A stretch of DNA of 64,000 bases from Glutamicibacter sp. JL.03c. GTDB lineage: Bacteria > Actinomycetota > Actinomycetes > Actinomycetales > Micrococcaceae. Location: assembly GCF_025854375.1 (NCBI RefSeq), contig NZ_CP107575.1:2852001-2916000 (forward strand), written 5' to 3'. The translations under genes and the position numbers were made by a program. The number at the start of each line of letters is the position of its first letter. Positions within the stretch are counted from its first letter, which is position 1. The notes under the pieces were generated by a model. That model saw only the letters and a program-made list of their open reading frames with translations, had not been told where the DNA came from and did no database searches. Of the stretch, positions 1 through 64,000 are shown piece by piece.

Positions 1-172
1 TGGCTGGTCCGGCGGTAGCCCTTCCAACGTCGTCTGAATTCATTGAACAGCACATGATTCATCTTGCGCAACAGACGATGCATCCACTATTCAATATGAT
101 CAATTCGCTGAAAAATGCTCTCCGAATATTCGTCATTTTGCCATGAGAGCTGAATCACACATCTAGCCTTGG

Positions 173-220
173 GGTGAAAATTTCACCTCTTGACCTTGAC
201 GTTGCGTCAACCTGTAGCGT
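173..220 (+). promoter_or_regulatory. MerR-type promoter/operator of the TipA-like gene
   Basis: A perfect 7-1-7 inverted repeat GGTGAAA-A-TTTCACC spans 173-187. A second perfect repeat TTGACG-TTG-CGTCAA spans 196-210 and sits between a -35-like TTGACC (190-195) and a -10-like TAGCGT (215-220), spaced 19 bp. An operator inside an over-long 19-bp spacer is the hallmark of MerR-activated promoters. The predicted transcript start is close to the ATG at 228, so the mRNA may be nearly leaderless. The repeats are seen; autoregulation is inferred from the family. Confidence 0.6.
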
Positions 221-227
221 GAGAATC

Positions 228-1016
228 ATGAACAACTCAGCACAGGGCCCGGGGATAGCGGAATACTCGATTTCCTACGTATCCAGGGCGGCCGGGGTCA
301 GTAGCCGCACCCTGCGCCACTACGACCACATCGGGCTACTGACACCGGGGCACGTTGCCCAAAACGGGTATCGCTTCTACACCCAAGATCAGCTGGTGCG
401 GTTGCAACGAATCTTGTTGCTCCGGGACATGGGTCTGAAGCTGGAGAGCATCGCCGAAATTCTCGAAGAACAACGCGACGAACTCCAAGCGCTGACCGAG
501 CATATCCAGCAACTGCAAACACAGCGCAAGACGATCGATCGACAGATCACAGCGCTCGAACGCACCATTACCGCAATAGAGAACGGAGAAAGAATGAAAC
601 CCGAAACAAGCTTTGACGGCTTCAACGAGCAATACAAGGACGAAGTCACCGAACGCTGGGGCGCCAAGGCCTACCAGACCTCGAACAAGTGGTGGCGCGG
701 CAAGAGCCCGGAAGAACAAGCCGGCTTCTTCCAGCAGGTCCGCGAATTGAACGAAGCCTGGATCAGCGCCGGCCAGGCGAATGTTCGACCTGAGAGCGAG
801 GTGGCCCAATCGCTAGCCGCGCGGCATGTGCAGTGGCTGAGTTCGATTCCCGGGACCCCACTAGAGTCCGGCATTCCGGAACAAGGCAGCACCTATGTCA
901 CGTCCCTGGCTGACATGTATGTCACGGATGAACGATTCGCCAAGAACTACGGTGGCCACGCGCAGTTCGTCAGCGATTCGCTTAAGGTCTATGTGCAGAA
1001 AGTCATGGACCTTTAG
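228..1016 (+). CDS. TipA-like MerR family transcriptional regulator
   Basis: 262 aa. The N-terminal winged helix-turn-helix of MerR proteins is visible (YSISYVSRAAGVSSRTLRHY, then DHIGLLTP at about residues 12-38), followed by a long dimerisation coiled coil (about 60-120). The C-terminal 140 residues look like a TipAS antibiotic-recognition domain (WWRGKSPEEQ, HVQWLSS, YVTDERFAKNYGG). TipA proteins bind thiopeptides and similar drugs and activate efflux genes, usually including their own promoter. I chose ATG 228 over GTG 174 because 174 lies inside the upstream palindrome and the HTH domain begins just after 228. No efflux gene is co-directional next to it, so the target is unknown. The 3' end overlaps the convergent HTH gene by 4 bp. 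Confidence 0.85.
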   Translation: MNNSAQGPGIAEYSISYVSRAAGVSSRTLRHYDHIGLLTPGHVAQNGYRFYTQDQLVRLQRILLLRDMGLKLESIAEILEEQRDELQALTEHIQQLQTQRKTIDRQITALERTITAIENGERMKPETSFDGFNEQYKDEVTERWGAKAYQTSNKWWRGKSPEEQAGFFQQVRELNEAWISAGQANVRPESEVAQSLAARHVQWLSSIPGTPLESGIPEQGSTYVTSLADMYVTDERFAKNYGGHAQFVSDSLKVYVQKVMDL

Positions 1017-1219
1017 GATTGCGAGTCGTTAGCGATCTCTTCACGTGCTTGGGCGTACCGTTGCTGGATGTAGTTTTCCAGTTCCACTCGCTCCACACGC
1101 CACATGCCACGCCCTCCAATTTGGATGGCCGGCAGCTCCCCGCTTTTGACCAGAGCGCGAACTTGAGGAAGCTTCACATTCAGCTCCTCAGCCACATCTT
1201 CCAACCGCAAAAACCTCAT
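1013..1219 (-). CDS. Small excisionase/BldC-like helix-turn-helix protein
   Basis: 68 aa, almost entirely one HTH_17 (excisionase-family) domain: MRFLRLEDVAEELNV starts the helix-turn-helix and is followed by the wing, with GGRGMWRVERVELENYI near residues 35-50. Small proteins of this kind are common in actinobacteria and are usually chromosomal DNA-binding proteins rather than phage excisionases. An in-frame extension to 1339 exists, but the domain starts at the ATG at 1219. It is convergent with the TipA-like gene and overlaps it by 4 bp. No integrase is nearby, so I do not read it as a mobile-element gene. Its target is unknown. Confidence 0.7.
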   Translation of the reverse strand: MRFLRLEDVAEELNVKLPQVRALVKSGELPAIQIGGRGMWRVERVELENYIQQRYAQAREEIANDSQS

Positions 1220-1446
1220 AGGAACAGGGTACTGTGATTGGCCCTCGAATGATTGCCAGAGCACGGTTTTGTGGATAAGAGACGAGGAATCGCGTACTGA
1301 CAGGCGGCGGAGCTGCCGTTTCCGGCTTGTTTGCAACAATATCGGTCAGTCCGCGCAACACATTTGGGCTCAACTGGTCATATTGACTAAAATCTGTAGA
1401 AGGTACTTACGCACGCGCACCACAACCTGTCACAGGAGACCAGCAC

Positions 1447-1935
1447 ATGAATTCGGATACGTATCAGCTCGATGAAACCGACCGACGTATCCTCCTGGCC
1501 CTGGATGCTGATCCGCGCGTGCCGATCATGATGCTCGCGCAGCAGCTGGGATTGGCTCGGGGCACCGTGCAAACCCGTTTGGAGCGCTTGGCGCATTCGG
1601 GCGCGTTACGCCCGAACACTGCCCGCATCCTGCCTTCATCCATGGGTCGCGGCGTCAGCGCCTTCGTGAGCGCAGAGCTCAACCAGGCAGCCTTGAACGA
1701 TGCCATTGCCGCCCTGCGCCAGATTCCCGAGGTGCTCGAATGCGTGGCTCCAGCTGGCGACACCGACCTGTTGATCCGCGTCTCGGCCACCGATCCGGAT
1801 GACCTCTACCGCGTCAGCGAAGAGATCCGCCTCTGCCCGGGTATCACGCGGACCTCCACGTCCATGATCCTGCGTGACGTGATTCCGTACCGCACGACCG
1901 AACTGCTCAAGAAATTGAGCAAGGACAAGCACTAG
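1447..1935 (+). CDS. Lrp/AsnC family transcriptional regulator
   Basis: 162 aa, usual length for the family. The N-terminal winged helix-turn-helix (LDETDRRILLALDADPRV through LGLARGTVQTRLERL, about residues 8-45) is followed by an alpha-beta RAM effector-binding domain (about 70-150). The start has a good Shine-Dalgarno (CACAGGAG, 8-10 bases upstream). These regulators sense amino acids or related metabolites and usually control a neighbouring gene. The nearest candidate is the convergent MFS exporter, whose stop lies 14 bp downstream. The effector cannot be read from sequence. Confidence 0.88.
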   Translation: MNSDTYQLDETDRRILLALDADPRVPIMMLAQQLGLARGTVQTRLERLAHSGALRPNTARILPSSMGRGVSAFVSAELNQAALNDAIAALRQIPEVLECVAPAGDTDLLIRVSATDPDDLYRVSEEIRLCPGITRTSTSMILRDVIPYRTTELLKKLSKDKH

Positions 1936-1949
1936 CTTCAGCTCTTGGC

Positions 1950-3107
1950 TCAGCCGTTGACCGCTTCGAGCCCGGTACCGCCCAGCTCCGTCCGGCTGCG
2001 GTAAACCAGCACCATCGAGCCCAGGCACAAGAGCGCCAGGATGCCGATGAATAGCTCTGGGTGCGCAATCAGACGCCACAAGGCGAAGAGCGTCGGGAAC
2101 GTGAACCCGATGAAACACACCATGTAAAAACGACCGGTTAATTTTCCGACATCCGCTGAGCCGGCCAGATCCAGCACCTGGCTCAACCCCGCCACCAGCA
2201 AGATGCCGTTGGCGGCGCCCGAAAGAATAAAGGCGAGTACTCCCATCACCTCGGAACCGGTCAAGGAGACAGCCATCATCAGCAGCAAGCCCGCCAGCGC
2301 AGTCGCCAGTCCGGCCATCAGCAACGAGATCTTTCGAACGTCGTTGAACCTCCGGACAAACGGCTGGATGATGGTTCCCATGCCCATGGTTACCGCAACG
2401 GCAACGGTGGAGTAGAGCAGATTGGATCCTCCGGCGCCGTCACTCAGCGCGGGAACCACTGCGAATCCTGTAGCCGCCATGCCAAAGACCCACGGCGCGG
2501 ACGGCAGAACAATTCGATTGAAGCGTCGTCGATTCTCGGGCGTCGTCGGGCTGCCTGCCCCGGCAGGACCGGCGAACGCCACTCGCGGTTCCCCTGCGGC
2601 CACTGCAATCAAGATCAGCCAAGCAATCGTGGTCACAGCATGTACCGCGTAGGCGATTTCTGGATGCGCGCTTGCACCGACGATGGCCCCGGAAATAATT
2701 GGCCCGACCGCGAACCCCAACGATGTGCACAGGGCCGCCCGGGTTGCGCCGGCGGCGCCGGGGCTCAGCAGCTTCACCCAGCTGGTGATAGCCACCATCG
2801 CCAGGCCCATTCCGAACCCGGTGAAGGCTCGGCCTGCATAAAGTCCGGCAACATTCAGCGCCCCGGCAGCCATGACCAATGATCCGAGGATGGAACTGGC
2901 CAGGGCGATCAAGGAGAAGGGCTTGCGTCCGAAGCGGTCGGCCAACGGTCCACCGAAGGCCAGCGCAGGAATCATGCCCACCAGGTAGCTGCCCATGACC
3001 AGCATGGCTTCGAATTCACTCAGGTCGCGGAACTGCTGATACCAGTTGATCAGGGACACGTATTGGTTAGCGCACCAGCCGGTGAGCACCAGGCAGATGC
3101 CCGGCAA
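1950..3107 (-). CDS. MFS transporter
   Basis: Major facilitator superfamily permease, 385 aa from a TTG start. The loop 2-3 signature GGPLADRFGRKP is at about residues 53-64 and hydrophobic helices run throughout. The substrate is unknown. The TTG start would trim the first helix. The frame stays open upstream and reads through PWWLP and a positively charged SRRP segment, with a GGAG motif ahead of an ATT codon at 3149 that lies just past the stop of the arsC-like gene. The natural start may therefore be the rare AUU (399 aa). It follows the arsC-like gene in the same direction, so the two are probably cotranscribed. Confidence 0.82.
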   Translation of the reverse strand: MPGICLVLTGWCANQYVSLINWYQQFRDLSEFEAMLVMGSYLVGMIPALAFGGPLADRFGRKPFSLIALASSILGSLVMAAGALNVAGLYAGRAFTGFGMGLAMVAITSWVKLLSPGAAGATRAALCTSLGFAVGPIISGAIVGASAHPEIAYAVHAVTTIAWLILIAVAAGEPRVAFAGPAGAGSPTTPENRRRFNRIVLPSAPWVFGMAATGFAVVPALSDGAGGSNLLYSTVAVAVTMGMGTIIQPFVRRFNDVRKISLLMAGLATALAGLLLMMAVSLTGSEVMGVLAFILSGAANGILLVAGLSQVLDLAGSADVGKLTGRFYMVCFIGFTFPTLFALWRLIAHPELFIGILALLCLGSMVLVYRSRTELGGTGLEAVNG

Positions 3108-3151
3108 CCACCACGGAGCGGTGCCGGTGAACAGGGGTCGTCGTGAAATGG

Positions 3152-3556
3152 CTACTGCTCCAACTCGTGGAAAAGACCACGCACTTTCTCGGCGATCTCA
3201 TCCCTGATGATATTCATGCGTTCGGCACCGGTGATGCCGTCTTCGCTTGGTTCGTAGGTGACCCAGCGTTCGACGTTGACCGACGGGCCCAGCTGCGGAT
3301 GGGCATCGGTGCCGAGGATGATGACCCGGTCGACTCCTTGGACGACCTTCGGGTCGATTCCTTTGGGCGTCCCGCCAGACATATCTGCCCCGGCCTGTGC
3401 CAGAGAGGCCACCGATTCCTGATTGATCCCCGAGCCCGGATTGGTCCCCGCGGAGTAGCTGGTGATCTTTCCGCCAGAAATATAGTCCATCAATGCGGCA
3501 GCCATCTGCGATTTGCCGGCATTGCGAGAGCAAATGAAAAGTACCGAGTTAGCCAT
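3152..3556 (-). CDS. ArsC-like low-molecular-weight phosphatase / arsenate reductase
   Basis: 134 aa protein of the low-molecular-weight tyrosine phosphatase fold. The N-terminal phosphate-binding loop is CSRNAGKSQMA (residues 9-19). The nucleophilic Cys is present, but the usual C-x5-R-S arginine is replaced by Lys, which I recall from some actinobacterial ArsC-like proteins. Such proteins are annotated as arsenate reductases working with mycothiol/mycoredoxin, or as protein phosphatases. The following gene is an MFS permease rather than ArsB or Acr3, so a role in arsenic resistance is plausible but unproven. A terminator hairpin separates it from the APC permease upstream. Confidence 0.75.
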   Translation of the reverse strand: MANSVLFICSRNAGKSQMAAALMDYISGGKITSYSAGTNPGSGINQESVASLAQAGADMSGGTPKGIDPKVVQGVDRVIILGTDAHPQLGPSVNVERWVTYEPSEDGITGAERMNIIRDEIAEKVRGLFHELEQ

Positions 3557-3564
3557 GAACCTAT

Positions 3565-3597
3565 TGAACCACCCGTGATGGGCTCACGGGTGGTTCA
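3565..3597 (-). terminator. Terminator hairpin after the APC permease
   Basis: Perfect 14-bp stem (3565-3578 with 3584-3597) and a 5-base loop, lying between the permease stop (3620) and the start of the arsC-like gene (3556). The run of T is weak, so efficiency is uncertain. Confidence 0.6.
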
Positions 3598-3619
3598 CGA
3601 CTGGGAAATCATCGACTGA

Positions 3620-5143
3620 TTACTTCAGCACCTTATAGGTCTTGATGGTTTCCCCCTTGAAGAAGGCAGGCTGGGTGATGCGCATGTAGATCATCACGGC
3701 GACGCCCAGGAGCAGTACTCCGACGCCCAGGATGAACACCATCCCGATGCCACCGATTTCAGATCCCGAGCCATAGCCTGGATCCAGCGAATCAACCGCC
3801 GTAACGAAAAACATCACCAGCAGGATGACACCTCCGAGAAGTGGTGCCAGGAATCTGAAGAAGAAGTTCCTGGCGCTGTTGAACAGCTCGCCACGGAAAT
3901 ACCAGACGCAGGCCAGGGCGGTCAGGCCGTAGTAGAAGCAAATCATGAGTCCCAAAGCTGTGATGGTATCCCACAGCGCGTTTTCCGAGAGCAACCGGGT
4001 CACCACGTAGAATCCCGCCGCTGCGCCGGCAGACACGACCGTCGCCACGGACGGGGACATGAACCTCGGGGAGATCTTCGCAAATCGGCTCGGCAAGGCC
4101 TTGTAGTATCCCATGGCCAACAAGGTGCGGGCTGGTGAAACCATCGTCGACTGCAGCGAGGCCGCTGAGGAGGACATGATCGCAAGCGACATCAGCATGG
4201 CCAGGGGTCCCATGACGGGTCCGGCCAGGACGGCGAAGATGGATTCCTGATTCTCCGGATTTCCCGCGCCGAGCCCGGTCGTCCCAACTCCCGCGAAATA
4301 CAGCACGGCGGTGGCAACGGCCAGATACAGGGCGATAATGATCAGCACGGTCCATGTCGAGCCACGACCGGGAACCTTGTTGGGATCTGTGGTTTCCTCA
4401 TTCATGGTCAGGGTCACGTCCCAGCCCCAGAAGACGAAAATTGACAAGGAGATGCCAGCGGCGAAGGACGTGAACGTCTCGACTCCCGCAGGGTTGAACA
4501 TCTCCCAGGTGATGGGGGTCGGATCATAAGGTGTGCTGGAGGTGAACGCCATGATGGAGAACAGCAGCAGGACGCCAACTTGGAAGCCGACCAGCACATA
4601 TTGGAAGATCTTCGTGGCGTTCATGCCGCGGTAGGAAATGTAGGCGGCGGCAGCGATGAACACGAGCGTAGTGGGGATGTTGATCCACAGGTTCTCGGTC
4701 AGCTCCGCGATCGCCGGCTGGCCGGTGACTTGGGCCAGCAAGATGTAGAAGAAGTCCACAGCGACGGCCGCCAGGTTGGAGAGCACGATCACCGTGGCGG
4801 CGATCAGTCCCCAGCCGCCCATCCATCCGATCATGGGGCCGAAAGCGCGGGTGGCCCAGGTGAACGAGGTTCCCGAATCGGGCATGGAATTGTTCAGCTC
4901 CCGGTAGCCAAGGGCCACGAGGAGCATGGGGATGAACCCGGCAATCAAGATGGCCGGGAGGCTGGTGCCGACCTCTGCCACGGTGGCGCCGAGCCCGGCG
5001 GTCAGGGTATAGGCCGGGGCGATGCAGGAGATGCCTATGACAATCAGCCCGAGAACACCGACGGTGCCCTTGGACAGGCCTTTTTCGTGCAACCCGCTTG
5101 CGGCGGCGGCAGGATGGGCATCCTGGCTCAGGTCGTGCGACAT
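3620..5143 (-). CDS. APC family amino acid/polyamine permease
   Basis: 507 aa polytopic membrane protein of the amino acid-polyamine-organocation superfamily. The first-helix signature is present (GTVGVLGLIVIGISCIAPAY, about residues 26-45), followed by about 12 hydrophobic helices. It is the third gene after a putrescine-oxidase-like enzyme and a universal stress protein on the same strand, so uptake of putrescine or a related amine is the most economical role. The 118-bp gap to the stress protein contains a hairpin (5237-5258), so expression may be separately tuned. Exact substrate is inferred from context only. Confidence 0.85.
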   Translation of the reverse strand: MSHDLSQDAHPAAAASGLHEKGLSKGTVGVLGLIVIGISCIAPAYTLTAGLGATVAEVGTSLPAILIAGFIPMLLVALGYRELNNSMPDSGTSFTWATRAFGPMIGWMGGWGLIAATVIVLSNLAAVAVDFFYILLAQVTGQPAIAELTENLWINIPTTLVFIAAAAYISYRGMNATKIFQYVLVGFQVGVLLLFSIMAFTSSTPYDPTPITWEMFNPAGVETFTSFAAGISLSIFVFWGWDVTLTMNEETTDPNKVPGRGSTWTVLIIIALYLAVATAVLYFAGVGTTGLGAGNPENQESIFAVLAGPVMGPLAMLMSLAIMSSSAASLQSTMVSPARTLLAMGYYKALPSRFAKISPRFMSPSVATVVSAGAAAGFYVVTRLLSENALWDTITALGLMICFYYGLTALACVWYFRGELFNSARNFFFRFLAPLLGGVILLVMFFVTAVDSLDPGYGSGSEIGGIGMVFILGVGVLLLGVAVMIYMRITQPAFFKGETIKTYKVLK

Positions 5144-5236
5144 GTTGGTAAACCTTTAGCTTGAGTGAGGCGATAGTGCGTCGGTCAGAAGTACCGCGCC
5201 ACCTTTCCATCAGTACGGTTGAACAGTGAGGGGTGC

Positions 5237-5258
5237 CGCCAGCGGGTGTCCGCTGGCG
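5237..5258 (-). terminator. Intra-operon hairpin between usp and the permease gene
   Basis: Perfect 9-bp GC-rich stem CGCCAGCGG (5237-5245) with CCGCTGGCG (5250-5258) and loop GTGT, starting 4 bases past the stress-protein stop. No T tract follows on the minus strand, so it may be an RNA-stability or partial-termination element. Confidence 0.45.
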
Positions 5259-5261
5259 TGG

Positions 5262-6134
5262 CTAGTTGCGCGGTCCAGGATGCGCAATGACTCCGAGGGG
5301 CACAGAGAGCTTGCCGAGGATGCGTTGCGCCTTGGGACCGATGAAGAGCCGGCGGTCAGCTGCCAGCCTGGCCGACCCGAACAGGGCCAGGTCGCCGGCC
5401 TGCCAGGAGAGTTGCCCGGCGGCTTCATCCAGGCTGCGTCCCACCACCACGTCGATGCTGGCCTCGAGATCCATGGAACCAGCCAGTTCGCGCAGTTCCG
5501 CGCTGGTGCTTTCCACGTGCGCCTGCAGGTCTCGTTCCGGATCCTGGACGTCGAAGGGCAAGACCAGCGTCACCACGCGCAGGGGCACTGCACCGCCGGC
5601 AGCCAGCCGCGCAGAATGCTCGATGACACCCTTCGCTCCGGGGCGATCCCCTACGAATGCGGTGATCCTCGTCAGCTTGCCGTCCGCTGACCTCAGGGTC
5701 TCCATTGCCGCGGGCGAGGACATGTAGACCGGGACCGGCGAGGAGTGCAGCAGCGCGTTGGCAATCGCGCCGGGCAGGAAGAATCCGGCGCGGTGGCGTT
5801 TGCGTCCGCCGAGCACAATGCCATCAGCCTGGTGTTCCTGGGCGAGGGCGATCAGCCCTTCGGCTATCGAGGGCAGCGAGCGGGCCACTACGCTGGCCTT
5901 GATCCCGGCTGGAACCAAGGCCAGTGCGTGTTCAGCCCACTGGTCGACCTGGGCGGAGAGGATACTGGAGTATCCGTGGTCCCCGCCCGGGTAGACCGCG
6001 TTGAACGGTGCAGCTGCAGGCAGCACGATGGCGATCCGCAAGGACCCTTCGGGGTATCCCGACACCAGTGCGCTGGCCAATTCGATGGCCTCGGCGCCCC
6101 GCTCATCCGCGGTGTAGCCTACGAGCAGTTTCAT
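5262..6134 (-). CDS. Universal stress protein, tandem UspA domains
   Basis: 290 aa cytosolic protein with two UspA domains, about residues 1-140 and 150-288. The first opens MKLLVGYTADERGAEAIELA and has a GIVLGGRKRHRAGFFLPGAI nucleotide-loop segment. The second has the looser LALFGSARLAADRRLFIGPKA. It starts 3 bp after the amine oxidase stop and is followed by an APC permease, so it is part of an amine-utilisation operon. Tandem Usp proteins bind ATP or nucleotides and modulate partners; here it may act on the permease or on flux, by analogy with TeaD and the TeaABC transporter. That role is inference. Confidence 0.85.
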   Translation of the reverse strand: MKLLVGYTADERGAEAIELASALVSGYPEGSLRIAIVLPAAAPFNAVYPGGDHGYSSILSAQVDQWAEHALALVPAGIKASVVARSLPSIAEGLIALAQEHQADGIVLGGRKRHRAGFFLPGAIANALLHSSPVPVYMSSPAAMETLRSADGKLTRITAFVGDRPGAKGVIEHSARLAAGGAVPLRVVTLVLPFDVQDPERDLQAHVESTSAELRELAGSMDLEASIDVVVGRSLDEAAGQLSWQAGDLALFGSARLAADRRLFIGPKAQRILGKLSVPLGVIAHPGPRN

Positions 6135-6137
6135 GGT

Positions 6138-7568
6138 CTACGCGCTGATCTTGTCGTCGACCGCGGTCAGGGTCTGCACGCCGTCGTAGTTTTCGTCGTA
6201 GCTGGTGCCATCGAGCTCTGCGATGATGCGCGCCGCGGAGCGGCGGCCCATGCGCACTGCGCCGTCAACATGCTGGAAGCCTTCGCCCGCCAAATCCGAG
6301 GAGCTGAAGAAGATCGGGCCGACATTATCGTTCTGGGTCGGGCCGAAACGGTGCAGTCCGCCCAGGTCGTAGCTGGTGGCGTAGGCTCCTCGGGTCCACT
6401 CTTCGGAGCCGAAGTCCGAAAGGTAGAAGACCTTGGGATCCAGGGTCTTCTCGCCCAGGAACTCGGCCATGGCCTTGAGCACGACGTCCTTGCGCTCTTC
6501 GTCCGATGCCAGCGACCAGACCTTGTCGGCTTCCACGTCGGAAATGAAGCCGACCAGGGTGCCGGTCTCTTCCCCGTCGAAGGTGTTGTCGTAGACTTCC
6601 TGGACCAGGTGGTTCGGACCAAAGCAGGTCCCCGAGAGCCCTTCTTCGCGCCAGAACGGGGTGTCGTAGACCGCGTGCACCTTGATGACAAGGCCCATGG
6701 ACTGGTGCTGGTGGGTGATCTGCTGCCACCGCGGCAACGGCGGGAAGTAGCTGATGCGGCTGTACAGGTTCGGCGGCACCGCAAGAACAACCTTCTTGGC
6801 CTTCACGGTGACATCGCTGCCGTGGGCCACAACTCCTTCTTCGCTCCATTCCAGCTTCAGCACTGGGTTGTTCAGGTACACCGAGCCTTCTGGCAGGCGC
6901 TTGGAGACCTCGATGGAGACGCCCTGCATGGAGGTCTTCATGCGGCGGTCAAGGATGAAGTCTTCATCGACCAGGTTGTCGAAGGAGCCTGCTGACGAGG
7001 CCATGAGCACTGCCTGCAACGCGGAGAAGGCATGGGCTGGCTTGGTGAGCATGCCGCCGGCGATGAACAGGCCGATGTTGTTGCAGGCGGTCTCGTCATC
7101 GGAGTTGCTGCGCAGGAAGTGATGGAAGGAGATGGTGTCCAGTTCCGCCGCGCGCGGGTGCTCCCATGGCTTGTCCGGGTTCATTTGAGCTGCCAGCTGG
7201 TTCATCAGCTCGATCAGCTTGTTCATTTCGGCCACGGTGGACTCTGCCACCGGGAAGTCGTCGCCCTCGTAGATGATCGATTCGCCGGCTTCGGTGCGGT
7301 AGACGCTCTTGCCTTGCTTGTAGCGCTCGAAGGTCTCGATGCCCAGCTCTTCGATCAGCGAGTACAGGCCGGTCTGGTCAGGGCTGATCCATTGGCCTCC
7401 GATTTCGATGGTGGCCCCGTCCATGACGTCGGTCCAGGTGCGTCCGCCGACGCGGTCGCGGGCTTCGAGCACGGCAACGGATTTGCCTGCCTTGTTCAGC
7501 TCGTAGGCTGCGGTCAGACCCGATGGGCCGGCACCGATGACTACTACGTCGCGTTCCAGATGTTCCAT
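6138..7568 (-). CDS. Flavin monoamine oxidase, probably putrescine oxidase
   Basis: 476 aa FAD enzyme that oxidatively deaminates a primary amine to an aldehyde, ammonia and H2O2. The dinucleotide fold is VVVIGAGPSGLTAAYEL at about residue 9, followed by EARDRVGGRTWTD and IGGQWISPDQTGLY. The C-terminal FAD motif is EGFQHVDGAVRMGRRSA. The central stretch (LDTISFHHFLR, NNIGLFIAGGMLTKPAHAFS) closely resembles actinobacterial putrescine oxidases as I remember them. ATG 7568 was chosen over TTG 7583 because GAGGGAGC lies 5 bases ahead of it. It is divergent from a TetR regulator, and the usp and permease genes follow it. Confidence 0.88.
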   Translation of the reverse strand: MEHLERDVVVIGAGPSGLTAAYELNKAGKSVAVLEARDRVGGRTWTDVMDGATIEIGGQWISPDQTGLYSLIEELGIETFERYKQGKSVYRTEAGESIIYEGDDFPVAESTVAEMNKLIELMNQLAAQMNPDKPWEHPRAAELDTISFHHFLRSNSDDETACNNIGLFIAGGMLTKPAHAFSALQAVLMASSAGSFDNLVDEDFILDRRMKTSMQGVSIEVSKRLPEGSVYLNNPVLKLEWSEEGVVAHGSDVTVKAKKVVLAVPPNLYSRISYFPPLPRWQQITHQHQSMGLVIKVHAVYDTPFWREEGLSGTCFGPNHLVQEVYDNTFDGEETGTLVGFISDVEADKVWSLASDEERKDVVLKAMAEFLGEKTLDPKVFYLSDFGSEEWTRGAYATSYDLGGLHRFGPTQNDNVGPIFFSSSDLAGEGFQHVDGAVRMGRRSAARIIAELDGTSYDENYDGVQTLTAVDDKISA

Positions 7569-7589
7569 GAACAGCTCCCTCAAACAATA

Positions 7590-7608
7590 AAATGAATTCA
7601 GTTCATTT
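7590..7608. promoter_or_regulatory. TetR operator between amine oxidase and tetR
   Basis: Perfect 7-5-7 inverted repeat AAATGAA-TTCAG-TTCATTT in the roughly 106-bp gap between the divergent amine oxidase and TetR genes. Length, symmetry and position fit a TetR-family operator controlling both transcripts. The binding itself is inferred. Confidence 0.65.
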
Positions 7609-7674
7609 ACTTGTCATATAGCATAGGGGAAGAACATCGACTTGTGAAGCAACCCACGTCAGGAAGTGAAACGC

Positions 7675-8328
7675 ATGACCGAATCGGGCACCCGGCGCGC
7701 TGGAAGACCGCGCAAAGCGGTACTCACTCGCGAACGCATCACCGCGAACGCGCTAGAACTGGTTTCCGACAGCGGGTACGAGCACCTGACCATGCAACGT
7801 CTGGCCAAGTCGCTGGGTGTTTCCCCGTCGGCTTTGTATAACCATGTGGACTCAAAACATGACTTGATGCAGTGGATCCAGGAATTGGTCATGACCGATA
7901 TCGACACCACAATTTTTGATACTGAGCCACTGACCGAAGCCCTGGTCCAGTGGGCGACGAGCTACCGCGATGTGTTCGCCCGACATATCCCATTGATCCC
8001 GATCATCGCAGTGCTTCCGGTCTCGGATTCCCCGCGCACCCTGAGCATGTACGAGCGGGTCGCCGAGGCTCTGAAGGACTACGGCCTGGCTGAAAACGAG
8101 ATCATTCCAAGCATCGTTGCCTTGGAGTCATTCATCTTCGGCTCCGCGATGGACACCGCGGCACCGCACGATATTTTTGATACGACAAATCACAAGGACC
8201 TCACCCCGCACTTCACCCAGGCGGTGGCCGCGCAACGGAAAACCCAGCTGAACACCAGCGACGATTCCTTCCAGCGAGGACTTTCGGCCATGATTGCCGG
8301 CCTGCTGAGCACCGGCAGCGCGTCATGA
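7675..8328 (+). CDS. TetR family transcriptional regulator
   Basis: 217 aa. The N-terminal TetR helix-turn-helix is clear: RERITANALELVSDSGYEHLTMQRLAKSLGVSPSALYNHVDSK around residues 20-62, preceded by the basic RRAGRPRK arm. The C-terminal all-helical ligand domain is not informative. ATG 7675 was chosen because AGGAAG lies about 9 bases upstream; the GTG at 7666 is too close to it. It is divergent from the amine oxidase operon and shares a 19-bp palindrome with it, so it probably represses that operon and responds to an amine or its aldehyde. It overlaps the next small membrane-protein gene by 4 bp. Confidence 0.88.
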   Translation: MTESGTRRAGRPRKAVLTRERITANALELVSDSGYEHLTMQRLAKSLGVSPSALYNHVDSKHDLMQWIQELVMTDIDTTIFDTEPLTEALVQWATSYRDVFARHIPLIPIIAVLPVSDSPRTLSMYERVAEALKDYGLAENEIIPSIVALESFIFGSAMDTAAPHDIFDTTNHKDLTPHFTQAVAAQRKTQLNTSDDSFQRGLSAMIAGLLSTGSAS

Positions 8329-8546
8329 GTGGAAAGGAACGCAAGCCGCGGCGCTTCGCTTTGATTCCCCGGCAGTGGGCAGCCATCGCCCTGGTGATCG
8401 TAGCGCTGGTTTTCATCTTGCAGAATCTGACCTACGTGCGCGTGGAGTTCTTCCTCATCCACACAGCTGCGCCGCTGTGGCTGGTCCTGCTGGTGACCCT
8501 GGCGGCAGGCTACGCCATTGGCTGGTTCTCAAAACGGAGAGACTAG
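8325..8546 (+). CDS. LapA-like (DUF1049) small membrane protein
   Basis: 73 aa. A basic N-terminus (KERKPRRFALIPRQ) precedes two hydrophobic helices (WAAIALVIVALVFILQNL and WLVLLVTLAAGYAIGWF) joined by a short YVRVEFFLI loop, the pattern of LapA/YciS proteins. These are inner-membrane proteins with roles in envelope homeostasis in Gram-negatives and mostly unknown roles in actinobacteria. The start overlaps the TetR stop (ATGA), so it is translationally coupled. Its link to amine metabolism is unclear. Confidence 0.75.
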   Translation: MSGKERKPRRFALIPRQWAAIALVIVALVFILQNLTYVRVEFFLIHTAAPLWLVLLVTLAAGYAIGWFSKRRD

Positions 8547-8731
8547 TCTTCCAAAATGGCCCACTCGCCGACTTCTTCATTCTGCGAGTCGTAGACATCC
8601 TCCTGGGCGCCGGGTTCCAGCGGGTACATGGCCACGCGCTGCGACCAGTCGCTCAAAATGCGTTGAAGCTCCTCCATCGGCTTGAGCTGCATGTTCTCGG
8701 TATCAAAATTGACTTCCAAAACAAAACGCAT
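8543..8731 (-). CDS. Conserved-looking small hypothetical protein
   Basis: 62 aa acidic cytosolic protein (MRFVLEVNFDTENM, ending EVGEWAILED) with no recognised domain. The frame has normal codon use and ends convergently, overlapping the LapA-like stop by 4 bp. Tryptophans and an ordered beta-strand-like start suggest a real short protein rather than noise. No function can be given. Confidence 0.5.
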   Translation of the reverse strand: MRFVLEVNFDTENMQLKPMEELQRILSDWSQRVAMYPLEPGAQEDVYDSQNEEVGEWAILED

Positions 8732-8841
8732 GGCCCGCTCCTAGTTCTTCCGGTTGCCGCCATCCTATGCCCGAGCACGACGAAAATCGAGAGTTGCCGA
8801 GAGCGCGCCGTCGTGAAAATTCAGTGGGATCAGATAGAAAA

Positions 8842-8877
8842 ATAGCGAGCGCCCAAGGAGCCTTGGATTCTCGCTAT
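8842..8877 (-). terminator. Terminator after the 123-aa membrane protein gene
   Basis: Stem ATAGCGAG (8842-8849) with CTCGCTAT (8870-8877), enclosing a second hairpin CCAAGG-AG-CCTTGG. On the minus strand it is followed by a T-rich run. It lies about 20 bp past the stop at 8897. Confidence 0.7.
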
Positions 8878-8896
8878 CGGAGGGTGCAGCGGGCAG

Positions 8897-9268
8897 CTAC
8901 TGGACGCCACCCATGTAGGCCAATGACTGGAGCGCTTCGTTGCCGCCCACCTTGTACAGGGCCAAGACCAGGCCGCCGAATACAATGCCCATGGCAGCGC
9001 TGAAGCCAAGCGAGATCTTGACCAGCGAACGCACTTCTCCGCGACTGACTTCAGCTTCATCGTTGAGGTACTTGGCTGCGCCCTGGCTGAAGCTGGCAGC
9101 TGGGGTCAAGGCACGAGCAGGAAGGGTCAGCAGATTTGATGCGGAGTCGGTCTGGCCGTCGCGGAGGATCGCAATGGTGGCTCGGTTCCTGCGATCCTGG
9201 CGAAGCTTCACGATGTTGGCGCCATGGCGGGCCAAGAGAATATCTTCACCGAGCGGGATCGTTGCCAT
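8897..9268 (-). CDS. Hypothetical protein with one C-terminal membrane helix
   Basis: 123 aa. The first 80 residues are soluble and rather basic (ARHGANIVKLRQDRRNRATIA), then a single hydrophobic helix appears near residues 84-107 (LVKISLGFSAAMGIVFGGLVLALYKVG). No family is recognised. It is monocistronic with its own terminator. The topology suggests a membrane-anchored protein with a cytosolic N-terminal domain. Function unknown. Confidence 0.6.
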   Translation of the reverse strand: MATIPLGEDILLARHGANIVKLRQDRRNRATIAILRDGQTDSASNLLTLPARALTPAASFSQGAAKYLNDEAEVSRGEVRSLVKISLGFSAAMGIVFGGLVLALYKVGGNEALQSLAYMGGVQ

Positions 9269-9482
9269 TGCTTGTGCTCCTAGTTAATTTCCATCACGTC
9301 TTTCCAGCACTATCAATGATTTCTGAAACGTTTTATCCCCGTAACCCTTTTGTCGAGAACCACACATGCTCCTGTGATGCAATCCGCATGATTCTGGGGC
9401 AAAATCGACTTTTCAGGTGACCGGGGACATAGCCGAGAACAAATTCGCCATGCTGGCCCATAATCGTTTCCGGCAAGAAAAA

Positions 9483-9508
9483 ACCCGAGGGCATGAGTTC
9501 CCTCGGGT
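9483..9508. terminator. Bidirectional intrinsic terminator
   Basis: Perfect 9-bp stem ACCCGAGGG/CCCTCGGGT with an 8-base loop. On the minus strand it ends in six T (9478-9483), and on the plus strand it is followed by ATTTTT. It closes the small membrane-protein gene at 9533-9772. Confidence 0.85.
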
Positions 9509-9532
9509 ATTTTTCGCCGGTCTTGAAATCGC

Positions 9533-9772
9533 TTATGCGGTCTTCAAGTCGTTGTTCTTTTGCTGTCGCTTGGCCTCGCGGATTTGAATGCCCAGATCAT
9601 GGTTCGACAGATCTTCGGGTGAAGCGACACCGCGCCGGTAGGCCTTGGCTACCAGGGCTTGGCGAATTTCGGCTTGGTGGTCTTTCTTGTAGCGGATCAC
9701 CATGAAGACGCTCACGATCGCCAAGACAATCAGAGTCACCACTGCAGTCAGAATCGTAGTTTCCAGAGTCAT
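9533..9772 (-). CDS. Small single-pass membrane protein
   Basis: 79 aa. One N-terminal hydrophobic helix (TTILTAVVTLIVLAIVSVFMVI, residues 4-25) precedes a charged cytosolic tail rich in Lys, Arg and Gln (EAKRQQKNNDLKTA at the end). The start at 9772 puts the helix at the N-terminus; a longer frame to 9811 adds a polar stretch without a good ribosome site. It has its own strong terminator. No family or function is recognised. Confidence 0.6.
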   Translation of the reverse strand: MTLETTILTAVVTLIVLAIVSVFMVIRYKKDHQAEIRQALVAKAYRRGVASPEDLSNHDLGIQIREAKRQQKNNDLKTA

Positions 9773-9971
9773 AATCTTCTCGGCCTCCCCATTTTTCAGT
9801 CGCTGCTGCATTTGGCCCGCTCGTTTAGCCGGAGAACTTCGTCCGACGGCCGAGGGACCGCAGTATTGCTAAGAGAAGAACAACAAGTTTAGCATATTTC
9901 TTCGAAGAGCGCCCACAGGTATCGCTGACTCCTACGACAAAAGGGTCATCGAGGCCAAGTACTGGATGAAG

Positions 9972-10460
9972 CTAGAACTCCCCGTGCCCCTGCCCATGTT
10001 CGAAGACCAGCGACGTCTGAGTTGTCGCGACCGCCGGGTTCGCCGAGAGGTTATCCAGGACGAATTGGCGGACGTCAGCCGAGTTGCGCACTGCCACATG
10101 CAGGACAAAGTCATCGGCGCCGCCGAGGAAAAACAGCTGTCGAACTCCAGGTTTGGTTTTCATCTCGCTGGCAAAATTGGCCATGAGATGGCGGGCTCCC
10201 GGGCGGATCTTCACGAAGATCAGGGCTTCGAGCTCGCGGCCGAGAACCTGTGGGTCCACCTCGATGGTGAACCGGGTGATCACCCCGGAGTCGCGCAGGG
10301 CGTTCAAGCGCGCCAGGCATGTCGAGGCCGCAATCCCCAGCTCTTCAGCCAGCGAATTATTGGTCCGCCGAGAATTCTTGCTGAGCAATGCCAGGAGCCT
10401 GCGATCAATCTCATCGAGTTGCACGGTGCGGTTCTCGCGCTTCGATAGATTCAACGACAT
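9972..10460 (-). CDS. Lrp/AsnC family transcriptional regulator
   Basis: 162 aa. The N-terminal winged helix-turn-helix (LDEIDRRLLALLSKNSRRTNNSLAEELGIAASTCLARLNAL, about residues 15-55) and C-terminal RAM ligand domain with GGADDFVLHVAV are both present. Length is typical. It follows the DedA gene by 54 bp on the same strand but probably has its own promoter. Effector and targets are not deducible; an amino acid or branched-chain metabolite is typical of the family. Confidence 0.88.
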   Translation of the reverse strand: MSLNLSKRENRTVQLDEIDRRLLALLSKNSRRTNNSLAEELGIAASTCLARLNALRDSGVITRFTIEVDPQVLGRELEALIFVKIRPGARHLMANFASEMKTKPGVRQLFFLGGADDFVLHVAVRNSADVRQFVLDNLSANPAVATTQTSLVFEHGQGHGEF

Positions 10461-10514
10461 GTCGCCGCACCTGCTCTCTGATTCCGTGGATCGCTGAAAT
10501 CATCATACGACCGC

Positions 10515-11033
10515 CTAGCAATTGATTTCGGATGATTCCGGGGGCGCTGATTCTTGGGCAGACCGCGTGCGGGCCCGCCGCCGCAAGACGATCAACACGA
10601 CCACGCCGATCAGCGCCAGACCGCCTGCAACCCATGGCCAATCCAAAGCCAGCCAGGCATAAAATACGGCTAGCCCCACTGTGGTGTAAATAGTGGACCA
10701 TAGCAGCGCGCCCACGGCCACGGCCGGGAGGTAGCGGCGCAACGGCATGCGGCTGATCCCTGCCGAAGCGTTGACCGCACTCTGGATTCCGAGCGTGAGG
10801 AAGCTCAGCGGGATGGCGAAGAGGCCCCAACGTCCAATGAATTTCTGCGCCCTGCGGTAGACCGGCCCATGCAGATGCTTCTGGAACCGGGTGTGCTCCA
10901 CGCCCTTGGCGAGTCCGCGGCCCACCCAATAGGTGGCGTTGCCCCTGGCAAAGGCCCCAAGGAAGAAGAAGATGAACGTCACGCCAAACGGCGCATCGTT
11001 GATCAGCCAGGAAATGGACTCGGCGATGATCAT
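10515..11033 (-). CDS. DedA/VTT family membrane protein
   Basis: 172 aa. The family core is visible: FFLGAFARGNATYWVGRGLAKG near residue 20 and the GRWGLFAIPLSFLTLGIQSAVNASAGISRMPLRRYL segment around residues 65-100, which contains the conserved re-entrant region. DedA proteins are implicated in lipid carrier flipping and membrane homeostasis. ATG 11033 overlaps the MFS stop (ATGA), so it is translationally coupled as the last gene of the Rieske-reductase-MFS-DedA operon. An Arg-rich tail (LRRRARTRSAQ) ends the protein. Confidence 0.82.
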   Translation of the reverse strand: MIIAESISWLINDAPFGVTFIFFFLGAFARGNATYWVGRGLAKGVEHTRFQKHLHGPVYRRAQKFIGRWGLFAIPLSFLTLGIQSAVNASAGISRMPLRRYLPAVAVGALLWSTIYTTVGLAVFYAWLALDWPWVAGGLALIGVVVLIVLRRRARTRSAQESAPPESSEINC

Positions 11034-12289
11034 GGCACGCTCTTGATCTTGCGCACCAGCACCGCCCCTAGCAAGCTCACCGCCACCGAGCACAGGAACA
11101 GGGTGGGATAGCCGCCAAGCCAGGTCACTGCCAGCCACGCGACGAGTGGTGCCACTACCTGGGGCAGGGAATTGGCGATATTGATCATGCCCAGATCCTT
11201 GCCTCGCGAATCAGCGGTCGGCAGCACCTGGGTGAGCAACGCGAAATCCACGGCAAGGTAGGCCCCGAATCCAAGCCCCAGGAGCACCGCGGCGATAATG
11301 GCCATGGTGAAGGTCGAGGACATGGCCATCACGCCAGCGGCCGCGGCAACAATCACCGAGGAGATGATGACGTACTTCTTGCGGCGCCCGTCCCGGTCCG
11401 AGAGCTTGCCGGAGATGACGGAGGAGAAGATGACACAGAAGGCATAGATCGCCGTCAGCACCAGCACGCCCTGGGCGGGTTCAGGATGGCCGATGGCATC
11501 CTGCAGGAAGTACAGGAGATACACCAGGCACAGTTGGCTTCCGAGGTACAGCAGGAATCGGGTCAGCCACGCCCACCCGAAGTCCTTGTGCTTGAGCGGA
11601 TTGATCCAGAAACTGCGTGCGAATTGCAGGGGCGTGAGCGGTTCCAGTGCGCCCTTGGGCAAAGGGGTGTCCTGGCGCATCAGCACGAAGGGCACCGCGC
11701 ATAGTGCCACGGCCAAGGCAACGAGCGCATACCCGAACACCAGATTGCCCGCGGCCACCATGCCGATCACGGCACCGATCAGCGAGCCGCAGGTCTGGCC
11801 CAAGGCGACGAGTCCGCCGACCACTCCGCGCTGCTCGACGGGCACTCGATCCGGTATCGCCGCGAAAATGGCTGCCACCGCGGCATTTCCCGCGGCCTGC
11901 ATCAGCGCCCAGCCAAGGACCAGAAGCCCAACGGTATGCGCGGTGGACATCAGCAGCAGCGCCAGCGCGCCGCAGATGGTTCCGCAGAACACCCATGGAA
12001 TGCGGCGCCCGAACCTTGAGGTGCTCCGGTCGCTCAGGGCGCCAAAGAGCGGGTTCGCCACCAGCGAGACCGCGGCGCCCACCCCGGTGACCAGCGAGAG
12101 GATGGCCCCCTTCTGGCTGGCATCAAGCTGCTCGGCATGCAGCCCAAGCAGTACCTGGATCGGCGCGAAGAACCCGACGTTGATGCCGATATGGACGGTG
12201 ACCACGGCGGCGATCCAGCCGCGGCTGACCCGTAGGGTGGGCGCCTGCAGCGCCAGTGGGAGCTTCGCTGGTTCAGCGGTGTTCATCAA
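11030..12289 (-). CDS. MFS transporter
   Basis: 419 aa, 12-helix major facilitator. The loop 2-3 signature reads NPLFGALSDRSTSRFGRRIPW (about residues 80-99) and the matching SGKLSDRDGRRKK motif lies near residue 300, a pattern seen in sugar and drug carriers. It overlaps the FAD reductase stop upstream and the DedA start downstream by 4 bp each, so it is firmly in one operon. The substrate is unknown; the electron-transfer genes in front suggest import of an oxidisable compound or export of its product. Confidence 0.85.
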   Translation of the reverse strand: MMNTAEPAKLPLALQAPTLRVSRGWIAAVVTVHIGINVGFFAPIQVLLGLHAEQLDASQKGAILSLVTGVGAAVSLVANPLFGALSDRSTSRFGRRIPWVFCGTICGALALLLMSTAHTVGLLVLGWALMQAAGNAAVAAIFAAIPDRVPVEQRGVVGGLVALGQTCGSLIGAVIGMVAAGNLVFGYALVALAVALCAVPFVLMRQDTPLPKGALEPLTPLQFARSFWINPLKHKDFGWAWLTRFLLYLGSQLCLVYLLYFLQDAIGHPEPAQGVLVLTAIYAFCVIFSSVISGKLSDRDGRRKKYVIISSVIVAAAAGVMAMSSTFTMAIIAAVLLGLGFGAYLAVDFALLTQVLPTADSRGKDLGMINIANSLPQVVAPLVAWLAVTWLGGYPTLFLCSVAVSLLGAVLVRKIKSVP

Positions 12290-13425
12290 TCGCTCCGTCC
12301 TAGTTCGCGAGGACCCACGCTCGGGTCTTCCAGGTGCTCGATGCTCGGTGCGGAGCCCCGCGCGACCAGGCGCTTGACAGCCTTGGCCATCAGGCCCCCG
12401 TCAACCATGCTGGCTGCCACCAGCACGCCGTGGGCATCCAGGCCGAATACGGCTTGGAGCTTGCCGCGGCGGTTGCGCCGCAGCACGGTGGAAGCCGCCT
12501 GGCGGAAGTCCCCCACGGTTTCCACATGCATCTCGTGTCGGTCCGTCCAGAACCAGGGCACCGAACGCTGCACCGGGGCGGCCCCCAGGATCGTGGCCGC
12601 CGCCTGGGCGGCATCTTCCATCGCCGCTTCCCAGTGCACTGTTCGGCGAGCGCCCTGGTGCCGGGCGGCATCGCCGATGGCCAGGACCTGGCGGTGGCCC
12701 AGCGCGCGTTGCTGGGCATCGACAAGGATTCCGTCATCCACCTCGAGCCCCAGGGCGGAGGCCAGCGCGGTGTCCGGGCGCACCCCGATCGCGCTGAGGA
12801 TCACCTCGGCCTCGAGGCGCTGGCCATCAACCAGGACGTGGTCCGCTGCAATGCGTTCCACGGTTCCGGTGATGGTCCTGATCCCCCGCTGTCCATGATC
12901 TGCATGCAATTGCGCGGCGAGCTCGTGGCCGAGGACCGGCGCCAGCGGGGCCTCGGAGTTGGATACGAGGGTCACCTGCGCGCCGAGCATGCTGGCAGTG
13001 GAAGCGAATTCTGCTCCGATCAGCCCCGCCCCGATGACCAGGACTTCCAGCCCGAACATCGAGTCATCCAGTGCCTGGGCCAGCGCGGCGGCATCCGCTG
13101 CGGTGTGCAGCGTGCGCGCATGCCCTGCTCCGGGAACCTCCAGCAGCTCCGGGGTGGTGCCGGTGGCCAGCACGACCCAGTCGTCCGGTGCGGCAGGCAA
13201 GGGCAGCTGCGCGATCTTCTCCTGCCGCAGCTCGATGCCGTGCTCGGCGTACCAGGCGGCCGGGACGAAGGGCTCGATCTGCAGCGATTTGCTCAGCGGC
13301 GGCCGGTCATAGGGCAGGCCCTGGGGCTCGCTGATGATGATGGTGCCGGCGTAGTGCTGGCGCACCAGTTCCCTCGCCAGCGTGTAGCCGGCCACGCCGC
13401 CGCCGATGATATGGACCGAAGGCAT
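12286..13425 (-). CDS. FAD-dependent ferredoxin reductase-like oxidoreductase
   Basis: 379 aa. It has the two-dinucleotide-fold layout of rubredoxin/ferredoxin reductases: an N-terminal FAD site (VHIIGGGVAGYTLARELV), DRPPLSKSL with VVLATGTTPELL in the middle, an NAD(P)H site (VLVIGAGLIGAEFAST, about 130), and the C-terminal FAD motif VLAIGDAARH (about 250). It starts directly after the Rieske ferredoxin stop, so the pair forms an electron chain from NAD(P)H through FAD to a 2Fe-2S protein. No oxygenase or P450 is encoded in the operon, so the final acceptor is elsewhere or unknown. Confidence 0.87.
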   Translation of the reverse strand: MPSVHIIGGGVAGYTLARELVRQHYAGTIIISEPQGLPYDRPPLSKSLQIEPFVPAAWYAEHGIELRQEKIAQLPLPAAPDDWVVLATGTTPELLEVPGAGHARTLHTAADAAALAQALDDSMFGLEVLVIGAGLIGAEFASTASMLGAQVTLVSNSEAPLAPVLGHELAAQLHADHGQRGIRTITGTVERIAADHVLVDGQRLEAEVILSAIGVRPDTALASALGLEVDDGILVDAQQRALGHRQVLAIGDAARHQGARRTVHWEAAMEDAAQAAATILGAAPVQRSVPWFWTDRHEMHVETVGDFRQAASTVLRRNRRGKLQAVFGLDAHGVLVAASMVDGGLMAKAVKRLVARGSAPSIEHLEDPSVGPRELGRSD

Positions 13426-13743
13426 CTAGAAGTCGAGCTCCAGGAATCCGTCCACCACATTCACCGGGTAGCTGCGCGCGTCCACGGTCGCCGGCAGGCA
13501 CTGGACCCGGCCGGTCTTCAGGTCGAAGGTCGACGAGTGCAGCGGGCATTCCACCGAGCAGTCCTCGATCCATCCTTCAGACAGCGAGGCAACCTCGTGG
13601 GGGCACTCATCTTGCAAGGCGTAGAAGTTGCCGTCCTCGGCATGGAAAATCGCAATGTCTTCGCTTGCACCGCTGTCACTGGCGCTGACCAGCAACGATT
13701 CTCCCTGGGGAACTAGTTCCGCGGAACCGACTCGATAGCTCAA
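13426..13743 (-). CDS. Rieske-type [2Fe-2S] ferredoxin
   Basis: 105 aa soluble ferredoxin. The cluster ligands are visible as CPHE (about residues 43-46) and CPLH (about 63-66), the Cys-x-His and Cys-x2-His pairs of Rieske proteins. I prefer a TTG start at 13743 because AAGGAG lies exactly 5 bases upstream; the GTG at 13749 overlaps that ribosome site. It is the first gene of a four-gene operon with a matching FAD reductase. Such ferredoxins feed Rieske oxygenases or P450s, but none is adjacent. Confidence 0.87.
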   Translation of the reverse strand: MSYRVGSAELVPQGESLLVSASDSGASEDIAIFHAEDGNFYALQDECPHEVASLSEGWIEDCSVECPLHSSTFDLKTGRVQCLPATVDARSYPVNVVDGFLELDF

Positions 13744-13811
13744 GATCACTCCTTATTGCTTGGCATCATCCTTCCTATCTTGTCATTGATCCACGGACCG
13801 CGCATTGCCAG

Positions 13812-14729
13812 CTAGCTCACGCGGATCATCGGCCACAGCGCATGGTCTGTGGTCAGCGAGGCGAGCAGCTGCGCCCCGTCCAGTCCGCTGCCGGCCGCCG
13901 GGACCAGGTCCACGGATGGATCCAACGCCTGCAGCTGGCGAGCGAACTCCGCGCGCAGCACCTGGTTGCCGAACACCCCGCCCATCGCGGCGATCCGGCA
14001 CGAGCCATCTTCTGCCGCGTGGGCGCGGTGCGCCGCGGTGACCGCGCTGAAAGCCAGCTCCCGGGCCGCATCGCGGCTGATCTGCGCGGCAATCCGGTCG
14101 CTGCCGGCCCAGCGGGCCACCGCCCGCGCCAGGGAGGCCACCTCGCTGACCATGCCGGGCGAGGACTGCAGCTGGATATAGGCTTCATCGAGCTCTGGCC
14201 AGTGCTCGCGCACGGCGCCGCTGAGCAAGGTGTCCGCTCCGCGTCCGTCATGGGCGCGCATCACCGCGTCCAGCGCCCGGCGCCCGATCCAGTACCCGCT
14301 GCCGGCATCCCCCATGATGTGGCCCCAGCCATCGACCCGGGCCACGGCCTCGCGGCCCACACCCAGGGCGACCACGCCGGTGCCAGCAGCAATCACTGCG
14401 CCGGGACCGCTGCCCAGCGCGCCGAGATAGGAGGTCAGCGAATCGTGGGCCAGCAGCACCCGCTGGACCCCGGCCACCGCCAGCTCATCTCGCAGCGCGG
14501 CCGCATCGTGCTGCGCCCGCGTCAGCCCGGAGAGCCCAACGGCGATCACCCGCGGGGCGAGCGAAGTGGATTCCATCGCCTGGCGCACCGCGCCGGCCAC
14601 CTGGGCAAGCAGCGGCTCATCGGTGCGGATCCCCGGCCCGGTGACTTCGCGGCTGCTCCCGCTCTCGTCCACAGCACGGATTTTCGTCCCGGTTTGGCCG
14701 CCATCCACGGCCATCATTGGCAATTGCAT
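13812..14729 (-). CDS. BadF/N-acetylglucosamine kinase family ATPase
   Basis: 305 aa actin/ASKHA-fold kinase. Phosphate-1 loop DGGQTGTKIRAVD (residues 9-21), GLSGLTRAQ near 70, the adenosine-side GTGVVALG at about 118, and the signature GWGHIMGDAGSGYWIGRRAL near 135-154 match GlcNAc kinases and BadF-like ATPases. The likely reaction is ATP-dependent phosphorylation of N-acetylglucosamine or a related amino sugar. A GGAG-rich ribosome site precedes it. It lies after an oligopeptide ABC importer and a TauE exporter on the same strand, 79 bp apart, so recycling of peptidoglycan sugars is a possible but unproven theme. Confidence 0.78.
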   Translation of the reverse strand: MQLPMMAVDGGQTGTKIRAVDESGSSREVTGPGIRTDEPLLAQVAGAVRQAMESTSLAPRVIAVGLSGLTRAQHDAAALRDELAVAGVQRVLLAHDSLTSYLGALGSGPGAVIAAGTGVVALGVGREAVARVDGWGHIMGDAGSGYWIGRRALDAVMRAHDGRGADTLLSGAVREHWPELDEAYIQLQSSPGMVSEVASLARAVARWAGSDRIAAQISRDAARELAFSAVTAAHRAHAAEDGSCRIAAMGGVFGNQVLRAEFARQLQALDPSVDLVPAAGSGLDGAQLLASLTTDHALWPMIRVS

Positions 14730-14808
14730 GCTCCCGCTCCCCGCTCCTTGATGTCCCAGCCCGCTGCCACGAGCATGCCGGCTGCCGGATCCCAGATTAT
14801 CCCCCCTG

Positions 14809-15528
14809 CTAGGGCAGCAGCAGACCGGCGATCAATACCAGCGAGCCGAGCACCGAAAATCCCAGGGCCAGCATCCGCTGGCGGCGGGCATCGATGGCAC
14901 GGTTGATCCACCCGGAGAGCAGGAAGCCCGCGAGCACCATCGGGCACAAGGCGGCCAGGGTGGCCAGCACCTCGGCGCGCACCTGCCCCGCGAGGGCCAG
15001 CATGAGCAGGGAGATGACGGAGCCGGCCAGGAAGAAGGCGCTGAGCGTGCCGCGCACGCGCGCCGGCTCCTGGCCTTGCAGGACCAGTGCCATGGGGGCG
15101 CCGCCGATGGAGGTCGCGGTGCCCATGATTCCCGAGAGGGCCCCGGCGGCCAGCAGGGCGCGCCGATGGGCGACCGGTTTCCAGCCGATGAATGAGGCCG
15201 CAACGGCGCCGAGCACGCTCAACGCCACAGCCCAGGTCAGCAGTTCCAGCGGCAGGATGACCACCAGCCACGTGCCCAGCAGGCTGCCCGGTATCCTCCC
15301 GGCCAGTGCCCAGCCGGCCCCCGGGACGTCGACGCTGGCGCGCTCCCGGAGCACCGACAGCAGCCCGATGACCGCGCCGAGGCAGATCACGAACGCCGGC
15401 AGCAGCGAGGGCTGCACGATCCCCACCACCGGCGCCGCGACCAGGCCAGCGCCAAATCCAATGGATCCCTGCAGTCCGGCCGCCGCGCACAGCGTTAAGG
15501 CCAGGATCGCGTACTCGGCCGGCGACAC
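14809..15528 (-). CDS. TauE/SafE (TSUP) family permease
   Basis: 239 aa membrane protein with about 7-8 helices and the two repeated TSUP half motifs: GLQGSIGFGAGLVAAPVVGIV near residue 20 and GALSGIMGTATSIGGAPMAL near residue 130. The family moves sulfite, sulfonates or other organic anions. GTG 15528 was chosen because GGAG lies 6 bases upstream; it starts just past the stop of the oppF-like gene, so it is coupled to the peptide importer operon. The substrate is not readable. Confidence 0.8.
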   Translation of the reverse strand: MSPAEYAILALTLCAAAGLQGSIGFGAGLVAAPVVGIVQPSLLPAFVICLGAVIGLLSVLRERASVDVPGAGWALAGRIPGSLLGTWLVVILPLELLTWAVALSVLGAVAASFIGWKPVAHRRALLAAGALSGIMGTATSIGGAPMALVLQGQEPARVRGTLSAFFLAGSVISLLMLALAGQVRAEVLATLAALCPMVLAGFLLSGWINRAIDARRQRMLALGFSVLGSLVLIAGLLLP

Positions 15529-15529
15529 G

Positions 15530-16603
15530 CTAGGCTCCGGCCGGAACCAGGCCCGCCTCCCGTGCATTGGCCACCGGGAAGTGGCATAGCGCGCTTTGCA
15601 GGTCCGCCTCCCCGGCCCGGCCGGGCATGCCCAGGCTGATCGCCCCGTCCTGCCCGCGCACCTGCTCGCCGGGCTGCTGTGCCGAGCAAATCGGCTGGGC
15701 TTTCCAGCAGCGGGTGCGGAACCGGCAGCCGGAAGGCGGATCCAGCGGCGAAGGCAGCTCGCCGGCCAGGACGATGCGCTCGGCGGGACGCTGAGCAGGA
15801 TCCAATTTCGGGGAGGCGGACATGAGCGAGGCGGTGTAGGGGTGCATGGGCGCGTCGAAGACCTGCTCGGTGGTGCCGGTCTCGATGATGCGGCCCAGGT
15901 ACATCACGGCCACCCGGTCGGTGACGTGGCGGACTACCGACAGATCATGGGAGATGAAGATGTAGGACACGCCCAGCCGCTGCTGCAGCTCATTGAGCAG
16001 GTTCAGGACCTGGGCCTGCACCGAGAGGTCCAGCGCCGAGACCGGCTCGTCGAGGATGATCAAATCCGGATTCAGTGCCAGCGCCCGGGCGATGCCGATG
16101 CGCTGGCGCTGGCCGCCGGAGAATTCCTGCGGTGATTTGGCCGCATCGGTGCGCCGCAGCCCGACCAGGTCCATCAGCTCGCCCAGCCGCTGGTTGCGGG
16201 CCGCCGACCCGGGGTACAGGTCCTTATGCGTGGCAAAGGGCTCGGTGATGATCTGCCCCGCGGTCATCCGCGCGTTCAGCGAGGCGAACGGGTCCTGGAA
16301 GACCATCTGCACCCGCCGGCGCCAGCGCAGCAGCTCCCGGCCCTTGAGCCCGAAGGGATCCTGCCCGTCGAAGGAGATCGTGCCGGAATCCGGGGTCTCG
16401 AGCATCATCAGCGTGCGGGCCAGGGTCGACTTGCCGCACCCGGATTCGCCCACCAGGCCCAGCGTCTGCCCGCGCTCGACGCTCAGGCTGATGCCGTCCA
16501 GGGCTTTGAGCTCGCGCCCGCCAGCCACATGGAAGGTCTTGGAAACGTCCTTGACGTCCAGGACGGTGTCGGCCGCTGGCGCGGCAGGGTTCGTGGTATG
16601 CAT
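15530..16603 (-). CDS. Oligopeptide/dipeptide ABC transporter ATPase (OppF/DppF type)
   Basis: 357 aa. Walker A GESGCGKST (about residues 52-60), ABC signature FSGGQRQRIGIARAL (about 160) and Walker B DLIILDEPVSALD (about 180) are intact. The C-terminal oligopeptide domain has the Cys-rich GCRFRTRCWKAQPICS stretch found in OppF/DppF proteins. It powers the peptide importer together with the paralogue upstream; 6 bp separate the two. Last of five transport genes. Confidence 0.92.
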   Translation of the reverse strand: MHTTNPAAPAADTVLDVKDVSKTFHVAGGRELKALDGISLSVERGQTLGLVGESGCGKSTLARTLMMLETPDSGTISFDGQDPFGLKGRELLRWRRRVQMVFQDPFASLNARMTAGQIITEPFATHKDLYPGSAARNQRLGELMDLVGLRRTDAAKSPQEFSGGQRQRIGIARALALNPDLIILDEPVSALDLSVQAQVLNLLNELQQRLGVSYIFISHDLSVVRHVTDRVAVMYLGRIIETGTTEQVFDAPMHPYTASLMSASPKLDPAQRPAERIVLAGELPSPLDPPSGCRFRTRCWKAQPICSAQQPGEQVRGQDGAISLGMPGRAGEADLQSALCHFPVANAREAGLVPAGA

Positions 16604-16609
16604 GGGGAC

Positions 16610-17689
16610 TCAGGCTCCTTCGTTCATCGCGTGGGCGGCGTTGCTGGCGGGGGTGGACGAGCCGGCATTGGCCGCCGATTCGGCCAAGGCGTTCAGCGGG
16701 AAGTGGCAGGCAGCCTGCTGGTTCCCTGCCGTGGCCCGCAAGGCCGGACGCTGGTCGCGGCAGATCTGGGAGACCAGCGGGCAGCGATCCTGGTAGACGC
16801 AGCCGGCGGGAATCTTGGACAGTTCCGGAGGCGATCCCGGGATGGAGGACAAGCCGCTGCCACGGTGGGCGTCGGTGGGCACCGAATCCAGCAGGCCCTT
16901 GGTATAGGGATGGGTCGGGTTGGCGAACACCTGGGCCACGGTGCCCTGCTCCACCACGTTGCCGGCGTACATCACGCAGACGTCGTCGGCCTGCTCCGCC
17001 ACCACCGCCAAGTCGTGGGTGATGAGCACGACGGCCATATCGGCTTCCCGGCGCAACGTGGCCAGCAGCTCCATGATTTGCGCCTGCACGGTCACGTCCA
17101 GCGCGGTGGTCGGCTCATCGGCGATCAGCAGGCGCGGCGAGAGCGCCACCGCCATCGCGATCAGGATCCTCTGGCGCATGCCGCCGGAGAACTGGTGGGG
17201 ATAGGAGTTGACGCGGGTCTCCGGTTCCGGAATGCCCACGCGGCGCATCAGCTCGATCGCTTCGGCCTTGGCTTGCTTCTTGGACAGGCCCCGGTGGATC
17301 CTGAAGGCCTCCCCCAGCTGGGTGCCGATGGTGTAGACCGGGTTCAGGGCCGTGAGCGCATCCTGGAAGACCATGCCCAGGCCTGGCCCGGCCACGGCGC
17401 GCCGCTCGCGATCGGACATCTGGTTCAGGTCGCGGCCCTCGAGGATGGCTTGGCCCCCGGCCACGTAGGCCACCGAATCCAGCAGCCCGGCCACGGCCTT
17501 GGCGGTCATGGACTTGCCGCACCCGGACTCGCCGAGCAGCGCCAGGGTGCGTCCGGCGGTGGCGGTGAACCCCACCTCGGAGACCACGCGCACCACCCCG
17601 CGGGGCGTGCGGATATCCACATCGAGGTCGATGACTTCCAACACGGTGCCGCCGGTGGCGGCGTTCTTATCTATGGTCAACTGGCTCAT
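16610..17689 (-). CDS. Oligopeptide/dipeptide ABC transporter ATPase (OppD/DppD type)
   Basis: 359 aa. Walker A GESGCGKSMT, signature FSGGMRQRILIAMA and Walker B RLLIADEPTTALD are intact. The C-terminus carries the Opp/Dpp domain with CVYQDRCPLVSQICRDQ. ATG 17689 is preferred over 17704, which overlaps the permease end too deeply. It pairs with the OppF-type ATPase to energise the importer. Confidence 0.92.
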   Translation of the reverse strand: MSQLTIDKNAATGGTVLEVIDLDVDIRTPRGVVRVVSEVGFTATAGRTLALLGESGCGKSMTAKAVAGLLDSVAYVAGGQAILEGRDLNQMSDRERRAVAGPGLGMVFQDALTALNPVYTIGTQLGEAFRIHRGLSKKQAKAEAIELMRRVGIPEPETRVNSYPHQFSGGMRQRILIAMAVALSPRLLIADEPTTALDVTVQAQIMELLATLRREADMAVVLITHDLAVVAEQADDVCVMYAGNVVEQGTVAQVFANPTHPYTKGLLDSVPTDAHRGSGLSSIPGSPPELSKIPAGCVYQDRCPLVSQICRDQRPALRATAGNQQAACHFPLNALAESAANAGSSTPASNAAHAMNEGA

Positions 17690-17693
17690 GATC

Positions 17694-18683
17694 CTACTTC
17701 GCATCCTTGATGGTGCTCTTCTTCATCGATTTCACGGCTTGCTTGTCGACCGTCAGGCGCCAGCGCTGGGCCGGGTCGGTGGCAATGCGCATCCAGGCGG
17801 CCAGCACGTTGGCGGCCACGGCGGTCAGCACGATGGCCAGCCCGGGCAGGATCGACAGCCACCATGCGGTTTGCAAGTACTGGCGCCCCTGGGCGACCAT
17901 CAGGCCCCAGGACACGTCCGGCGGCTGGATGCCAATGCCCAGGAAGGACAGCGAGGATTCGGCCAGCATCACGAAGCAGAACTCCAATGTGGCCAAGGTC
18001 AGCAGGGTCGGGATCACCACCGGGATCACATGGCGGGCGATGATCAGCGTCGGCCTGGTTCCGAAGGTTCGCGCTGCGTCCACAAAGGTCCGCGACTGCA
18101 GTTCTGCCGACTCGGCCCGGGCGGTACGCAGGTACACCGGGATGCGGGTGATGGCCAGGATCAGCACGATGTTCGCTGCCGAGGGCGAGAAGACGAACAG
18201 CACCACCACCGCCAGCAGCAGCGAGGGGAAGGACATGATGATGTCGGCAATGCGCATCGAGATCGTCTCCCGCCGGCCCCGGTGGTATCCGGCCCAGACG
18301 CCCCAGAGCGAGCCGATGACCAGGGCCACGGCCACCGCGGGCACCGCGACCAGCAGCGTGGTGCGGGTGGCCACCACGATGCGGGCCAGCATCGATCGGC
18401 CCAGCGAATCCGAGCCCAGGATGTATTGCCATCCATTGGCCGGGTCGAAGGGCGCCTTGTTGATGAACATCAGATCCTGCTTCACGGCGGTCTCGCCCAT
18501 CAGCACGGGTCCGAAGACCGCCACGAATACCACGAAGAGCAAGAACACCGCCGCGACGGTGGCGAACTTGTCGCGCAGCAGCATCTTGAACATGGAGGGC
18601 TTGCCGGCGCGCAGGGCCTTGCGCGCTTCGGCTTTGGAAGGCAGCACGGCCGTGGCCGCGGCGCCCGTTGCAGTTTCGCTCAT
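17694..18683 (-). CDS. Oligopeptide/dipeptide ABC transporter permease (DppC type)
   Basis: 329 aa. One N-terminal helix (VAAVFLLFVVFVAVFGPVL), a periplasmic loop ending in LGSDSLGRSMLARI, and a five-helix BPD_transp_1 domain whose EAA coupling loop reads ESAELQSRTFVDAARTFG near residues 190-207. ATG 18683 starts 20 bp after the upstream permease stop. A longer frame to 18752 would overlap that gene and lacks domain sequence. Confidence 0.9.
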   Translation of the reverse strand: MSETATGAAATAVLPSKAEARKALRAGKPSMFKMLLRDKFATVAAVFLLFVVFVAVFGPVLMGETAVKQDLMFINKAPFDPANGWQYILGSDSLGRSMLARIVVATRTTLLVAVPAVAVALVIGSLWGVWAGYHRGRRETISMRIADIIMSFPSLLLAVVVLFVFSPSAANIVLILAITRIPVYLRTARAESAELQSRTFVDAARTFGTRPTLIIARHVIPVVIPTLLTLATLEFCFVMLAESSLSFLGIGIQPPDVSWGLMVAQGRQYLQTAWWLSILPGLAIVLTAVAANVLAAWMRIATDPAQRWRLTVDKQAVKSMKKSTIKDAK

Positions 18684-18702
18684 GATAGTTACAGCCCCTT
18701 GC

Positions 18703-19716
18703 CTAGGCGCCGACCGGTGCGGCGGCGCCGGTCTGCTCGTTGTTGTTGGCATCGTGCGATTTCAGCTCTTCCCGGGCCTTGCGGCGCTGGCGGCGCCCGG
18801 CCGAGGGCCGCACCCTCGGGTCCAGCAGCGCGTAGAGCAGATCGATGATGATGTTCAGGATGAAGATGGCCACCGCGGTGACGAACACGCAGGCCTGGAG
18901 CACCGCGAAATCACGCTGCAGGATGGAGTCGATCATCAGCTTTCCGATACCGGGCCATCCGAAGATCGACTCGACCACCACCGCGCCATTGACCAGGCCC
19001 ACGGTGAGGTCGCCGGCGACGGTCAAGGCCGGGGCGGCGGCATTGCGCAGGGCATGCTGGCTGATCACGCGGGCCTGGGTTGCGCCCTTGGCCCGGGCCA
19101 GCTTGATGTAGGGCTCGGACAGCGCCGAGACCATGGCGCCGCGGATGACCTGCACCAGCGTGCCGAACGGCCGCATGACCAGCGTGGCAATCGGCAGCAC
19201 CCAGGCTCCGGCGCCGAGCACGCCGGAGGTCGGCACCCAGCCCAGGGTGATCGCGAAAACCCAGATGCCCACGATGGCCAGCCAGAAGTCGGGAATCGAT
19301 GCGGCGATCATGGAGACGAAGGAGGCGAAGCGGTCCAGCACGCCGTTGGGCTTGAGCGCGGCGATCGATCCGACAACGATCGCCAGCAGGATCGCGATAG
19401 CCATCGTGAACGCGGCCAGCTGCAAGGTGGCAGGGAAAGCACGCAGCGCCATGAGGCCTGCGTCCTCCCCGGTGCGCATGGAAGTCCCGAAATCCAGCTG
19501 CAGCAATCCGCCGAAGTAATCGAGCATCTGGGCCCAGATGGGCTGGTCCAGTCCATTGCGCGCCGCGAAGTCGGCGCGCATTTGCTCGGTGGCATTCAAC
19601 GGCAGGTACAGCGAGGAGGGGTCTCCGGTCATGCGCGCCAGGGCGAAAACACCAATGACCACGACGATCAGCGGTATGGCGGACGAGAGGATTCTCTTGC
19701 GAAGATAAGTCAGCAT
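18703..19716 (-). CDS. Oligopeptide/dipeptide ABC transporter permease (DppB type)
   Basis: 337 aa. The DppB N-terminal pattern (LTYLRKRILSSAIPLIVVVIGVFALARM followed by GDP and an NGLDQPIWAQ segment) and six hydrophobic helices are present, with the EAA loop LSEPYIKLARAKGATQARVISQHALRNA near residues 205-230. It forms the membrane channel with the DppC-type partner. An Arg/Lys-rich C-terminal tail (GRRQRRKAREE) follows the last helix. Confidence 0.9.
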   Translation of the reverse strand: MLTYLRKRILSSAIPLIVVVIGVFALARMTGDPSSLYLPLNATEQMRADFAARNGLDQPIWAQMLDYFGGLLQLDFGTSMRTGEDAGLMALRAFPATLQLAAFTMAIAILLAIVVGSIAALKPNGVLDRFASFVSMIAASIPDFWLAIVGIWVFAITLGWVPTSGVLGAGAWVLPIATLVMRPFGTLVQVIRGAMVSALSEPYIKLARAKGATQARVISQHALRNAAAPALTVAGDLTVGLVNGAVVVESIFGWPGIGKLMIDSILQRDFAVLQACVFVTAVAIFILNIIIDLLYALLDPRVRPSAGRRQRRKAREELKSHDANNNEQTGAAAPVGA

Positions 19717-19764
19717 GGTGCTACGTGCTTTCCTTGTGTGTGGTGGTTCAGCCAGCGTGGCGGG

Positions 19765-21348
19765 CTACTGGCCGGCCGGAGTGACCTCGGCCAGGCGCAA
19801 TTCATCGCCCGAGGAGGAGTTCGGGGTGTAGCTCACGGCCTTGGAGATTCCGAGCATGCCGGTCTGGTGGCTGATGTGCGCGAACTGGACGAGGTTCTCA
19901 TTCTGGTACTTGAAGACCTCCTCGAAGTCCTTCTGCCGTTCCTCGCCGGTGGCGTTGTCGGCCTTTTCGATCAGCTTGTCCATCTGCTCGGTGCCGAAGG
20001 CTGACTGGGCCCCCTTGGTGGTCATGTACTGGTCCACGGTGAAGGCGGCGTCACCGGCCTGGTTGCCGTGCTGGATCATGACCATCAGTGCGTTGTCGGA
20101 CTCGGGGAAGGGGCGTACCTGGTACTTGAGCTGCTGGCTGGTTTCCAGCATTTTCAGATCCACGCTCAGCCCGATGTCGGTGAGGTTCTGCTGGATCACC
20201 TGGGCCAATTCCTGGATGCGGGGGAACTGCGCGGTGCGCACGACGAACTCGATCGGGGCCGAGACATCGGCGCCGTCGGCCTTCGCTTCGGCGACCAGCG
20301 ACTTGGCCTTGTCCATGTTGAATTCCCAGATCGGCAGCGAGGCATTGTGGCCGACCACGCCCTCGGGCACCAGCTGCGAGGCGACCTTGTCGCGGTCCCC
20401 GTAGAGGGATTTGACGATCGTCTCCTGGTCGATGGCGTAGTTGATGGCCTGCCGGACGCGGATGTCATCTAGCGGGGCCGCGTTGTCGTGCATGCGCAGG
20501 GCCACGGTCTCATTGTTCGGGTAGGAGACCCCCAATTCGCCGATATTGTCCTCCGGGCTGAGCCCGGTGGCGATGTCGGCTTCGCCCGCGGTGATCATCG
20601 AGGCGCGCACGCTGGCCTCCGAACGCCACTGGTAATTGGCCTTGGCGAAGGCCGGCTGATCGCCCCAGTACTCGGGGAAGGCCGCGAGATCGATCGACTG
20701 GCCGGCGGTCCAGGTCTCCAGCTTGTAGGGGCCGGTGCCAATCGGCTCGCGCACCTTCTCGGTGGCCGAGGTCTCCGCAGGCACGACCTCCAGGAAGGAC
20801 AGGCGCAAGGGGAGGATCGGGTCCTTCTTCACCGAGGTGACGCTCACGGTGTAGTCGTCGACCACCTTGACATCCAGGTCGTCATCGCCGAAGACATAGC
20901 CTTCGACGTCGCAGCCGATCTTCGAGTTCACGGCCCGGTCGATGGTCGCCTTGGCGTCCTCGGCAGTGAAATCGGAGCCATCGTGGAACTTGACCCCTTC
21001 GCGCAGCTTCAGGGTGTAGGTCTGCTCGTCGTCGCTGCTCCACTCGGTGGCCAGTTTCGGCTCGAGCTCGCCCGAGGTGGGGTTGCGTTCAATCAGCGGC
21101 TCGGTGATGGTGGAGCGGTCGACGATGCCGGTGGAGGTCAGGTTGGAATCGCAGGCTTCGAGCGTTGGCGGCTCCTGCTGCAGGACCACCCTCAAGGTAT
21201 CCGAGGCCGCGGCACTCTGGCCTCCGGCCTCCCCCGAATTGGCCACCGAGCAGCCTGAGAGCGCGGAGGTGCCCAGCAGGGCGCCGGCCGCTACAGCCAT
21301 GGAGATCTTGTAGCGTTTTCCTGAAATTCGTTGCGGATTGAACATCAT
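19765..21348 (-). CDS. Peptide ABC transporter substrate-binding lipoprotein (SBP family 5)
   Basis: 527 aa lipoprotein. A basic n-region (KRYKISM), hydrophobic core and lipobox LSGC near residue 30 predict anchoring by lipidated Cys. Family-5 features follow: LRVVLQQEPPTLEACDSN, the YTLKLREGVKFHDGSDFTAEDA motif near 125, and GTGPYKLETW near 215. AAGGA lies 4 bases before the paired ATGs at 21348/21345. It is first in the operon and captures the ligand, likely a peptide or a nickel/opine-like solute. Confidence 0.9.
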   Translation of the reverse strand: MMFNPQRISGKRYKISMAVAAGALLGTSALSGCSVANSGEAGGQSAAASDTLRVVLQQEPPTLEACDSNLTSTGIVDRSTITEPLIERNPTSGELEPKLATEWSSDDEQTYTLKLREGVKFHDGSDFTAEDAKATIDRAVNSKIGCDVEGYVFGDDDLDVKVVDDYTVSVTSVKKDPILPLRLSFLEVVPAETSATEKVREPIGTGPYKLETWTAGQSIDLAAFPEYWGDQPAFAKANYQWRSEASVRASMITAGEADIATGLSPEDNIGELGVSYPNNETVALRMHDNAAPLDDIRVRQAINYAIDQETIVKSLYGDRDKVASQLVPEGVVGHNASLPIWEFNMDKAKSLVAEAKADGADVSAPIEFVVRTAQFPRIQELAQVIQQNLTDIGLSVDLKMLETSQQLKYQVRPFPESDNALMVMIQHGNQAGDAAFTVDQYMTTKGAQSAFGTEQMDKLIEKADNATGEERQKDFEEVFKYQNENLVQFAHISHQTGMLGISKAVSYTPNSSSGDELRLAEVTPAGQ

Positions 21349-21544
21349 CGTTTCCTTCGCTTCGCGAGTGTGGTCGGCAGCTGAATGTGATCGGCGCCAC
21401 CTTGTCCGTCCCACAAATATTCAGTCCGCCCGCACACCGGGTCAAGGCGCATGACCAGCTTTGGCCGCCATGCGACACGGCCGCCATGCCGCTACAGGAT
21501 GTGAAGCAACTGTGACTTTCCCGACATTTGGCACCAGAATGGGA

Positions 21545-21567
21545 ATCAATACTGAAGCAGTATTGAT
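21545..21567 (+). promoter_or_regulatory. Strong operator-like palindrome before the 2-hydroxyacid dehydrogenase
   Basis: Perfect 10-3-10 inverted repeat ATCAATACTG-AAG-CAGTATTGAT, 54 bp ahead of the ATG at 21621. A second repeat ATGCA-ATC-TGCAT lies at 21570-21582. The remainder of the 272-bp gap to the divergent peptide-binding gene shows no gene. Regulator unknown; the closest is the GntR gene at 22656. Confidence 0.55.
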
Positions 21568-21620
21568 CTATGCAATCTGCATGTTGGACGGCATCAGTGA
21601 GTTCTCCCTACGATGCAGGT

Positions 21621-22583
21621 ATGAGTAACGAGAACCCCATTACCGGCGACCAGATCCTGCGCGTTGGACCGGTGAACCCGGCCGTGGCCGCCATCCTGAA
21701 TGACGAGTTCCAGGCCGCGGTGCTGCCCGGAGCCGATGACCGCGATGCCTGGCTGGAGGAACACGGTGCAGGCATCCGCGTCGCCGTCTGCTCCGGAAAG
21801 ATCGGCGTGGACACCAAGCTGCTGGAAAAGCTGCCGTACCTCGAGGCCATCGTGAATTTCGGTGTCGGCTACGACGCCACGGACGTGGCCCAGGCCAAGG
21901 AACGCGGAATCCCGCTGAGCAATACCCCCGATGTGCTCACCGACTGCGTCGCGGACACCGCGCTGGGACTCTATCTGGATACCTTGCGCCGGCTCAGTGC
22001 GGCCGAGCGCTTCGTGCGGGCTGGAACCTGGGCCAGCGGGCAGAACTTCCCCTTGGCCACCAAGGCCAGCGGCCGCAAGGTGGGCATCCTGGGCCTGGGC
22101 CGCATCGGCCAGGCCATTGCCGACCGGCTTGAAGGGTTCGGCTGCGAGATCCACTACCACTCGCGCAATCCGAAGCAGGATGTCCAGTACCCCTATCACG
22201 CATCGGCTAGGGACCTTGCCGCGGCCACCGAGGTGCTCATCGTGGCCGCCGCCGGCGGACCGGACTCCGCTGGCCTGGTCAATGCGGACGTCATCGAAGC
22301 GGTGGGCCCCGAAGGATTCATCATCAACATCGCCCGCGGCTCGGTCATCGACGAGCCGGCCTTGATCCGCGCGCTGCAAGAAGGCACCCTGGCCGGCGCC
22401 GGCCTCGACGTCTTCGCCAACGAGCCCGAGGTTCCGGCCGAGCTGCTGGAACTCGACTCCGTGGTGCTGCTGCCGCATCTGGGCTCGGGCACCGTGGAAA
22501 CCCGCGCCGACATGACAGCGGTGACCATCGGGAATTTGCGTTCCTTCCTCAAGGACCGCACGCTGCTCACGCCCATCTACTGA
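21621..22583 (+). CDS. NAD-dependent D-2-hydroxyacid dehydrogenase
   Basis: 320 aa. It has the two-domain D-isomer-specific fold: an N-terminal catalytic part with VNFGVGYDATDVAQAKERGIPLSNTPDVLTD (about 90-120), then an NAD-binding Rossmann domain starting KVGILGLGRIGQAIADRL (about 153-170). Catalytic residues are visible in NIARGSVIDEPAL (Arg, about 235), ANEPEVP (Glu) and LPHLGSGT (His, about 284). It interconverts 2-oxo and D-2-hydroxyacids, for example glyoxylate/hydroxypyruvate reductase activity. It converges on the GntR gene and may belong to the hexarate region, where a tartronate or hydroxypyruvate step is conceivable. Confidence 0.87.
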   Translation: MSNENPITGDQILRVGPVNPAVAAILNDEFQAAVLPGADDRDAWLEEHGAGIRVAVCSGKIGVDTKLLEKLPYLEAIVNFGVGYDATDVAQAKERGIPLSNTPDVLTDCVADTALGLYLDTLRRLSAAERFVRAGTWASGQNFPLATKASGRKVGILGLGRIGQAIADRLEGFGCEIHYHSRNPKQDVQYPYHASARDLAAATEVLIVAAAGGPDSAGLVNADVIEAVGPEGFIINIARGSVIDEPALIRALQEGTLAGAGLDVFANEPEVPAELLELDSVVLLPHLGSGTVETRADMTAVTIGNLRSFLKDRTLLTPIY

Positions 22584-22594
22584 CGCAGGGAGCT

Positions 22595-22650
22595 GCGCAA
22601 CGCCGCGAGCGGGGCCGCCGATGCCGGCGGCCCCGCTCGCGGCGTTGCGC
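22595..22650. terminator. Very long perfect convergent terminator hairpin
   Basis: Perfect 25-bp stem (22595-22619 with 22626-22650) around a 6-base loop, almost wholly G+C, between the convergent dehydrogenase and GntR genes. There is no T run, but position and stability fit a shared terminator. Confidence 0.75.
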
Positions 22651-22655
22651 TGCGC

Positions 22656-23375
22656 CTAGCCGAACTTCTTCGGGTGGGCTCCCGATTCGCGTTCCAGGCG
22701 CTTGATGGAATTGGCCAGGTGCTGGCGCATGCTGGAGGCGGCCAGCAGCTGATCGCCCGAGGCGATGGCTTCGCGTATCGCCTCGTGCTCCTCGGCGACT
22801 TGCTGGAGCCGCGGCGAAAGTTCCCCCGACTGCTGGTCGAACCGCTGACGAGGCATCGCGATCATGGCCGGCCCGAGGGTTTCCAGGGCCTGGATGACAT
22901 ATTGGTTCGCCGTCGCCTTGGCCACGGCCAAATGGAATTCGTAGTCGCAGCTCATGGTCTGCGAGGCATTGGACCCCGACGCCCGGAACGCCGCCAGGGC
23001 AAAGTCCATGTCGGCCAGGGCCGCAGAACTCGGGCGCCGGGCCGCGGCCGCCGCGCCCTGGCATTCGACGCCCATGCGGAATTCGAGCAGCTGGCGCCGC
23101 TCCTGAAGGGTGCGCGGAACTTTCCCGGACGGCGAGTCGCTCTCATCGCGCGGCGGCGTCAACGCGAAGCTTCCGGCCCCGCGCCGGGTATATATCAGCC
23201 CTTCGGCCTGGAGCCGGAGGATGGCCTCGCGCACCACCGTCCGCGAGACGCCATGCTGGGCGATGAGGGTATTCTCGCTGGGCAATTTGTCACCGGGGGC
23301 TATCTGCCCGTCGGTAATCATTTCACGCAGCGACTCGACCAGCCGGCTGGTGAGATTCGTCTTGCTCTTCTGCAT
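22656..23375 (-). CDS. GntR family transcriptional regulator, FadR/FCD subfamily
   Basis: 239 aa. N-terminal winged helix (LVESLREMITDGQIAPGDKLPSENTLIAQHGVSRTVVREAILRLQAEGLIYTRRGAG, residues 12-68) and an FCD effector domain with the metal-site elements EFHLAVAKAT and AHHR-like helices. It is downstream of the talarate/galactarate dehydratase on the same strand, with a terminator between them. FadR-type regulators of hexuronate and hexarate genes respond to the sugar acid, so it is the likely repressor of the dehydratase and GntP permease. Confidence 0.88.
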   Translation of the reverse strand: MQKSKTNLTSRLVESLREMITDGQIAPGDKLPSENTLIAQHGVSRTVVREAILRLQAEGLIYTRRGAGSFALTPPRDESDSPSGKVPRTLQERRQLLEFRMGVECQGAAAAARRPSSAALADMDFALAAFRASGSNASQTMSCDYEFHLAVAKATANQYVIQALETLGPAMIAMPRQRFDQQSGELSPRLQQVAEEHEAIREAIASGDQLLAASSMRQHLANSIKRLERESGAHPKKFG

Positions 23376-23389
23376 AGCTCTAAGAATAA

Positions 23390-23420
23390 GCGCGGAAGCA
23401 CGCCACGCATGCTTCCGCGC
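23390..23420 (-). terminator. Terminator after the talarate/galactarate dehydratase
   Basis: 11-bp perfect stem GCGCGGAAGCA/TGCTTCCGCGC with a 9-base loop, followed on the minus strand by a T-rich TTATTCTTA. It lies between the dehydratase stop (23437) and the gntR start (23375). Confidence 0.7.
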
Positions 23421-23436
23421 CGGTTATCGGCTAGGC

Positions 23437-24570
23437 CTAGGCCTGGCCGAACTCCACGGTTTCCAGGGTCCAGGCGCGTGCCTGGTCGCTGAGGGTGAAC
23501 CCCAGGCCCGGGCGGTTAGGCAGGAGCATGCGTCCGCCCTCGGTCTCCAGTCGCTCATTGAACAGCGGGTCCAACCAGTCGAAGTGCTCGACCCATGGCT
23601 CGCGAGGGTAGGTCGCGGCCAGGTGCAGATGGATTTCCATCGCGAAGTGCGGGGCCAGATCCAATCCAGCCTGGTCGGCGAGGGTAGCCAGGCGCAGGAA
23701 CTGGGTGATGCCGCCGACGCGGGGAGCATCGGGCTGGATGATGTCGCAGGCACGCGCCTCGATCAACCGCTCGTGTTCGGCCACCGAAGCGAGCATTTCG
23801 CCGGTGGCAATCGGGGTATCCAGCGCGGCGGCCAGCTGCGCGTGGCCTTCGGCGTCATAGGCATCCAGGGGTTCCTCGATCCAGACCAGGTCGAACTCTT
23901 CGAGACGGCGGCCCATGCGCAGCGCGGTGGCCCGGTCCCACTGCTGGTTGGCATCCACCATCAGCGGAACGTCGGGGCCGATATGCTCGCGCACTGCGGC
24001 CACGCGGCGCAGGTCTTCCTTGCTGTCAGGCAGGCCGACCTTGATCTTGATTCCGCCGATGCCCTCTTCAATCGACTGGGTCGCGCGATCCTTGACCTCT
24101 TCAATGGAAGCGTTCAGGAAGCCCCCGGAGGTGTTGTAGGTGCGCACCGAGTCCCGGTGCGATCCGAGGAACTTGGCCAGCGGCAGACCCGCGCGCTTGG
24201 CCTTGAGGTCGTAGAGCGCGTTGTCAATGGCGGCCAAGGCCTGCGTGGCAACACCGGAACGGCCCACCGAAGCGCCAGCCCACAGCATCTTGGTGTACAG
24301 CTTGGCGATATCGTTGGGGTCTTCGCCGATGATGTTCGCGCCGATTTCCTTCACATGGGCATACTGCGCCGGTCCGCCGCCGCGCTTGGAGTAGGAGAAG
24401 CCCAGGCCCTCATGGCCTTGCTCGGTGGTGATTTCGGCGAAGAGGAACGCCACCTCGGTCATCGGCTTCTGGCGACCGGTGAAGACCTTGGCATCGGAAA
24501 TGGGGGTGGATAGCGGGAGCCGCGCCGTGGAGAACTTGACGTGGCGGATGGCATCAGGGGTGTAGCTCAT
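23437..24570 (-). CDS. L-talarate/galactarate dehydratase (enolase superfamily)
   Basis: 377 aa, Mg-dependent dehydration of L-talarate or galactarate to 5-keto-4-deoxy-glucarate. The sequence closely follows the Salmonella enzyme as I recall it: PISDAKVFTGRQKPMTEVA, the KEIGANIIGEDPNDI region, and LLWAGASVGRSG. The catalytic set is visible: KIKVG (Lys-x-Lys, about residue 175), MVDANQQWD, WIEEPLDAYD, ATGEML and the APHFAMEIHLH histidine near 300. N-terminal capping domain and barrel are both complete. It feeds the kdgD route encoded 7 kb away. Confidence 0.9.
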   Translation of the reverse strand: MSYTPDAIRHVKFSTARLPLSTPISDAKVFTGRQKPMTEVAFLFAEITTEQGHEGLGFSYSKRGGGPAQYAHVKEIGANIIGEDPNDIAKLYTKMLWAGASVGRSGVATQALAAIDNALYDLKAKRAGLPLAKFLGSHRDSVRTYNTSGGFLNASIEEVKDRATQSIEEGIGGIKIKVGLPDSKEDLRRVAAVREHIGPDVPLMVDANQQWDRATALRMGRRLEEFDLVWIEEPLDAYDAEGHAQLAAALDTPIATGEMLASVAEHERLIEARACDIIQPDAPRVGGITQFLRLATLADQAGLDLAPHFAMEIHLHLAATYPREPWVEHFDWLDPLFNERLETEGGRMLLPNRPGLGFTLSDQARAWTLETVEFGQA

Positions 24571-24619
24571 GGGGAGAATCCTTCACAAAAATCCAATGGG
24601 CGCTGCGCGCTCAACCTAC

Positions 24620-24644
24620 AACTTATAGTACAAGCTGATAAGTT
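24620..24644 (-). promoter_or_regulatory. GntR/FadR-like operator before the dehydratase gene
   Basis: Near-palindrome CTTATA-G-TACAAG (24622-24634), the spacing of FadR-subfamily sites, overlaps a larger inverted repeat AACTTAT...ATAAGTT (24620-24626 and 24638-24644). It is 50-75 bp upstream of the ATG at 24570. Assignment to the GntR at 22656 is inferred. Confidence 0.45.
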
Positions 24645-24730
24645 ATCTAACAAGTGATTTCTGCGAGATTCTTCCCGGCTGGACCGCATGGACCCGCCTT
24701 CGCGCGAATGCAGCCGGAGCGCAGGGCGCG

Positions 24731-24774
24731 CCAAAGCCCCCGCCGACTCCTTGGAGTCACGGCGGGGGCTTTGG
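24731..24774. terminator. Terminator after the GntP permease
   Basis: Perfect 15-bp stem (24731-24745 with 24760-24774) whose loop forms a second hairpin ACTCC-TT-GGAGT. It lies 44 bp past the permease stop at 24818. T residues occur only within the stem. Confidence 0.7.
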
Positions 24775-24817
24775 AGGCAGTGCACCGCAGCCGGTGTCAG
24801 CGCGGTGGCATCACCGA

Positions 24818-26179
24818 CTAGCCGAGGAAGGTGCTCAAGAGCAGCACGCCCAGCAAGCCCAGCACCGAAAGCACGGTGGTGTACGAGGTGCGCACCGCCA
24901 GCGCCTGGCCGACATTGAGGTTGAAGTATTCCTTGAACATCCAGAAACCAGGATCATTGACGTGGCTGAAGGCCAACGATCCGCACGCGGTGGCCAGCAC
25001 CATCAACTCGGGCGATGCGCCGGTTGCTGCGACCAGTGGTGCCGCGATGCCAGCGGCAGTTGACACGGCAACGGTGGCCGAGCCCAGGGCAATGCGCAGC
25101 ACCGCAGCGATCAGCCAGGCCAGGATAATCGGGTTCAGGTCCCAGCCGCTGGCCTGCTGCGCGATGTAGTCGGCAATGCCCGCGGAAACGAGCACCTGCT
25201 TGAAGGCTCCACCGGCGCCGATGACGAGGATGATCATGGCCATGGCCCGGGCGCCTTCGCTCATGGAACGGCCCACCTGGGACATCGTGCGGTTGTGCGC
25301 CGGGCCAAAGGCGATCGTTGCCACGATCAAGGCAAAGAGCAGCGCAATTTCGGGCGAGCCGATCAGCTTCAGGACATGGTGCCAGGTCGTTTCCTCTTCG
25401 CCCAGGCTCATCAGGATCACCTCGGCGCCGGCGATGAGGATCACCGGCAGCAATGCGACGAAGAAGGACATGAAGCCGGAAGGCAACTCGCTCTCCTTGA
25501 ATTCCTTGTCAGCAAGCAGCCCCTGTGGCATCTCGGGGTTGATGCGGCGCACGAAAGGCAGTCGAGGCCAGAGCATCGCCATGAGGGCGCCCGCAGGCAC
25601 GGCAATCAGCAGGCCATAGGCCAGGGTCAGGCCCACCGAGGCGTCGTAGAGCCCGGCGACAGCGGTCGGACCCGGATGCGGTGGCAGGAATGAATGCATC
25701 GTGGACAGCGAAATGGACATCGGCAGGCCGACCCACAGCAGATTGACCTTGGTGGCACGCACCAGCGTGAACGCCACCGGCACCAGGATCACGAAGGCGA
25801 CTTCGTAGAACATCGTCACGCCGATCAGCATCGAGGCAACGATCATCGCCCACTGCACGCCCTTGGCGCCGAACACATTCAGGATCTTTCCGGCGATTCG
25901 CTGAGCGGCGCCAGCGTCGCCCATGACGCGGCCAATCATCGCTCCGAGGCCGACAACGATGGCGGTTCCGCCCAGCTGGCCACCCACACCGTCCTTGATC
26001 ACTTCGGGGATCTCGGCCAGGCCTGCCGGCTCGCCGTCAACCGAGAAATTACCCGTGGCCACCGCCCAGAATGCGACGAGCGCCGAGACGAGCAGCAGCG
26101 AGATAAAGCCATTGAGCTTGAACTTCATCATGAGGACAAGCAGCACAACGACTGACAGGCCAACAATGACCATTGGCAT
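24818..26179 (-). CDS. GntP family gluconate/hexarate permease
   Basis: 453 aa, about 12-14 hydrophobic helices. Family signatures include GGTAIVVGLGAMIGRVMGDAGAAQRIA (about residues 75-100) and the conserved SMHSFLPPHPGPTAVAGLYDAS stretch near 165. GntP proteins are proton symporters for gluconate and related sugar acids. ATG 26179 has GGAGAGG 4-5 bases upstream; the 19-residue extension to 26236 has no signal. It sits upstream of the talarate/galactarate dehydratase on the same strand, so uptake of galactarate, talarate or gluconate is likely. Confidence 0.9.
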   Translation of the reverse strand: MPMVIVGLSVVVLLVLMMKFKLNGFISLLLVSALVAFWAVATGNFSVDGEPAGLAEIPEVIKDGVGGQLGGTAIVVGLGAMIGRVMGDAGAAQRIAGKILNVFGAKGVQWAMIVASMLIGVTMFYEVAFVILVPVAFTLVRATKVNLLWVGLPMSISLSTMHSFLPPHPGPTAVAGLYDASVGLTLAYGLLIAVPAGALMAMLWPRLPFVRRINPEMPQGLLADKEFKESELPSGFMSFFVALLPVILIAGAEVILMSLGEEETTWHHVLKLIGSPEIALLFALIVATIAFGPAHNRTMSQVGRSMSEGARAMAMIILVIGAGGAFKQVLVSAGIADYIAQQASGWDLNPIILAWLIAAVLRIALGSATVAVSTAAGIAAPLVAATGASPELMVLATACGSLAFSHVNDPGFWMFKEYFNLNVGQALAVRTSYTTVLSVLGLLGVLLLSTFLG

Positions 26180-26577
26180 AATGCCTCTCCGATCTTCTTG
26201 AAAAATTTGGGGGCATGCTCCGTGGCATGCGGGCACTTGACCTTATTTGGGGGATCGAGCAATCCAGCCTCGGAATTTGTGCCAGCAATCACGTTAGCCA
26301 CGCCACACGCATTGCGTCCAAGACCGCAGAGGCATTCAGTAATGCCCGCTCGGTATTATTCGATGGAAAATATTACGCATTTGCCACGTAACCGGCGGAC
26401 GAACTGGGGTTCTGGGCACTCGAGAAAAGTGATTCGACAATGAATCCCGTTCGATGCGGACGCAAACTGTGACCACAATCACCGGTTTACCGGGCGTTTT
26501 TGCCAGTGGCGATCTTTGGCCCGGCTTCAAGGAGACCTGGGCCCCGGTTGCATCTAATACCTATCGGGCATAACAAA
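26180..26577. other. 398-base gene-free stretch upstream of the GntP permease
   Basis: No convincing gene. A plus-strand open frame at 26198-26443 has poor codon use and no recognisable protein. A GGCATGC motif occurs twice (26212-26218 and 26224-26230), 33-51 bp ahead of the permease start, and could be an operator. The A+T-rich part at 26340-26385 could carry promoter elements but none stands out. Confidence 0.5.
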
Positions 26578-26619
26578 GGGGCTCGCCCGCGTTCCCTTTC
26601 GAGAACGCGGGCGAGCCCC
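26578..26619. terminator. Terminator of the tctCBA-usp operon
   Basis: Perfect 17-bp stem (26578-26594 with 26603-26619), 8-base loop, followed on the minus strand by CCCCTTTGTTA. It lies 17 bp after the universal stress protein stop. Confidence 0.85.
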
Positions 26620-26635
26620 TCGGACTGCCGGGACG

Positions 26636-27034
26636 CTACCCCTCGGCGGCTTTCACGGCCAGCACAGGTCGATCCGCCTGGAGCAGGATGCGCTGGGCAT
26701 GTGAACCCATGATGAACTTTCCAACCTGGGTTCGATGGCGCAGGCCGATGACGATCAAGGACACCTCGTGCTCCTGCGCCAAGCGAAGGAACTCCTCGGT
26801 GAGGTCATCCCGGTAGGTGGACTCGATGATCCTGCTGCTGATTCCCGCCTTGGCCACCGCTGCATGGACTTCCGCCCAGTCATCGGTGGAGGCGGTGTTC
26901 TTGTCCACGAGCGCTCCTTCGCGTGATGAATTCACGATCAGCAGCTCTTCAGAGCGGATCCTTGCCTCGGCAATGGCGGCGTCCACTGCTGCTTTGCCCA
27001 CCGCTGTGGGAACGTAGCCGACGATGATGCTCAT
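26636..27034 (-). CDS. Universal stress protein, single UspA domain
   Basis: 132 aa. One UspA fold: N-terminal strand MSIIVGYVPTAVGKAAVDAAIAEA and the C-terminal nucleotide-binding signature VIGLRHRTQVGKFIMGSHAQRILLQADRPVLAV (about residues 95-127), a G-2x-G-9x-G(S) pattern that predicts ATP binding. The start overlaps the TctA permease stop by 4 bp, so it is translationally coupled to the importer. By analogy with the Usp protein TeaD of a TRAP transporter, it may tune uptake; that is inference. Confidence 0.87.
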   Translation of the reverse strand: MSIIVGYVPTAVGKAAVDAAIAEARIRSEELLIVNSSREGALVDKNTASTDDWAEVHAAVAKAGISSRIIESTYRDDLTEEFLRLAQEHEVSLIVIGLRHRTQVGKFIMGSHAQRILLQADRPVLAVKAAEG

Positions 27035-28560
27035 ACTTTTTCCTTTTCGTCCGCGACCTGTGCGGCCAGCGGCTTCTTCTTGTTCTTGACGATCGCGCCT
27101 TTCACCATCGGCCAGAGGGCGACAGCGACAAAGATGATGATCAGCACAGCGGAAATTGGACGGCTGAAGAATCCGCCAAGATCGCCATTGAGCACCAGCA
27201 GCGAACGGCGCAAGTTTGACTCGAGCAGGCTGCCCAGCACGAATGCCAGCACCAGCGGGCCCGGTTCAAAACCGAACTTCTTCATCAGGTAGCCGATGGC
27301 ACCGAAGATGACCACCATCATCACGTCGAACATCGAATTCCGAATGGTGTAGGCACCGAGCATGGTGATCATGGCGGTGATCGGCGCCAAGATGGCAGCG
27401 CGAATGCGCAGGATGCGAATGAAGACGCCCACCAGGGGAATGGACATCAGCAGCAGCAGGATGTTCCCGATGTACATGGAGTTCACAACACCCCAGAACA
27501 GATCGGGGTCCTCCTGAATCAGCTGGGGGCCCGGAGTCACGCCTTGGATCAGCAGTGCACCGAAGATGATGGCCATCGTGGCGTTGGCCGGGATCCCCAG
27601 GGTCAGCAGCGGAATGAACGAACTCGTGGCGGCCGCGTTATTCGCTGTCTCAGGACCGGCTACACCTTCGATGGCGCCCTTGCCGAACCGCGTTGGATCC
27701 TTCGCGGACTTCTTCTCCATGCCATATGAAGCCAGTGAAGCGATTGTTGCGCCACCACCAGGCAGGATGCCGAGGAAGAAACCCAGCACCGAGCCGCGGC
27801 CCATGGCCGGAGCGGCCTGCTTGATGTCCTTGCCCGAAGGCCAGACGCGCTTGACCTTGATCGGGGCCTTGGCCGCGCGGTGCCGCTCTTCCAGGTTGTA
27901 GAGAATCTCGCCAACACCGAACAGGCCCATGGCGATAGGCACGAAGTCGATGCCATCAGCCAGAGACAAGTTTCCGAAGGTGAAGCGTTCCACCCCGGTG
28001 AAGCCGTCACGGCCCATGGTGGCCAGGAACAAGCCCACCGCGGCAGCGATGATCGCCTTGATCTTGGAGCCACCGGAAATCGTGGCGACCAGCAAGATTC
28101 CCAGCATGGCCAGTGCGGTGTATTCCGGTGGCCCGAAATCCAATGCGAAGCTGGCCACGAGCGGGGCCAGGAAGGTCAGGCCGATGATGGAAATTGTGGC
28201 ACCGGCGAATGACCCGATAGCCGCAATGCCCAGGGCCGTCCCGGCGCGCCCCTGTTGTGCCATGACGTAGCCGTCGAAAACGGTCACCACGGAGCTTGCC
28301 TCGCCCGGCAGGCGCAACAACACCGAGGTGATGGTTCCGCCGTACTGTGCGCCATAGAAAATGCCGGCGAGCATGATGATCGCGGTAACTGGCTCCACTC
28401 CATAGGTCAACGGGAGCAGAATAGCGATTGTTGCTGCCGGGCCTAGGCCTGGGAGCACACCAATGAGCATGCCTACCACGACGCCCAGAAGGCAGTAGAG
28501 AAGATTTGTGGGGTCGAGGACGGTGCCGAAACCGTCCAGTACTGGACCAAAGAATTCCAT
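27031..28560 (-). CDS. tctA: Tripartite tricarboxylate transporter large permease (TctA)
   Basis: 509 aa with about 12 helices. TctA signatures are visible: GVVVGMLIGVLPGLGPAATIAILLPLTYG near residue 28, FYGAQYGGTITSVLLRLPGEASSVVT around 68-93, and LGFFLGILPGGGATIASLASYGMEK near 255. It forms the membrane channel with TctB and takes substrate from TctC. It is placed between a hexarate dehydratase and the kdgD operon, so a sugar diacid is a better guess than citrate. Confidence 0.92.
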   Translation of the reverse strand: MEFFGPVLDGFGTVLDPTNLLYCLLGVVVGMLIGVLPGLGPAATIAILLPLTYGVEPVTAIIMLAGIFYGAQYGGTITSVLLRLPGEASSVVTVFDGYVMAQQGRAGTALGIAAIGSFAGATISIIGLTFLAPLVASFALDFGPPEYTALAMLGILLVATISGGSKIKAIIAAAVGLFLATMGRDGFTGVERFTFGNLSLADGIDFVPIAMGLFGVGEILYNLEERHRAAKAPIKVKRVWPSGKDIKQAAPAMGRGSVLGFFLGILPGGGATIASLASYGMEKKSAKDPTRFGKGAIEGVAGPETANNAAATSSFIPLLTLGIPANATMAIIFGALLIQGVTPGPQLIQEDPDLFWGVVNSMYIGNILLLLMSIPLVGVFIRILRIRAAILAPITAMITMLGAYTIRNSMFDVMMVVIFGAIGYLMKKFGFEPGPLVLAFVLGSLLESNLRRSLLVLNGDLGGFFSRPISAVLIIIFVAVALWPMVKGAIVKNKKKPLAAQVADEKEKV

Positions 28561-28583
28561 GTGGATATGCCTTTAGTTGCGAC

Positions 28584-29123
28584 TTAGAACAGTCGTGGAA
28601 TGGAGGTGCCGAATGCGACGATGAACAGGAGATAAAAGACTGCAACCACGATGATCGAGTAGATCGTCGCCGAGCGCCAGGTCTCACCGCCAAGCCATCG
28701 CATCCATACGAAGCACAGCAGCAGCGACGGGATTTCAAATCCGATGACCGGCATCAGCAGCGCCATGGCAATGAGCGTTGCAAAGCCAACGAGCGCGAAC
28801 CAGCTCATGGCACTGAATTTTTCGCCGTCTGCCCCGCCTTTGCGGCCCACCACGATCTGAACTGCTGACATGACCGTGGCAATCAGCGCCACGACGAACG
28901 GCCAGGTGCCGGAGTCAGGTTCAGAGGGTGTGCCAAGTCCCAGCCCAATTGACAAGACAATGCCGAAGATACCCAGGGCCAGCACCACGAGGGAGGACGC
29001 CAGGTTTGCTACCGGGCCTGCTTTTTCCGGCGCTTCAGCTTCCCACTGGGCTGCTAGTTCCTCCGGGGTCAGTGCCTCCGGGATTTCGTCTTCGTGCGAC
29101 ACATCTGTGCTCTTCGCTTCCAT
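28584..29123 (-). CDS. tctB: Tripartite tricarboxylate transporter small permease (TctB)
   Basis: 179 aa. An acidic cytosolic N-terminus (HEDEIPEALTPEELAAQWEAEAPEKAG) precedes four hydrophobic helices (about residues 42-60, 75-90, 105-135, 150-175), with GLGTPSEPDSGTWPFVVAL at the usual TctB conserved site. It is weakly conserved across the family and is assigned by topology and position between tctC and tctA. Confidence 0.87.
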   Translation of the reverse strand: MEAKSTDVSHEDEIPEALTPEELAAQWEAEAPEKAGPVANLASSLVVLALGIFGIVLSIGLGLGTPSEPDSGTWPFVVALIATVMSAVQIVVGRKGGADGEKFSAMSWFALVGFATLIAMALLMPVIGFEIPSLLLCFVWMRWLGGETWRSATIYSIIVVAVFYLLFIVAFGTSIPRLF

Positions 29124-29171
29124 AACAATTTTCCTTGAAATCAGAATCGGATTGGGACCTGGCCCGTTCTG

Positions 29172-30170
29172 CTACTCGCCGCCCATGTCGATGTCGTATT
29201 CCTCGGTCAAAGCCTTGTACTTCTCGGCCAGCTCGTTCCATTCCGTGACGACTTCTTCGCCGGAAATCTCGTGGGCTGTCAGCAATGACTTTTCATTCAG
29301 GCCGGTGTAGCCGTCGGTCTTCACCGCATCCTCGATCGAGCCGACGAGCTTTTCCTTGACCTCGTCGCTCAAGCCCTTGGGAGCGGCCACCGCGCGGTAC
29401 TGGGCGACGGGCACGTCATAGCCCAATTCCTTGGCGGTTGGCACATCGCCCAGGAATTCGTTGCGGTCCTCTGAGAAGACCATCAGCGGAGTCACGGTGC
29501 CCGCATCAATTTGCGGCTTGGCCTCGCCGAGCTGGACGGTGGTGACTTGGACCTGGTTGCCCATGGCAGCAGTCAATGCAGGCGAACCGGAATCAAACGG
29601 CACGAAAGTACCGTCCAGATCCGCTTGGGCCAGCGTCAGCTCCTGGGCCAGCTGCGATCCGGTACCCACGCCGGTGGTGCCGAATGACAGCTTGTCCTTG
29701 CTGTTCTTCACATCATCGAAACTCTTCAGGCCCGAGTCCTTGCTCGCGATCATGACGTAGTCGTCCTGCGAGAGTCCCATAAGGACATCCAGGTCATCGA
29801 GGGAAACTGCTTCAGCTTCCGGCACCGTCAGCGAGGTGATGGTGATCAGCGAGGCATTGAGCAGCACCAGGTTCTGGCCATCAGCCGGCTTGCCGGCAAT
29901 TTCCTTGGTCGCAATGGCTCCGTTGGCACCGGCCTTGTTTTCTACTGGGACAGGGACGCCCAGGGACTCCGACATGCCTTCTGCCACAGACCGGGCAATG
30001 AGGTCGGTGGAACCGCCAGGCGCCTGGCCCACTGTCAGGGTCACCGGCCCGCTGGGGAATTCTCCTTCGCTGGAGCCCCCACCGACGTTGCCGCCGCAGG
30101 CGGTCAGGGACAGGGCCACGGCGGCTGCCGATACGGACAACAGCGTCCGGCGGAAAGTGCGAGTCTTCAT
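29172..30170 (-). CDS. tctC: Tripartite tricarboxylate transporter substrate-binding lipoprotein (TctC)
   Basis: 332 aa. A twin-basic signal region (KTRTFRRTLLS) and lipobox LTACGG near residue 22 predict a lipoprotein. The BUG/TctC fold shows PVTLTVGQAPGGSTDLIARSVAEG (about 42-65), VENKAGANGAIATKEIAGKPADG (about 76-98) and the ELGYDVPV segment near 265. These proteins use two water molecules to hold carboxylates. AGGAGAG lies 5 bases before the ATG. First gene of tctCBA-usp, divergent from a LysR gene. Confidence 0.92.
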   Translation of the reverse strand: MKTRTFRRTLLSVSAAAVALSLTACGGNVGGGSSEGEFPSGPVTLTVGQAPGGSTDLIARSVAEGMSESLGVPVPVENKAGANGAIATKEIAGKPADGQNLVLLNASLITITSLTVPEAEAVSLDDLDVLMGLSQDDYVMIASKDSGLKSFDDVKNSKDKLSFGTTGVGTGSQLAQELTLAQADLDGTFVPFDSGSPALTAAMGNQVQVTTVQLGEAKPQIDAGTVTPLMVFSEDRNEFLGDVPTAKELGYDVPVAQYRAVAAPKGLSDEVKEKLVGSIEDAVKTDGYTGLNEKSLLTAHEISGEEVVTEWNELAEKYKALTEEYDIDMGGE

Positions 30171-30211
30171 TAAATCTCTCCTGGATTTTCGAGTGTGGTG
30201 TATTCGATGTC

Positions 30212-30292
30212 ATAGGGTGCTGTGAAGCTGCTCACTGACACGAGCACTAGACCAGAGTAGAAACGAGATAGGATACATGTCCAAGACCCTAT
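30212..30292. promoter_or_regulatory. Divergent tctC-lysR control region
   Basis: The 152-bp gap holds a 7-bp inverted pair ATAGGGT (30212-30218) and ACCCTAT (30286-30292), with a further ATAGG at 30268-30272 facing the same CCTAT end. LysR proteins bind such partly dyadic sites between divergent genes. Which T-N11-A core is used cannot be decided by eye. Confidence 0.35.
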
Positions 30293-30322
30293 TTGCATGG
30301 CATGATGCCTGGAAGGTAAGAC

Positions 30323-31210
30323 TTGTTTACCCTTGATCAGGCCCGCAGCTTCGTAGCCGTCGCCGAAGAACTTCATTTCGGGCGAGCTGCCGAACGGCTG
30401 CAAATGACCCAGCCTCCTCTGAGCCGGCAAATCCAGAAGCTGGAACGCATCGTCGGAGTCGAGCTGCTCGAGCGCGACAATCGGCACGTCACGCTCACCG
30501 CCGCCGGGGAGGCGTTCCTCTCCGAAGCCAGGCGGCTGGTGGTCGCTGCTGAGCGCGCCCCGGAAAGCGCGCGCCGCATCGCCAGCGGACAAATTGGCGC
30601 CTTGCGCATCGGATTCACCGCAGCCACCGGTTTTTCGATGCTCGGCTCCCTGCTCGAAGAGATCGCGTTGAAGATGCCCAACGTCCATCTGGAGTTGACG
30701 GAGCTGGTCACCAGCGAACAGGTCACGGCGTTGCTCGACGGCGATTTGGATCTGGGCCTGGCCCGTCCGCCCTTTGACGAAAAGCTCTTCGATTCATCCC
30801 TGCTGCTCTCCGAGGGCCTGTTCGTCGCGGTGCCTTCCGGGCACCGCCTGGCCCAGCTGCAACGCGATCTGGTTGCCAGCGACTTGATCAGCGAGCCGCT
30901 GATCATGCATTCGGCGACCAAGGCACGCTACTTCTACGATCTCGTCGTCCGGCAAATTGAGATCGAGCACAAGAATGTTCGGCATACGGTCAGCCAGATC
31001 CTCACCATGATCTCGCTGGTGGCTGCCGGACACGGGGTGGCTTTCGTCCCGGAAAGCGCCAAGGTGCTCGGCGTCCAAGGGGTGAGGTATTTGCGGCTGA
31101 TCAGCCCGGTGGAGCACCCGGTGGAGCTGCACGCCATTTGGAATCGCGAATCACGCAACCCCGCGCTGGCCCGGCTGCTCCAGGTCATCAATTCCGATCC
31201 GCTGAACTAG
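30323..31210 (+). CDS. LysR family transcriptional regulator
   Basis: 295 aa from a TTG start with GGAAGG 6 bases upstream. N-terminal helix-turn-helix (LDQARSFVAVAEELHFGRAAERLQMTQPPLSRQIQKLERIVGVELLER, residues 4-51) and a periplasmic-binding-like effector domain with LRIGFTAATGFSMLG at about 94. It is divergent from tctCBA-usp and 192 bp upstream of kdgD on the same strand, so it could control both the importer and the catabolic genes, responding to a hexarate or pathway intermediate. It resembles the second LysR at 37663, suggesting duplication. Confidence 0.9.
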   Translation: MFTLDQARSFVAVAEELHFGRAAERLQMTQPPLSRQIQKLERIVGVELLERDNRHVTLTAAGEAFLSEARRLVVAAERAPESARRIASGQIGALRIGFTAATGFSMLGSLLEEIALKMPNVHLELTELVTSEQVTALLDGDLDLGLARPPFDEKLFDSSLLLSEGLFVAVPSGHRLAQLQRDLVASDLISEPLIMHSATKARYFYDLVVRQIEIEHKNVRHTVSQILTMISLVAAGHGVAFVPESAKVLGVQGVRYLRLISPVEHPVELHAIWNRESRNPALARLLQVINSDPLN

Positions 31211-31402
31211 GCCATCCACGGCACTGCCAATCACTTGGATCACCGCAACGCTCTTCAATGCTCTGAGGGTATCAATCAATACAACTTAGGGCTTAGACAG
31301 GCATAGCTGATTGGTCCTAACCTTGAGTCATATCCACAGCTCTCCTCCGTAAACTCCGCATTCCCGGCCTAGCCGGTCGGCGGGTCGATCAAAGGATTTC
31401 TC

Positions 31403-32341
31403 ATGACCAAGTACACCCCTGCTGAACTCGCCGCACAGCTCAAGGACGGCCTGCTATCGTTCCCGGTCACCGCGTTCGATGCAGACTTGAAAGTCGACGA
31501 AGCAACCTACCGCAAGCACTTGGACTGGCAGTCCAGCTACGACGTGGCGGGCCTGTTTGCCGCCGGCGGTACCGGCGAAGGATTCTCCCTGAGCACCGAG
31601 GAATCCAAGCAGGTCGTGCGCATGGCCGTGGAAGAAGCCGGGGACCGCGTCCCCGTTCTGGCTTCCGCGGGCGGATCCACGCTCCAGGCCATCGAGCAGG
31701 CGAAGAATGCTGAAGAAGTCGGCGCCGAAGGCCTCTTGCTGCTTCCGCCATACCTCACCGAGAACGACCAGGAGGGCCTGTACCAGCACGTCTCGGCCAT
31801 CGCCAAGTCCACCAAGGTCGGCATCATCGTCTACAACCGCGCGAATGCCATCTACTCCCCTGACACCGTGGCGCGCCTGGCCGAGAACCACGAGAACTTC
31901 ATCGGGTTCAAGGACGCCATCGGCGACATCGAGCACAACACCAAGATGTACGCGAAGAACGGCGACCGGCTGTTCTACCTCGGTGGCCTGCCAACCGCGG
32001 AAACCTTTGCGCTGCCACTGCTGCAGCTGGGCATGAGCACCTACTCGTCGGCCATGTTCAACTTCGTTCCGGAGTTCGCGCTGGACTTCTACAAGGACGT
32101 GCGCAACCTCGATCGCGCTGCCGTCAATGAAAAGCTGAACCGCTTCGTACTCCCCTACCTGGACATCCGCGATAGGGTCAAGGGCTACGGGGTATCGATC
32201 GTCAAGGGCGGCATGAAGGCGATTGGCCGCGATTGCGGTTCGGTACGCACCCCGCTGCAGGACATGTCCGAGCAGGATTTGGCGGATCTGACCACCCTCA
32301 TCAAGACCGCAGGCATCGTGCCAGCCGGCGCCAGCCTCTAG
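31403..32341 (+). CDS. kdgD: 5-dehydro-4-deoxyglucarate dehydratase
   Basis: 312 aa DHDPS-family TIM barrel. It dehydrates and decarboxylates 5-dehydro-4-deoxy-D-glucarate to 2,5-dioxopentanoate (2-oxoglutarate semialdehyde). The opening LKDGLLSFPVTAFDADLKVDEATYRKHLDW and GLFAAGGTGEGFSLSTEE are characteristic of this branch. The catalytic Tyr is in IIVYNRAN (about 147) and the Schiff-base Lys in GFKDAIGD (about 171-178). It begins the operon kdgD, semialdehyde dehydrogenase, glucarate dehydratase, AEC, AEC. It is the point where galactarate, talarate and glucarate degradation meet. Confidence 0.93.
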   Translation: MTKYTPAELAAQLKDGLLSFPVTAFDADLKVDEATYRKHLDWQSSYDVAGLFAAGGTGEGFSLSTEESKQVVRMAVEEAGDRVPVLASAGGSTLQAIEQAKNAEEVGAEGLLLLPPYLTENDQEGLYQHVSAIAKSTKVGIIVYNRANAIYSPDTVARLAENHENFIGFKDAIGDIEHNTKMYAKNGDRLFYLGGLPTAETFALPLLQLGMSTYSSAMFNFVPEFALDFYKDVRNLDRAAVNEKLNRFVLPYLDIRDRVKGYGVSIVKGGMKAIGRDCGSVRTPLQDMSEQDLADLTTLIKTAGIVPAGASL

Positions 32342-32390
32342 CACCACGTTCCACGACAAGATCTTTTCAACCGCTGACCAGGGAGCAACT

Positions 32391-33989
32391 TTGACTAGCA
32401 TCACCCAGAACCTGACCGGCCAGTCCATCCTCGCAGGCGTTCGCACCGCCGGCAATGGACGCGAAGTACACGGCTACAACCCGGCAACCAACCAGCCGCT
32501 GGAACCTGCCTACAGCCTGATCGACGAAGCGCAGCTGAAGACCGCAACCACGGCCGCCGCCGAGGCCTTCGCCTCGTTCCGAGCCTTGGAACCGGCCAAG
32601 CACGCTGACTTCCTCGACGCCATCGCCGCGAACATCGAAGCTGTCCGCGACGAACTCGTGGCCCGCGCCATGGCCGAAACCGGCCTTCCCGAAGCCCGCC
32701 TGAACGGCGAGACGGCCCGCACCGCAGGCCAGCTGCGCCTGTTCGCCAACGTCGTGCGCACCGGTGATTTCCACGGCGCCCGCATTGATCCAGCCCTGCC
32801 AGAACGCACCCCGCTGCCACGCGTCGACATCCGCCAGCGCAAGGTGCCGATGGGCCCGGTTGCAGTCTTCGGCGCATCCAACTTCCCGCTGGCCTTCTCC
32901 ACCGCTGGTGGCGATACGGCATCGGCACTGGCTGCCGGTTGCCCGGTCGTGTTCAAGGCGCACAACGCCCACCCGGGCACCAGTGAAATTGTAGGCACCG
33001 CCATCACCAAGGCCATCGAGAAATTCGACCTGCACCCGGGCGTGTTCTCGCTGGTCTATGGACCAGGTGCTTCGATCGGCCAGGCCTTGGTCTCGGACCC
33101 GGCCATCAAGGCTGTCGGTTTCACCGGTTCGCGCTCCGGCGGAGTGGCACTGATGGAAACCGCCGCCAAGCGTCCAGAGCCTATCCCGGTCTATGCTGAG
33201 ATGTCTTCGATCAACCCGGTAATCTTCTTCGAGGGCGCTCTGGCCGACCCCGAGGCGCAGGCCAAGGCCTACCTGGGCTCGCTGACCGGTTCCTCCGGCC
33301 AGCTGTGCACCGCGCCGGGACTGGTATTCGTTCCCGCTGGTGCGGCCGGCGACGCATTTGTGGCTGCCATCTCCGCGCATTCGCCATCCCACTCCGGGCA
33401 GACCATGCTGACCTCCGGCATCTACACCTCGTGGGTCGCCGGTGTTGAGGCACTCGGCGCCCAGGAGGGCGTTGAACTTGTGGGCCAGGGCAGCGAGGGT
33501 TCCACCGAAAACGCCCCGGCTCCGCGCGTCTTCGCTTCCGGGGTCAAGCAGCTGAATGAAAACCCTGTCCTGCAGGACGAAATCTTCGGCGCCGCTTCAC
33601 TGGTCATCCGCTACGAGTCCGTTGAAGAGCTGGACTCGGCACTGTCCAAGCTCGAAGGCCAGCTGACCGCAACCCTGCAGTTGGCCGAAGCCGATTACGC
33701 ACAGGCCGCGGGCATCATCCCCACCCTTGAACTCAAGGTGGGGCGCATCCTGCTCAACGGCTGGCCAACCGGTGTCGAGGTGGGCCACGCCATGGTCCAC
33801 GGCGGTCCCTTCCCGGCCACTTCCGCACCGCAGACCACCTCGGTCGGCTCGCTGGCCATCGAGCGTTTCCTGCGCCCGGTTGCCTACCAGAATTTCCCCG
33901 AAGCTCTGCTGCCTAAGCCAATCGCGCAGGCCAACGAGTGGAACCTGAACCGTCTGGTCGACGGCACCCTGACCGTCGCAGGAGAGTAA
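32391..33989 (+). CDS. 2,5-dioxovalerate (2-oxoglutarate semialdehyde) dehydrogenase
   Basis: 532 aa aldehyde dehydrogenase, NAD(P)-dependent, oxidising 2-oxoglutarate semialdehyde to 2-oxoglutarate. The Asn motif [31 protein letters not shown] (about 163-193), catalytic Glu in YAEMSSINP (about 267) and catalytic Cys in [10 protein letters not shown] (about 305) are intact. The long C-terminal part with [21 protein letters not shown] typifies the KGSADH group. It follows kdgD by 49 bp and precedes gudD by 4 bp; start is TTG after GGGAGC. Confidence 0.92.
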
Positions 33990-33993
33990 GCGC

Positions 33994-35319
33994 ATGACTA
34001 ACCCAACCATTGTTTCGGTCCAGGTCATCCCGGTGGCCGGCCACGACTCCATGCTCCTGAACCTATCGGGAGCCCATGGGCCATTCTTCACCCGCAATAT
34101 CGCCATCGTCACCGACTCCGACGGCCGCACCGGCCTGGGCGAAGTACCCGGTGGCGAAGCGATTCGCTCCACCATCGAAGAAGCAGGGGCGCTGATTGCC
34201 GGCGCTCCGGTAGCAACCTACCGCTCGCTGCTGCGCAAGGTGTCCTCCCTCTTCGCTGATCGCGATGCGGGCGGTCGAGGCGCGCAGACCTTCGATCTGC
34301 GCACCACAGTGCACGCCGTCACCGCCCTGGAATCCGCGCTCCTAGACCTGCACGGACAATTCCTGGGCGTGCCGGTGGCCGAACTGCTGGGCGATGGCCA
34401 GCAGCGCGAGGCGGTGCCCATGCTTGGCTACCTCTTCTACGTAGGCAACCCGGACATCACCGACCTGCCATACCTGCGCGAACCACAGGGCGCAGATGAC
34501 TGGGAGAAAGTACGCCGCGAAGAGGCCATGACCCCTGAAGGCGTGGTCCGCCTGGCCGAGGCCGCGCAGGCCCGCTACGGCTTCAAGGACTTCAAGCTCA
34601 AGGGCGGCGTGCAAGAAGGCGACCTGGAAGTTGATGCCGTCACCGCGTTGAAGCAGCGCTTCCCCGAAGCCCGCATTACCCTTGACCCCAATGGCGGCTG
34701 GCTGCTGGAAGACGCAATCCGCTTGGGCAAGCGCATGCAGGGAATCGTCGCCTACGCCGAGGATCCGTGCGGCCCCGAAGGCCGTTTCTCCGGCCGCGAG
34801 GTCATGAGCGAATTCCGCAGGGCTACCGGCCTGCAGACCGCAACCAACATGATCGCCACCGACTGGCGCGAAATGGCCCATGCGGTACGCACCAATGCCG
34901 TCGATATCCCGCTGGCCGACCCGCACTTCTGGACCATGTCCGGCTCTGTACGCGTGGCGCAGTTGTGCAACGAGTTCGGCCTGACCTGGGGTTCGCATTC
35001 GAACAACCACTTCGATATTTCGCTGGCCATGTTCACCCAGGTGGGGGCCGCCGCACCGGGAGAGATCACCGCACTGGACACGCACTGGATCTGGCAGGAT
35101 GGCCAGGACCTGACCGAGAAGGCGCCGAAGATCGTCGACGGCGAAGTCAAGGTTCCAGAAGCTGCCGGACTCGGTGTCACCCTGAATATGGATCGCGTGA
35201 ACGAAGCCCATGAGTTGTACAAGGAGCACGGTTTGGGTTCGCGTGATGACGCGGTCTCCATGCAGTACCTGATCCCGGGGTGGACCTTCGATTCCAAGAG
35301 CCCTGCGCTGGTGCGCTAG
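33994..35319 (+). CDS. gudD: Glucarate dehydratase
   Basis: 441 aa enolase-superfamily enzyme that dehydrates D-glucarate (and L-idarate) to 5-dehydro-4-deoxyglucarate. Catalytic residues are visible: KLKGG (Lys-x-Lys, about 202-206), LDPNGGW (Asp), AEDPCGPEG (Glu), TNMIATDW (Asn), DPHFW and the base HSNNHFD (His, about 335). The capping-domain segment [30 protein letters not shown] is complete. It produces the substrate for the kdgD enzyme encoded two genes upstream. Confidence 0.93.
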
Positions 35320-35353
35320 CACCAGCGAGCAACTACAAGAAACACCTTGCCCA

Positions 35354-35400
35354 GGGGGCGGTGGATGCCTGAGCTGAAAAGTTCGCATTCACCGTCCCCC
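35354..35400 (+). terminator. Intra-operon hairpin between gudD and the first AEC gene
   Basis: A 15-bp stem (35354-35368 with 35385-35400) with one bulged T and one G-U pair lies 35 bp after the gudD stop. There is no T run after it, so partial termination or RNA processing that lowers transporter expression is more likely than full termination. Confidence 0.5.
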
Positions 35401-35459
35401 TCGGTGTGCCGCGGCATGTTGCGGAGCTCCGAGAGCGGCATTTTCGGCTTGGAGGCCTG

Positions 35460-36398
35460 ATGCAGGGAGTCTTACAGGGCTTTGCGGTGGTAATCATCCT
35501 GATAGGCATCGGTTTTTGCACTGCGCGATTCATGCCGCAGCGCAGGGAAGCCATTGCCAAGGGTCTGACCCCGCTGATCTACTACATCACCAATCCCGCG
35601 CTGATGTTCATCCTGCTGGCAGGGACCGATTTGCACGCGGTGGTTGGAGTGTTCACCCCGATCGCCTTGATCACGGCGGTGCTCACCGGCGGCGTGTACG
35701 CGCTGCTCGCCACGGTCTTCTGCAAGACGCCGTTGCAGCGCATTCCTGCCGGCGCCATGGCCACCAGCTACGTCAATGCCGGCAATATCGGCGTGCCGCT
35801 AGCCCTGTATGCGGTGGGCAGCACCACCCCGGTGGTGTCCGTGCTAGTCGCCCAGCTGCTCATTATCGCGCCGCTGTACATGTGCCTGTTCGCTCTGGTG
35901 TCGCGTCGCCACGGCGCCTCGGGTTCGGCACCGCTGGGTCGAACCATCCTCAAATCGGTCGCCAACCCTGTCACCATCGCCACCTTTATCGGCGCCTTGT
36001 TCTCATGGTTCCAGATCCGGTTGCCCGAGGTCTTGCACTCCCCGGTGCAAATGCTGGGCGACTCGTCGATTCCGCTGTTGCTCCTGGCCTTCGGCATGTC
36101 GCTGTACGGCCAGAAACCCCTGGCAGACAAGGCACTGCGTGGCGAAGTGCTGCTGGGCGCCGGGCTCAAGGTCGTGTTCATGCCAATGGCCGCCTACCTG
36201 CTTGCTAGAGTGGTGTTTGGATTGCAAGGCACGGACCTGCTGGGTGTAGTGATCATGGCCGCGCTGCCCACCGCGCAGAATGTGCTGCTTTTTTCCCAGC
36301 AGTTCCGGCTCAACCCGGTAGTTCCACGCGAAGTAATCCTGACCAGCACCCTGCTTACCCTGCCAGTGGTTTTGCTGGCCACGTTCTTGCTGACTTAG
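35460..36398 (+). CDS. AEC (auxin efflux carrier) family transporter
   Basis: 312 aa, about 10 helices in two five-helix halves. The family signature NPALMFILLAGTD near residue 45 and NAGNIGVPLALYAVG at about 110 match bacterial AEC/MdcF-type proteins, which carry dicarboxylates such as malonate or malate. ATG 35460 has TTGGAGG 4 bases upstream. It follows gudD, so a sugar diacid is a likely substrate. It is a distant paralogue of the next gene. Confidence 0.85.
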   Translation: MQGVLQGFAVVIILIGIGFCTARFMPQRREAIAKGLTPLIYYITNPALMFILLAGTDLHAVVGVFTPIALITAVLTGGVYALLATVFCKTPLQRIPAGAMATSYVNAGNIGVPLALYAVGSTTPVVSVLVAQLLIIAPLYMCLFALVSRRHGASGSAPLGRTILKSVANPVTIATFIGALFSWFQIRLPEVLHSPVQMLGDSSIPLLLLAFGMSLYGQKPLADKALRGEVLLGAGLKVVFMPMAAYLLARVVFGLQGTDLLGVVIMAALPTAQNVLLFSQQFRLNPVVPREVILTSTLLTLPVVLLATFLLT

Positions 36399-36483
36399 CC
36401 GACGGGCACGCCGCATCCAAGTTCTCATCGGCTCGGTGCCCACCTGCTGGCCGCAGTCTCGACCTGAAATCAACGGGAGAATA

Positions 36484-37419
36484 ATGTACGGCGTCATCGA
36501 GGGATTCTTCGGCATCTGGGTCATCATCGGTGTTGGCTACTGGGCAGGGAAGAAGAATCTCTTCGGCGATAATGGGCGTTACATCCTGAATCGGCTCACC
36601 TTTTTCATCGCCTCCCCCACGCTGCTGTTCACCACCATTTCCGCTGCGAAACCACACGAAGCGCTCGGACCCCAGTTGTTTATTGCCGGGATTGCAGCCA
36701 TGGCCGTTTTCCTGGCTTACTGGGTTTTTTCGCGACTGGCTTTCAAGCGCAGCGCCGGGGAACGAACCATTGGTTCCATGGCGGCCTCCACAGTGAACGC
36801 CGGCAATCTGGGCCTTCCCATTGCCATCTATGCGCTGGGAGACATATCCCTGGCCGCTCCGATTGCGCTATTCCAGATGTCGGTAATGACCCCGCTTTCG
36901 CTGGCGCTCATGGAGAAGGCCACCGCGAAGGGCGGTACCAAATTCGCTGGTGTCCTGTGGCGCACCATCAGCAATCCGATGATCATCGCTTCCGTGCTGG
37001 GCCTGCTGTGCTCGATCTACCAATGGCGTCCACCACAGATCATCATGACCCCGATAGAGCTCTTGGCCGGTGCCTCGATCCCGGCGATGCTTCTGGGATT
37101 CGGCCTATCCCTGGTGGGGTCCCGGCCGCTGCAGCGCAGTTCCGGGCGGCGTGCTGAGGTATGGGTCGCATCCTTCAGCAAATTGGTTGTGCATCCGCTG
37201 CTGGCCTGGGCACTGGCTGCCTGGGTATTCCGGCTGGATTCCACCGGGCAATACATCGCAGTCATCATGGCCGCACTGCCCACGGCGCAGAATATCTTTG
37301 TCAATGCTGACCGATATGGGTCGGGTGTCACCATTGCCAAGGACACCGTCCTGCTCACCACGGTGCTGGGAATTCCGGCGATGCTCGGATTTGCTGCGCT
37401 GCTATTGCATGTGGGATAG
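36484..37419 (+). CDS. AEC (auxin efflux carrier) family transporter, second copy
   Basis: 311 aa with the same topology and motifs as its neighbour (SPTLLFTTISAAKP near 45, STVNAGNLGLPIAIYALGD near 102, AALPTAQNIFVNADRYG near 268). GGGAG lies 4 bases before the ATG at 36484. The two copies are clearly diverged, so either they move different acids or they act as two subunits. Last gene of the kdgD operon. The 243 bases after it, up to the convergent LysR gene, hold short GC-rich inverted repeats but no gene. Confidence 0.85.
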   Translation: MYGVIEGFFGIWVIIGVGYWAGKKNLFGDNGRYILNRLTFFIASPTLLFTTISAAKPHEALGPQLFIAGIAAMAVFLAYWVFSRLAFKRSAGERTIGSMAASTVNAGNLGLPIAIYALGDISLAAPIALFQMSVMTPLSLALMEKATAKGGTKFAGVLWRTISNPMIIASVLGLLCSIYQWRPPQIIMTPIELLAGASIPAMLLGFGLSLVGSRPLQRSSGRRAEVWVASFSKLVVHPLLAWALAAWVFRLDSTGQYIAVIMAALPTAQNIFVNADRYGSGVTIAKDTVLLTTVLGIPAMLGFAALLLHVG

Positions 37420-37662
37420 CCACCAGGGCGATGGCCCGCCGGGATTTCCGGCCGGACTAATCGCCTGGCCAACCTGTTGCGTCTTCTGCCTACGCTCATC
37501 GAATTCGATGATGGGTTCAGCGGAGTCTGCCGACACGGATCAACCGGAAAGGCTTCGGGGCTCCGCGATTTCGAAGCCTGCAGCGTCGCACTATCTGGCT
37601 GCCTAGCCCGCGTCTGGCACTGCTACGGCACAGAGAACTGGCTGCTACCGGTAGTCCGGTTT

Positions 37663-38598
37663 CTAGCCCCGTTTGTCTCTGATTGCCGGCCCTTCAACCG
37701 TCTGGATGGATTGCAGATAGATCTCTTTGAGACGCCGAGCGGCCGGATTGGCATTGGTCTCCTCCATGGCCAGGACAATGTCCGACTGGTTCATGTCCTG
37801 AAGCCCCGAAGGGCCCACCAATTCCTCGAATGCCACGGAGTCCGGCGAGTATTCCATGGAACCCGCAGGCACCAGTGAAACTCCCAGCCCCACGGCAACG
37901 AGGGAAATGAGCGCAGGAATCTGGCTGGCGATCTGCGTAATCGTCGGCTTGGCGCCGACCGAGTCGAATAGCCGCAGCACAAGCTCGTGGAAATAGCGGC
38001 CCTCCGAAGTCGAATACATCATCAGCGGCAGGCCCACCAATTCCTTGATCAACACCCCCTTGCCGGTGACGAGGTAATGGTCCCTGGGCAGTGCTACCAC
38101 CAGGCGATCCTTCTTCACAAGAGTCGTTTCCACCCCGGCACGATTGGTGAATGGCCTCAGCAGCCCCAAGTCAAGAGTGCCCTTGCTGAGTCCGTCCAGT
38201 TGCTCTACAGAAACTGCTTCGCGAAGGACCAGCGAGACCCCTGGAAGCTCACTGGCCGCGGTAGCCAGGAATTCAGGCAACACGGCTTGGCCCGCAACCG
38301 CCGTGTAGCCGACCACGACGGTTCCGAAATCGCCGGTGGCCACCCGTGACACTTCCATGCTGGTCTTTCGGCTCATGTCCACGATACGCCGGGCATTGGG
38401 CAGCAGCACCTTCCCCGCGGTGGTCAGCTGCACCGTGCGCGAGGTGCGAGTAAACAGCTTGGCCTGCAATTCGCGCTCAAGCAACTGGATCTGTCGGCTC
38501 AACGGCGGTTGAGTCATATTCAGCCGCTCCGCGGCCGCGCCGAAATGCAGCTCTTCAGCGACCGCGATAAAGGATTCCAATTGCACCAGAGAAAACAT
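37663..38598 (-). CDS. LysR family transcriptional regulator
   Basis: 311 aa. N-terminal helix-turn-helix (MFSLVQLESFIAVAEELHFGAAAERLNMTQPPLSRQIQLLERELQAKLF, residues 1-49) and effector domain with VVVGYTAVAGQAVLPEF near 93. It is very similar in its DNA-binding half to the LysR at 30323. ATG 38598 has AAAGG upstream; the longer frame to 38661 adds a non-domain leader. It is divergent from the second glucarate-dehydratase-like gene across 102 bp, which it probably activates. Confidence 0.88.
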   Translation of the reverse strand: MFSLVQLESFIAVAEELHFGAAAERLNMTQPPLSRQIQLLERELQAKLFTRTSRTVQLTTAGKVLLPNARRIVDMSRKTSMEVSRVATGDFGTVVVGYTAVAGQAVLPEFLATAASELPGVSLVLREAVSVEQLDGLSKGTLDLGLLRPFTNRAGVETTLVKKDRLVVALPRDHYLVTGKGVLIKELVGLPLMMYSTSEGRYFHELVLRLFDSVGAKPTITQIASQIPALISLVAVGLGVSLVPAGSMEYSPDSVAFEELVGPSGLQDMNQSDIVLAMEETNANPAARRLKEIYLQSIQTVEGPAIRDKRG

Positions 38599-38700
38599 CA
38601 ATGCGCCTTTTGAATTGAATCTTGCACTTTTTAGCTTGGACAGGTATCGAAAAATCATCATACTGTGATTCAGAACGCAATCTAGAATTGGAGCTTATTC

Positions 38701-39978
38701 ATGTCGACGCCCCGTGCACTCATCACTTCGGTCGAAGTGACCCCGGTAGCCTTCGCCGATCCCCCGCTGCTCAATTCGGTCGGCGTGCATGAGCCCTACG
38801 CGCTACGTGCCATTGTAGTGGTGCGCACGGACGCCGGGCACTACGGTTTGGGCGAAACCTACGGCGACGAAGCGCATGTGGCACGACTGAAACGAGCCGG
38901 CGAGTTCTTGATTGGCACCGATGCCTTTAACACCAACCAGATCGCCGCACGTGTCGCAGATTCGCTGGCCGAGGACAGCGGCCAGGGAGGACACGGCACC
39001 GGTGGCATGGTGACGACAACCTCCTTGGAAGACCGTGTTCTCTCCGCCTTCGACGTTGCTGCCTTGGACATCCAGGGCAAGGTCCTGGGAGTGCCGGTCA
39101 GCACGCTGCTGGGCGGGGCCATCCGCGATGAAGTGGAGTTCAGCGGGTACCTGTTCTACAAGTGGGCAGGACACCCTGGCCACGTGGAAGACGACTGGGG
39201 CGCGGCACTTGATCCGAGCGGCATCGTGGCCCAGGCGCGCAAGATGGTCAACGAATATGGATTCAAAGCCCTGAAGCTCAAGGGCGGAGTCTTCCCGCCG
39301 GATGAGGAAGCTGCCGCCATCGAAGCCTTGCGCGAAGCATTCCCTGATGTCCTGCTGCGCATCGATCCCAATGGCGTGTGGAACGTCGACACTGCGGTGC
39401 GCATCGGCAAGCGCCTCGAGCCGGTCCTCGAATACCTGGAAGATCCCTGCCTGTCCATCGAAGACAATGCCCGGGTGCGACAGCAGGTCAATCTCCCACT
39501 GGCGACCAACATGTGCGTCGTCGCATTCAACGACCTGCCTCCAGCGCTCAAGGCCGAGGCGGTGGATGTGGTGCTTTCCGACCATCATTTCTGGGGCGGA
39601 TTGAACCGCTCGCGTCTGCTGGCCGGTATCGCCCAGACGTTCGATCTGCGTCTGTCCATGCACTCGAACTCGCATTTGGGCATCAGCTTCGCGGCGATGA
39701 TCCAGTTGGCGAGCGCCACCAGGAATATCGACTACGCGTGCGACACCCACTGGCCATGGAAGCGTGCGGAAGATGACGTGATCGTCCCCGGTGTGCTGTC
39801 CATCGCCGATGGGCGTGTCAAGGTGCCTACCGCCCCGGGGCTCGGCGTGGAATTGGATGAAACGGCACTGGCGCGCATGCACCAGCAGTATCTGGACGCG
39901 GGCCTGACCAAGCGCGATGACACCAGCTACATGCAATCAATCGACCCAGAGTACGAGCTGCAGGTACCGCGGTGGTAG
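38701..39978 (+). CDS. Glucarate dehydratase-related enolase superfamily enzyme
   Basis: 425 aa, about the size of gudD and sharing its architecture but clearly diverged. The catalytic set is retained: KLKGGVF (Lys-x-Lys), RIDPNGVWN (Asp), YLEDPCLS (Glu), TNMCVVAF (Asn), DHHFWGG, and MHSNSHLG (His). The capping-domain loop (GGHGTGGMVTTTSLEDRVLSAFD) and the mid-barrel insertion (YKWAGHPGHVEDDWGAALD) differ from gudD, so it may act on another acid-sugar. It is linked to its own LysR and overlaps a 2-hydroxyacid dehydrogenase. Confidence 0.85.
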   Translation: MSTPRALITSVEVTPVAFADPPLLNSVGVHEPYALRAIVVVRTDAGHYGLGETYGDEAHVARLKRAGEFLIGTDAFNTNQIAARVADSLAEDSGQGGHGTGGMVTTTSLEDRVLSAFDVAALDIQGKVLGVPVSTLLGGAIRDEVEFSGYLFYKWAGHPGHVEDDWGAALDPSGIVAQARKMVNEYGFKALKLKGGVFPPDEEAAAIEALREAFPDVLLRIDPNGVWNVDTAVRIGKRLEPVLEYLEDPCLSIEDNARVRQQVNLPLATNMCVVAFNDLPPALKAEAVDVVLSDHHFWGGLNRSRLLAGIAQTFDLRLSMHSNSHLGISFAAMIQLASATRNIDYACDTHWPWKRAEDDVIVPGVLSIADGRVKVPTAPGLGVELDETALARMHQQYLDAGLTKRDDTSYMQSIDPEYELQVPRW

Positions 39979-40943
39979 CCCGGCTGCAAGTGGTGGTGAC
40001 CGATCCAATCCTGGAGCGCCTTTCCGAGGAATTCCTGGCTCAGGCAGGGCAGCACGACTGGCATTTCGCCGCGGCGCTCGCACCAGAGCAGCAAGATGCC
40101 CTGCTTGCCTCCTGCGATGTGCTCGTCTGCGCACGGCTCACCGCTGAACAAGCGCGGGGATGCAGCGCGCGCTACGTGCACATTACCGGAATCGGCGCAG
40201 ACCGCGTTGCGGTGGCCCAGCTGCCCGCTGGAACGATCGTTTCGCGAACAGGCCACCATGAACGGTCCATCGCAGAGCACATCGTGATGGTCTCGATGAT
40301 TCACCAACGCCGCTTGCTGGAAACAAATCGCGAGTTGCAGGCTGGGGTATGGCGCACCGTCGCCACGGCCCCGGATGTCCCGATGAACCCGACTTTTTCG
40401 GGGTTGACCTTCGGCTTCGTTGGCCTTGGCGGGATCGGCGAACAGGCGCTGGCATTGTGCACGGCCCTGGGAGCTCGCAGCGTCGCGGTACGCCGCAATC
40501 CTGACGGGGAATTGTCCGCCGGGCTGGACTGGGTCAAGGGCATGGATGCCTTGCCCGAGCTCTTGGCGATCAGCGACGTCGTGGTGCTCGGGGTGCCACT
40601 GACTGCGCAGACCACGGGGCTGATCGGCGCACGCCAGCTTGCCCAGATGCGCTCGAATGCGCTGCTGGTCAATGTGGCGCGCGGGGCGGTCATCGACGAG
40701 GAGGCCTTGTTCGAGGCGCTGGTCAGCAATTCCATCGGCGGTGCCGCGCTGGATGTCTGGTGGGACGCACCGGCGGGCACCACCGCGCCGGAGTCGGTGC
40801 GCAGATTTGCCCAACTGCCGAACGTCATCGCCACTCCGCATAACTCGGGGCACACCTTGGACACCTTCGGATCCAGGGCACGCGAAATAGCTCAGAATAT
40901 CACTGCCTTTGCCGATGGCCGGACTCCGAGCAACCAGCTCTGA
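39972..40943 (+). CDS. D-isomer-specific 2-hydroxyacid dehydrogenase
   Basis: 323 aa from a GTG start that overlaps the dehydratase stop by 7 bp. NAD-binding domain LTFGFVGLGGIGEQALALCTALG (about 137-159) and the catalytic residues in NVARGAVIDEEALFEAL (Arg), then a changed region where the usual E-P motif reads WWDAPAG, and TPHNSGHT (His). The catalytic Glu is thus not in its normal E-P context, which is unusual. It probably reduces or oxidises the product of the overlapping dehydratase. No homologue in the kdgD operon. Confidence 0.83.
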   Translation: MVARLQVVVTDPILERLSEEFLAQAGQHDWHFAAALAPEQQDALLASCDVLVCARLTAEQARGCSARYVHITGIGADRVAVAQLPAGTIVSRTGHHERSIAEHIVMVSMIHQRRLLETNRELQAGVWRTVATAPDVPMNPTFSGLTFGFVGLGGIGEQALALCTALGARSVAVRRNPDGELSAGLDWVKGMDALPELLAISDVVVLGVPLTAQTTGLIGARQLAQMRSNALLVNVARGAVIDEEALFEALVSNSIGGAALDVWWDAPAGTTAPESVRRFAQLPNVIATPHNSGHTLDTFGSRAREIAQNITAFADGRTPSNQL

Positions 40944-41022
40944 GGCCAAAGGGGAGGCTGGCGGTTAACAATGAGGCTGCCAAAGCGCGTGCGCGGCGCT
41001 GATGCTCCGTAGAATGGTATCC

Positions 41023-41466
41023 ATGCAAGACGAGAAGCTGCTGCAATTAGTAGAAGACGAATTCACGGCCATACTATTGCACGCGCGGGAGATGATTATC
41101 CGCCGTGCCAAGGCTGTCCACCCTGACCTGCAGGCCCCCGGATATCGGCTTCTTGCGATCGTCATTCGTGACGATGCGCAGCAGCAGGGCGTCTTGGCTG
41201 AAAAGCTTCGCTTGGACAAGGCTACGATTTCCCGCCTGGTCCAGCATCTGGAGTCCCTGGCCTTGGTCAACCGAACCCAAGACCCATCGGATGGTCGTGC
41301 GCAATTGGTCTCGGCAACGCCGCTGGCCAGGGAGAAGTGGCGTGCCAGTGGCAACACTTTGCGCCAGGAACTGCGCCGTCAGCTGACCGAATGGGAAGCT
41401 GACGAACTGCAGAACTTCGGGAATTTGCTGCACCGTTTGAATCTCAGCTTCGACGAGCTTCACTAG
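41023..41466 (+). CDS. MarR family transcriptional regulator
   Basis: 147 aa. The MarR winged helix is visible from about residue 40: PGYRLLAIVIRDDAQQQGVLAEKLRLDKATISRLVQHLESLALVNRTQDPSDGRAQLVSATPLAREK, including the DPSDGRA wing. ATG 41023 is the start that matches the family length; an upstream ATG at 41002 lacks a better ribosome site. It is convergent with the SNF2-type gene. Ligand and target unknown. Confidence 0.87.
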   Translation: MQDEKLLQLVEDEFTAILLHAREMIIRRAKAVHPDLQAPGYRLLAIVIRDDAQQQGVLAEKLRLDKATISRLVQHLESLALVNRTQDPSDGRAQLVSATPLAREKWRASGNTLRQELRRQLTEWEADELQNFGNLLHRLNLSFDELH

Positions 41467-41479
41467 GCAGTGCTGCCGG

Positions 41480-44400
41480 CTATTCCATCAGGGCCAGGAA
41501 ATCGTCTGCACTCAGCGCCGGGGATTGGCCCGCCTGGGCTTCGTCCCCGAGGACATCATTGAACAGCTGTGTCTTCTTCGCTTGAAGCGCCAGCACCTTG
41601 GACTCAATGGTGTCCTTGGCAACCAGGCGATACACGTGGACGGGCTTTTCTTGGCCAATGCGGTGTGCACGGTCAATGGCCTGGGCTTCAGCGGCCGGAT
41701 TCCACCAGGGATCCAACAAGATGCAGTAGTCAGCTGCGGTGAGATTGATACCAAACCCGCCAGACTTCAGCGAAATGAAGAAGACGGGGAAGTCGCCATC
41801 GGTGAATCCCTCGATTAATTCCTTGCGCTTGGCGCCACTGGTCGAGCCGTCCAAGTAGCCATGAGCTATCCCAAGTTCTACGGCGATATCTTTCGCCTTG
41901 GATAGGAAGCTGGTGAACTGGCTGAAGACCAGAATCTTATGGCCCTCCGCCACGGCATCGACCATCAACTCACGCAGCAATTCCAGCTTGGCGCTAGCCC
42001 CGTCCCCTTCGCCCACCAGCGACGGATCCAATGCCAACTGGCGCAGCAAGGTCAATGACTGCAAGATCTTGAATCTGTTCGAATCAACGTTATCCACCAG
42101 GCCAAGGACCTCCTGACGCACACGCTGGAAACGGCGGTCGTAGGCTTTGCGGTGGTTCGCCTCCAGCTCCACTTCCAGGATCTGTTCGGTCTTGGCAGGA
42201 AGCTCTGGCACGACTTGCTCTTTGGTACGGCGAAGGACGAAGGGGCGCAAACGGCTTTTGAGCCGATCCAGCCGTTCTTTGTCTCCCTCAGAGATCAGCT
42301 TTTGGTAATTATCCTTGAACGCGTTTTGTCCGCCTAGCAAGCCTGGTGCCGCCAGCGAGACCAGAGCCCACAGTTCCATCAGGTTGTTTTCCATCGGAGT
42401 CCCGGTGACCACGAATTTGCATGGAACCGGCAACTGACGGGCCTGTTTGTACCCCTTGGACACGTGATTCTTCAGCTGCTGCGCTTCATCCATGATCATG
42501 ACTGAGAAGCCGGCCGCTTCGAATTCTTCATAGGCCAGCCGGAAAATCGTGTAGCTGGTTACGACCAGCTGGGCATCGCCCAGCTGGTCGGCTACAGTTT
42601 GCCCGGCCTTCTTGGTGGTAGAAGTAATGCCCCGTGTCTTGAGGTTGGGGGTGAAACGACGGGCTTCATTGATCCAGTTGCCCACCACGGATGTTGGTGC
42701 CAGGACAAGGAACTTCTGATCTGGATTCTCACGGCGAGCCTGTTCGAGACAAGCCAGCAACTGAACGGTCTTACCCAGTCCCATGTCATCAGCGAGGACC
42801 CCGCCCAATGAGTGTGTTCGCAGGAAGTTCAGCCATGCGAGGCCCTGTTCCTGATACGGTCGGAGATTCGCTTTGAAGGTCTCGGGGAGTTCCACCTGCT
42901 GGAGTTCTTCTCCGCGGGTGAGCTCATTCATGTTTTGCAGCCACTGGTTGTGCTGAGCTTCGATAATGCCCAGATCCAGCAGCTCCTGCCACCAATCGAT
43001 GCTCAGTTTGTGGACTCGAATAGTGCTGCCTTCGACCTTCCCCAATTCGCCGGCTTCATCAATCAACGTACGCAGCTGGGCGAAGTCCGCACCACTGATG
43101 GGAATTACTGTCATGTCTTCAAGCACCAGGTAGTCCAAGTGCAAGGTGAGCGCCGCGAGCAACAGCGCGAAAGGCACCTTGATGTCATCAATAGTGACCT
43201 CGACGGTCAGATCGAACCAGTCGCCGGTGTTCTCCCCCGCTTCGATGGAAACCGTTGCTGGGGAGTCGAGAATCCGATATTCAGGAAGCTGGTTGTGAGC
43301 TTCAATCAGCATGTCTGGATGTTCTTCCAGCAATGGCAAGATGTAGAGCATGAAGTCGATGGACTCGTCGATAGTCAGCTCTCGGTCAGCGTAGGTGCCG
43401 CGTGCCTCCAGTTGGCCCAGAACAGTGGCGTCGCCCAATTTGTCGTTGATCGAGGCGATGATTTCTTTCTCGACGTTTCGCTGTCGTGGTGCCTTGGCGG
43501 AGTACATCCACGAAAAATGCAGGCCGACCCCATCGGTGGTGCTGGACATGCGCAGGCGCAGCACGGGACGAGGCGGCTCCGGAATTTCATAAGACACGTC
43601 AGCACTCTTCAAAGGCGCCAGCTGACGGATTCTGTCCAAATGCGTTTCTTCAAACCGGCCAACGTCCGAGGAAGGTATGAACTGGACTCCAGAAGCGATG
43701 AATGCGCCGAGCTCGGCGGAAACAGGGTCAGCGAATTCGGCCAAGCCCAAGTCTCTTGACCCGGCCAGCGGCTGGGAAGAATATGCTACAAGGGTCGGTG
43801 GATTTCCGATGGGCAACAGATGCGTGTGCTCCGGTTCGGGCCCGCGAAGCATCCCCTCGACTGTCAGGCCATGTTCACCCTGTCGTAAGTCCACGTGTGC
43901 GTGGGCTAGTTTGTCGCTGAAATTCACTGGTGGCTTGGACGCGACTCCCCCATTAATAATGGCAACGCCGGCCTCTTTGAGGTCCTTGAGCGCGGCCAAA
44001 AGGTCTTTTCCGGGCAGTTCCATCAGGGAAATCCAGTCGGTGGTTTCCCAAAAGTGGCCGTACTTCACCTTTTCGGCGTGCTCGCGCAATCGGTTCAGCT
44101 CGACAACGGCCCGGCGTTGAGCGCGAGGAAAGCGCTCATCGAAAGCGACCGTTTTCCAGCTCACACCAGTCTGCACCCAAGGGCTCTTGGATCCCTGCTT
44201 CGCTGGCCTCGCTTGAAGAGACAGCACGTCATCCCCGCCGTACCGGGGTTCACTGACAACTTTCAAAATCAACCCCAGCGGCTCCTCAACAATTTCTGGG
44301 TCTTCGTCGGCAACGGGCAACAGCCGGTTGAGGTTTCGTTCCCACTGCGGAACCACATTGCGTTGCCATCCATAAGGGTCAGCTACACGGTCAGAAACAT

Positions 44401-44704
44401 GGAGCGGATCCTCTGAATCGCTGGCAATTTCCAAAAGCAATGCCGCGACTTCCGGGCAGGAATACTCTGAAGGATGCTCGGTGCAAAAACAATGGAACTC
44501 AACGCCATCGTTTCCAATGCGAAACCCCACCATGACTTGTTTGCCTCGAACTACCGCGGTAACTCTGGCGTTTCCGACTTCGACGTAGCGTTCAACATCT
44601 TGGACTTTGCCCGTCTCATAGAACAATTGCCCGATGCGAAATTCTTCCTCCGAGACGAGTGAGTCCAAGGAGGAAAGAGTCAGCTGGAATTCCATCATCG
44701 CCAT
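41480..44704 (-). CDS. SNF2/RapA-type DEAD-like helicase with degenerate SWIM zinc finger
   Basis: 1074 aa ATP-dependent DNA translocase. The N-terminal CFCTEHPSEYSCPEVAAL (about residues 72-89) aligns with a SWIM zinc finger (Cys-x-Cys ... Cys-x-His), but the His is replaced by Glu. A large bacterial SNF2-associated region follows. The helicase core has Walker A ADDMGLGKTVQ (about 641), DEAQ box MIMDEAQQLKNH (about 734), GTPMENNLMELWAL, and the C-terminal motif VI QAIDRAHRIGQEKPVHVYRLV (about 1010). Such proteins remodel nucleoprotein or recycle RNA polymerase. It is convergent with the MarR gene, 13 bp apart. Confidence 0.9.
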   Translation of the reverse strand: MAMMEFQLTLSSLDSLVSEEEFRIGQLFYETGKVQDVERYVEVGNARVTAVVRGKQVMVGFRIGNDGVEFHCFCTEHPSEYSCPEVAALLLEIASDSEDPLHVSDRVADPYGWQRNVVPQWERNLNRLLPVADEDPEIVEEPLGLILKVVSEPRYGGDDVLSLQARPAKQGSKSPWVQTGVSWKTVAFDERFPRAQRRAVVELNRLREHAEKVKYGHFWETTDWISLMELPGKDLLAALKDLKEAGVAIINGGVASKPPVNFSDKLAHAHVDLRQGEHGLTVEGMLRGPEPEHTHLLPIGNPPTLVAYSSQPLAGSRDLGLAEFADPVSAELGAFIASGVQFIPSSDVGRFEETHLDRIRQLAPLKSADVSYEIPEPPRPVLRLRMSSTTDGVGLHFSWMYSAKAPRQRNVEKEIIASINDKLGDATVLGQLEARGTYADRELTIDESIDFMLYILPLLEEHPDMLIEAHNQLPEYRILDSPATVSIEAGENTGDWFDLTVEVTIDDIKVPFALLLAALTLHLDYLVLEDMTVIPISGADFAQLRTLIDEAGELGKVEGSTIRVHKLSIDWWQELLDLGIIEAQHNQWLQNMNELTRGEELQQVELPETFKANLRPYQEQGLAWLNFLRTHSLGGVLADDMGLGKTVQLLACLEQARRENPDQKFLVLAPTSVVGNWINEARRFTPNLKTRGITSTTKKAGQTVADQLGDAQLVVTSYTIFRLAYEEFEAAGFSVMIMDEAQQLKNHVSKGYKQARQLPVPCKFVVTGTPMENNLMELWALVSLAAPGLLGGQNAFKDNYQKLISEGDKERLDRLKSRLRPFVLRRTKEQVVPELPAKTEQILEVELEANHRKAYDRRFQRVRQEVLGLVDNVDSNRFKILQSLTLLRQLALDPSLVGEGDGASAKLELLRELMVDAVAEGHKILVFSQFTSFLSKAKDIAVELGIAHGYLDGSTSGAKRKELIEGFTDGDFPVFFISLKSGGFGINLTAADYCILLDPWWNPAAEAQAIDRAHRIGQEKPVHVYRLVAKDTIESKVLALQAKKTQLFNDVLGDEAQAGQSPALSADDFLALME

Positions 44705-44832
44705 CCAAAAGTAGTGCGTTAGAGCGGATTGCTACCCTCCATCCTATCGATGCTCCGGGACAGGACAGTCATGACGAAACATTAAGTGGATACTTTACCG
44801 AGCCCGTTGCCGGCAGATAAAAAGGAACTACT

Positions 44833-44917
44833 GAATCACGAGTTCCACTCCTCAAGGCCCTGGCTGAGTGGACGGCAACCCTCGAGCCATTGTGCGGGGT
44901 GCCCCAGGTGAAGATTC
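44833..44917 (+). ncRNA. SAM-IV-type riboswitch aptamer upstream of osmC
   Basis: P1 is GAATC (44833-44837) with GATTC (44913-44917); P2 is TCCACTC (44844-44850) with GAGTGGA (44866-44872). Between them lie the S-adenosylmethionine core elements in consensus order: ACGAGT, CGGCAACCCTC (44873-44883), GGGGTGCCCC (44896-44905) and AGGTGAAGA. This order matches the actinobacterial SAM-IV family as I remember it, better than classic SAM-I. It ends 66 bp ahead of the OsmC start. Ligand binding is inferred from the motif. Confidence 0.82.
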
Positions 44918-44922
44918 GACGC

Positions 44923-44983
44923 ATCTTGAAATCCAAGATCGTAAACGATGGCGCCCCCTGCGCCAGAAAGGGGATGACTCCCC
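44923..44983 (+). promoter_or_regulatory. Riboswitch expression platform with sequestered ribosome site
   Basis: Three hairpins follow the aptamer: ATCTTG/CAAGAT (44923-44939), TGGCGC-CCCCT-GCGCCA (44949-44965) and GGGGA-TGAC-TCCCC (44970-44983). The last contains the ribosome site AGGGG (44969-44973) and ends directly before the ATG. The CCCCT loop at 44955-44959 is also complementary to AGGGG, giving a second way to hide it. This suggests translational rather than transcriptional control. Confidence 0.6.
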
Positions 44984-45535
44984 ATGCCTCACGCAACAGC
45001 AAAACCCTCAGTGGCCGAAGACCGATCACAGCGGCTCCAAGAGGCAGGTGCTGGTTGGGGCGAACGGATCTCCGCCGCACCGCACAGCGCCGCGTTGACC
45101 TTTACCGTTCAGGGCGAAGGCTTTGATTCCGTTGCCAGCAATATCCGTGCCGGCAAGCATACCTTTACCGTGGATGAACCGGCAGCTCTCGGTGGCAATG
45201 ATGTCGCCGCCAGTCCGGTTGAATACGCCTTGGCAGCACTGGTGTCCTGCCAGGTGGTGGTTTATCGACTTTACGCAGAGAACCTGGGCATCCAAGTTGA
45301 TGACGTGCAAATCACGGCAGATGGGCAGCTCGACGTCCGCGGGCTCTTCGGCATTGATGCCTCCATCCGCCCCGGTTTCTCGTCGGTGGATCTGAAAGTG
45401 CAGATTGCCGGTCCCGAGTCCACCGAACGCTACGAGGAACTACGCCAGGCAGTGGATGCCCACTGCCCAGTCTTGGACCTCTTTGCCAACCCGGTGCCGG
45501 TGACCACTTCGGTGCAGGTTGTCCAAAGCAACTAG
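44984..45535 (+). CDS. OsmC family protein
   Basis: 183 aa OsmC/Ohr-fold protein. The N-terminal strand region (LTFTVQGEGFDSV), TFTVDEPAALGGNDVAASPVEYALAALVSCQVVVYRLYAE (about 60-100, containing the first redox Cys in VSCQ) and VDAHCPVLDLFANPVPV (second Cys, about 161) match the family's two-cysteine active site. These reduce organic hydroperoxides or act on sulfur compounds. Being under a SAM-IV-type riboswitch points to a role in sulfur or methionine metabolism in this organism. A 23-bp terminator follows. Confidence 0.85.
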   Translation: MPHATAKPSVAEDRSQRLQEAGAGWGERISAAPHSAALTFTVQGEGFDSVASNIRAGKHTFTVDEPAALGGNDVAASPVEYALAALVSCQVVVYRLYAENLGIQVDDVQITADGQLDVRGLFGIDASIRPGFSSVDLKVQIAGPESTERYEELRQAVDAHCPVLDLFANPVPVTTSVQVVQSN

Positions 45536-45550
45536 CCCGAGCCGAAGGCG

Positions 45551-45598
45551 CGATGAACTGTGGGGGCCACTGATTTCAGTGGCCCCCACAGTTCATCG
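45551..45598. terminator. Long perfect convergent terminator
   Basis: Perfect 23-bp stem (45551-45573 with 45576-45598) closing on a 2-base TT apex, so the real loop opens a few pairs. It sits between the convergent OsmC gene and the idonate dehydrogenase gene, 15 bp and 12 bp away. Confidence 0.8.
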
Positions 45599-45610
45599 TC
45601 CGGCTGAGGA

Positions 45611-46669
45611 TTATTGCTGTTCCCTGAAGTTGAGCAGTACCTTGCCTGAAGTCGAGGAATCCTTGGCTGTTTCAAAGGCTACAAGGCCTTCGGCCACGGG
45701 GAACTCGTGGGTGACGGCCGCACCAATTTGCAAGGAGCCATCGGCCAGAGCTTCGAGCACCTGATCGATCTCGCCGTTGAATCGGAAGGAGCCGACGAGT
45801 TCCAGCTCACGGGTGATGGCCAGGGAAATCAACGCGGGCTGCTCGCCTGTGGGCAGCAGTCCAACCATGACGACTCGGCCGCCGCGCACCGCACCTCTGA
45901 CCGCTGATGCCAAGCCGCGGTAGTTGCCACTGGCCTCGATCACCACATCCGCGTTGACCTCGGCGATGGCTTCCTGGTCATCGGCGCGCAAGGTGGAGGT
46001 GGCGCCCAGTTCCCGGGCGATAGCCAATGGCTTCTCATGCATATCCACCGCGATGATCTCGCTGGCACCGCCACGCTTGAGTACTGCCACGGCAAGCGCG
46101 CCGATCGGGCCAGCGCCGATCACCAGAGCCTTCTTGCCTGAGACATCGCCCGCGCGCGAGACCGCATGCCACGCCACCGCTGCGGGTTCGGCCAGCGCGG
46201 CATCGCGCAGCGAGAGCCCCTCGGGCAGTTCGCGCAGCATGCGCGTTGGCAGGTTCACTTCACGAGCGAAGGCGCCTTCGGTATGCGGGTAGCGGGCGGC
46301 TGAGCCAAGGTAGGTGCAACCGGGAGAAAGGTTCGGGCGATCGGCCGGATATGGTTCGCCGGTATCCCCGGGCGTTGCCGGGTGCACCGCGATCTTGGTT
46401 CCGGCTGCTGGTCCGCTGCCATCGACGGCGGCTTCGATGACGGTTCCCACGATCTCGTGTCCGAGAATCATCGGGGCTTTGAGGATGGATTCCCCGGCGG
46501 CGCCGTGGCTCCAGTAGTGCAGATCCGACCCGCAGATGCCGCCGTAGGCGATGGCGATGCGGGCCTGGTCGGGCTTCGGTGCTGGCAGCTCGATCTGTTC
46601 GATGCGCAGGTCGCCGGCGGCGTGCGCGACCACGGCCAGGGTCGTGGAAGAAAGGGTGCTAGACGACAA
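45611..46669 (-). CDS. L-idonate 5-dehydrogenase-like zinc alcohol dehydrogenase
   Basis: 352 aa medium-chain dehydrogenase. The catalytic zinc site shows YGGICGSDLHYW (Cys, about 45) and MILGHEIVGTVIE (His-Glu, about 70). The structural-zinc region is atypical (HPATPGDTGEPYPADRPNLSPGCTY), lacking the four-Cys cluster, as in idonate dehydrogenases. The NAD(P) motif is KALVIGAGPIGALAVAVLK (about 180). It oxidises L-idonate to 5-keto-D-gluconate, which the SDR encoded just upstream can reduce to gluconate. The TTG start overlaps the SDR stop, with GGAGG upstream. Confidence 0.85.
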   Translation of the reverse strand: MSSSTLSSTTLAVVAHAAGDLRIEQIELPAPKPDQARIAIAYGGICGSDLHYWSHGAAGESILKAPMILGHEIVGTVIEAAVDGSGPAAGTKIAVHPATPGDTGEPYPADRPNLSPGCTYLGSAARYPHTEGAFAREVNLPTRMLRELPEGLSLRDAALAEPAAVAWHAVSRAGDVSGKKALVIGAGPIGALAVAVLKRGGASEIIAVDMHEKPLAIARELGATSTLRADDQEAIAEVNADVVIEASGNYRGLASAVRGAVRGGRVVMVGLLPTGEQPALISLAITRELELVGSFRFNGEIDQVLEALADGSLQIGAAVTHEFPVAEGLVAFETAKDSSTSGKVLLNFREQQ

Positions 46670-47429
46670 CGCTCATGCCTCCGTCGATGAAAATGGTTTG
46701 CCCGTTGACGTAATTGGATCCATCCGAGGCCAGCCAGATCGCCGGGCCGGCCAGGTCCTCAACGGAACCCCAGCGGGCGGCCGGTGTGCGGCCCAGGATC
46801 CACGAGTTGAATTTCTCGTCGTCCACGAGGTTCTGGGTCATCTCGGTGTGGATGTAACCCGGTGCGATGCCGTTGATCTGCAGTCCTGCGCCAGCCCATT
46901 CTGCGGTCATGGCGCGGGTGAGGTTGCGCAGGCCGCCCTTGGCCGCGGTGTAGGCGGAGATGGTGGGGCGAGCCAAGTCGGTTTGCACCGAACAGATGTT
47001 GATAATCTTGCCTTCGCCGCGTTGCACCATGCCGCGGGCGACTTCGCGCCCTACCAGGAAGGCGCTGGTCAGGTTGGTTTCGATGACTCGCTGCCAGTCG
47101 GCGACGTCCAGTTCAAGCATGGGAACGCGGTGCTGGATGCCGGCGTTGTTCACCAGGATGCGGATCGCACCGATATTTTTTTCGATCGCCGCGATGTTCT
47201 CGCGTACGGAGGCGTCATCGGTGACGTCGAAGCAGACGCTGTGGATGCGATCTGCCCCGTAGCGGTTGGCGAAGTCCGCGGCGGTTTCGGCCAGGCGCTG
47301 CTCATCTCGCCCGTGCAGGATGATGGTGGCTCCGGCGTCAGCCAGGGCGCGGGCCAATTCGCGGCCGATGCCGCGGGAGGACCCGGTGACTAGGGCCAAT
47401 CGCCCGGATAGGTCGAAGAGTTGACTCAT
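46659..47429 (-). CDS. Gluconate 5-dehydrogenase-like SDR
   Basis: 256 aa short-chain dehydrogenase. NAD(P) site TGSSRGIGRELARAL (residues 15-29), NNAGIQHR (about 92) and catalytic Ser...Tyr-x3-Lys as ICSVQTDLARPTISAYTAAKGG (Tyr-x3-Lys at about 157-161) are intact. The opening FDLSGRLALVTGSSRGIG resembles IdnO/gluconate 5-dehydrogenase, which reduces 5-ketogluconate to gluconate. ATG 47429 was chosen because the domain starts there. It overlaps the downstream idonate dehydrogenase gene and follows the GntR gene. Confidence 0.86.
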   Translation of the reverse strand: MSQLFDLSGRLALVTGSSRGIGRELARALADAGATIILHGRDEQRLAETAADFANRYGADRIHSVCFDVTDDASVRENIAAIEKNIGAIRILVNNAGIQHRVPMLELDVADWQRVIETNLTSAFLVGREVARGMVQRGEGKIINICSVQTDLARPTISAYTAAKGGLRNLTRAMTAEWAGAGLQINGIAPGYIHTEMTQNLVDDEKFNSWILGRTPAARWGSVEDLAGPAIWLASDGSNYVNGQTIFIDGGMSVVV

Positions 47430-47532
47430 GAATTCCCTCGCATGGAAGTGTCGATGGTTCATCGACGGGAACTCACCACCGGTAAAAACCAGTGGATGCA
47501 TCCGAAAATCAGCCCCGTCGCTCTCCCAAAAC

Positions 47533-47574
47533 ATATCAGATATAAGGAAGCGATGGTGCTATAAAGTCCGACTT
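47533..47574 (-). promoter_or_regulatory. Paired palindromes before the idonate genes
   Basis: Perfect 5-1-5 repeats ATATC-A-GATAT (47533-47543) and AAGTC-C-GACTT (47564-47574), centre to centre 31 bp, lie 104-145 bp upstream of the SDR start. The second shares the GTC-N-GAC core with the three lactate-regulon operators, and the first keeps TC-N-GA. They are candidate sites for the GntR encoded immediately upstream. Confidence 0.5.
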
Positions 47575-47595
47575 ATTTAGTTGTTACGCTTTCAA

Positions 47596-48309
47596 CTACA
47601 TCGACCGGGTTTGAGTGTAGAACCAGTTGATGTGCTCTTCGAGCAGCTGGGCTGCGCGTTCGCGCTGCCCGGTGGCGAAGGCATGGTGGATGGCCTTGTG
47701 CTGGCGGCGCAGCACCTTGACCACCGGCTGCCAGGATTCGTCATCCGGAATCGATGCGGCAACGTAATCGCTGATGGAGTTGCGCAGGGATTCCATCATG
47801 GATTCGACCACAGAGTTGCCGGCCATGGACGCAAGCAGCACATGGAATTCGGCATCGATCCGGTGGAAGGCCTCGCGCGAAAGCTGCGCATCATCCATGC
47901 GCATGATCAGCACCGCGGTGCGGTCGATGACCTGCTGGGCGTGGATCGGGTCGCGGGGGTTCATCTGCGCGGCCCAGGTTTCCAGCAGGATGCGAGATTC
48001 GACAATCTCTCGGACATTGATGCCCTTGGCCGCCAGGTGCAGGCGCAAGGCCTGGGAGATCCCGGCCGATGGGTTGGAGATGATCACCGCCCCGGAATTG
48101 GGTCCGGAACCCGTGGAAGTCTTGATAATGCCCATCACGTCAAGGATGCGGATGGCATCGCGTACCGAGGCGCGGGAGATCCCATGCTGCTCCGCGAGCG
48201 CACGTTCACCGGGAAGCTGGTCCCCCACAGACAACTTCTCCATACGCAGATCTTGCTCAATGGCCTGAAGCACGATCTGGTACGCACGCGGAGCTGGGTT
48301 AATTGGCAT
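47596..48309 (-). CDS. GntR family regulator, FadR/FCD subfamily (LldR-like)
   Basis: 237 aa. Winged helix at residues 8-65 (AYQIVLQAIEQDLRMEKLSVGDQLPGERALAEQHGISRASVRDAIRILDVMGIIKTSTGSG), then an FCD effector domain with RIDAEFHVLLASMAGNSVVESMMESL (about 130-155) carrying Asp/His metal ligands. It lies 26 bp after the lactate permease on the same strand, so it is the likely lactate-responsive repressor of the permease/lutABC pair, whose shared region holds three matching operators. It could also control the idonate pair directly downstream. Confidence 0.85.
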   Translation of the reverse strand: MPINPAPRAYQIVLQAIEQDLRMEKLSVGDQLPGERALAEQHGISRASVRDAIRILDVMGIIKTSTGSGPNSGAVIISNPSAGISQALRLHLAAKGINVREIVESRILLETWAAQMNPRDPIHAQQVIDRTAVLIMRMDDAQLSREAFHRIDAEFHVLLASMAGNSVVESMMESLRNSISDYVAASIPDDESWQPVVKVLRRQHKAIHHAFATGQRERAAQLLEEHINWFYTQTRSM

Positions 48310-48335
48310 CGGATTTATTTTAGCCGGTCAGAGCA

Positions 48336-50012
48336 CTACGGAAGCATCCAGGACAGCACCGGAGTGGACTGCAGGTAGACCAGGCAGCACAGCACCAGCA
48401 GCATGCCGACCGACCATCCGGCGACCTTCTTCAGGATCACCGATTCCTGGCCTTCCATCTTCACGCTGGTCGCGGCGATGGCCAGGTTCTGCGGGGAAAT
48501 CAGCTTGCCGACCACGCCACCGGAGGTATTGGCTGCCACCAGCAGGTGCGGGTCGATTCCGGCATTCACGCCGGCGGTCTGCTGCAGCTTGGCGAACAGC
48601 GCGTTGGCCGAGGTATCCGAACCGGTCACCGCGGTGCCGATCCAGCCCAGGATTGGCGAGAGGAAAGCGAAGAATCCGCCGGCGCCAGCCAGCCAGGTGC
48701 CCACGGTGATGGTCTGGCCGGACAGGTTCATCACATAGGCCAGTCCCAGGACCGAGAGGATGGTCAGGGCGGCGAAACGCATGTTGTAGATGGTCTTCCC
48801 GATCTCGCCCAGGCCCTCGCCGAAGGTCATGGCGTACTTGCCGCCGGAGGTGTTGCGCGAGTAGACGAAGGCGACGATCACGCCGGTGATCAGCAGCAGG
48901 GTGCCCGGCGAGGACAGCCAGGAGAAGGTGTACAGGGTCGAGGAGACGGCCTCGCCCTGGGCGTCGACGACCTTGCCGTGCAGGCCCGGCCAGCCGAACT
49001 TGAGATCGGTGCTGGCCAGCCAGGCAGGGATGTCGATGCCCAGCTTCCAGAGCTTGGCCAGGCCGAAGATCACGATTACCAAAAGGTACGGGAACAGCGC
49101 CATCCAGGTGTTGGCCTTGTCCAGCTTGGTACCGCTCTGCACCGGCAGTGCGGCGGCTTCGGGGGTCAGCACGCGGGTGCGGGCCTCGTCAGCACCCTTC
49201 GGAGTCCAGAAGCGCAGCAGGATCACCGCGGCCGCCAGGCCGACCAGCGATGCGACGATGTCGGTCAGCTCGTAGGAGAAGTAGGTGGAGCACAGCCACT
49301 GGGCGATGCCGAAGGTGATGCCGATGGTCAGTGTCGCGGGCAGCACCTGGCGCACACCGCGCCAGCCATCGAGGATCAAGACCAGGATGGTGGGAACGAA
49401 CAGTGCCAGCAGTGGCGACTGGTGGCCGACGACCGCCCCGATTTCCTTGGCCGGAATGCCGGTCAGCGCGCCGGCGGTGGTGATCGGAATGGCCACGGCG
49501 CCAAAGGCCACCGGCGCGGTATTGGCGATCAGCACGGCGCAGGCTGCGCGCAGCGGCGAGAGGCCCAGGGCCAGCAGCATGGTCGCGGTAATGGCCACCG
49601 GAGCGCCGAACCCGGCCAGCGCCTCGAGCAGTCCGCCGAAGCAGAAGGCGATCAGCACTGCCTGGATGCGGACATCTCCGCCGCCGATGACGTCGAACAC
49701 GCGGCGCAGGTCCTCGAAGCGTCCGGACTTGACGGTGACCTGGTAGAGGAAGATGGCCATGACCACGATCCAGACGATCGGGAACGCGCCGAACACCATG
49801 CCCATGACCCCGGAGTTCAGGGCCATGGCCACCGGCATTTTCCAACCGAGGATGGCGACGATGATGGCCACTGCCAAGGATCCCAGCCCGGCCCAGTGGG
49901 CCTTGGTCTTGATCACGGCTAGCAGTACAAAAAAGGTGACGAGAGGAATCAGTGCGATCAGCGCAGAGATCGCAACACTTCCTGCTATCGGTTCTGTGGA
50001 GGGAGTAAACAC
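48336..50012 (-). CDS. L-lactate permease (LctP/LldP family)
   Basis: 558 aa, about 13-14 helices, from a GTG start with AAAGG upstream. The family pattern is clear: LRRVFDVIGGGDVRIQAVLIAFCFGGLLEALAGFGAPVAITATMLLALG around residues 95-145, and TSANALFAKLQQTAGVNAGIDPHLLVAANTSGGVVGKLISPQNLAIA near 475-520. It is a proton symporter for lactate and glycolate. It is divergent from lutABC. Confidence 0.93.
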   Translation of the reverse strand: MFTPSTEPIAGSVAISALIALIPLVTFFVLLAVIKTKAHWAGLGSLAVAIIVAILGWKMPVAMALNSGVMGMVFGAFPIVWIVVMAIFLYQVTVKSGRFEDLRRVFDVIGGGDVRIQAVLIAFCFGGLLEALAGFGAPVAITATMLLALGLSPLRAACAVLIANTAPVAFGAVAIPITTAGALTGIPAKEIGAVVGHQSPLLALFVPTILVLILDGWRGVRQVLPATLTIGITFGIAQWLCSTYFSYELTDIVASLVGLAAAVILLRFWTPKGADEARTRVLTPEAAALPVQSGTKLDKANTWMALFPYLLVIVIFGLAKLWKLGIDIPAWLASTDLKFGWPGLHGKVVDAQGEAVSSTLYTFSWLSSPGTLLLITGVIVAFVYSRNTSGGKYAMTFGEGLGEIGKTIYNMRFAALTILSVLGLAYVMNLSGQTITVGTWLAGAGGFFAFLSPILGWIGTAVTGSDTSANALFAKLQQTAGVNAGIDPHLLVAANTSGGVVGKLISPQNLAIAATSVKMEGQESVILKKVAGWSVGMLLVLCCLVYLQSTPVLSWMLP

Positions 50013-50037
50013 GGTGTGGGCGCCTTTGCTCGAGTGG

Positions 50038-50048
50038 TGGTCTGACCA
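50038..50048. promoter_or_regulatory. Lactate-regulon operator 1
   Basis: TGGTCTGACCA, an 11-bp palindrome matching the LldR consensus TNGTNNNACNA known from corynebacteria. It is 26 bp upstream of the permease start codon. Confidence 0.7.
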
Positions 50049-50052
50049 TATG

Positions 50053-50063
50053 TGGTCCGACCA
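50053..50063. promoter_or_regulatory. Lactate-regulon operator 2
   Basis: TGGTCCGACCA, the same palindrome as operator 1 with only the centre base changed and 15 bp from it, so two dimers could bind on adjacent helix faces. Confidence 0.7.
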
Positions 50064-50098
50064 ATACCGTACAGCGTGAGTGGCATCACAAACAAGTC

Positions 50099-50138
50099 TT
50101 GACTATTGCAAAATCTTTCGCATAGTATGGTCAGACCA
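50099..50138 (+). promoter_or_regulatory. lutABC promoter with operator 3
   Basis: A -35 TTGACT (50099-50104), 18-bp spacer and -10 TAGTAT (50123-50128) are followed by TGGTCAGACCA (50128-50138), which overlaps the -10 end and predicted transcript start. Binding there would block transcription. The ATG at 50160 leaves a leader of about 25 bases. Confidence 0.65.
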
Positions 50139-50159
50139 CACCTGAAAGTGCCTAATATT

Positions 50160-50924
50160 ATGCGAATTGCTCTCTTTGCCACGTGCATAGTGGACGCCAT
50201 GTATCCGGAAACGGCCAAGTCGACAGTCAAAATCCTGGAACGCCTGGGCCACGAAGTCATCTTCCCCAAGGCGCAAGCCTGCTGTGGGCAAATGCACATG
50301 AATTCGGGCTACATGCCTGAAGCCCTGCCCGTGGTTGAAAACCATGTCAGGGCCTTCGACACCGACGAGTACGACGTGGCCGTCGCCCCCTCGGGCTCGT
50401 GCGTCGCCTCGGTGAAGCACCAGCACCCCTACCTGGCGCAGCGCCTGGGCAAGCCGGAGCTGAAGGACCGCGCCAAAGCCGTCGGCGCTCGCACCTATGA
50501 GCTGAGCCAGCTGCTGGTGGATGTCCTGGGCATCACCAACGCTGCCGCGCAGCTGGGCAGCTACTTCCCCGAAACCATCACCTACCACCCGTCCTGCCAT
50601 GGCATGCGCTCCTTGGGACTCGGCGACCGCCAGCTGGATCTGCTCAAGACCGTCGGCGGCATCACCGTCAACGAGCTGCCCGAAGCAGACCAGTGCTGCG
50701 GTTTCGGCGGAACCTTCTCGATCAAGAACGCGGACGTCTCCTCGGCCATGCTCGATGACAAGGTGAAGAACATCTGCTCCACCGGTGCCTCGGCCTGCTC
50801 CGGCGGCGATGCCTCCTGCCTGATGCACATCGGCGGCGGCCTCTCCCGCACCGGTGCCAAGCCCAAGACCCTGCACCTGGCCGACATCCTGGCCAGCACC
50901 ATGGAAGAGACGGTGACACTGTGA
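50160..50924 (+). CDS. lutA: Lactate utilisation (Fe-S) protein LutA
   Basis: 254 aa. Two CCG (cysteine-rich) domains of the LutA/heterodisulfide-reductase type: ATCIVD with ACCGQMH (about residues 6-45), then SCHGMRSLGLG (about 145) and QCCGFGGTFSIK (about 180). With LutB and LutC it forms the L-lactate oxidising complex. ATG 50160 fits the LutA N-terminus and lies downstream of the operator; earlier in-frame starts lie within the promoter. It overlaps lutB by 4 bp. Confidence 0.9.
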   Translation: MRIALFATCIVDAMYPETAKSTVKILERLGHEVIFPKAQACCGQMHMNSGYMPEALPVVENHVRAFDTDEYDVAVAPSGSCVASVKHQHPYLAQRLGKPELKDRAKAVGARTYELSQLLVDVLGITNAAAQLGSYFPETITYHPSCHGMRSLGLGDRQLDLLKTVGGITVNELPEADQCCGFGGTFSIKNADVSSAMLDDKVKNICSTGASACSGGDASCLMHIGGGLSRTGAKPKTLHLADILASTMEETVTL

Positions 50925-52393
50925 CCCAGGTATTCCTCGGCATGCCCGCTGGCGGACAGGGCAACCTGTTCGAAACCGAGCCATTCCCCAAGGCGGCGCA
51001 CCGCGAACTGGGCAACACCCAGATGCGCAAGAACCTGCGCCATGCCACCCACACCATCCGCGACAAGCGGCTGAAGGTCGTGGGCGAGCTTCCCGACTGG
51101 GAAGCCCTGCGCGATGCGGGCAGCACCATCAAGAACAACTCCATGGCCACCCTCGAAGAACGCCTGCTCGAGTTCGAAAAGAATTTCACCGCGCGTGGCG
51201 GCGTGGTCCACTGGGCCCGCGACGCCGATGAAGCGAACAAGATCGTCACCGAACTGGTCAAGGCCACCGGCTCCCAGGAAGTGGTCAAGGTCAAGTCCAT
51301 GGCCACCCAGGAAATCGGGCTCAACGAGCACTTGGAAGCCGAAGGCATCGACGCCTTCGAAACCGACCTTGCCGAACTGATCGTCCAGCTCGGGCACGAT
51401 AAGCCAAGCCACATCCTGGTCCCGGCCATCCACAAGAACCGCACCGAAGTGCGCGACATTTTCCTGAGCCAAATGCCGGTGGTCGACCCGAACCTGACCG
51501 ATGAGCCAGCCAAGCTGGCCGAGGCAGCCCGCGCCCACCTGCGCAAGAAGTTCCTCGCTGCCAAGGTCGCGATCTCCGGAGCCAACTTCGCGCTGGCCGA
51601 TACCGGCACCCTGGGCGTCGTGGAATCCGAAGGCAACGGCCGCATGTGCCTGACCCTGCCCGAAACCCTGATCACCGTCATGGGCATCGAGAAGGTCCTG
51701 CCGCATTGGGAGGACGTCGAGGTCTTCATGCAGCTGCTGCCGCGCTCCTCCACCGGCGAGCGCATGAACCCGTACACCTCGCTGTGGACCGGGGTCACCG
51801 AGGACGACGGACCGCAGAACGTGCACATCGTGCTGCTGGATAACGGTCGCACCCGCGCACTGGCCGATCGCTTCGGCCGCAGCGCGCTGAACTGCATCCG
51901 CTGCTCGGCCTGCATGAACGTGTGCCCGGTCTACGAGCGCACCGGCGGCCACGCCTACGGCTCGACCTACCCGGGCCCGATCGGCGCGATCCTCTCCCCG
52001 CTGCTGACCGGCATCGAGGTCGAGGAAAACGGCTCCCTGCCCTACGCATCGTCACTGTGCGGCGCCTGCTACGAAGCCTGCCCGGTCAAGATCAACATCC
52101 CGGAAATCCTGGTGCACCTGCGCGGCGACGATGTGGATGCCAAGCGCGAGAAGCACAAGCTGCCGACCCAGATGGACCTGCTGATGAAGGGCGGGTCCTG
52201 GGCCTTGGGCAAGGGCAAGAATATTGGCCTTCTCGAAAAGGCGCTGCCATTGGGCCGGCTCGCCGCAGGCAAGGACAAGAAGATCAAGAAGCTGCCGGGC
52301 ATCGCTGCCGGGTGGACCCAGAGCCGAGATATTCCAGCCCCGCCCAACAAGTCCTTCCGCGACTGGTGGAGCGACGAAAAGGAGTCCATGTGA
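50921..52393 (+). CDS. lutB: Lactate utilisation iron-sulfur protein LutB
   Basis: 490 aa from GTG. The LUD domain occupies the first 300 residues; then two 4Fe-4S motifs CIRCSACMNVCPVY (about 325) and CGACYEACPVKINIPEILVHLR (about 378) carry electrons. The middle component of the L-lactate dehydrogenase complex, cytosolic. It overlaps lutA and lutC by 4 bp each. Confidence 0.93.
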   Translation: MTQVFLGMPAGGQGNLFETEPFPKAAHRELGNTQMRKNLRHATHTIRDKRLKVVGELPDWEALRDAGSTIKNNSMATLEERLLEFEKNFTARGGVVHWARDADEANKIVTELVKATGSQEVVKVKSMATQEIGLNEHLEAEGIDAFETDLAELIVQLGHDKPSHILVPAIHKNRTEVRDIFLSQMPVVDPNLTDEPAKLAEAARAHLRKKFLAAKVAISGANFALADTGTLGVVESEGNGRMCLTLPETLITVMGIEKVLPHWEDVEVFMQLLPRSSTGERMNPYTSLWTGVTEDDGPQNVHIVLLDNGRTRALADRFGRSALNCIRCSACMNVCPVYERTGGHAYGSTYPGPIGAILSPLLTGIEVEENGSLPYASSLCGACYEACPVKINIPEILVHLRGDDVDAKREKHKLPTQMDLLMKGGSWALGKGKNIGLLEKALPLGRLAAGKDKKIKKLPGIAAGWTQSRDIPAPPNKSFRDWWSDEKESM

Positions 52394-53022
52394 GCGCGAA
52401 AGACGAAATCCTCTCGCGGATCCGTTCGGCCCTGGCCGACACCCCGGCCACCGAAGAGGTTCCCCGCGAATACCGCACCACCTCGGATATGAACGAAGAA
52501 CAGCTGATCGAGCTGCTGGTGGATCGCCTGGTGGACTACAAGGCGGGGGTCGAGGTCATCGAGGCCGCGCAGATTCCCGAGTTCGTGGCCGCCAAGCTCA
52601 AGGACGCTGCCAGCGTCGTCTACCCGCAGGGCCTGGATACCGCATGGCTTTCGGCCTTGGGCCAGAACGTGGAACAGCGCGTTGATGCACCGGGCGCCCG
52701 CTTGAGCGTGGCCGAATTGGATGCCACCAGTGCGGTGGTCACCTCATCGGCGGTCTCCGTGGCCGAGTCGGGAACCATCATCCTCGATGGCCAGCCGGAC
52801 CAGGGACGCCGCGCCATTTCGCTCGTTCCGGACCACCACCTCTGCATTGTTCCGATCTCCACAATCGTGCAGCTGCTGCCCGAAGCCATGCCGCGCCTGT
52901 CCATCACTCGCCCGCTGACCTGGATCTCCGGCCCCTCGGCCACCAGCGATATCGAGCTGGAACGCGTTGAAGGCGTCCACGGTCCACGAACCTTGGATGT
53001 GCTGATGGTGCGCGGGCTGTAA
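52390..53022 (+). CDS. lutC: Lactate utilisation protein LutC (LUD domain)
   Basis: 210 aa. The single LUD domain has the conserved SVAESGTIILDGQPDQGRRAISLVPDHHLCIVP stretch (about residues 125-157) and ends in LTWISGPSATSDIELERVEGVHGPRTLDVLMV. The GTG start at 52390 overlaps the lutB stop and has GGAG 5 bases upstream. Third subunit of the lactate oxidising complex; a strong terminator follows. Confidence 0.92.
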   Translation: MSAKDEILSRIRSALADTPATEEVPREYRTTSDMNEEQLIELLVDRLVDYKAGVEVIEAAQIPEFVAAKLKDAASVVYPQGLDTAWLSALGQNVEQRVDAPGARLSVAELDATSAVVTSSAVSVAESGTIILDGQPDQGRRAISLVPDHHLCIVPISTIVQLLPEAMPRLSITRPLTWISGPSATSDIELERVEGVHGPRTLDVLMVRGL

Positions 53023-53041
53023 ACCACGCATCAAGCATTGC

Positions 53042-53079
53042 GGCCGGTCCCCTCTCCAGAGCTGGAGAGGGGACCGGCC
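53042..53079. terminator. Terminator of lutABC and the zinc operon
   Basis: Perfect 16-bp stem (53042-53057 with 53064-53079), 6-base loop, followed on the plus strand by CCTTTTG. It lies between convergent lutC and the AztD-like gene. Confidence 0.85.
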
Positions 53080-53099
53080 CCTTTTGCCTACTGCTGACG

Positions 53100-54266
53100 C
53101 TACTTGGTGGTCACCGCCATTTCGTTGGGCTCCGCATCCAGCTTCACGGTCGCGGTCTTCTCACCGGTGTCCAGGTCGATCGCGTACAGCGATTTCTTGG
53201 CTGGCTCGCTGACATAGGCGGTGTTGCCGTCAAGGCGCAGGGACGGGTGCGCCTCCTGCCATTGAGCTGGGCCTTCCCACGGGTCGATGGCTTCAAGGCT
53301 TCGGGTGATCTTCCCGGTGCTTGGGTCAATCACGTGGATCTTTCCGTCAGTACCCAGCAAGTAGCCAAGGTCCTGCGGACCACGAGCCACCCCGCGCCAG
53401 GTGTATTCCACGCCCTCAGGCAAGTCGACCACCTGGTAGCTCGGCTTGGCGGTGTCAATCAGGGTGATCTGGTGCAGCAGGCTGCCCTCCGCATCGGGAT
53501 CATCCTTGTAGTCGCCGATCACCAGTTCACTGGTCGGCGAGACATAGGCGTTGCCCATGCGGCCGTAGGCATCCGGGGCGGTGAGCTTGGTGAATTTTCC
53601 ATCCGCGAAGACCAGCGCCCCGTTTTCACAACCGAAGACCGCGCGGCCCTGTGCCGCGGTGCCCTCGCCGTGCACCCCTGGGCAGTCGGTGTTCTCGGCG
53701 ACCTTCTGGTGCTTGCCATCCAGCAGCTGTACTCCGGAGCGCGAGTCGGCATCGCCAATGGTGGTCAGCACCGAGCCATCTTCCAGGGCCACGGATACCC
53801 CGTGGTGCGCCGGCGATTCAACGGTTTGCACCTCCGGCAATTTTCCATCGGCGCCAGCAAGCTCATCGGTGTCGAAGAGCGTGGTGGTTCCGCTGCCGTC
53901 GTCAAAGAGAGCCGTCTTGCCCGCATGCGCAACCACATGTCCGGCAGCCGAAGCGGCGAAGGTGGTCTGTGTGAGCTCCGGGGTCACGGCGTCCAGGACC
54001 TGGAACCCCTTGGACGTGGTGAGCATGAAGTTCTTCCCGTCACCGGCCGAGTTCAGGCGGGTGAACTCTTCGGTGTCGAAGCTCTTGAGCACTTCCAGGC
54101 TCTGCCCATCGAGGACGGAGACCCCGTTGGCGTAGGTCACTGCGACTCGGGTGGGCGTCGTGGCGCTGGAGTCGGCGGCGCTCTGCGCCGAGCAGCCGGT
54201 GGCCAGCAGGCCCAGGACAGCCAGCGCGGACCCGGCTTTGAGTGTGCGAGGTGATGTGATTTTCAT
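53100..54266 (-). CDS. aztD: AztD-like zinc metallochaperone lipoprotein
   Basis: 388 aa. Signal peptide and lipobox LATGC (about residue 25) predict a lipoprotein, followed by a beta-propeller made of repeated strands such as GVSVLDGQSLEVLKSF. It retains SPAHHGVSVALEDGSVLTT (about 155-173) and CPGVHGEGTA...FGCENG (about 200-220), motifs I associate with AztD, the zinc chaperone that hands zinc to AztC. Last gene of the aztB-aztD2-aztC-aztD operon, 19 bp after aztC. Role is family-based inference. Confidence 0.8.
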   Translation of the reverse strand: MKITSPRTLKAGSALAVLGLLATGCSAQSAADSSATTPTRVAVTYANGVSVLDGQSLEVLKSFDTEEFTRLNSAGDGKNFMLTTSKGFQVLDAVTPELTQTTFAASAAGHVVAHAGKTALFDDGSGTTTLFDTDELAGADGKLPEVQTVESPAHHGVSVALEDGSVLTTIGDADSRSGVQLLDGKHQKVAENTDCPGVHGEGTAAQGRAVFGCENGALVFADGKFTKLTAPDAYGRMGNAYVSPTSELVIGDYKDDPDAEGSLLHQITLIDTAKPSYQVVDLPEGVEYTWRGVARGPQDLGYLLGTDGKIHVIDPSTGKITRSLEAIDPWEGPAQWQEAHPSLRLDGNTAYVSEPAKKSLYAIDLDTGEKTATVKLDAEPNEMAVTTK

Positions 54267-54285
54267 GGTTCCTTTCTTGTTGCGC

Positions 54286-55209
54286 TTAGTTGCGCAGGGC
54301 TTGGGTGATTCGTTCGGTGTTTACTTGCATCATCTGCAGATAGCTGTCGGCGCCTTCGTCGGGAAGGGTCAGCGACTCTGAATACAGCTCTACGATCTGC
54401 ACGTCGATGTTGGCTTCTTGGGCCAGTGCCCGGGCCAGCTTGTCGGGTTGGGCTGATTCGACGAAGATTGCCCGGACCTTCGAGCTGCGGATGGCCTCGG
54501 CCAGGGAAGCCAGATCCGCGGCGCTTGGCGAGGCCAACGTAGTTCCAGAAGGAATCACTGCCCCGATGGTTCGAAAACCGAAGCTGTCGGCGAGATATCC
54601 AAAGACATGGTGATTGGTGACCAAGGCACGGGAAGCTTCCGGAATCTGCTCGAATGATTCGCTCATCTGCTGTTGCAGCCCGGACAGCTCGCTTCGGTAG
54701 GCCAGGACATCAGCCTGCAGCTGTTCTTTGGAGACTCCGGGAACCTGCCCCAAGTCTTCTTCCAAGGCATCAACGACGTCGATCATGCGCGCAGGATCGG
54801 TCCAGAAGTGCGGGTCCTTGGAATCGCTGGATCCCGAAACGTTCAAGACCTTCACGTGGTCGGTTGCCACGAAGTGGTTGTCCCCGGCGGCGTCGACCGC
54901 TTCCAGCTGGCGTTGCAAGCCTTCTTCTAGATTCAGCCCGTTGGACACCACCAGATCTGCCTCGTTGAGTACGGCGGCCTGCTGGGCCGAGATCTCGAAG
55001 GAATGCGGATCAACATTGGCCGGCATGAGCGTATGAACCTCTGCTTGGTCGCCGGCAAGATTCTGCACAACGTCCGCGAGGATGTTGGTGGTGACCACGA
55101 TGTTTGGCTTGTCGTCCTGTTGCGCGGTGCCGATGCAGCCGGTCAGGATCAGCGGCAGCACCGCCAATGCAGCCAGCGCCTTGCCGGCGTTCGTGGCGTA
55201 GCTTCTCAA
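54286..55209 (-). CDS. aztC: Zinc ABC transporter substrate-binding lipoprotein (AztC-like)
   Basis: 307 aa cluster A-I metal-binding protein. Lipobox LTGC near residue 25, then IVVTTNILADVVQNLAGD and the three His ligands in NVDPHSFEIS (about 68), SKDPHFWTDP (about 132) and LVTNHHVFGYLAD (about 200). The fourth ligand site reads ELYSESL, with Glu where Asp is usual. It lacks the long His-rich loop of ZnuA, as expected for an AztC that receives zinc from AztD. TTG start overlaps the preceding gene stop. Confidence 0.87.
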   Translation of the reverse strand: MRSYATNAGKALAALAVLPLILTGCIGTAQQDDKPNIVVTTNILADVVQNLAGDQAEVHTLMPANVDPHSFEISAQQAAVLNEADLVVSNGLNLEEGLQRQLEAVDAAGDNHFVATDHVKVLNVSGSSDSKDPHFWTDPARMIDVVDALEEDLGQVPGVSKEQLQADVLAYRSELSGLQQQMSESFEQIPEASRALVTNHHVFGYLADSFGFRTIGAVIPSGTTLASPSAADLASLAEAIRSSKVRAIFVESAQPDKLARALAQEANIDVQIVELYSESLTLPDEGADSYLQMMQVNTERITQALRN

Positions 55210-56453
55210 TTGCCCACCTGCGTCATCCAGATGGGATCGGTGCCGGGGCTGAGGGTTCGTGCGATGCGTGCCGAGTCGGCAAAGTCGATTTCATAGACGC
55301 GTTTTTCGGCTGGCGCATTGACATACGCGCGCTGCGCGTCAAGAACCAGATTCACGCTGTCCAAGGCCTGCGCATCCTGCAGGCTCTTCTTCAGCAGCGG
55401 CTCGGTGGTGCCGATGACTTTTCCGGATTCTGTCGAATACACCAGCACGCGACCCTGGGCATCGAGCGCCACCACGTGCCCCTTGGCGTCACCTACGGCG
55501 CTGACCTTGCGCAGTTCCTGATCGCTCATCACCTTGGTCATCGTCAGGTTCCGGGTATTGATAACCCAGGCACCCCGTTCCCCCGCCGCAGCGGCTACGA
55601 CAGGGCGCGACTTGCGATGGCTGAGTTCTTTGATGCGCTGGTCAGCGCTCGTTCCCTTGGGATACTTCAGCAAGGAAAACTCCACGCCTCCTGCCTGCTT
55701 TTCGGACGCTACGACGATTCCCTGGTCGCAGGCGATAGCCAATCCGGCTGCCGTGTGGGTCGCGTCTGCGGGGTTTCCGCACTCGCTGTGGGCCCCCTCG
55801 ACTCGATGCCCTTGCGCATCGAGGTACTGCACCTGGGCCGGCTGGGACGCGCTGGCGGGCTCGCTTTGGACGGCCCCGTCGCCTAGCGGGGCTATCAGTC
55901 CTTGATGGGCTGCTGCTTGCGTGGTGAATCGCTCGCTAATGCGGCCTTCGGCGAGTTCTGCATTATCGAGCAGGATTCCCTTGCCGGTTTCGGGAAAATA
56001 CACGCCAGTACTTCCCGCAGTGGACAGGGGTCCGCCGATGGTTCGCGCCGGACCTTCTCCGGACACCAGGCCCACCTGCTGTGGTGTGCCACGGTAGTAA
56101 TGGAAGTGGTCTGTGTGATTCCAGCTCCACATTCCGCTATCCAGTACTTCGACTCCGGAACCGGTATCAGCGAAAAGGTAGCGCCCGTCAGTCTCCAGGT
56201 TCACGACGTCGGGCAGCTGTGGCAAGTCGATCTCTTCGTCACTGAGCAGATCCAGCATGCCGGTCTTGCCTGATTCATCAATCGTGACCAGATGCAGCGG
56301 CGCTTCGGGCATTTCTTGCGCCCCTTCCACTGCCCCGTGGTCGGATGGTTCGGCAGTGGTTTGCTGACTTGTTGCCACCGGATTCGAGGCGCAGCCTGCC
56401 AGCAGGGCTCCGCCCACCAGCGCTGCGGTCAATCCATAGATTTTGGCCTTCAT
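55206..56453 (-). CDS. Second AztD-like propeller lipoprotein
   Basis: 415 aa. Lipobox LLAGC (about residue 20) and propeller-like repeats as in the 53100 gene. It carries MWSWNHTDHFHYYRG (about 108-122), a His/Asp-rich zinc-site candidate not found in the other copy, but has lost the AHHG and CPGVHGE motifs (AHQG and CGNPADATH instead). The two copies have split the metal-site motifs between them. It overlaps aztB and aztC by 4 bp each, so it is an integral operon member. Confidence 0.75.
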   Translation of the reverse strand: MKAKIYGLTAALVGGALLAGCASNPVATSQQTTAEPSDHGAVEGAQEMPEAPLHLVTIDESGKTGMLDLLSDEEIDLPQLPDVVNLETDGRYLFADTGSGVEVLDSGMWSWNHTDHFHYYRGTPQQVGLVSGEGPARTIGGPLSTAGSTGVYFPETGKGILLDNAELAEGRISERFTTQAAAHQGLIAPLGDGAVQSEPASASQPAQVQYLDAQGHRVEGAHSECGNPADATHTAAGLAIACDQGIVVASEKQAGGVEFSLLKYPKGTSADQRIKELSHRKSRPVVAAAAGERGAWVINTRNLTMTKVMSDQELRKVSAVGDAKGHVVALDAQGRVLVYSTESGKVIGTTEPLLKKSLQDAQALDSVNLVLDAQRAYVNAPAEKRVYEIDFADSARIARTLSPGTDPIWMTQVGN

Positions 56454-57319
56454 TTGGCACTTTCACGTTGTAGGGGTAATTCGTTTTCGGTTAATGCGTG
56501 GGGTTTCGGGCGGCGTGTGAGCACTCGGCGCATCAGCGCTGAGATTCCTGCAAGCCCGATAGCCAGACAGGAGATCGAGGGGCCGGCGGCCGTTTGGGCG
56601 TACCAGGAAATGAGCAGTCCCCCGGCGACACTGAGCACTCCGATGCATGCAGAGACCGCCATGATTGCGGGGATTCGGTTGACCCATGCTTTGGCTGCCA
56701 CGACAGGTGCCAGCAGCATTCCGACCACAAGCAAGGTGCCCACCGATCGGAACGATGCGGTGATGGCCAAGGCGACTAGCGCCACCAGCATGATCTGCGC
56801 CAACCCAGGCCTGAGCCCCAGGGTCTGGGCGATGCGGGTGTCGAAGGCGCTGGCGACAAAGGCCCGATGGAATTTCGCCGCGATGGCCATGCTGAGCAGG
56901 AGCGCCGCGGCCAATAGCCATAGATCTGCAGTGGAGATGGCCAGTATGTCTCCGAAAAGCATGCTCGTGGCGTCGGTGGCAAAGCTGCGCGAATGGGAGA
57001 CGATGATGATTCCCAAGGACAGCATGCCCACAAATACCAGGCCGATGCTGGTGTCGTAGGAGAGTTTTCCGCGACGCTGCATCGCCCCGAGCAGCCCGGT
57101 CATCACCACAGCACTGACACCGGCGCCGAGCATCACGGGCAGTCCCAGAACAGTGGCGATGGCTACGCCGGGCAGCATGCCGTGGCCGATGGCTTCCCCG
57201 AGGAATGCCATCCCCCGGATGACCACCCAGGTTCCGGCGACAGCACAGATCACGGCGACAAGGCAGCCGCCGATGAGGGCGCGCTCCATGAAGTCAGATG
57301 CGAAAGGATTGATGAACAC
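56450..57319 (-). CDS. aztB: Zinc ABC transporter permease (AztB-like)
   Basis: 289 aa ABC-3 family permease with about 8-9 helices. The motif VIRGMAFLGEAIGHGMLPGVAIATVLGLP (about 34-62) is the hallmark of Zn/Mn permeases, and LGLRPGLAQIMLVALVALAITASFRSVGTLLVVGMLLAPVVAA (about 165-208) the coupling region. First gene of the minus-strand zinc operon, divergent from the ATPase across a Zur-type box. Confidence 0.9.
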   Translation of the reverse strand: MFINPFASDFMERALIGGCLVAVICAVAGTWVVIRGMAFLGEAIGHGMLPGVAIATVLGLPVMLGAGVSAVVMTGLLGAMQRRGKLSYDTSIGLVFVGMLSLGIIIVSHSRSFATDATSMLFGDILAISTADLWLLAAALLLSMAIAAKFHRAFVASAFDTRIAQTLGLRPGLAQIMLVALVALAITASFRSVGTLLVVGMLLAPVVAAKAWVNRIPAIMAVSACIGVLSVAGGLLISWYAQTAAGPSISCLAIGLAGISALMRRVLTRRPKPHALTENELPLQRESAK

Positions 57320-57340
57320 ATCGTACAGAGTAACCTTAAA

Positions 57341-57355
57341 TGAGAATCATTATCA
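57341..57355. promoter_or_regulatory. Zur box between divergent zinc transport genes
   Basis: TGAGAATCATTATCA fits the 7-1-7 Zur/Fur-type dyad TGANAATNATTNTCA with one asymmetry. It is centred 25 bp from the aztA ATG and 29 bp from the aztB start, inside a 53-bp gap, so one bound dimer could repress both transcripts when zinc is sufficient. Metal identity is inferred from the transporter. Confidence 0.75.
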
Positions 57356-57372
57356 ATTGATACACTGGAGCC

Positions 57373-58026
57373 ATGACAAATCTTTCCCCCTTGGTCCGCG
57401 TTCACGAGGTGCACTTCTCCTACGGGCACGAGCAGGTCCTGCATGGCGTTTCCCTGTCAGTGAATCCCGGCGAGATTCTTGCCATCACCGGTGCCAACGG
57501 ATCCGGGAAATCAACATTGCTGGAGCTGATCGCCGGGACCAATGTCCCTAGCCACGGCCACATCGAGCGCATCGTTCCGGTGGCCCTCGTTGTCCAGCGC
57601 CCCAACATTCCCGCCGGGTTGCCGCTCACTGTTGCGGATGTAGTCGCATTGGGCACTTGGCGAACCCGTGCTTCTCGCGCGCAGGTCAGGGAATCAATCA
57701 CCGGGGCCCTCAGCCGGGTGGGACTTTCCGGATTCGAACGCCGCAATTTCGCCCAGCTGTCCGGAGGGCAACGGCAACGCACACTCATTGCCCAGGGACT
57801 GGTGCAGCAAACCCCTGTGTTGCTGCTTGATGAACCCCTGGCTGCTTTGGACGCTGGCAGCCGGGAAAAGATCCACGAAATCCTTCGCGCCGAAGCGAAC
57901 CACGGCACCGCGGTGGTACTGGTGACCCATGACCAGGATTCCCAAGGATTAGCGGACCGGACCATCACCTTGCGTGACGGGCGCATTGCGCCTCACGTGA
58001 TCTTGAGCGGCGCAATCGACCGATAG
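57373..58026 (+). CDS. aztA: Zinc ABC transporter ATPase (AztA-like)
   Basis: 217 aa. Walker A GANGSGKST (about residues 37-45), ABC signature QLSGGQRQRTLIAQGL (about 133) and Walker B VLLLDEPLAALD (about 154) are intact. It is short, lacking any C-terminal extension, as in metal ABC ATPases. It energises the AztB permease encoded on the opposite strand; splitting the ATPase from the rest by a divergent promoter keeps both under one Zur site. Confidence 0.9.
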   Translation: MTNLSPLVRVHEVHFSYGHEQVLHGVSLSVNPGEILAITGANGSGKSTLLELIAGTNVPSHGHIERIVPVALVVQRPNIPAGLPLTVADVVALGTWRTRASRAQVRESITGALSRVGLSGFERRNFAQLSGGQRQRTLIAQGLVQQTPVLLLDEPLAALDAGSREKIHEILRAEANHGTAVVLVTHDQDSQGLADRTITLRDGRIAPHVILSGAIDR

Positions 58027-58152
58027 CCAAGAAGGCAGCCCATCCACACTCAGTGATGGCGCTCGTCGACGTTCATGTTCGCAGTGACCAAATTTTCGCG
58101 ATACGTCTGCTTACATTGGTGGGTAAGCCGAAGCATTCCTTGAAGGACGGTC

Positions 58153-59322
58153 ATGACCCAGCAGCCACCACCGGAACCGGTACATGCCGTTCCCGACTCA
58201 GCGCTGCGCTTCATTGGGTTCTTGTCGTTTTTCGACCGGTACGGCACCCCGCCGATGCTCCTGGCACTCTCGCTGGGTACCTCGTTGGATTTCGCCCAGG
58301 CAGTGCAGCTCATTGCCGCATACTCGTTGTTCTACGCCATCGGGCAGCCGCTGTGGGGACTGGTCAGCGATCGCTTTGGCCGCCTGCTTGTCCTTCGCTC
58401 GGCGCTGGTCGGCGCCGGCATTGGCGCGCTGGCGAGCATCTTGTTCAGCGATTATGTGCCATTGCTTGTCGCACGCTGTTTTACCGGACTGATGTTCGGC
58501 GCTCTGTATCCCACCCTGCTGACCTTGCTCGGCGACACCCGCCAAGGCGTGGAACGTGCTCGCGGCCTCTCCGACCTTCAGATCTATTCGTCACTGGGGA
58601 CCACGTTGGCAACGGTTTCCGCCGGAGCGCTGGCGACCTACCTTGATTGGCGGCTGGTGTTTGCACTGCCTGCCGCAGGATGCGCGGCCGCACTGTATTC
58701 ATTGCGGCGAGTGCGCGAGCCACAGCATTCACGCACGGGGTTCAGCTTGATCGCGGCCTTGCGCCCGATGAATCTGGCCCTGTACGCCATTGTGTTCTTG
58801 GAGGGTGCGCTGCTCATGGGGTTGCTGACCTACATCGTTCCAGCCTTGCAGCACACCGGCGTATCCGTTGGATTTGCGGGCATCTTGGGGTGCGGGTTTG
58901 CCGTTGGCGTGATCCTTGGCGCGCGGCTGATGCGGCGCTTGGTGGCCCGCTTCTCTAGAACCTGGCTGATCAGCTGCGGAGGACTCGTGCTGTGCGGAGC
59001 TTTCCTGCCCTCGGCATTCTGGCCCTCGGCATTGTCCTACACGGCCACAGCGCTGCTTTTGGGTGCCACGAACGCCATCATGCATTCGTCGATGCAAGGC
59101 TGGGCCACCGATATCGCGCCCGATGCCCGGGCAACGACGGTGTCATTCTTCGTGTTTTCACTATTTGCCGGCGCTTCGGTGGCAACTTATCTCAGCGCAG
59201 CCATGGCCGAAGAAGGGCACTACGCGCAGATCTTCGGTTACGGCCTTGGCTTGAGCTTGGTGCTGGTAGTCGTTGCCGCTGGAACCCATGCGCTGTGGCG
59301 CAAAAGCACCTCGGCAAACTAG
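58153..59322 (+). CDS. MFS transporter
   Basis: 389 aa, 12 predicted helices. The loop 2-3 signature is GQPLWGLVSDRFGRLLVLR (about 60-78), followed by GFSLIAALRPMNL in the central loop. AAGGA precedes the ATG. The substrate cannot be told; drug or metabolite export is typical. It starts 126 bp after aztA and converges with the LysE-family gene. Confidence 0.85.
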   Translation: MTQQPPPEPVHAVPDSALRFIGFLSFFDRYGTPPMLLALSLGTSLDFAQAVQLIAAYSLFYAIGQPLWGLVSDRFGRLLVLRSALVGAGIGALASILFSDYVPLLVARCFTGLMFGALYPTLLTLLGDTRQGVERARGLSDLQIYSSLGTTLATVSAGALATYLDWRLVFALPAAGCAAALYSLRRVREPQHSRTGFSLIAALRPMNLALYAIVFLEGALLMGLLTYIVPALQHTGVSVGFAGILGCGFAVGVILGARLMRRLVARFSRTWLISCGGLVLCGAFLPSAFWPSALSYTATALLLGATNAIMHSSMQGWATDIAPDARATTVSFFVFSLFAGASVATYLSAAMAEEGHYAQIFGYGLGLSLVLVVVAAGTHALWRKSTSAN

Positions 59323-59342
59323 GAATCAAGCACCCTAGCTGG

Positions 59343-59996
59343 TTACTTGAACGCGCTGATGATCACGCCTACCCCCATCAGGAATAACGCGGCACAGGCA
59401 GTCCATTCCAGGCGCAACGCGATTTCCGGGCGCTTGAACCAGTGCATTGCCTTTGCCGCTGCCGTGCTCAAGATCAGCATGTACAGGAATCCAACGGACG
59501 CGAAGATGGCACCCAGACCCATGCCCCAGAGGAAGGTATTCGAATCCTTGGGGATGAAGCTTGGCACCATGGCCAGGAACAACAGGCCCAGCTTGGGATT
59601 CAACGCGGCCGAAAGCATGCCGGAGGTAAAGGTCTGGCCCAGCGAGTGATCGGCCTGGCGCGGCCCCTCGCGGGTTTCGGTCCGGGCGATGGCACTGTCC
59701 GCTTTCGCGACAGCCCGGGATTTCAAGAATCCCGTCAGGCCGAGATAAACGAGATACAGCCCACCAAGTATCGCGATGATGGTCTCGACTTTGGGATACC
59801 GCTGAATCACCGAGGCGGCTCCCGCTCCGGCCAATGTCGCCCAGGCGAAAATGGCTACCATCATGCCGAGCGCTGCGACGATTCCGTGCATTTGCCGTAC
59901 CAGCGAATATCGCAGCACGAGGAAGGTGTCTGGTCCCGGTGAAAGTGTCACCATGACGCACACGCCGAGATACGCGCAGAAGGAAGCCCAAGTCAT
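59343..59996 (-). CDS. LysE/RhtB family amino acid exporter
   Basis: 217 aa, six helices. Family signature LGVCVMVTLSPGPDTFLVLRYSLVRQMHGIVAALGMM (about 10-45), with GLYLVYLGLTGFLKSR (about 80) and FTSGMLSAALNPKLGLLFLAMVPSFI (about 125-150). It exports amino acids or homoserine-like solutes. ATG 59996 gives the family length; there is no clear ribosome site, but TAAACT 12 bases upstream suggests a leaderless transcript. Confidence 0.85.
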   Translation of the reverse strand: MTWASFCAYLGVCVMVTLSPGPDTFLVLRYSLVRQMHGIVAALGMMVAIFAWATLAGAGAASVIQRYPKVETIIAILGGLYLVYLGLTGFLKSRAVAKADSAIARTETREGPRQADHSLGQTFTSGMLSAALNPKLGLLFLAMVPSFIPKDSNTFLWGMGLGAIFASVGFLYMLILSTAAAKAMHWFKRPEIALRLEWTACAALFLMGVGVIISAFK

Positions 59997-60155
59997 AATG
60001 CACCAGTTTAGAAATGCCATGGCCCGCCGGACCAAAAAGGTGACGAGATCATGTCTGTGTTCCAGTCGTACTGCCACACTTTTTGCTGGTTCTTACCAGA
60101 ATTGGCCTAAAAGTTGATTTAATAGGTTCACCAACGAGTTTGAAAGCAGGCGGCA

Positions 60156-60602
60156 ATGTCTACTCCGAATGGCGAACCGCAGAATCCATATACCGCGGGG
60201 CAGCCAAATCAGGGCCAGAACCAGCAGTTCGGGCAGTACCGGCAATACCAGCAGCCGCAATACCAGCAGCCGCAGTATCAGCATTCCACGTATCAGCAGG
60301 GCTATCCCGGCTACGCGACACAGGCCCAGTTCGAGGGAAGCCAGCTAGCGCAGACGTCCATGGTGTTGGGCATCTTGTCGATTTTTATCTTGAATATCAT
60401 TTTGGGGCCTATTGCGATCGCCAAGGCCAACCGTGCTGAGCGCGTGTTCAATACGCCTGCGACGGCAGGCAAGGTGACCGGATGGATCGGCACCATCATT
60501 GGCCTATTCTGGGTCCTCGGATTCGTAGGCATGTTTTTGGTGGCAATCTTCGCCCCAGAAATGTCATACGACTCCTATGAAACCTACGACAACGGTTTCT
60601 AG
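60156..60602 (+). CDS. DUF4190-type membrane protein with Gln/Tyr-rich N-terminus
   Basis: 148 aa. The first 65 residues are low-complexity and Gln/Tyr/Pro-rich, with a perfect 15-bp DNA tandem repeat (60243-60272) coding QYQQP. Two helices follow, TSMVLGILSIFILNIILGPIAIAKA (about 68-92) and a second near 108-130, the layout of DUF4190 proteins. Function unknown; such proteins are common actinobacterial membrane proteins with disordered cytosolic tails. A 17-bp terminator follows. Confidence 0.72.
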   Translation: MSTPNGEPQNPYTAGQPNQGQNQQFGQYRQYQQPQYQQPQYQHSTYQQGYPGYATQAQFEGSQLAQTSMVLGILSIFILNIILGPIAIAKANRAERVFNTPATAGKVTGWIGTIIGLFWVLGFVGMFLVAIFAPEMSYDSYETYDNGF

Positions 60603-60624
60603 GGTCTACCAGAACTCGATTAAC

Positions 60625-60663
60625 GGCAAAGCCTCCGAACCTCAATGGTTCGGAGGCTTTGCC
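60625..60663. terminator. Convergent terminator
   Basis: Perfect 17-bp stem (60625-60641 with 60647-60663), 5-base loop, between the DUF4190-type gene and YceI. T residues are within the stem's lower half. Confidence 0.8.
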
Positions 60664-60712
60664 GGTATCGGCCCTCATACCGTCAACCCCATGACGGTGC
60701 TCGGGAAGTTAT

Positions 60713-61261
60713 CTAGGCTGCGGCAGGCAGTACGAAGGAAGCGTCGAGCTCGATCTTGACCTTGTCGCTGACCAGAACGCCACCGGCTTCCAGTGCCGCG
60801 TTCCAGGTGATGCCGAATTCCTTGCGGGAGATAGTGGTCGATGCGAAGAAGCCTGCGCGGGTGGCGCCGAAAGCGTCAACAGCCTGGCCGCCAACCTCAA
60901 CTTCGAATTCAACTTCCTTGGATACGCCGCGGATGGTCAGGTCGCCGACGAGGATGAACTCGTCTGCGCCGCCCTTGACGCCGGTCGACTTGAAGGTCAT
61001 GGTTGGGAACTGCTCGGCGTCGAAGAAGTCAGCGCTCTTCAGGTGGCCATCGCGGTTCTCGTCCTTGGTGTTGACTGAGTTGATCTGGACGGTTGCTTCG
61101 ACGCTGGAGGTTTCCAGGGTTTCGCCGATGTTCAGGGTTGCATCGAATTCCGTGAAGCTACCGCGTACCTTGGAGATGCCAGCATGGCGGACGGAGAAGC
61201 CAACCTCGGAGTGCGATGCGTCGAGGTTCCAGGTACCAGCGGTCAATGCAGTTGCAGCCAT
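60713..61261 (-). CDS. YceI family protein
   Basis: 182 aa, a lipocalin-like beta barrel that binds polyisoprenoid or other amphiphilic ligands. The signature is complete: GTWNLDASHSEVGFSVRHAGISKVRGSFTEFDATL (about 8-42), DGHLKSADFFDAEQFPTMTFKST (about 71-93) and GDLTIRGVSKEVEFEVEV (about 105-122), and FGITWNAALEAGGVLVSDKVKIELD at the end. No signal peptide is seen, so it is cytosolic, unlike the E. coli periplasmic relative. Regulated by two operator-like boxes upstream. Confidence 0.92.
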   Translation of the reverse strand: MAATALTAGTWNLDASHSEVGFSVRHAGISKVRGSFTEFDATLNIGETLETSSVEATVQINSVNTKDENRDGHLKSADFFDAEQFPTMTFKSTGVKGGADEFILVGDLTIRGVSKEVEFEVEVGGQAVDAFGATRAGFFASTTISRKEFGITWNAALEAGGVLVSDKVKIELDASFVLPAAA

Positions 61262-61291
61262 GTCTAAATCCTTTCGTCACGCCAACAGGTA

Positions 61292-61351
61292 GTTGACGTT
61301 TCAATTTGTTTCCTTGATACCAGTATGCACCGATTAAGTTGAAGCGTCAAC
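61292..61351 (-). promoter_or_regulatory. yceI promoter with doubled GTTGA-N4-TCAAY operator
   Basis: On the minus strand, -35 TTGACG (61350-61345), a 17-bp spacer and -10 CATACT (61327-61322). GTTGAAGCGTCAAC (61338-61351) covers the -35, and GTTGACGTTTCAAT (61292-61305) lies in the leader. Both carry the TTGA-N4-TCAA pattern seen before YceI genes under MarR-type control. Two boxes spaced 46 bp suggest cooperative repression. Confidence 0.6.
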
Positions 61352-61556
61352 AAGTTTTCTCAAGAAAATCCCGCTCCCAGTGAAGTACACACGCAGTTTC
61401 TGCTATTGACCTGTACTTTTATCGCGCGAAAAACTTTTCAACTTCTGCGAAATCCCCTGCCCAAACTCGGAAAGCTCGCGCTCAAGGCTTCCGCTGCGCT
61501 TCATTCTGCGCTCTATGCTGGCCCGGGGGAACCAACCTCGAATGAATGTCCAACGA

Positions 61557-61601
61557 CAAAGGCTGAACCCCGACTTCGAAGAAGTCGGGGTTCAGCCTTT
61601 G
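61557..61601. terminator. Terminator of the osmoprotectant operon
   Basis: Perfect 21-bp stem (61557-61577 with 61581-61601) and a 3-base loop, 26 bp after the stop of the substrate-binding gene. On the minus strand it ends in TTTG. Confidence 0.8.
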
Positions 61602-61626
61602 AACTCATTGGACCCTGCTCGCTAGA

Positions 61627-62604
61627 TCAAGGCTTGGAAACCAGGCCTTGATCAACCATCCACTCAAAGGCGACATCGGCTGGCTCGCGGCCAACGACAT
61701 CCACCTGGTAGTTCAGTTCCATCAAGACCTCATCGGTCAGCAATGGAGCAATCTTGGCCATGATGTCCTTGACCTCCGGATGCTCCTTCAAGAACTCCCC
61801 GTTGAACGCTGGGGCCGCGTTGTAGCTAGGGAAATACTTCCTGTCGTCTTCCAGAACCGTCAGATTCAACGCCTTGATGCGGCCATCGGTAGTGAAGACC
61901 TCACCGAAATTGCACGCGCCATCGGCGGTCGCCTGGTAGATCGCACCGACGTCATACAGGCCGATGTTGCTCTCGGGCACTTCCGCGCCACGGTCAATGC
62001 CGTAGTGCTCCAGCATCGGGGTCAGTCCATCACGACGCGAATTGAATTCCGGGTCGACGCAGAACGTCAGATCCTTGGGATCAACATTCTTCAACTCCGA
62101 AAGCTTGGTCACTCCCAGGCGCTGAGCGGTCTCTTCATTCATGGCCATCGCGTAGGTGTTATTCAAGGGCGCCGGCTTGCCCCAGTCAATGCCGTTAGGA
62201 ATGTCGTCCTTCTTCACCGCTTCCCATTGGGCCTGTTCGCCGTCGACCGGTTCTTCATGGCCAAGATAGGTCAGCCACGCGGTACCCGTGTATTCCCACA
62301 GCAAACTCGCGTCGCCTGAGAGCAACAGCTGTCTCGCCGGCTGGGATCCTGGCACGTTGGTCAGGTCCGTGACGTCGAAGCCTGCGGCCTCCAGAGCAAT
62401 CACGGTGATCTTGCCCAAGAGCAGCTGCTCGGTGAAGGACTTGGACGTGACCGTCACTTCCGCCTTTTCCGAATTCCCTTCCACGGGCTGGATCTTTCCC
62501 GGCCCCACCGGCGGGACAGTGCCGGTGGATGGGCTCAAGCCGCAACCGGTCAATCCGATGACCGCGGCGAGGGATGCCAAGGACAGTTTCATCGCATTAT
62601 TCAT
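61627..62604 (-). CDS. Glycine betaine/choline-type ABC transporter substrate-binding lipoprotein (OpuC type)
   Basis: 325 aa. Lipobox GLTGC (about residue 21). The OpuAC-like fold shows VTVTSKSFTEQLLLGKITVIALEAAGFDVTDLT (about 50-82), LSGDASLLWEYTGTAWLTYLG (about 93-113) and AQRLGVTKLSEL. It captures quaternary-amine osmoprotectants. Start overlaps the permease stop by 4 bp. Last gene of the operon, with a 21-bp terminator. Confidence 0.87.
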   Translation of the reverse strand: MNNAMKLSLASLAAVIGLTGCGLSPSTGTVPPVGPGKIQPVEGNSEKAEVTVTSKSFTEQLLLGKITVIALEAAGFDVTDLTNVPGSQPARQLLLSGDASLLWEYTGTAWLTYLGHEEPVDGEQAQWEAVKKDDIPNGIDWGKPAPLNNTYAMAMNEETAQRLGVTKLSELKNVDPKDLTFCVDPEFNSRRDGLTPMLEHYGIDRGAEVPESNIGLYDVGAIYQATADGACNFGEVFTTDGRIKALNLTVLEDDRKYFPSYNAAPAFNGEFLKEHPEVKDIMAKIAPLLTDEVLMELNYQVDVVGREPADVAFEWMVDQGLVSKP

Positions 62605-63329
62605 GACAGTCCCTTCGGCCGTGCGACCTGTTCGACAACGCGCCCCAACCAGTCAATGGTCAAGGCCAGCAACGCGACCAGCAGAGAACCGGTAATCAGC
62701 ACGACGTTGAGGTTGAGGTTCACCCCGGTGGTAATCAGGATTCCCAGTCCACCGCCGTTGATGAAGGTTGCCAGGGTGGCGGTACCTACCAGGAGCACCA
62801 GCGCGGTGCGGATGCCCGAGAGCATCACGGGGACCGCCAACGGCAGTTCCACTTTGAAGAGCACGGCCATCAGGCTCATGCCGATGCCCCGCCCTGCTTC
62901 GACGATGCGCTGGTCAACCTGCTGCAAGCCCACGATGGTATTGGAGAGCACCGGCAGTATGGCATAGATGACCAACGAGACAATCGCGGTTTTCGCGCCG
63001 AAGCCCAGCCAGAAGGCCAGCAGCACAACAACGCCGATGGCCGGCGCGGCCTGCCCGAAGTTGGCAATGGCACGCACCGCTGGTGCCGCGCGACGCAGGC
63101 TCGGACGGGTCAGCAAGATCCCCAACGGGATCGCGATGAGCAATACGATCACCGTGGAAATCACGGTGAGCTTCAGGTGTTCCAGGGTGTAGCCCCAGAT
63201 CGTGGCCGGGTCCAGTGTCTGGCGCTCGGTCTCGGTCAGGTCTGCGTTCAGCAGCCACACCATGAGCACCGCGAAGGCCGCTAGGATGGCAACGATCTGC
63301 CAGATGAGAGATCGTCTTTCTGTGCTCAT
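62601..63329 (-). CDS. Osmoprotectant ABC transporter permease
   Basis: 242 aa BPD_transp_1 permease. Six helices with the coupling segment ILPVLSNTIVGLQQVDQRIVEAGRGIGMS (about 140-168), typical of OpuBB/ProW-like permeases. It overlaps the ATPase stop and the binding-protein start by 4 bp each. Only one permease is visible on this side; a second may lie beyond the window edge. Confidence 0.88.
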   Translation of the reverse strand: MSTERRSLIWQIVAILAAFAVLMVWLLNADLTETERQTLDPATIWGYTLEHLKLTVISTVIVLLIAIPLGILLTRPSLRRAAPAVRAIANFGQAAPAIGVVVLLAFWLGFGAKTAIVSLVIYAILPVLSNTIVGLQQVDQRIVEAGRGIGMSLMAVLFKVELPLAVPVMLSGIRTALVLLVGTATLATFINGGGLGILITTGVNLNLNVVLITGSLLVALLALTIDWLGRVVEQVARPKGLS

Positions 63330-64000
63330 ACGGGTTCACCATCCTGCTTGGTGGCCTCGCGCTCAATGTCCACGACATTGATCGCTCCCGAGTTCAAACC
63401 TACCGGCGCCGAGTGGTCCCCGTCCTGGGCGCTATTGGCGGCTGCGATGGCTTCCATAACCGTCTGGACGGTAATGGTGCCCAGCAGCACGTCGCGCCGG
63501 CCGGTCACCAAGGCAGATTCGGAGCTGGCGACAAGCATCGTATCCAGCGCATCGTTCAGCGTCGCTTGTTCGCCGACAACCGGCATGTTCTGGTCGTAGG
63601 TGCCATCGATGATTTCCGCTCGAGATAGCTGCCTGCGATCCAGACGGCGCAGCGGGCGACCGCGCGAGTCCAGGACCACCGCGTACTTGCGGCCTGCTCC
63701 CTGCACCTGCGAGAGCACATCGGAAGCGCGCTTTCCCGGAGTCGTGGTGATGGCTTCTTCGAGATCCACCTCGTTGACTCGGGTCAGGGTCAGCTGCTTC
63801 AAGCCGGCACCGGAACCGATGAAGTTCTCGACGAACTCGCTGGCCGGGTTGGCCAAAATGCGTTCGGGCGAATCGTATTGTTCCAGCTGGGCGCCCTCGT
63901 TGAAGATCGCGATCCAGTCCCCCAGCTTCACCGCTTCATCGAAGTCGTGGGTCACACAGACAATGGTCTTCTGCACCTCGGACTGGATGTTCAGCAGCTC
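63326..64000 (-). CDS. Osmoprotectant ABC transporter ATPase, C-terminal part (partial)
   Basis: Cut by the right edge; only the C-terminal part, about 220 residues, is present. It starts inside the ATPase domain with the H-loop TIVCVTHDFDEAVKLGDWIAIFNEG, followed by the linker and a CBS-like regulatory pair (RASDVLSQVQGAGRKYAVVLDSRGRPLRRL and PVVGEQATLNDALDTMLVASSESALVTG). CBS domains in OpuC-type ATPases sense ionic strength. Walker A and B are outside the window. It encodes the motor for the permease and binding protein genes downstream. Confidence 0.85.
   Translation of the reverse strand, partial: ELLNIQSEVQKTIVCVTHDFDEAVKLGDWIAIFNEGAQLEQYDSPERILANPASEFVENFIGSGAGLKQLTLTRVNEVDLEEAITTTPGKRASDVLSQVQGAGRKYAVVLDSRGRPLRRLDRRQLSRAEIIDGTYDQNMPVVGEQATLNDALDTMLVASSESALVTGRRDVLLGTITVQTVMEAIAAANSAQDGDHSAPVGLNSGAINVVDIEREATKQDGEPV

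Follow-up and report, generated by a model that had tools for sequence, protein, structure and literature searches.

A SAM-IV riboswitch precedes an OsmC-family gene in Glutamicibacter and other Micrococcaceae

Introduction

SAM-IV riboswitches were reportedly first described by Weinberg et al. in 2008. According to the available portion of PMC6890682, the class is defined by two pseudoknots, PK-1, which involves the loop of the P2 stem, and PK-2, which involves the 3' tail, and the residues modelled around SAM in the cryo-EM structure are 2-4, 7-8, 63-65 and 77. Genes for OsmC proteins have been placed under SAM riboswitches before. In Pelagibacter, as stated in the accessible part of PMC5069961, osmC lies downstream of SAM riboswitches, its mRNA is elevated 50-fold in sulfur-limited exponential cells, and the protein is called structurally similar to E. 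coli OsmC. The linkage of an osmC gene to a SAM riboswitch is thus as such already published.

Riboswitches are of interest since they are good indicators of the pathway to which a vaguely annotated gene truly belongs. OsmC proteins are expected to have two cysteines, and members of the family are known peroxidases. Here, we analyse a 64-kb window of the complete 3.59-Mb genome of Glutamicibacter sp. JL.03c (G000:C1:2852001-2916000; "the window" refers to this whole stretch of DNA), in which the leader of an OsmC gene is a genuine SAM-IV riboswitch whose target we have not found described for this class. No description of SAM-IV in front of an OsmC gene was found in the open-licence literature searched, and the portions seen of PMC5069961, PMC2704228 and PMC4448311 show no such arrangement.

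Results

The leader is located between a divergently oriented gene for an SNF2-type helicase and the OsmC gene (Table 1). A first-pass annotation of the sequence had proposed a SAM-IV-type riboswitch at this site, and the Rfam covariance model bears this out with a full-length, uncut match well above the gathering score of 38 bits (E = 1.7e-10 in the window and 2.3e-12 in a search of the whole genome). At gathering thresholds this was the single Rfam match of the 64 kb, while a search of positions 44000-46000 at lax thresholds returned 18 other matches, each of them under its own gathering score. Assignment to the SAM-I class (RF00162) was rejected since SAM-I was not the best match and RF00634 was retained over overlapping clan members under the clan-overlap rule.

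Table 1. Features of the OsmC locus and of related loci. Positions refer to the window unless a genome coordinate or a locus list is given.
Feature	Position	Strand	Remarks
SNF2-type helicase gene	41480-44704	minus	divergent from the OsmC gene
SAM-IV aptamer (RF00634, model 1-116)	44834-44953	+	cmscan, 70.6 bits
P1, 5' strand AAUC	44834-44837	+	pairs with GAUU at 44913-44916; four standard pairs
P2a/P2b stem with PK-1 loop	44842-44873	+
PK-1	44859-44863 with 44904-44908	+	CCUGG/CCAGG
P3	44874-44903	+	44874-44876/44901-44903 and 44879-44881/44897-44899; holds the GGCAACC and GGUGC core
PK-2, 5' strand GCCAUUGU	44886-44893	+	8-bp helix with ACGAUGGC at 44945-44952
3' hairpin of the aptamer	44919-44942	+	from Rfam alignment and sequence; outside the pair counts
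Hairpin H1, UGGCGC-CCCCU-GCGCCA	44949-44965	+	its 5' side shares bases with the 3' strand of PK-2
Shine-Dalgarno (SD) hairpin, GGGGA-UGAC-UCCCC	44970-44983	+	encloses the Shine-Dalgarno sequence and extends to the start codon
OsmC gene	44984-45535	+	183 aa; ATG at 44984
Perfect 23-bp inverted repeat	45551-45598	unassigned	between the OsmC and dehydrogenase genes
Zinc-dependent dehydrogenase gene	45611-46669		convergent with the OsmC gene
Diverged SAM-IV copies	G000:C1:633343-633455 and 275422-275566	both minus	each precedes a small ORF
OsmC-MetY loci	L113, L114, L121, L122, L124, L125, L126, L128, L129, L131, L138

The two core elements were found where they had been annotated, CGGCAACCCTC at 44873-44883 and GGGGTGCCCC at 44896-44905, and this core is the same as in the leaders of metY genes. 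Both of the pseudoknots that define the class are present, and the 3' hairpin corresponds to P5 in the part of the published structure that is available (PMC6890682). When the residues reported around SAM in that part are transferred to the OsmC leader, positions 2-4, 7-8, 63-65 and 77 read AUC, GA, UGC and A, respectively, so that positions 3-4, 7-8, 63-65 and 77 are kept. Among these residues, the OsmC leader departs from that of metY in this genome solely at position 2, where G is replaced by A and the P1 partner is changed to U. The Rfam consensus also has G at this position, while the P1 strands AAUC/GAUU are shared with the SAM-IV leaders of flavin reductase genes.

To quantify the support for the helices, we examined 39 distinct OsmC leaders. 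For P1, P2, P3 and PK-1 combined, 99.1% of the pairs were of the standard type and nine pairs had changed on both sides: seven of the ten in P2a/P2b, one of the six in P3 (in which 98.7% of the cells were paired) and one of the five in PK-1. None of 500 shuffles reached the observed value for pairing or for double changes, and pairing fell to 31-53% when the partners were shifted by 1-3 columns. P1 and four of the five PK-1 pairs were invariant and are therefore uninformative either way. The conservation in orthologous leaders on which the first-pass annotation had staked its P1 and P2 stems thus comes with compensatory changes for P2, whereas for P1 it consists of four standard pairs that do not vary. 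A counterpart to PK-2 was identified in all 41 rows, ranging from CGCCAUUGU/GCAAUGGCG to CUCU/AGAG and varying with compensation. The mean best helix of 25 non-redundant loop/tail pairs was 7.2, compared to 4.73 in 1000 loop shuffles (sd 0.23, maximum 5.56).

We also surveyed the distribution of the leader among relatives. A search of 18 genomes of the genus yielded some OsmC match in 16, of which 14 represented orthologues with at least 64% identity while the remaining matches were either distant (26-27%) or, in one case, a fragment of 36 residues. In all 14 genomes with an orthologue, 29-41 nt separated the end of SAM-IV from the beginning of the OsmC match, the distance to the OsmC start being 30 nt in the genome studied here, and four genomes of the genus that have no OsmC orthologue still keep a metY-type SAM-IV. 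The fragment (G003:C1:2698263-2698370) is 58% identical to the C-terminal part of OsmC, is located in a genome that does not contain the full gene, and may be what remains of a copy that was lost.

A draw of 197 Micrococcaceae genomes contained 42 with an OsmC match, and SAM-IV was identified in front of 35 of 41 orthologues, a number that excludes a 40% identical relative that does not have SAM-IV (G024). Together with five further genomes of the genus, SAM-IV precedes the OsmC gene in 40 of the 46 Micrococcaceae genomes that carry an orthologue. The leader is thus common among the orthologues, a matter that the first-pass annotation had put forward for a survey in related actinobacteria. The six orthologues at which SAM-IV was absent belong to two genera, L075, L080 and L089 to one and L081, L082 and L085 to another, in which three sampled members retain it.

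Beyond the family, SAM-IV was absent from all eight orthologues at other Micrococcales loci (L100, L102, L105, L108, L109, L111, L139 and L140) and from nine additional loci (L141-L149). Of the 46 named loci, 13 contained it. For 21 loci of the Mycobacteriales/Pseudonocardiales type (L113-L132 and L138) we found no SAM-IV with R1, a covariance model inferred from 22 metY and flavin reductase leaders, and Rfam searches of 15 of these yielded no SAM-IV and one SAM-I. Although no OsmC leaders were included in R1, the model detects the OsmC-leader aptamers; its RNAalifold structure does not contain P1 and it was used for detection alone. R1 was run on 98 loci and could miss diverged aptamers since it was built from one genus. 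Rfam was run on 42 of these 98 loci, including family loci missed by a first pattern search, and the others were judged by R1 alone.

In a tree inferred from 84 OsmC proteins, from which we omitted 14 duplicates, a row whose matched stretch contained a stop, and matches with E above 1e-20, the riboswitch label changed 7 times, as compared to a mean of 28.3 times with shuffled labels. This branch of OsmC is uncommon, with matches at E 1e-25 in 12 of 394 genomes of a class-wide draw, and its closest members among the named loci (87-90% identity) are labelled Glutamicibacter and Arthrobacter. One locus labelled Sporosarcina (L103, NZ_JADHDY010000003.1) contains a Micrococcaceae-like OsmC gene with SAM-IV; because of its G+C content of 65% and its grouping with a Micrococcaceae sequence in the tree, it is taken as likely contamination of the Sporosarcina assembly.

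Judged from the gene order, OsmC appears to be the sole gene behind the leader, as the next gene is convergent. The inverted repeat between the two genes may possibly serve as a terminator for both; it contains no T-tract and the terminator scan made no call there. Rfam matches of the same repeat to animal and plant microRNAs were below threshold. The description of OsmC as the sole target in the first-pass annotation is valid for the locus but not for the genome, which contains five SAM-IV copies over the cut-off. One of these, at 109 bits, precedes metY-metX, for which MetY and MetX are each above an NCBIfam cut-off, and another, at 85.8 bits, precedes a gene for a flavin reductase (PF01613), the OsmC copy being the lowest of these three canonical copies.

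The other two copies are diverged, with the core pair CACCAACC..GGUGGUUCGGAUGA in place of CGGCAACC..GGUGCCCCGGGUGA and compensating changes in P3 and PK-1. The small ORFs behind them, of 88 and 95 aa, had no match in Pfam or NCBIfam. Relatives of the 88-aa protein were identified in 20 of 100 genomes of the family, and SAM-IV was located just upstream in all eight cases submitted to Rfam and, by coordinates, in five genomes of the genus, one of which is among the eight (loci examined: L011, L012 and L153-L164). The 88-aa proteins look like a small protein family under SAM control.

The OsmC protein itself matched PF02566 with 70.9 bits (gathering score 27.5, E = 1.3e-19), and its fold assignment is taken from Pfam. 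The two cysteines, C89 and C161, were conserved without exception in the 21 relatives aligned, for which reason thiol chemistry is likely. A match to the NCBIfam model OsmC_like_Se was below the cut-off (76.9 versus 95 bits), and no named subfamily thus fits this protein.

To examine the links to sulfur metabolism further, we searched the 98 OsmC loci with the MetY and flavin reductase sequences of the genome using tblastn. In 11 of the 46 named loci, a MetY gene with the same orientation followed downstream, no further than 200 nt from the OsmC match: nine from Nocardia, one from Rhodococcus yunnanensis and one from Kutzneria viridogrisea, in which the two reading frames overlap. All three of the MetY proteins checked from these 11 loci were over the TIGR01326 cut-off. 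Identity of the neighbouring MetY proteins to the query was 64-67% in Nocardia and 49-50% in Rhodococcus yunnanensis and Kutzneria, suggesting that OsmC and MetY may have become neighbours on more than one occasion. Rfam searches of all 11 loci identified no SAM riboswitch, and no adjoining MetY gene was found within the flanks (1.5 kb for most) of the OsmC loci that carry SAM-IV. The flavin reductase was not a neighbour of OsmC at any of the 98 loci.

A tblastn search of plasmid records yielded two OsmC relatives with more than 50% identity, L150 and L151, on large plasmid records of Tsukamurella and Nocardia farcinica, with no MetY gene nearby, and a Marinovum record showed no sulfur gene as a neighbour. 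The single SAM-I aptamer mentioned above (positions 3527-3621 of locus L130, 50.8 bits) is located upstream of OsmC in Tomitella cavernea. The same locus contains a cobalamin riboswitch (736-919) further upstream. The sulfur role that had been suggested for this branch of OsmC from its leader thereby gains indirect support from the OsmC-MetY pairs, from the SAM-I aptamer in Tomitella and from what is reported for Pelagibacter in the accessible part of PMC5069961.

Finally, we modelled the RNA between the aptamer and the start codon. The 5' strand of hairpin H1 overlaps the 3' strand of PK-2, and the two structures would therefore exclude each other. H1 was predicted to pair at least two of the last four PK-2 bases with p of at least 0.9 in all 38 distinct tails. 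The mean pairing of the PK-2 3' strand was 0.95 in the genus, compared to 0.68 in shuffled tails, and 0.86 compared to 0.66 elsewhere. In 5 of the 38 tails, no more than 5 of 100 shuffles matched the real tail, and these predictions give H1 modest support above shuffled tails. A general switch by mutual exclusion of PK-2 and H1 is plausible in these models.

The hairpin that had been annotated as hiding the ribosome-binding site was predicted at the expected place and in all 14 leaders of the genus, including the form AAGGGG/CCUCUU in L047. It was not conserved elsewhere, the 27 leaders from other genera having no common hairpin, and the SD was paired in both modelled states; as a general switch, the SD hairpin was accordingly rejected. 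The annotation had also called attention to pairing of a CCCCT loop (44955-44959) with AGGGG (44969-44973). This pairing can form, and a loop with at least CCCT was present in 13 of the 14 leaders of the genus, but L054 has UUUUUCU instead and there was no consistent effect on the SD outside the genus, which speaks against a universal anti-SD function. When the PK-2 strand was blocked in L051, the SD preferred to pair with CCCUU in the manner proposed, while four of the five folds from the genus that were displayed for the PK-2 state kept the local SD hairpin or a variant of it.

To quantify these effects, we calculated SD opening energies from tails folded alone. In the genus, the SD was computed to require 5.3-9.7 kcal/mol for opening without PK-2, and this cost increased by 0.6-3.5 kcal/mol in all 14 leaders when the PK-2 strand was blocked. 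The predicted effect of PK-2 is thus modest since the SD is already costly to open in its absence. For the 27 leaders from other genera, blocking of the PK-2 strand yielded a higher cost in 10, a lower cost in 11 and a value within 0.2 in 6. The z-scores for tail stability relative to shuffled tails were -1.7 to -3.7 in the genus and -1.9 to +0.7 in 24 distinct tails outside of it, where the tails were no more stable than the shuffled ones. The modelled folds weakly support SAM-dependent repression in the genus and do not support it elsewhere.

Discussion

We consider it quite probable that the SAM-IV riboswitch represses the OsmC gene through PK-2 and H1 and, jointly, that the protein serves the assimilation of sulfur into homocysteine and methionine. 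Abundant S-adenosylmethionine would stabilise the aptamer together with PK-2, PK-2 would withdraw the strand ACGAUGGC from the downstream hairpin H1, and the RNA beside the ribosome-binding site would be rearranged such that OsmC synthesis is lowered. When SAM is scarce, H1 would form instead and OsmC would be made along with metY-metX and the flavin reductase. Such an OFF polarity is expected from the known behaviour of SAM riboswitches. OsmC, a putative two-cysteine thiol protein, would then act in the route to homocysteine and methionine. Its most likely contribution would be to reduce a peroxide, disulfide or persulfide formed at the MetY step or close to it.

The low rank of the OsmC copy among the three canonical copies might be taken to indicate a chance match or a decayed riboswitch, but the score itself, the conserved position in front of the orthologues and the covariation speak strongly against a chance match, and we give this explanation practically no credence. 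It is also very improbable that the leader binds a related ligand, such as S-adenosylhomocysteine, or that it senses SAM with another polarity. Such a reading could invoke the A at position 2 of P1, yet the core is as in the metY leaders, the other SAM-pocket residues listed in the available portion of PMC6890682 are kept, and the flavin reductase leaders have the same P1. The level of control is a separate issue. Outside the genus, opening of the SD was computed to cost less than 4 kcal/mol in 24 of the 27 leaders without PK-2, which indicates that the SD is weakly sequestered and gives no clear sign of a translational switch in those genera. Competition between PK-2 and H1 could act on transcription, through Rho-dependent or other termination. 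However, no T-tract follows H1, the start codon is located only a short distance past the aptamer, and on the + strand the scan of positions 44600-45650 detected nothing that resembled a terminator. The scan result points to translation more than to intrinsic termination and leaves a Rho-dependent route. We therefore regard control at the level of transcription as unlikely.

The function of the protein is where the alternatives come closest to the data. It is a serious possibility, if somewhat short of an even chance, that the riboswitch is real but that OsmC is a general peroxidase, co-induced during sulfur starvation and with no direct role in methionine synthesis; the peroxide could for example stem from the reduced flavin of the SAM-IV-controlled flavin reductase, if used in desulfonation. 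This would agree with the control of the flavin reductase gene by SAM-IV in the same genome, with the retention of both conserved cysteines, with the peroxidases known from the OsmC family and with the resemblance of the Pelagibacter protein to E. coli OsmC as described in the part of PMC5069961 available. It is less easily reconciled with the direct pairing of OsmC with MetY in Nocardia, Rhodococcus and Kutzneria, or with the finding that the flavin reductase adjoins OsmC at none of the loci searched. The position of the SAM-IV riboswitch in front of the OsmC gene in Glutamicibacter and many relatives suggests that this branch of OsmC acts in sulfur or methionine metabolism and not in general stress defence alone. 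At the other extreme, OsmC could be a dedicated enzyme of direct sulfhydrylation that has MetY as its redox partner; it might, for instance, reduce a persulfide, polysulfide or disulfide and so provide homocysteine synthesis with sulfide or a free thiol. The gene would then have been recruited repeatedly, to SAM-IV in Micrococcaceae, to SAM-I in Tomitella, to SAM-II or SAM-V in Pelagibacter, or to a position beside MetY. We offer this more specific proposal tentatively and think it somewhat doubtful.

Under the broader interpretation of a SAM-repressed gene for sulfur assimilation, the SAM sensor, the OsmC-MetY pairs and the Pelagibacter data turn this branch of OsmC from a generic stress protein into a candidate enzyme of sulfur metabolism. 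They also outline a concrete regulon in Glutamicibacter and its relatives, consisting of metYX, the flavin reductase, OsmC and small proteins that have no annotation.

In comparison with known systems, the OsmC leader shares P1-P3, the two pseudoknots, the 3' hairpin, the core and the 5'-leader position with the published SAM-IV riboswitch (RF00634; available portion of PMC6890682). The published target in the part of PMC3774663 seen is an O-acetylhomoserine sulfhydrylase, MAV_4315 of M. avium, whereas here it is what appears to be a lone OsmC gene, tied to sulfur metabolism by association. The bhmT-osmC arrangement of Candidatus Pelagibacter ubique likewise places an OsmC gene behind a SAM riboswitch and its expression is raised under sulfur limitation, but the riboswitches there are of the SAM-II and SAM-V classes and osmC is, by locus number, located beside bhmT (accessible part of PMC5069961). 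Tomitella cavernea also has a SAM aptamer upstream of an OsmC gene, the product of which is 51% identical, but this aptamer is a SAM-I (RF00162) whose distance to the likely start is about 275 nt, and it is a single case. With the OsmC/Ohr peroxidase family (PF02566) the protein shares the fold family and the two invariant cysteines, while it differs in that no named subfamily accommodates it and in that its branch is linked to MetY in other genera.
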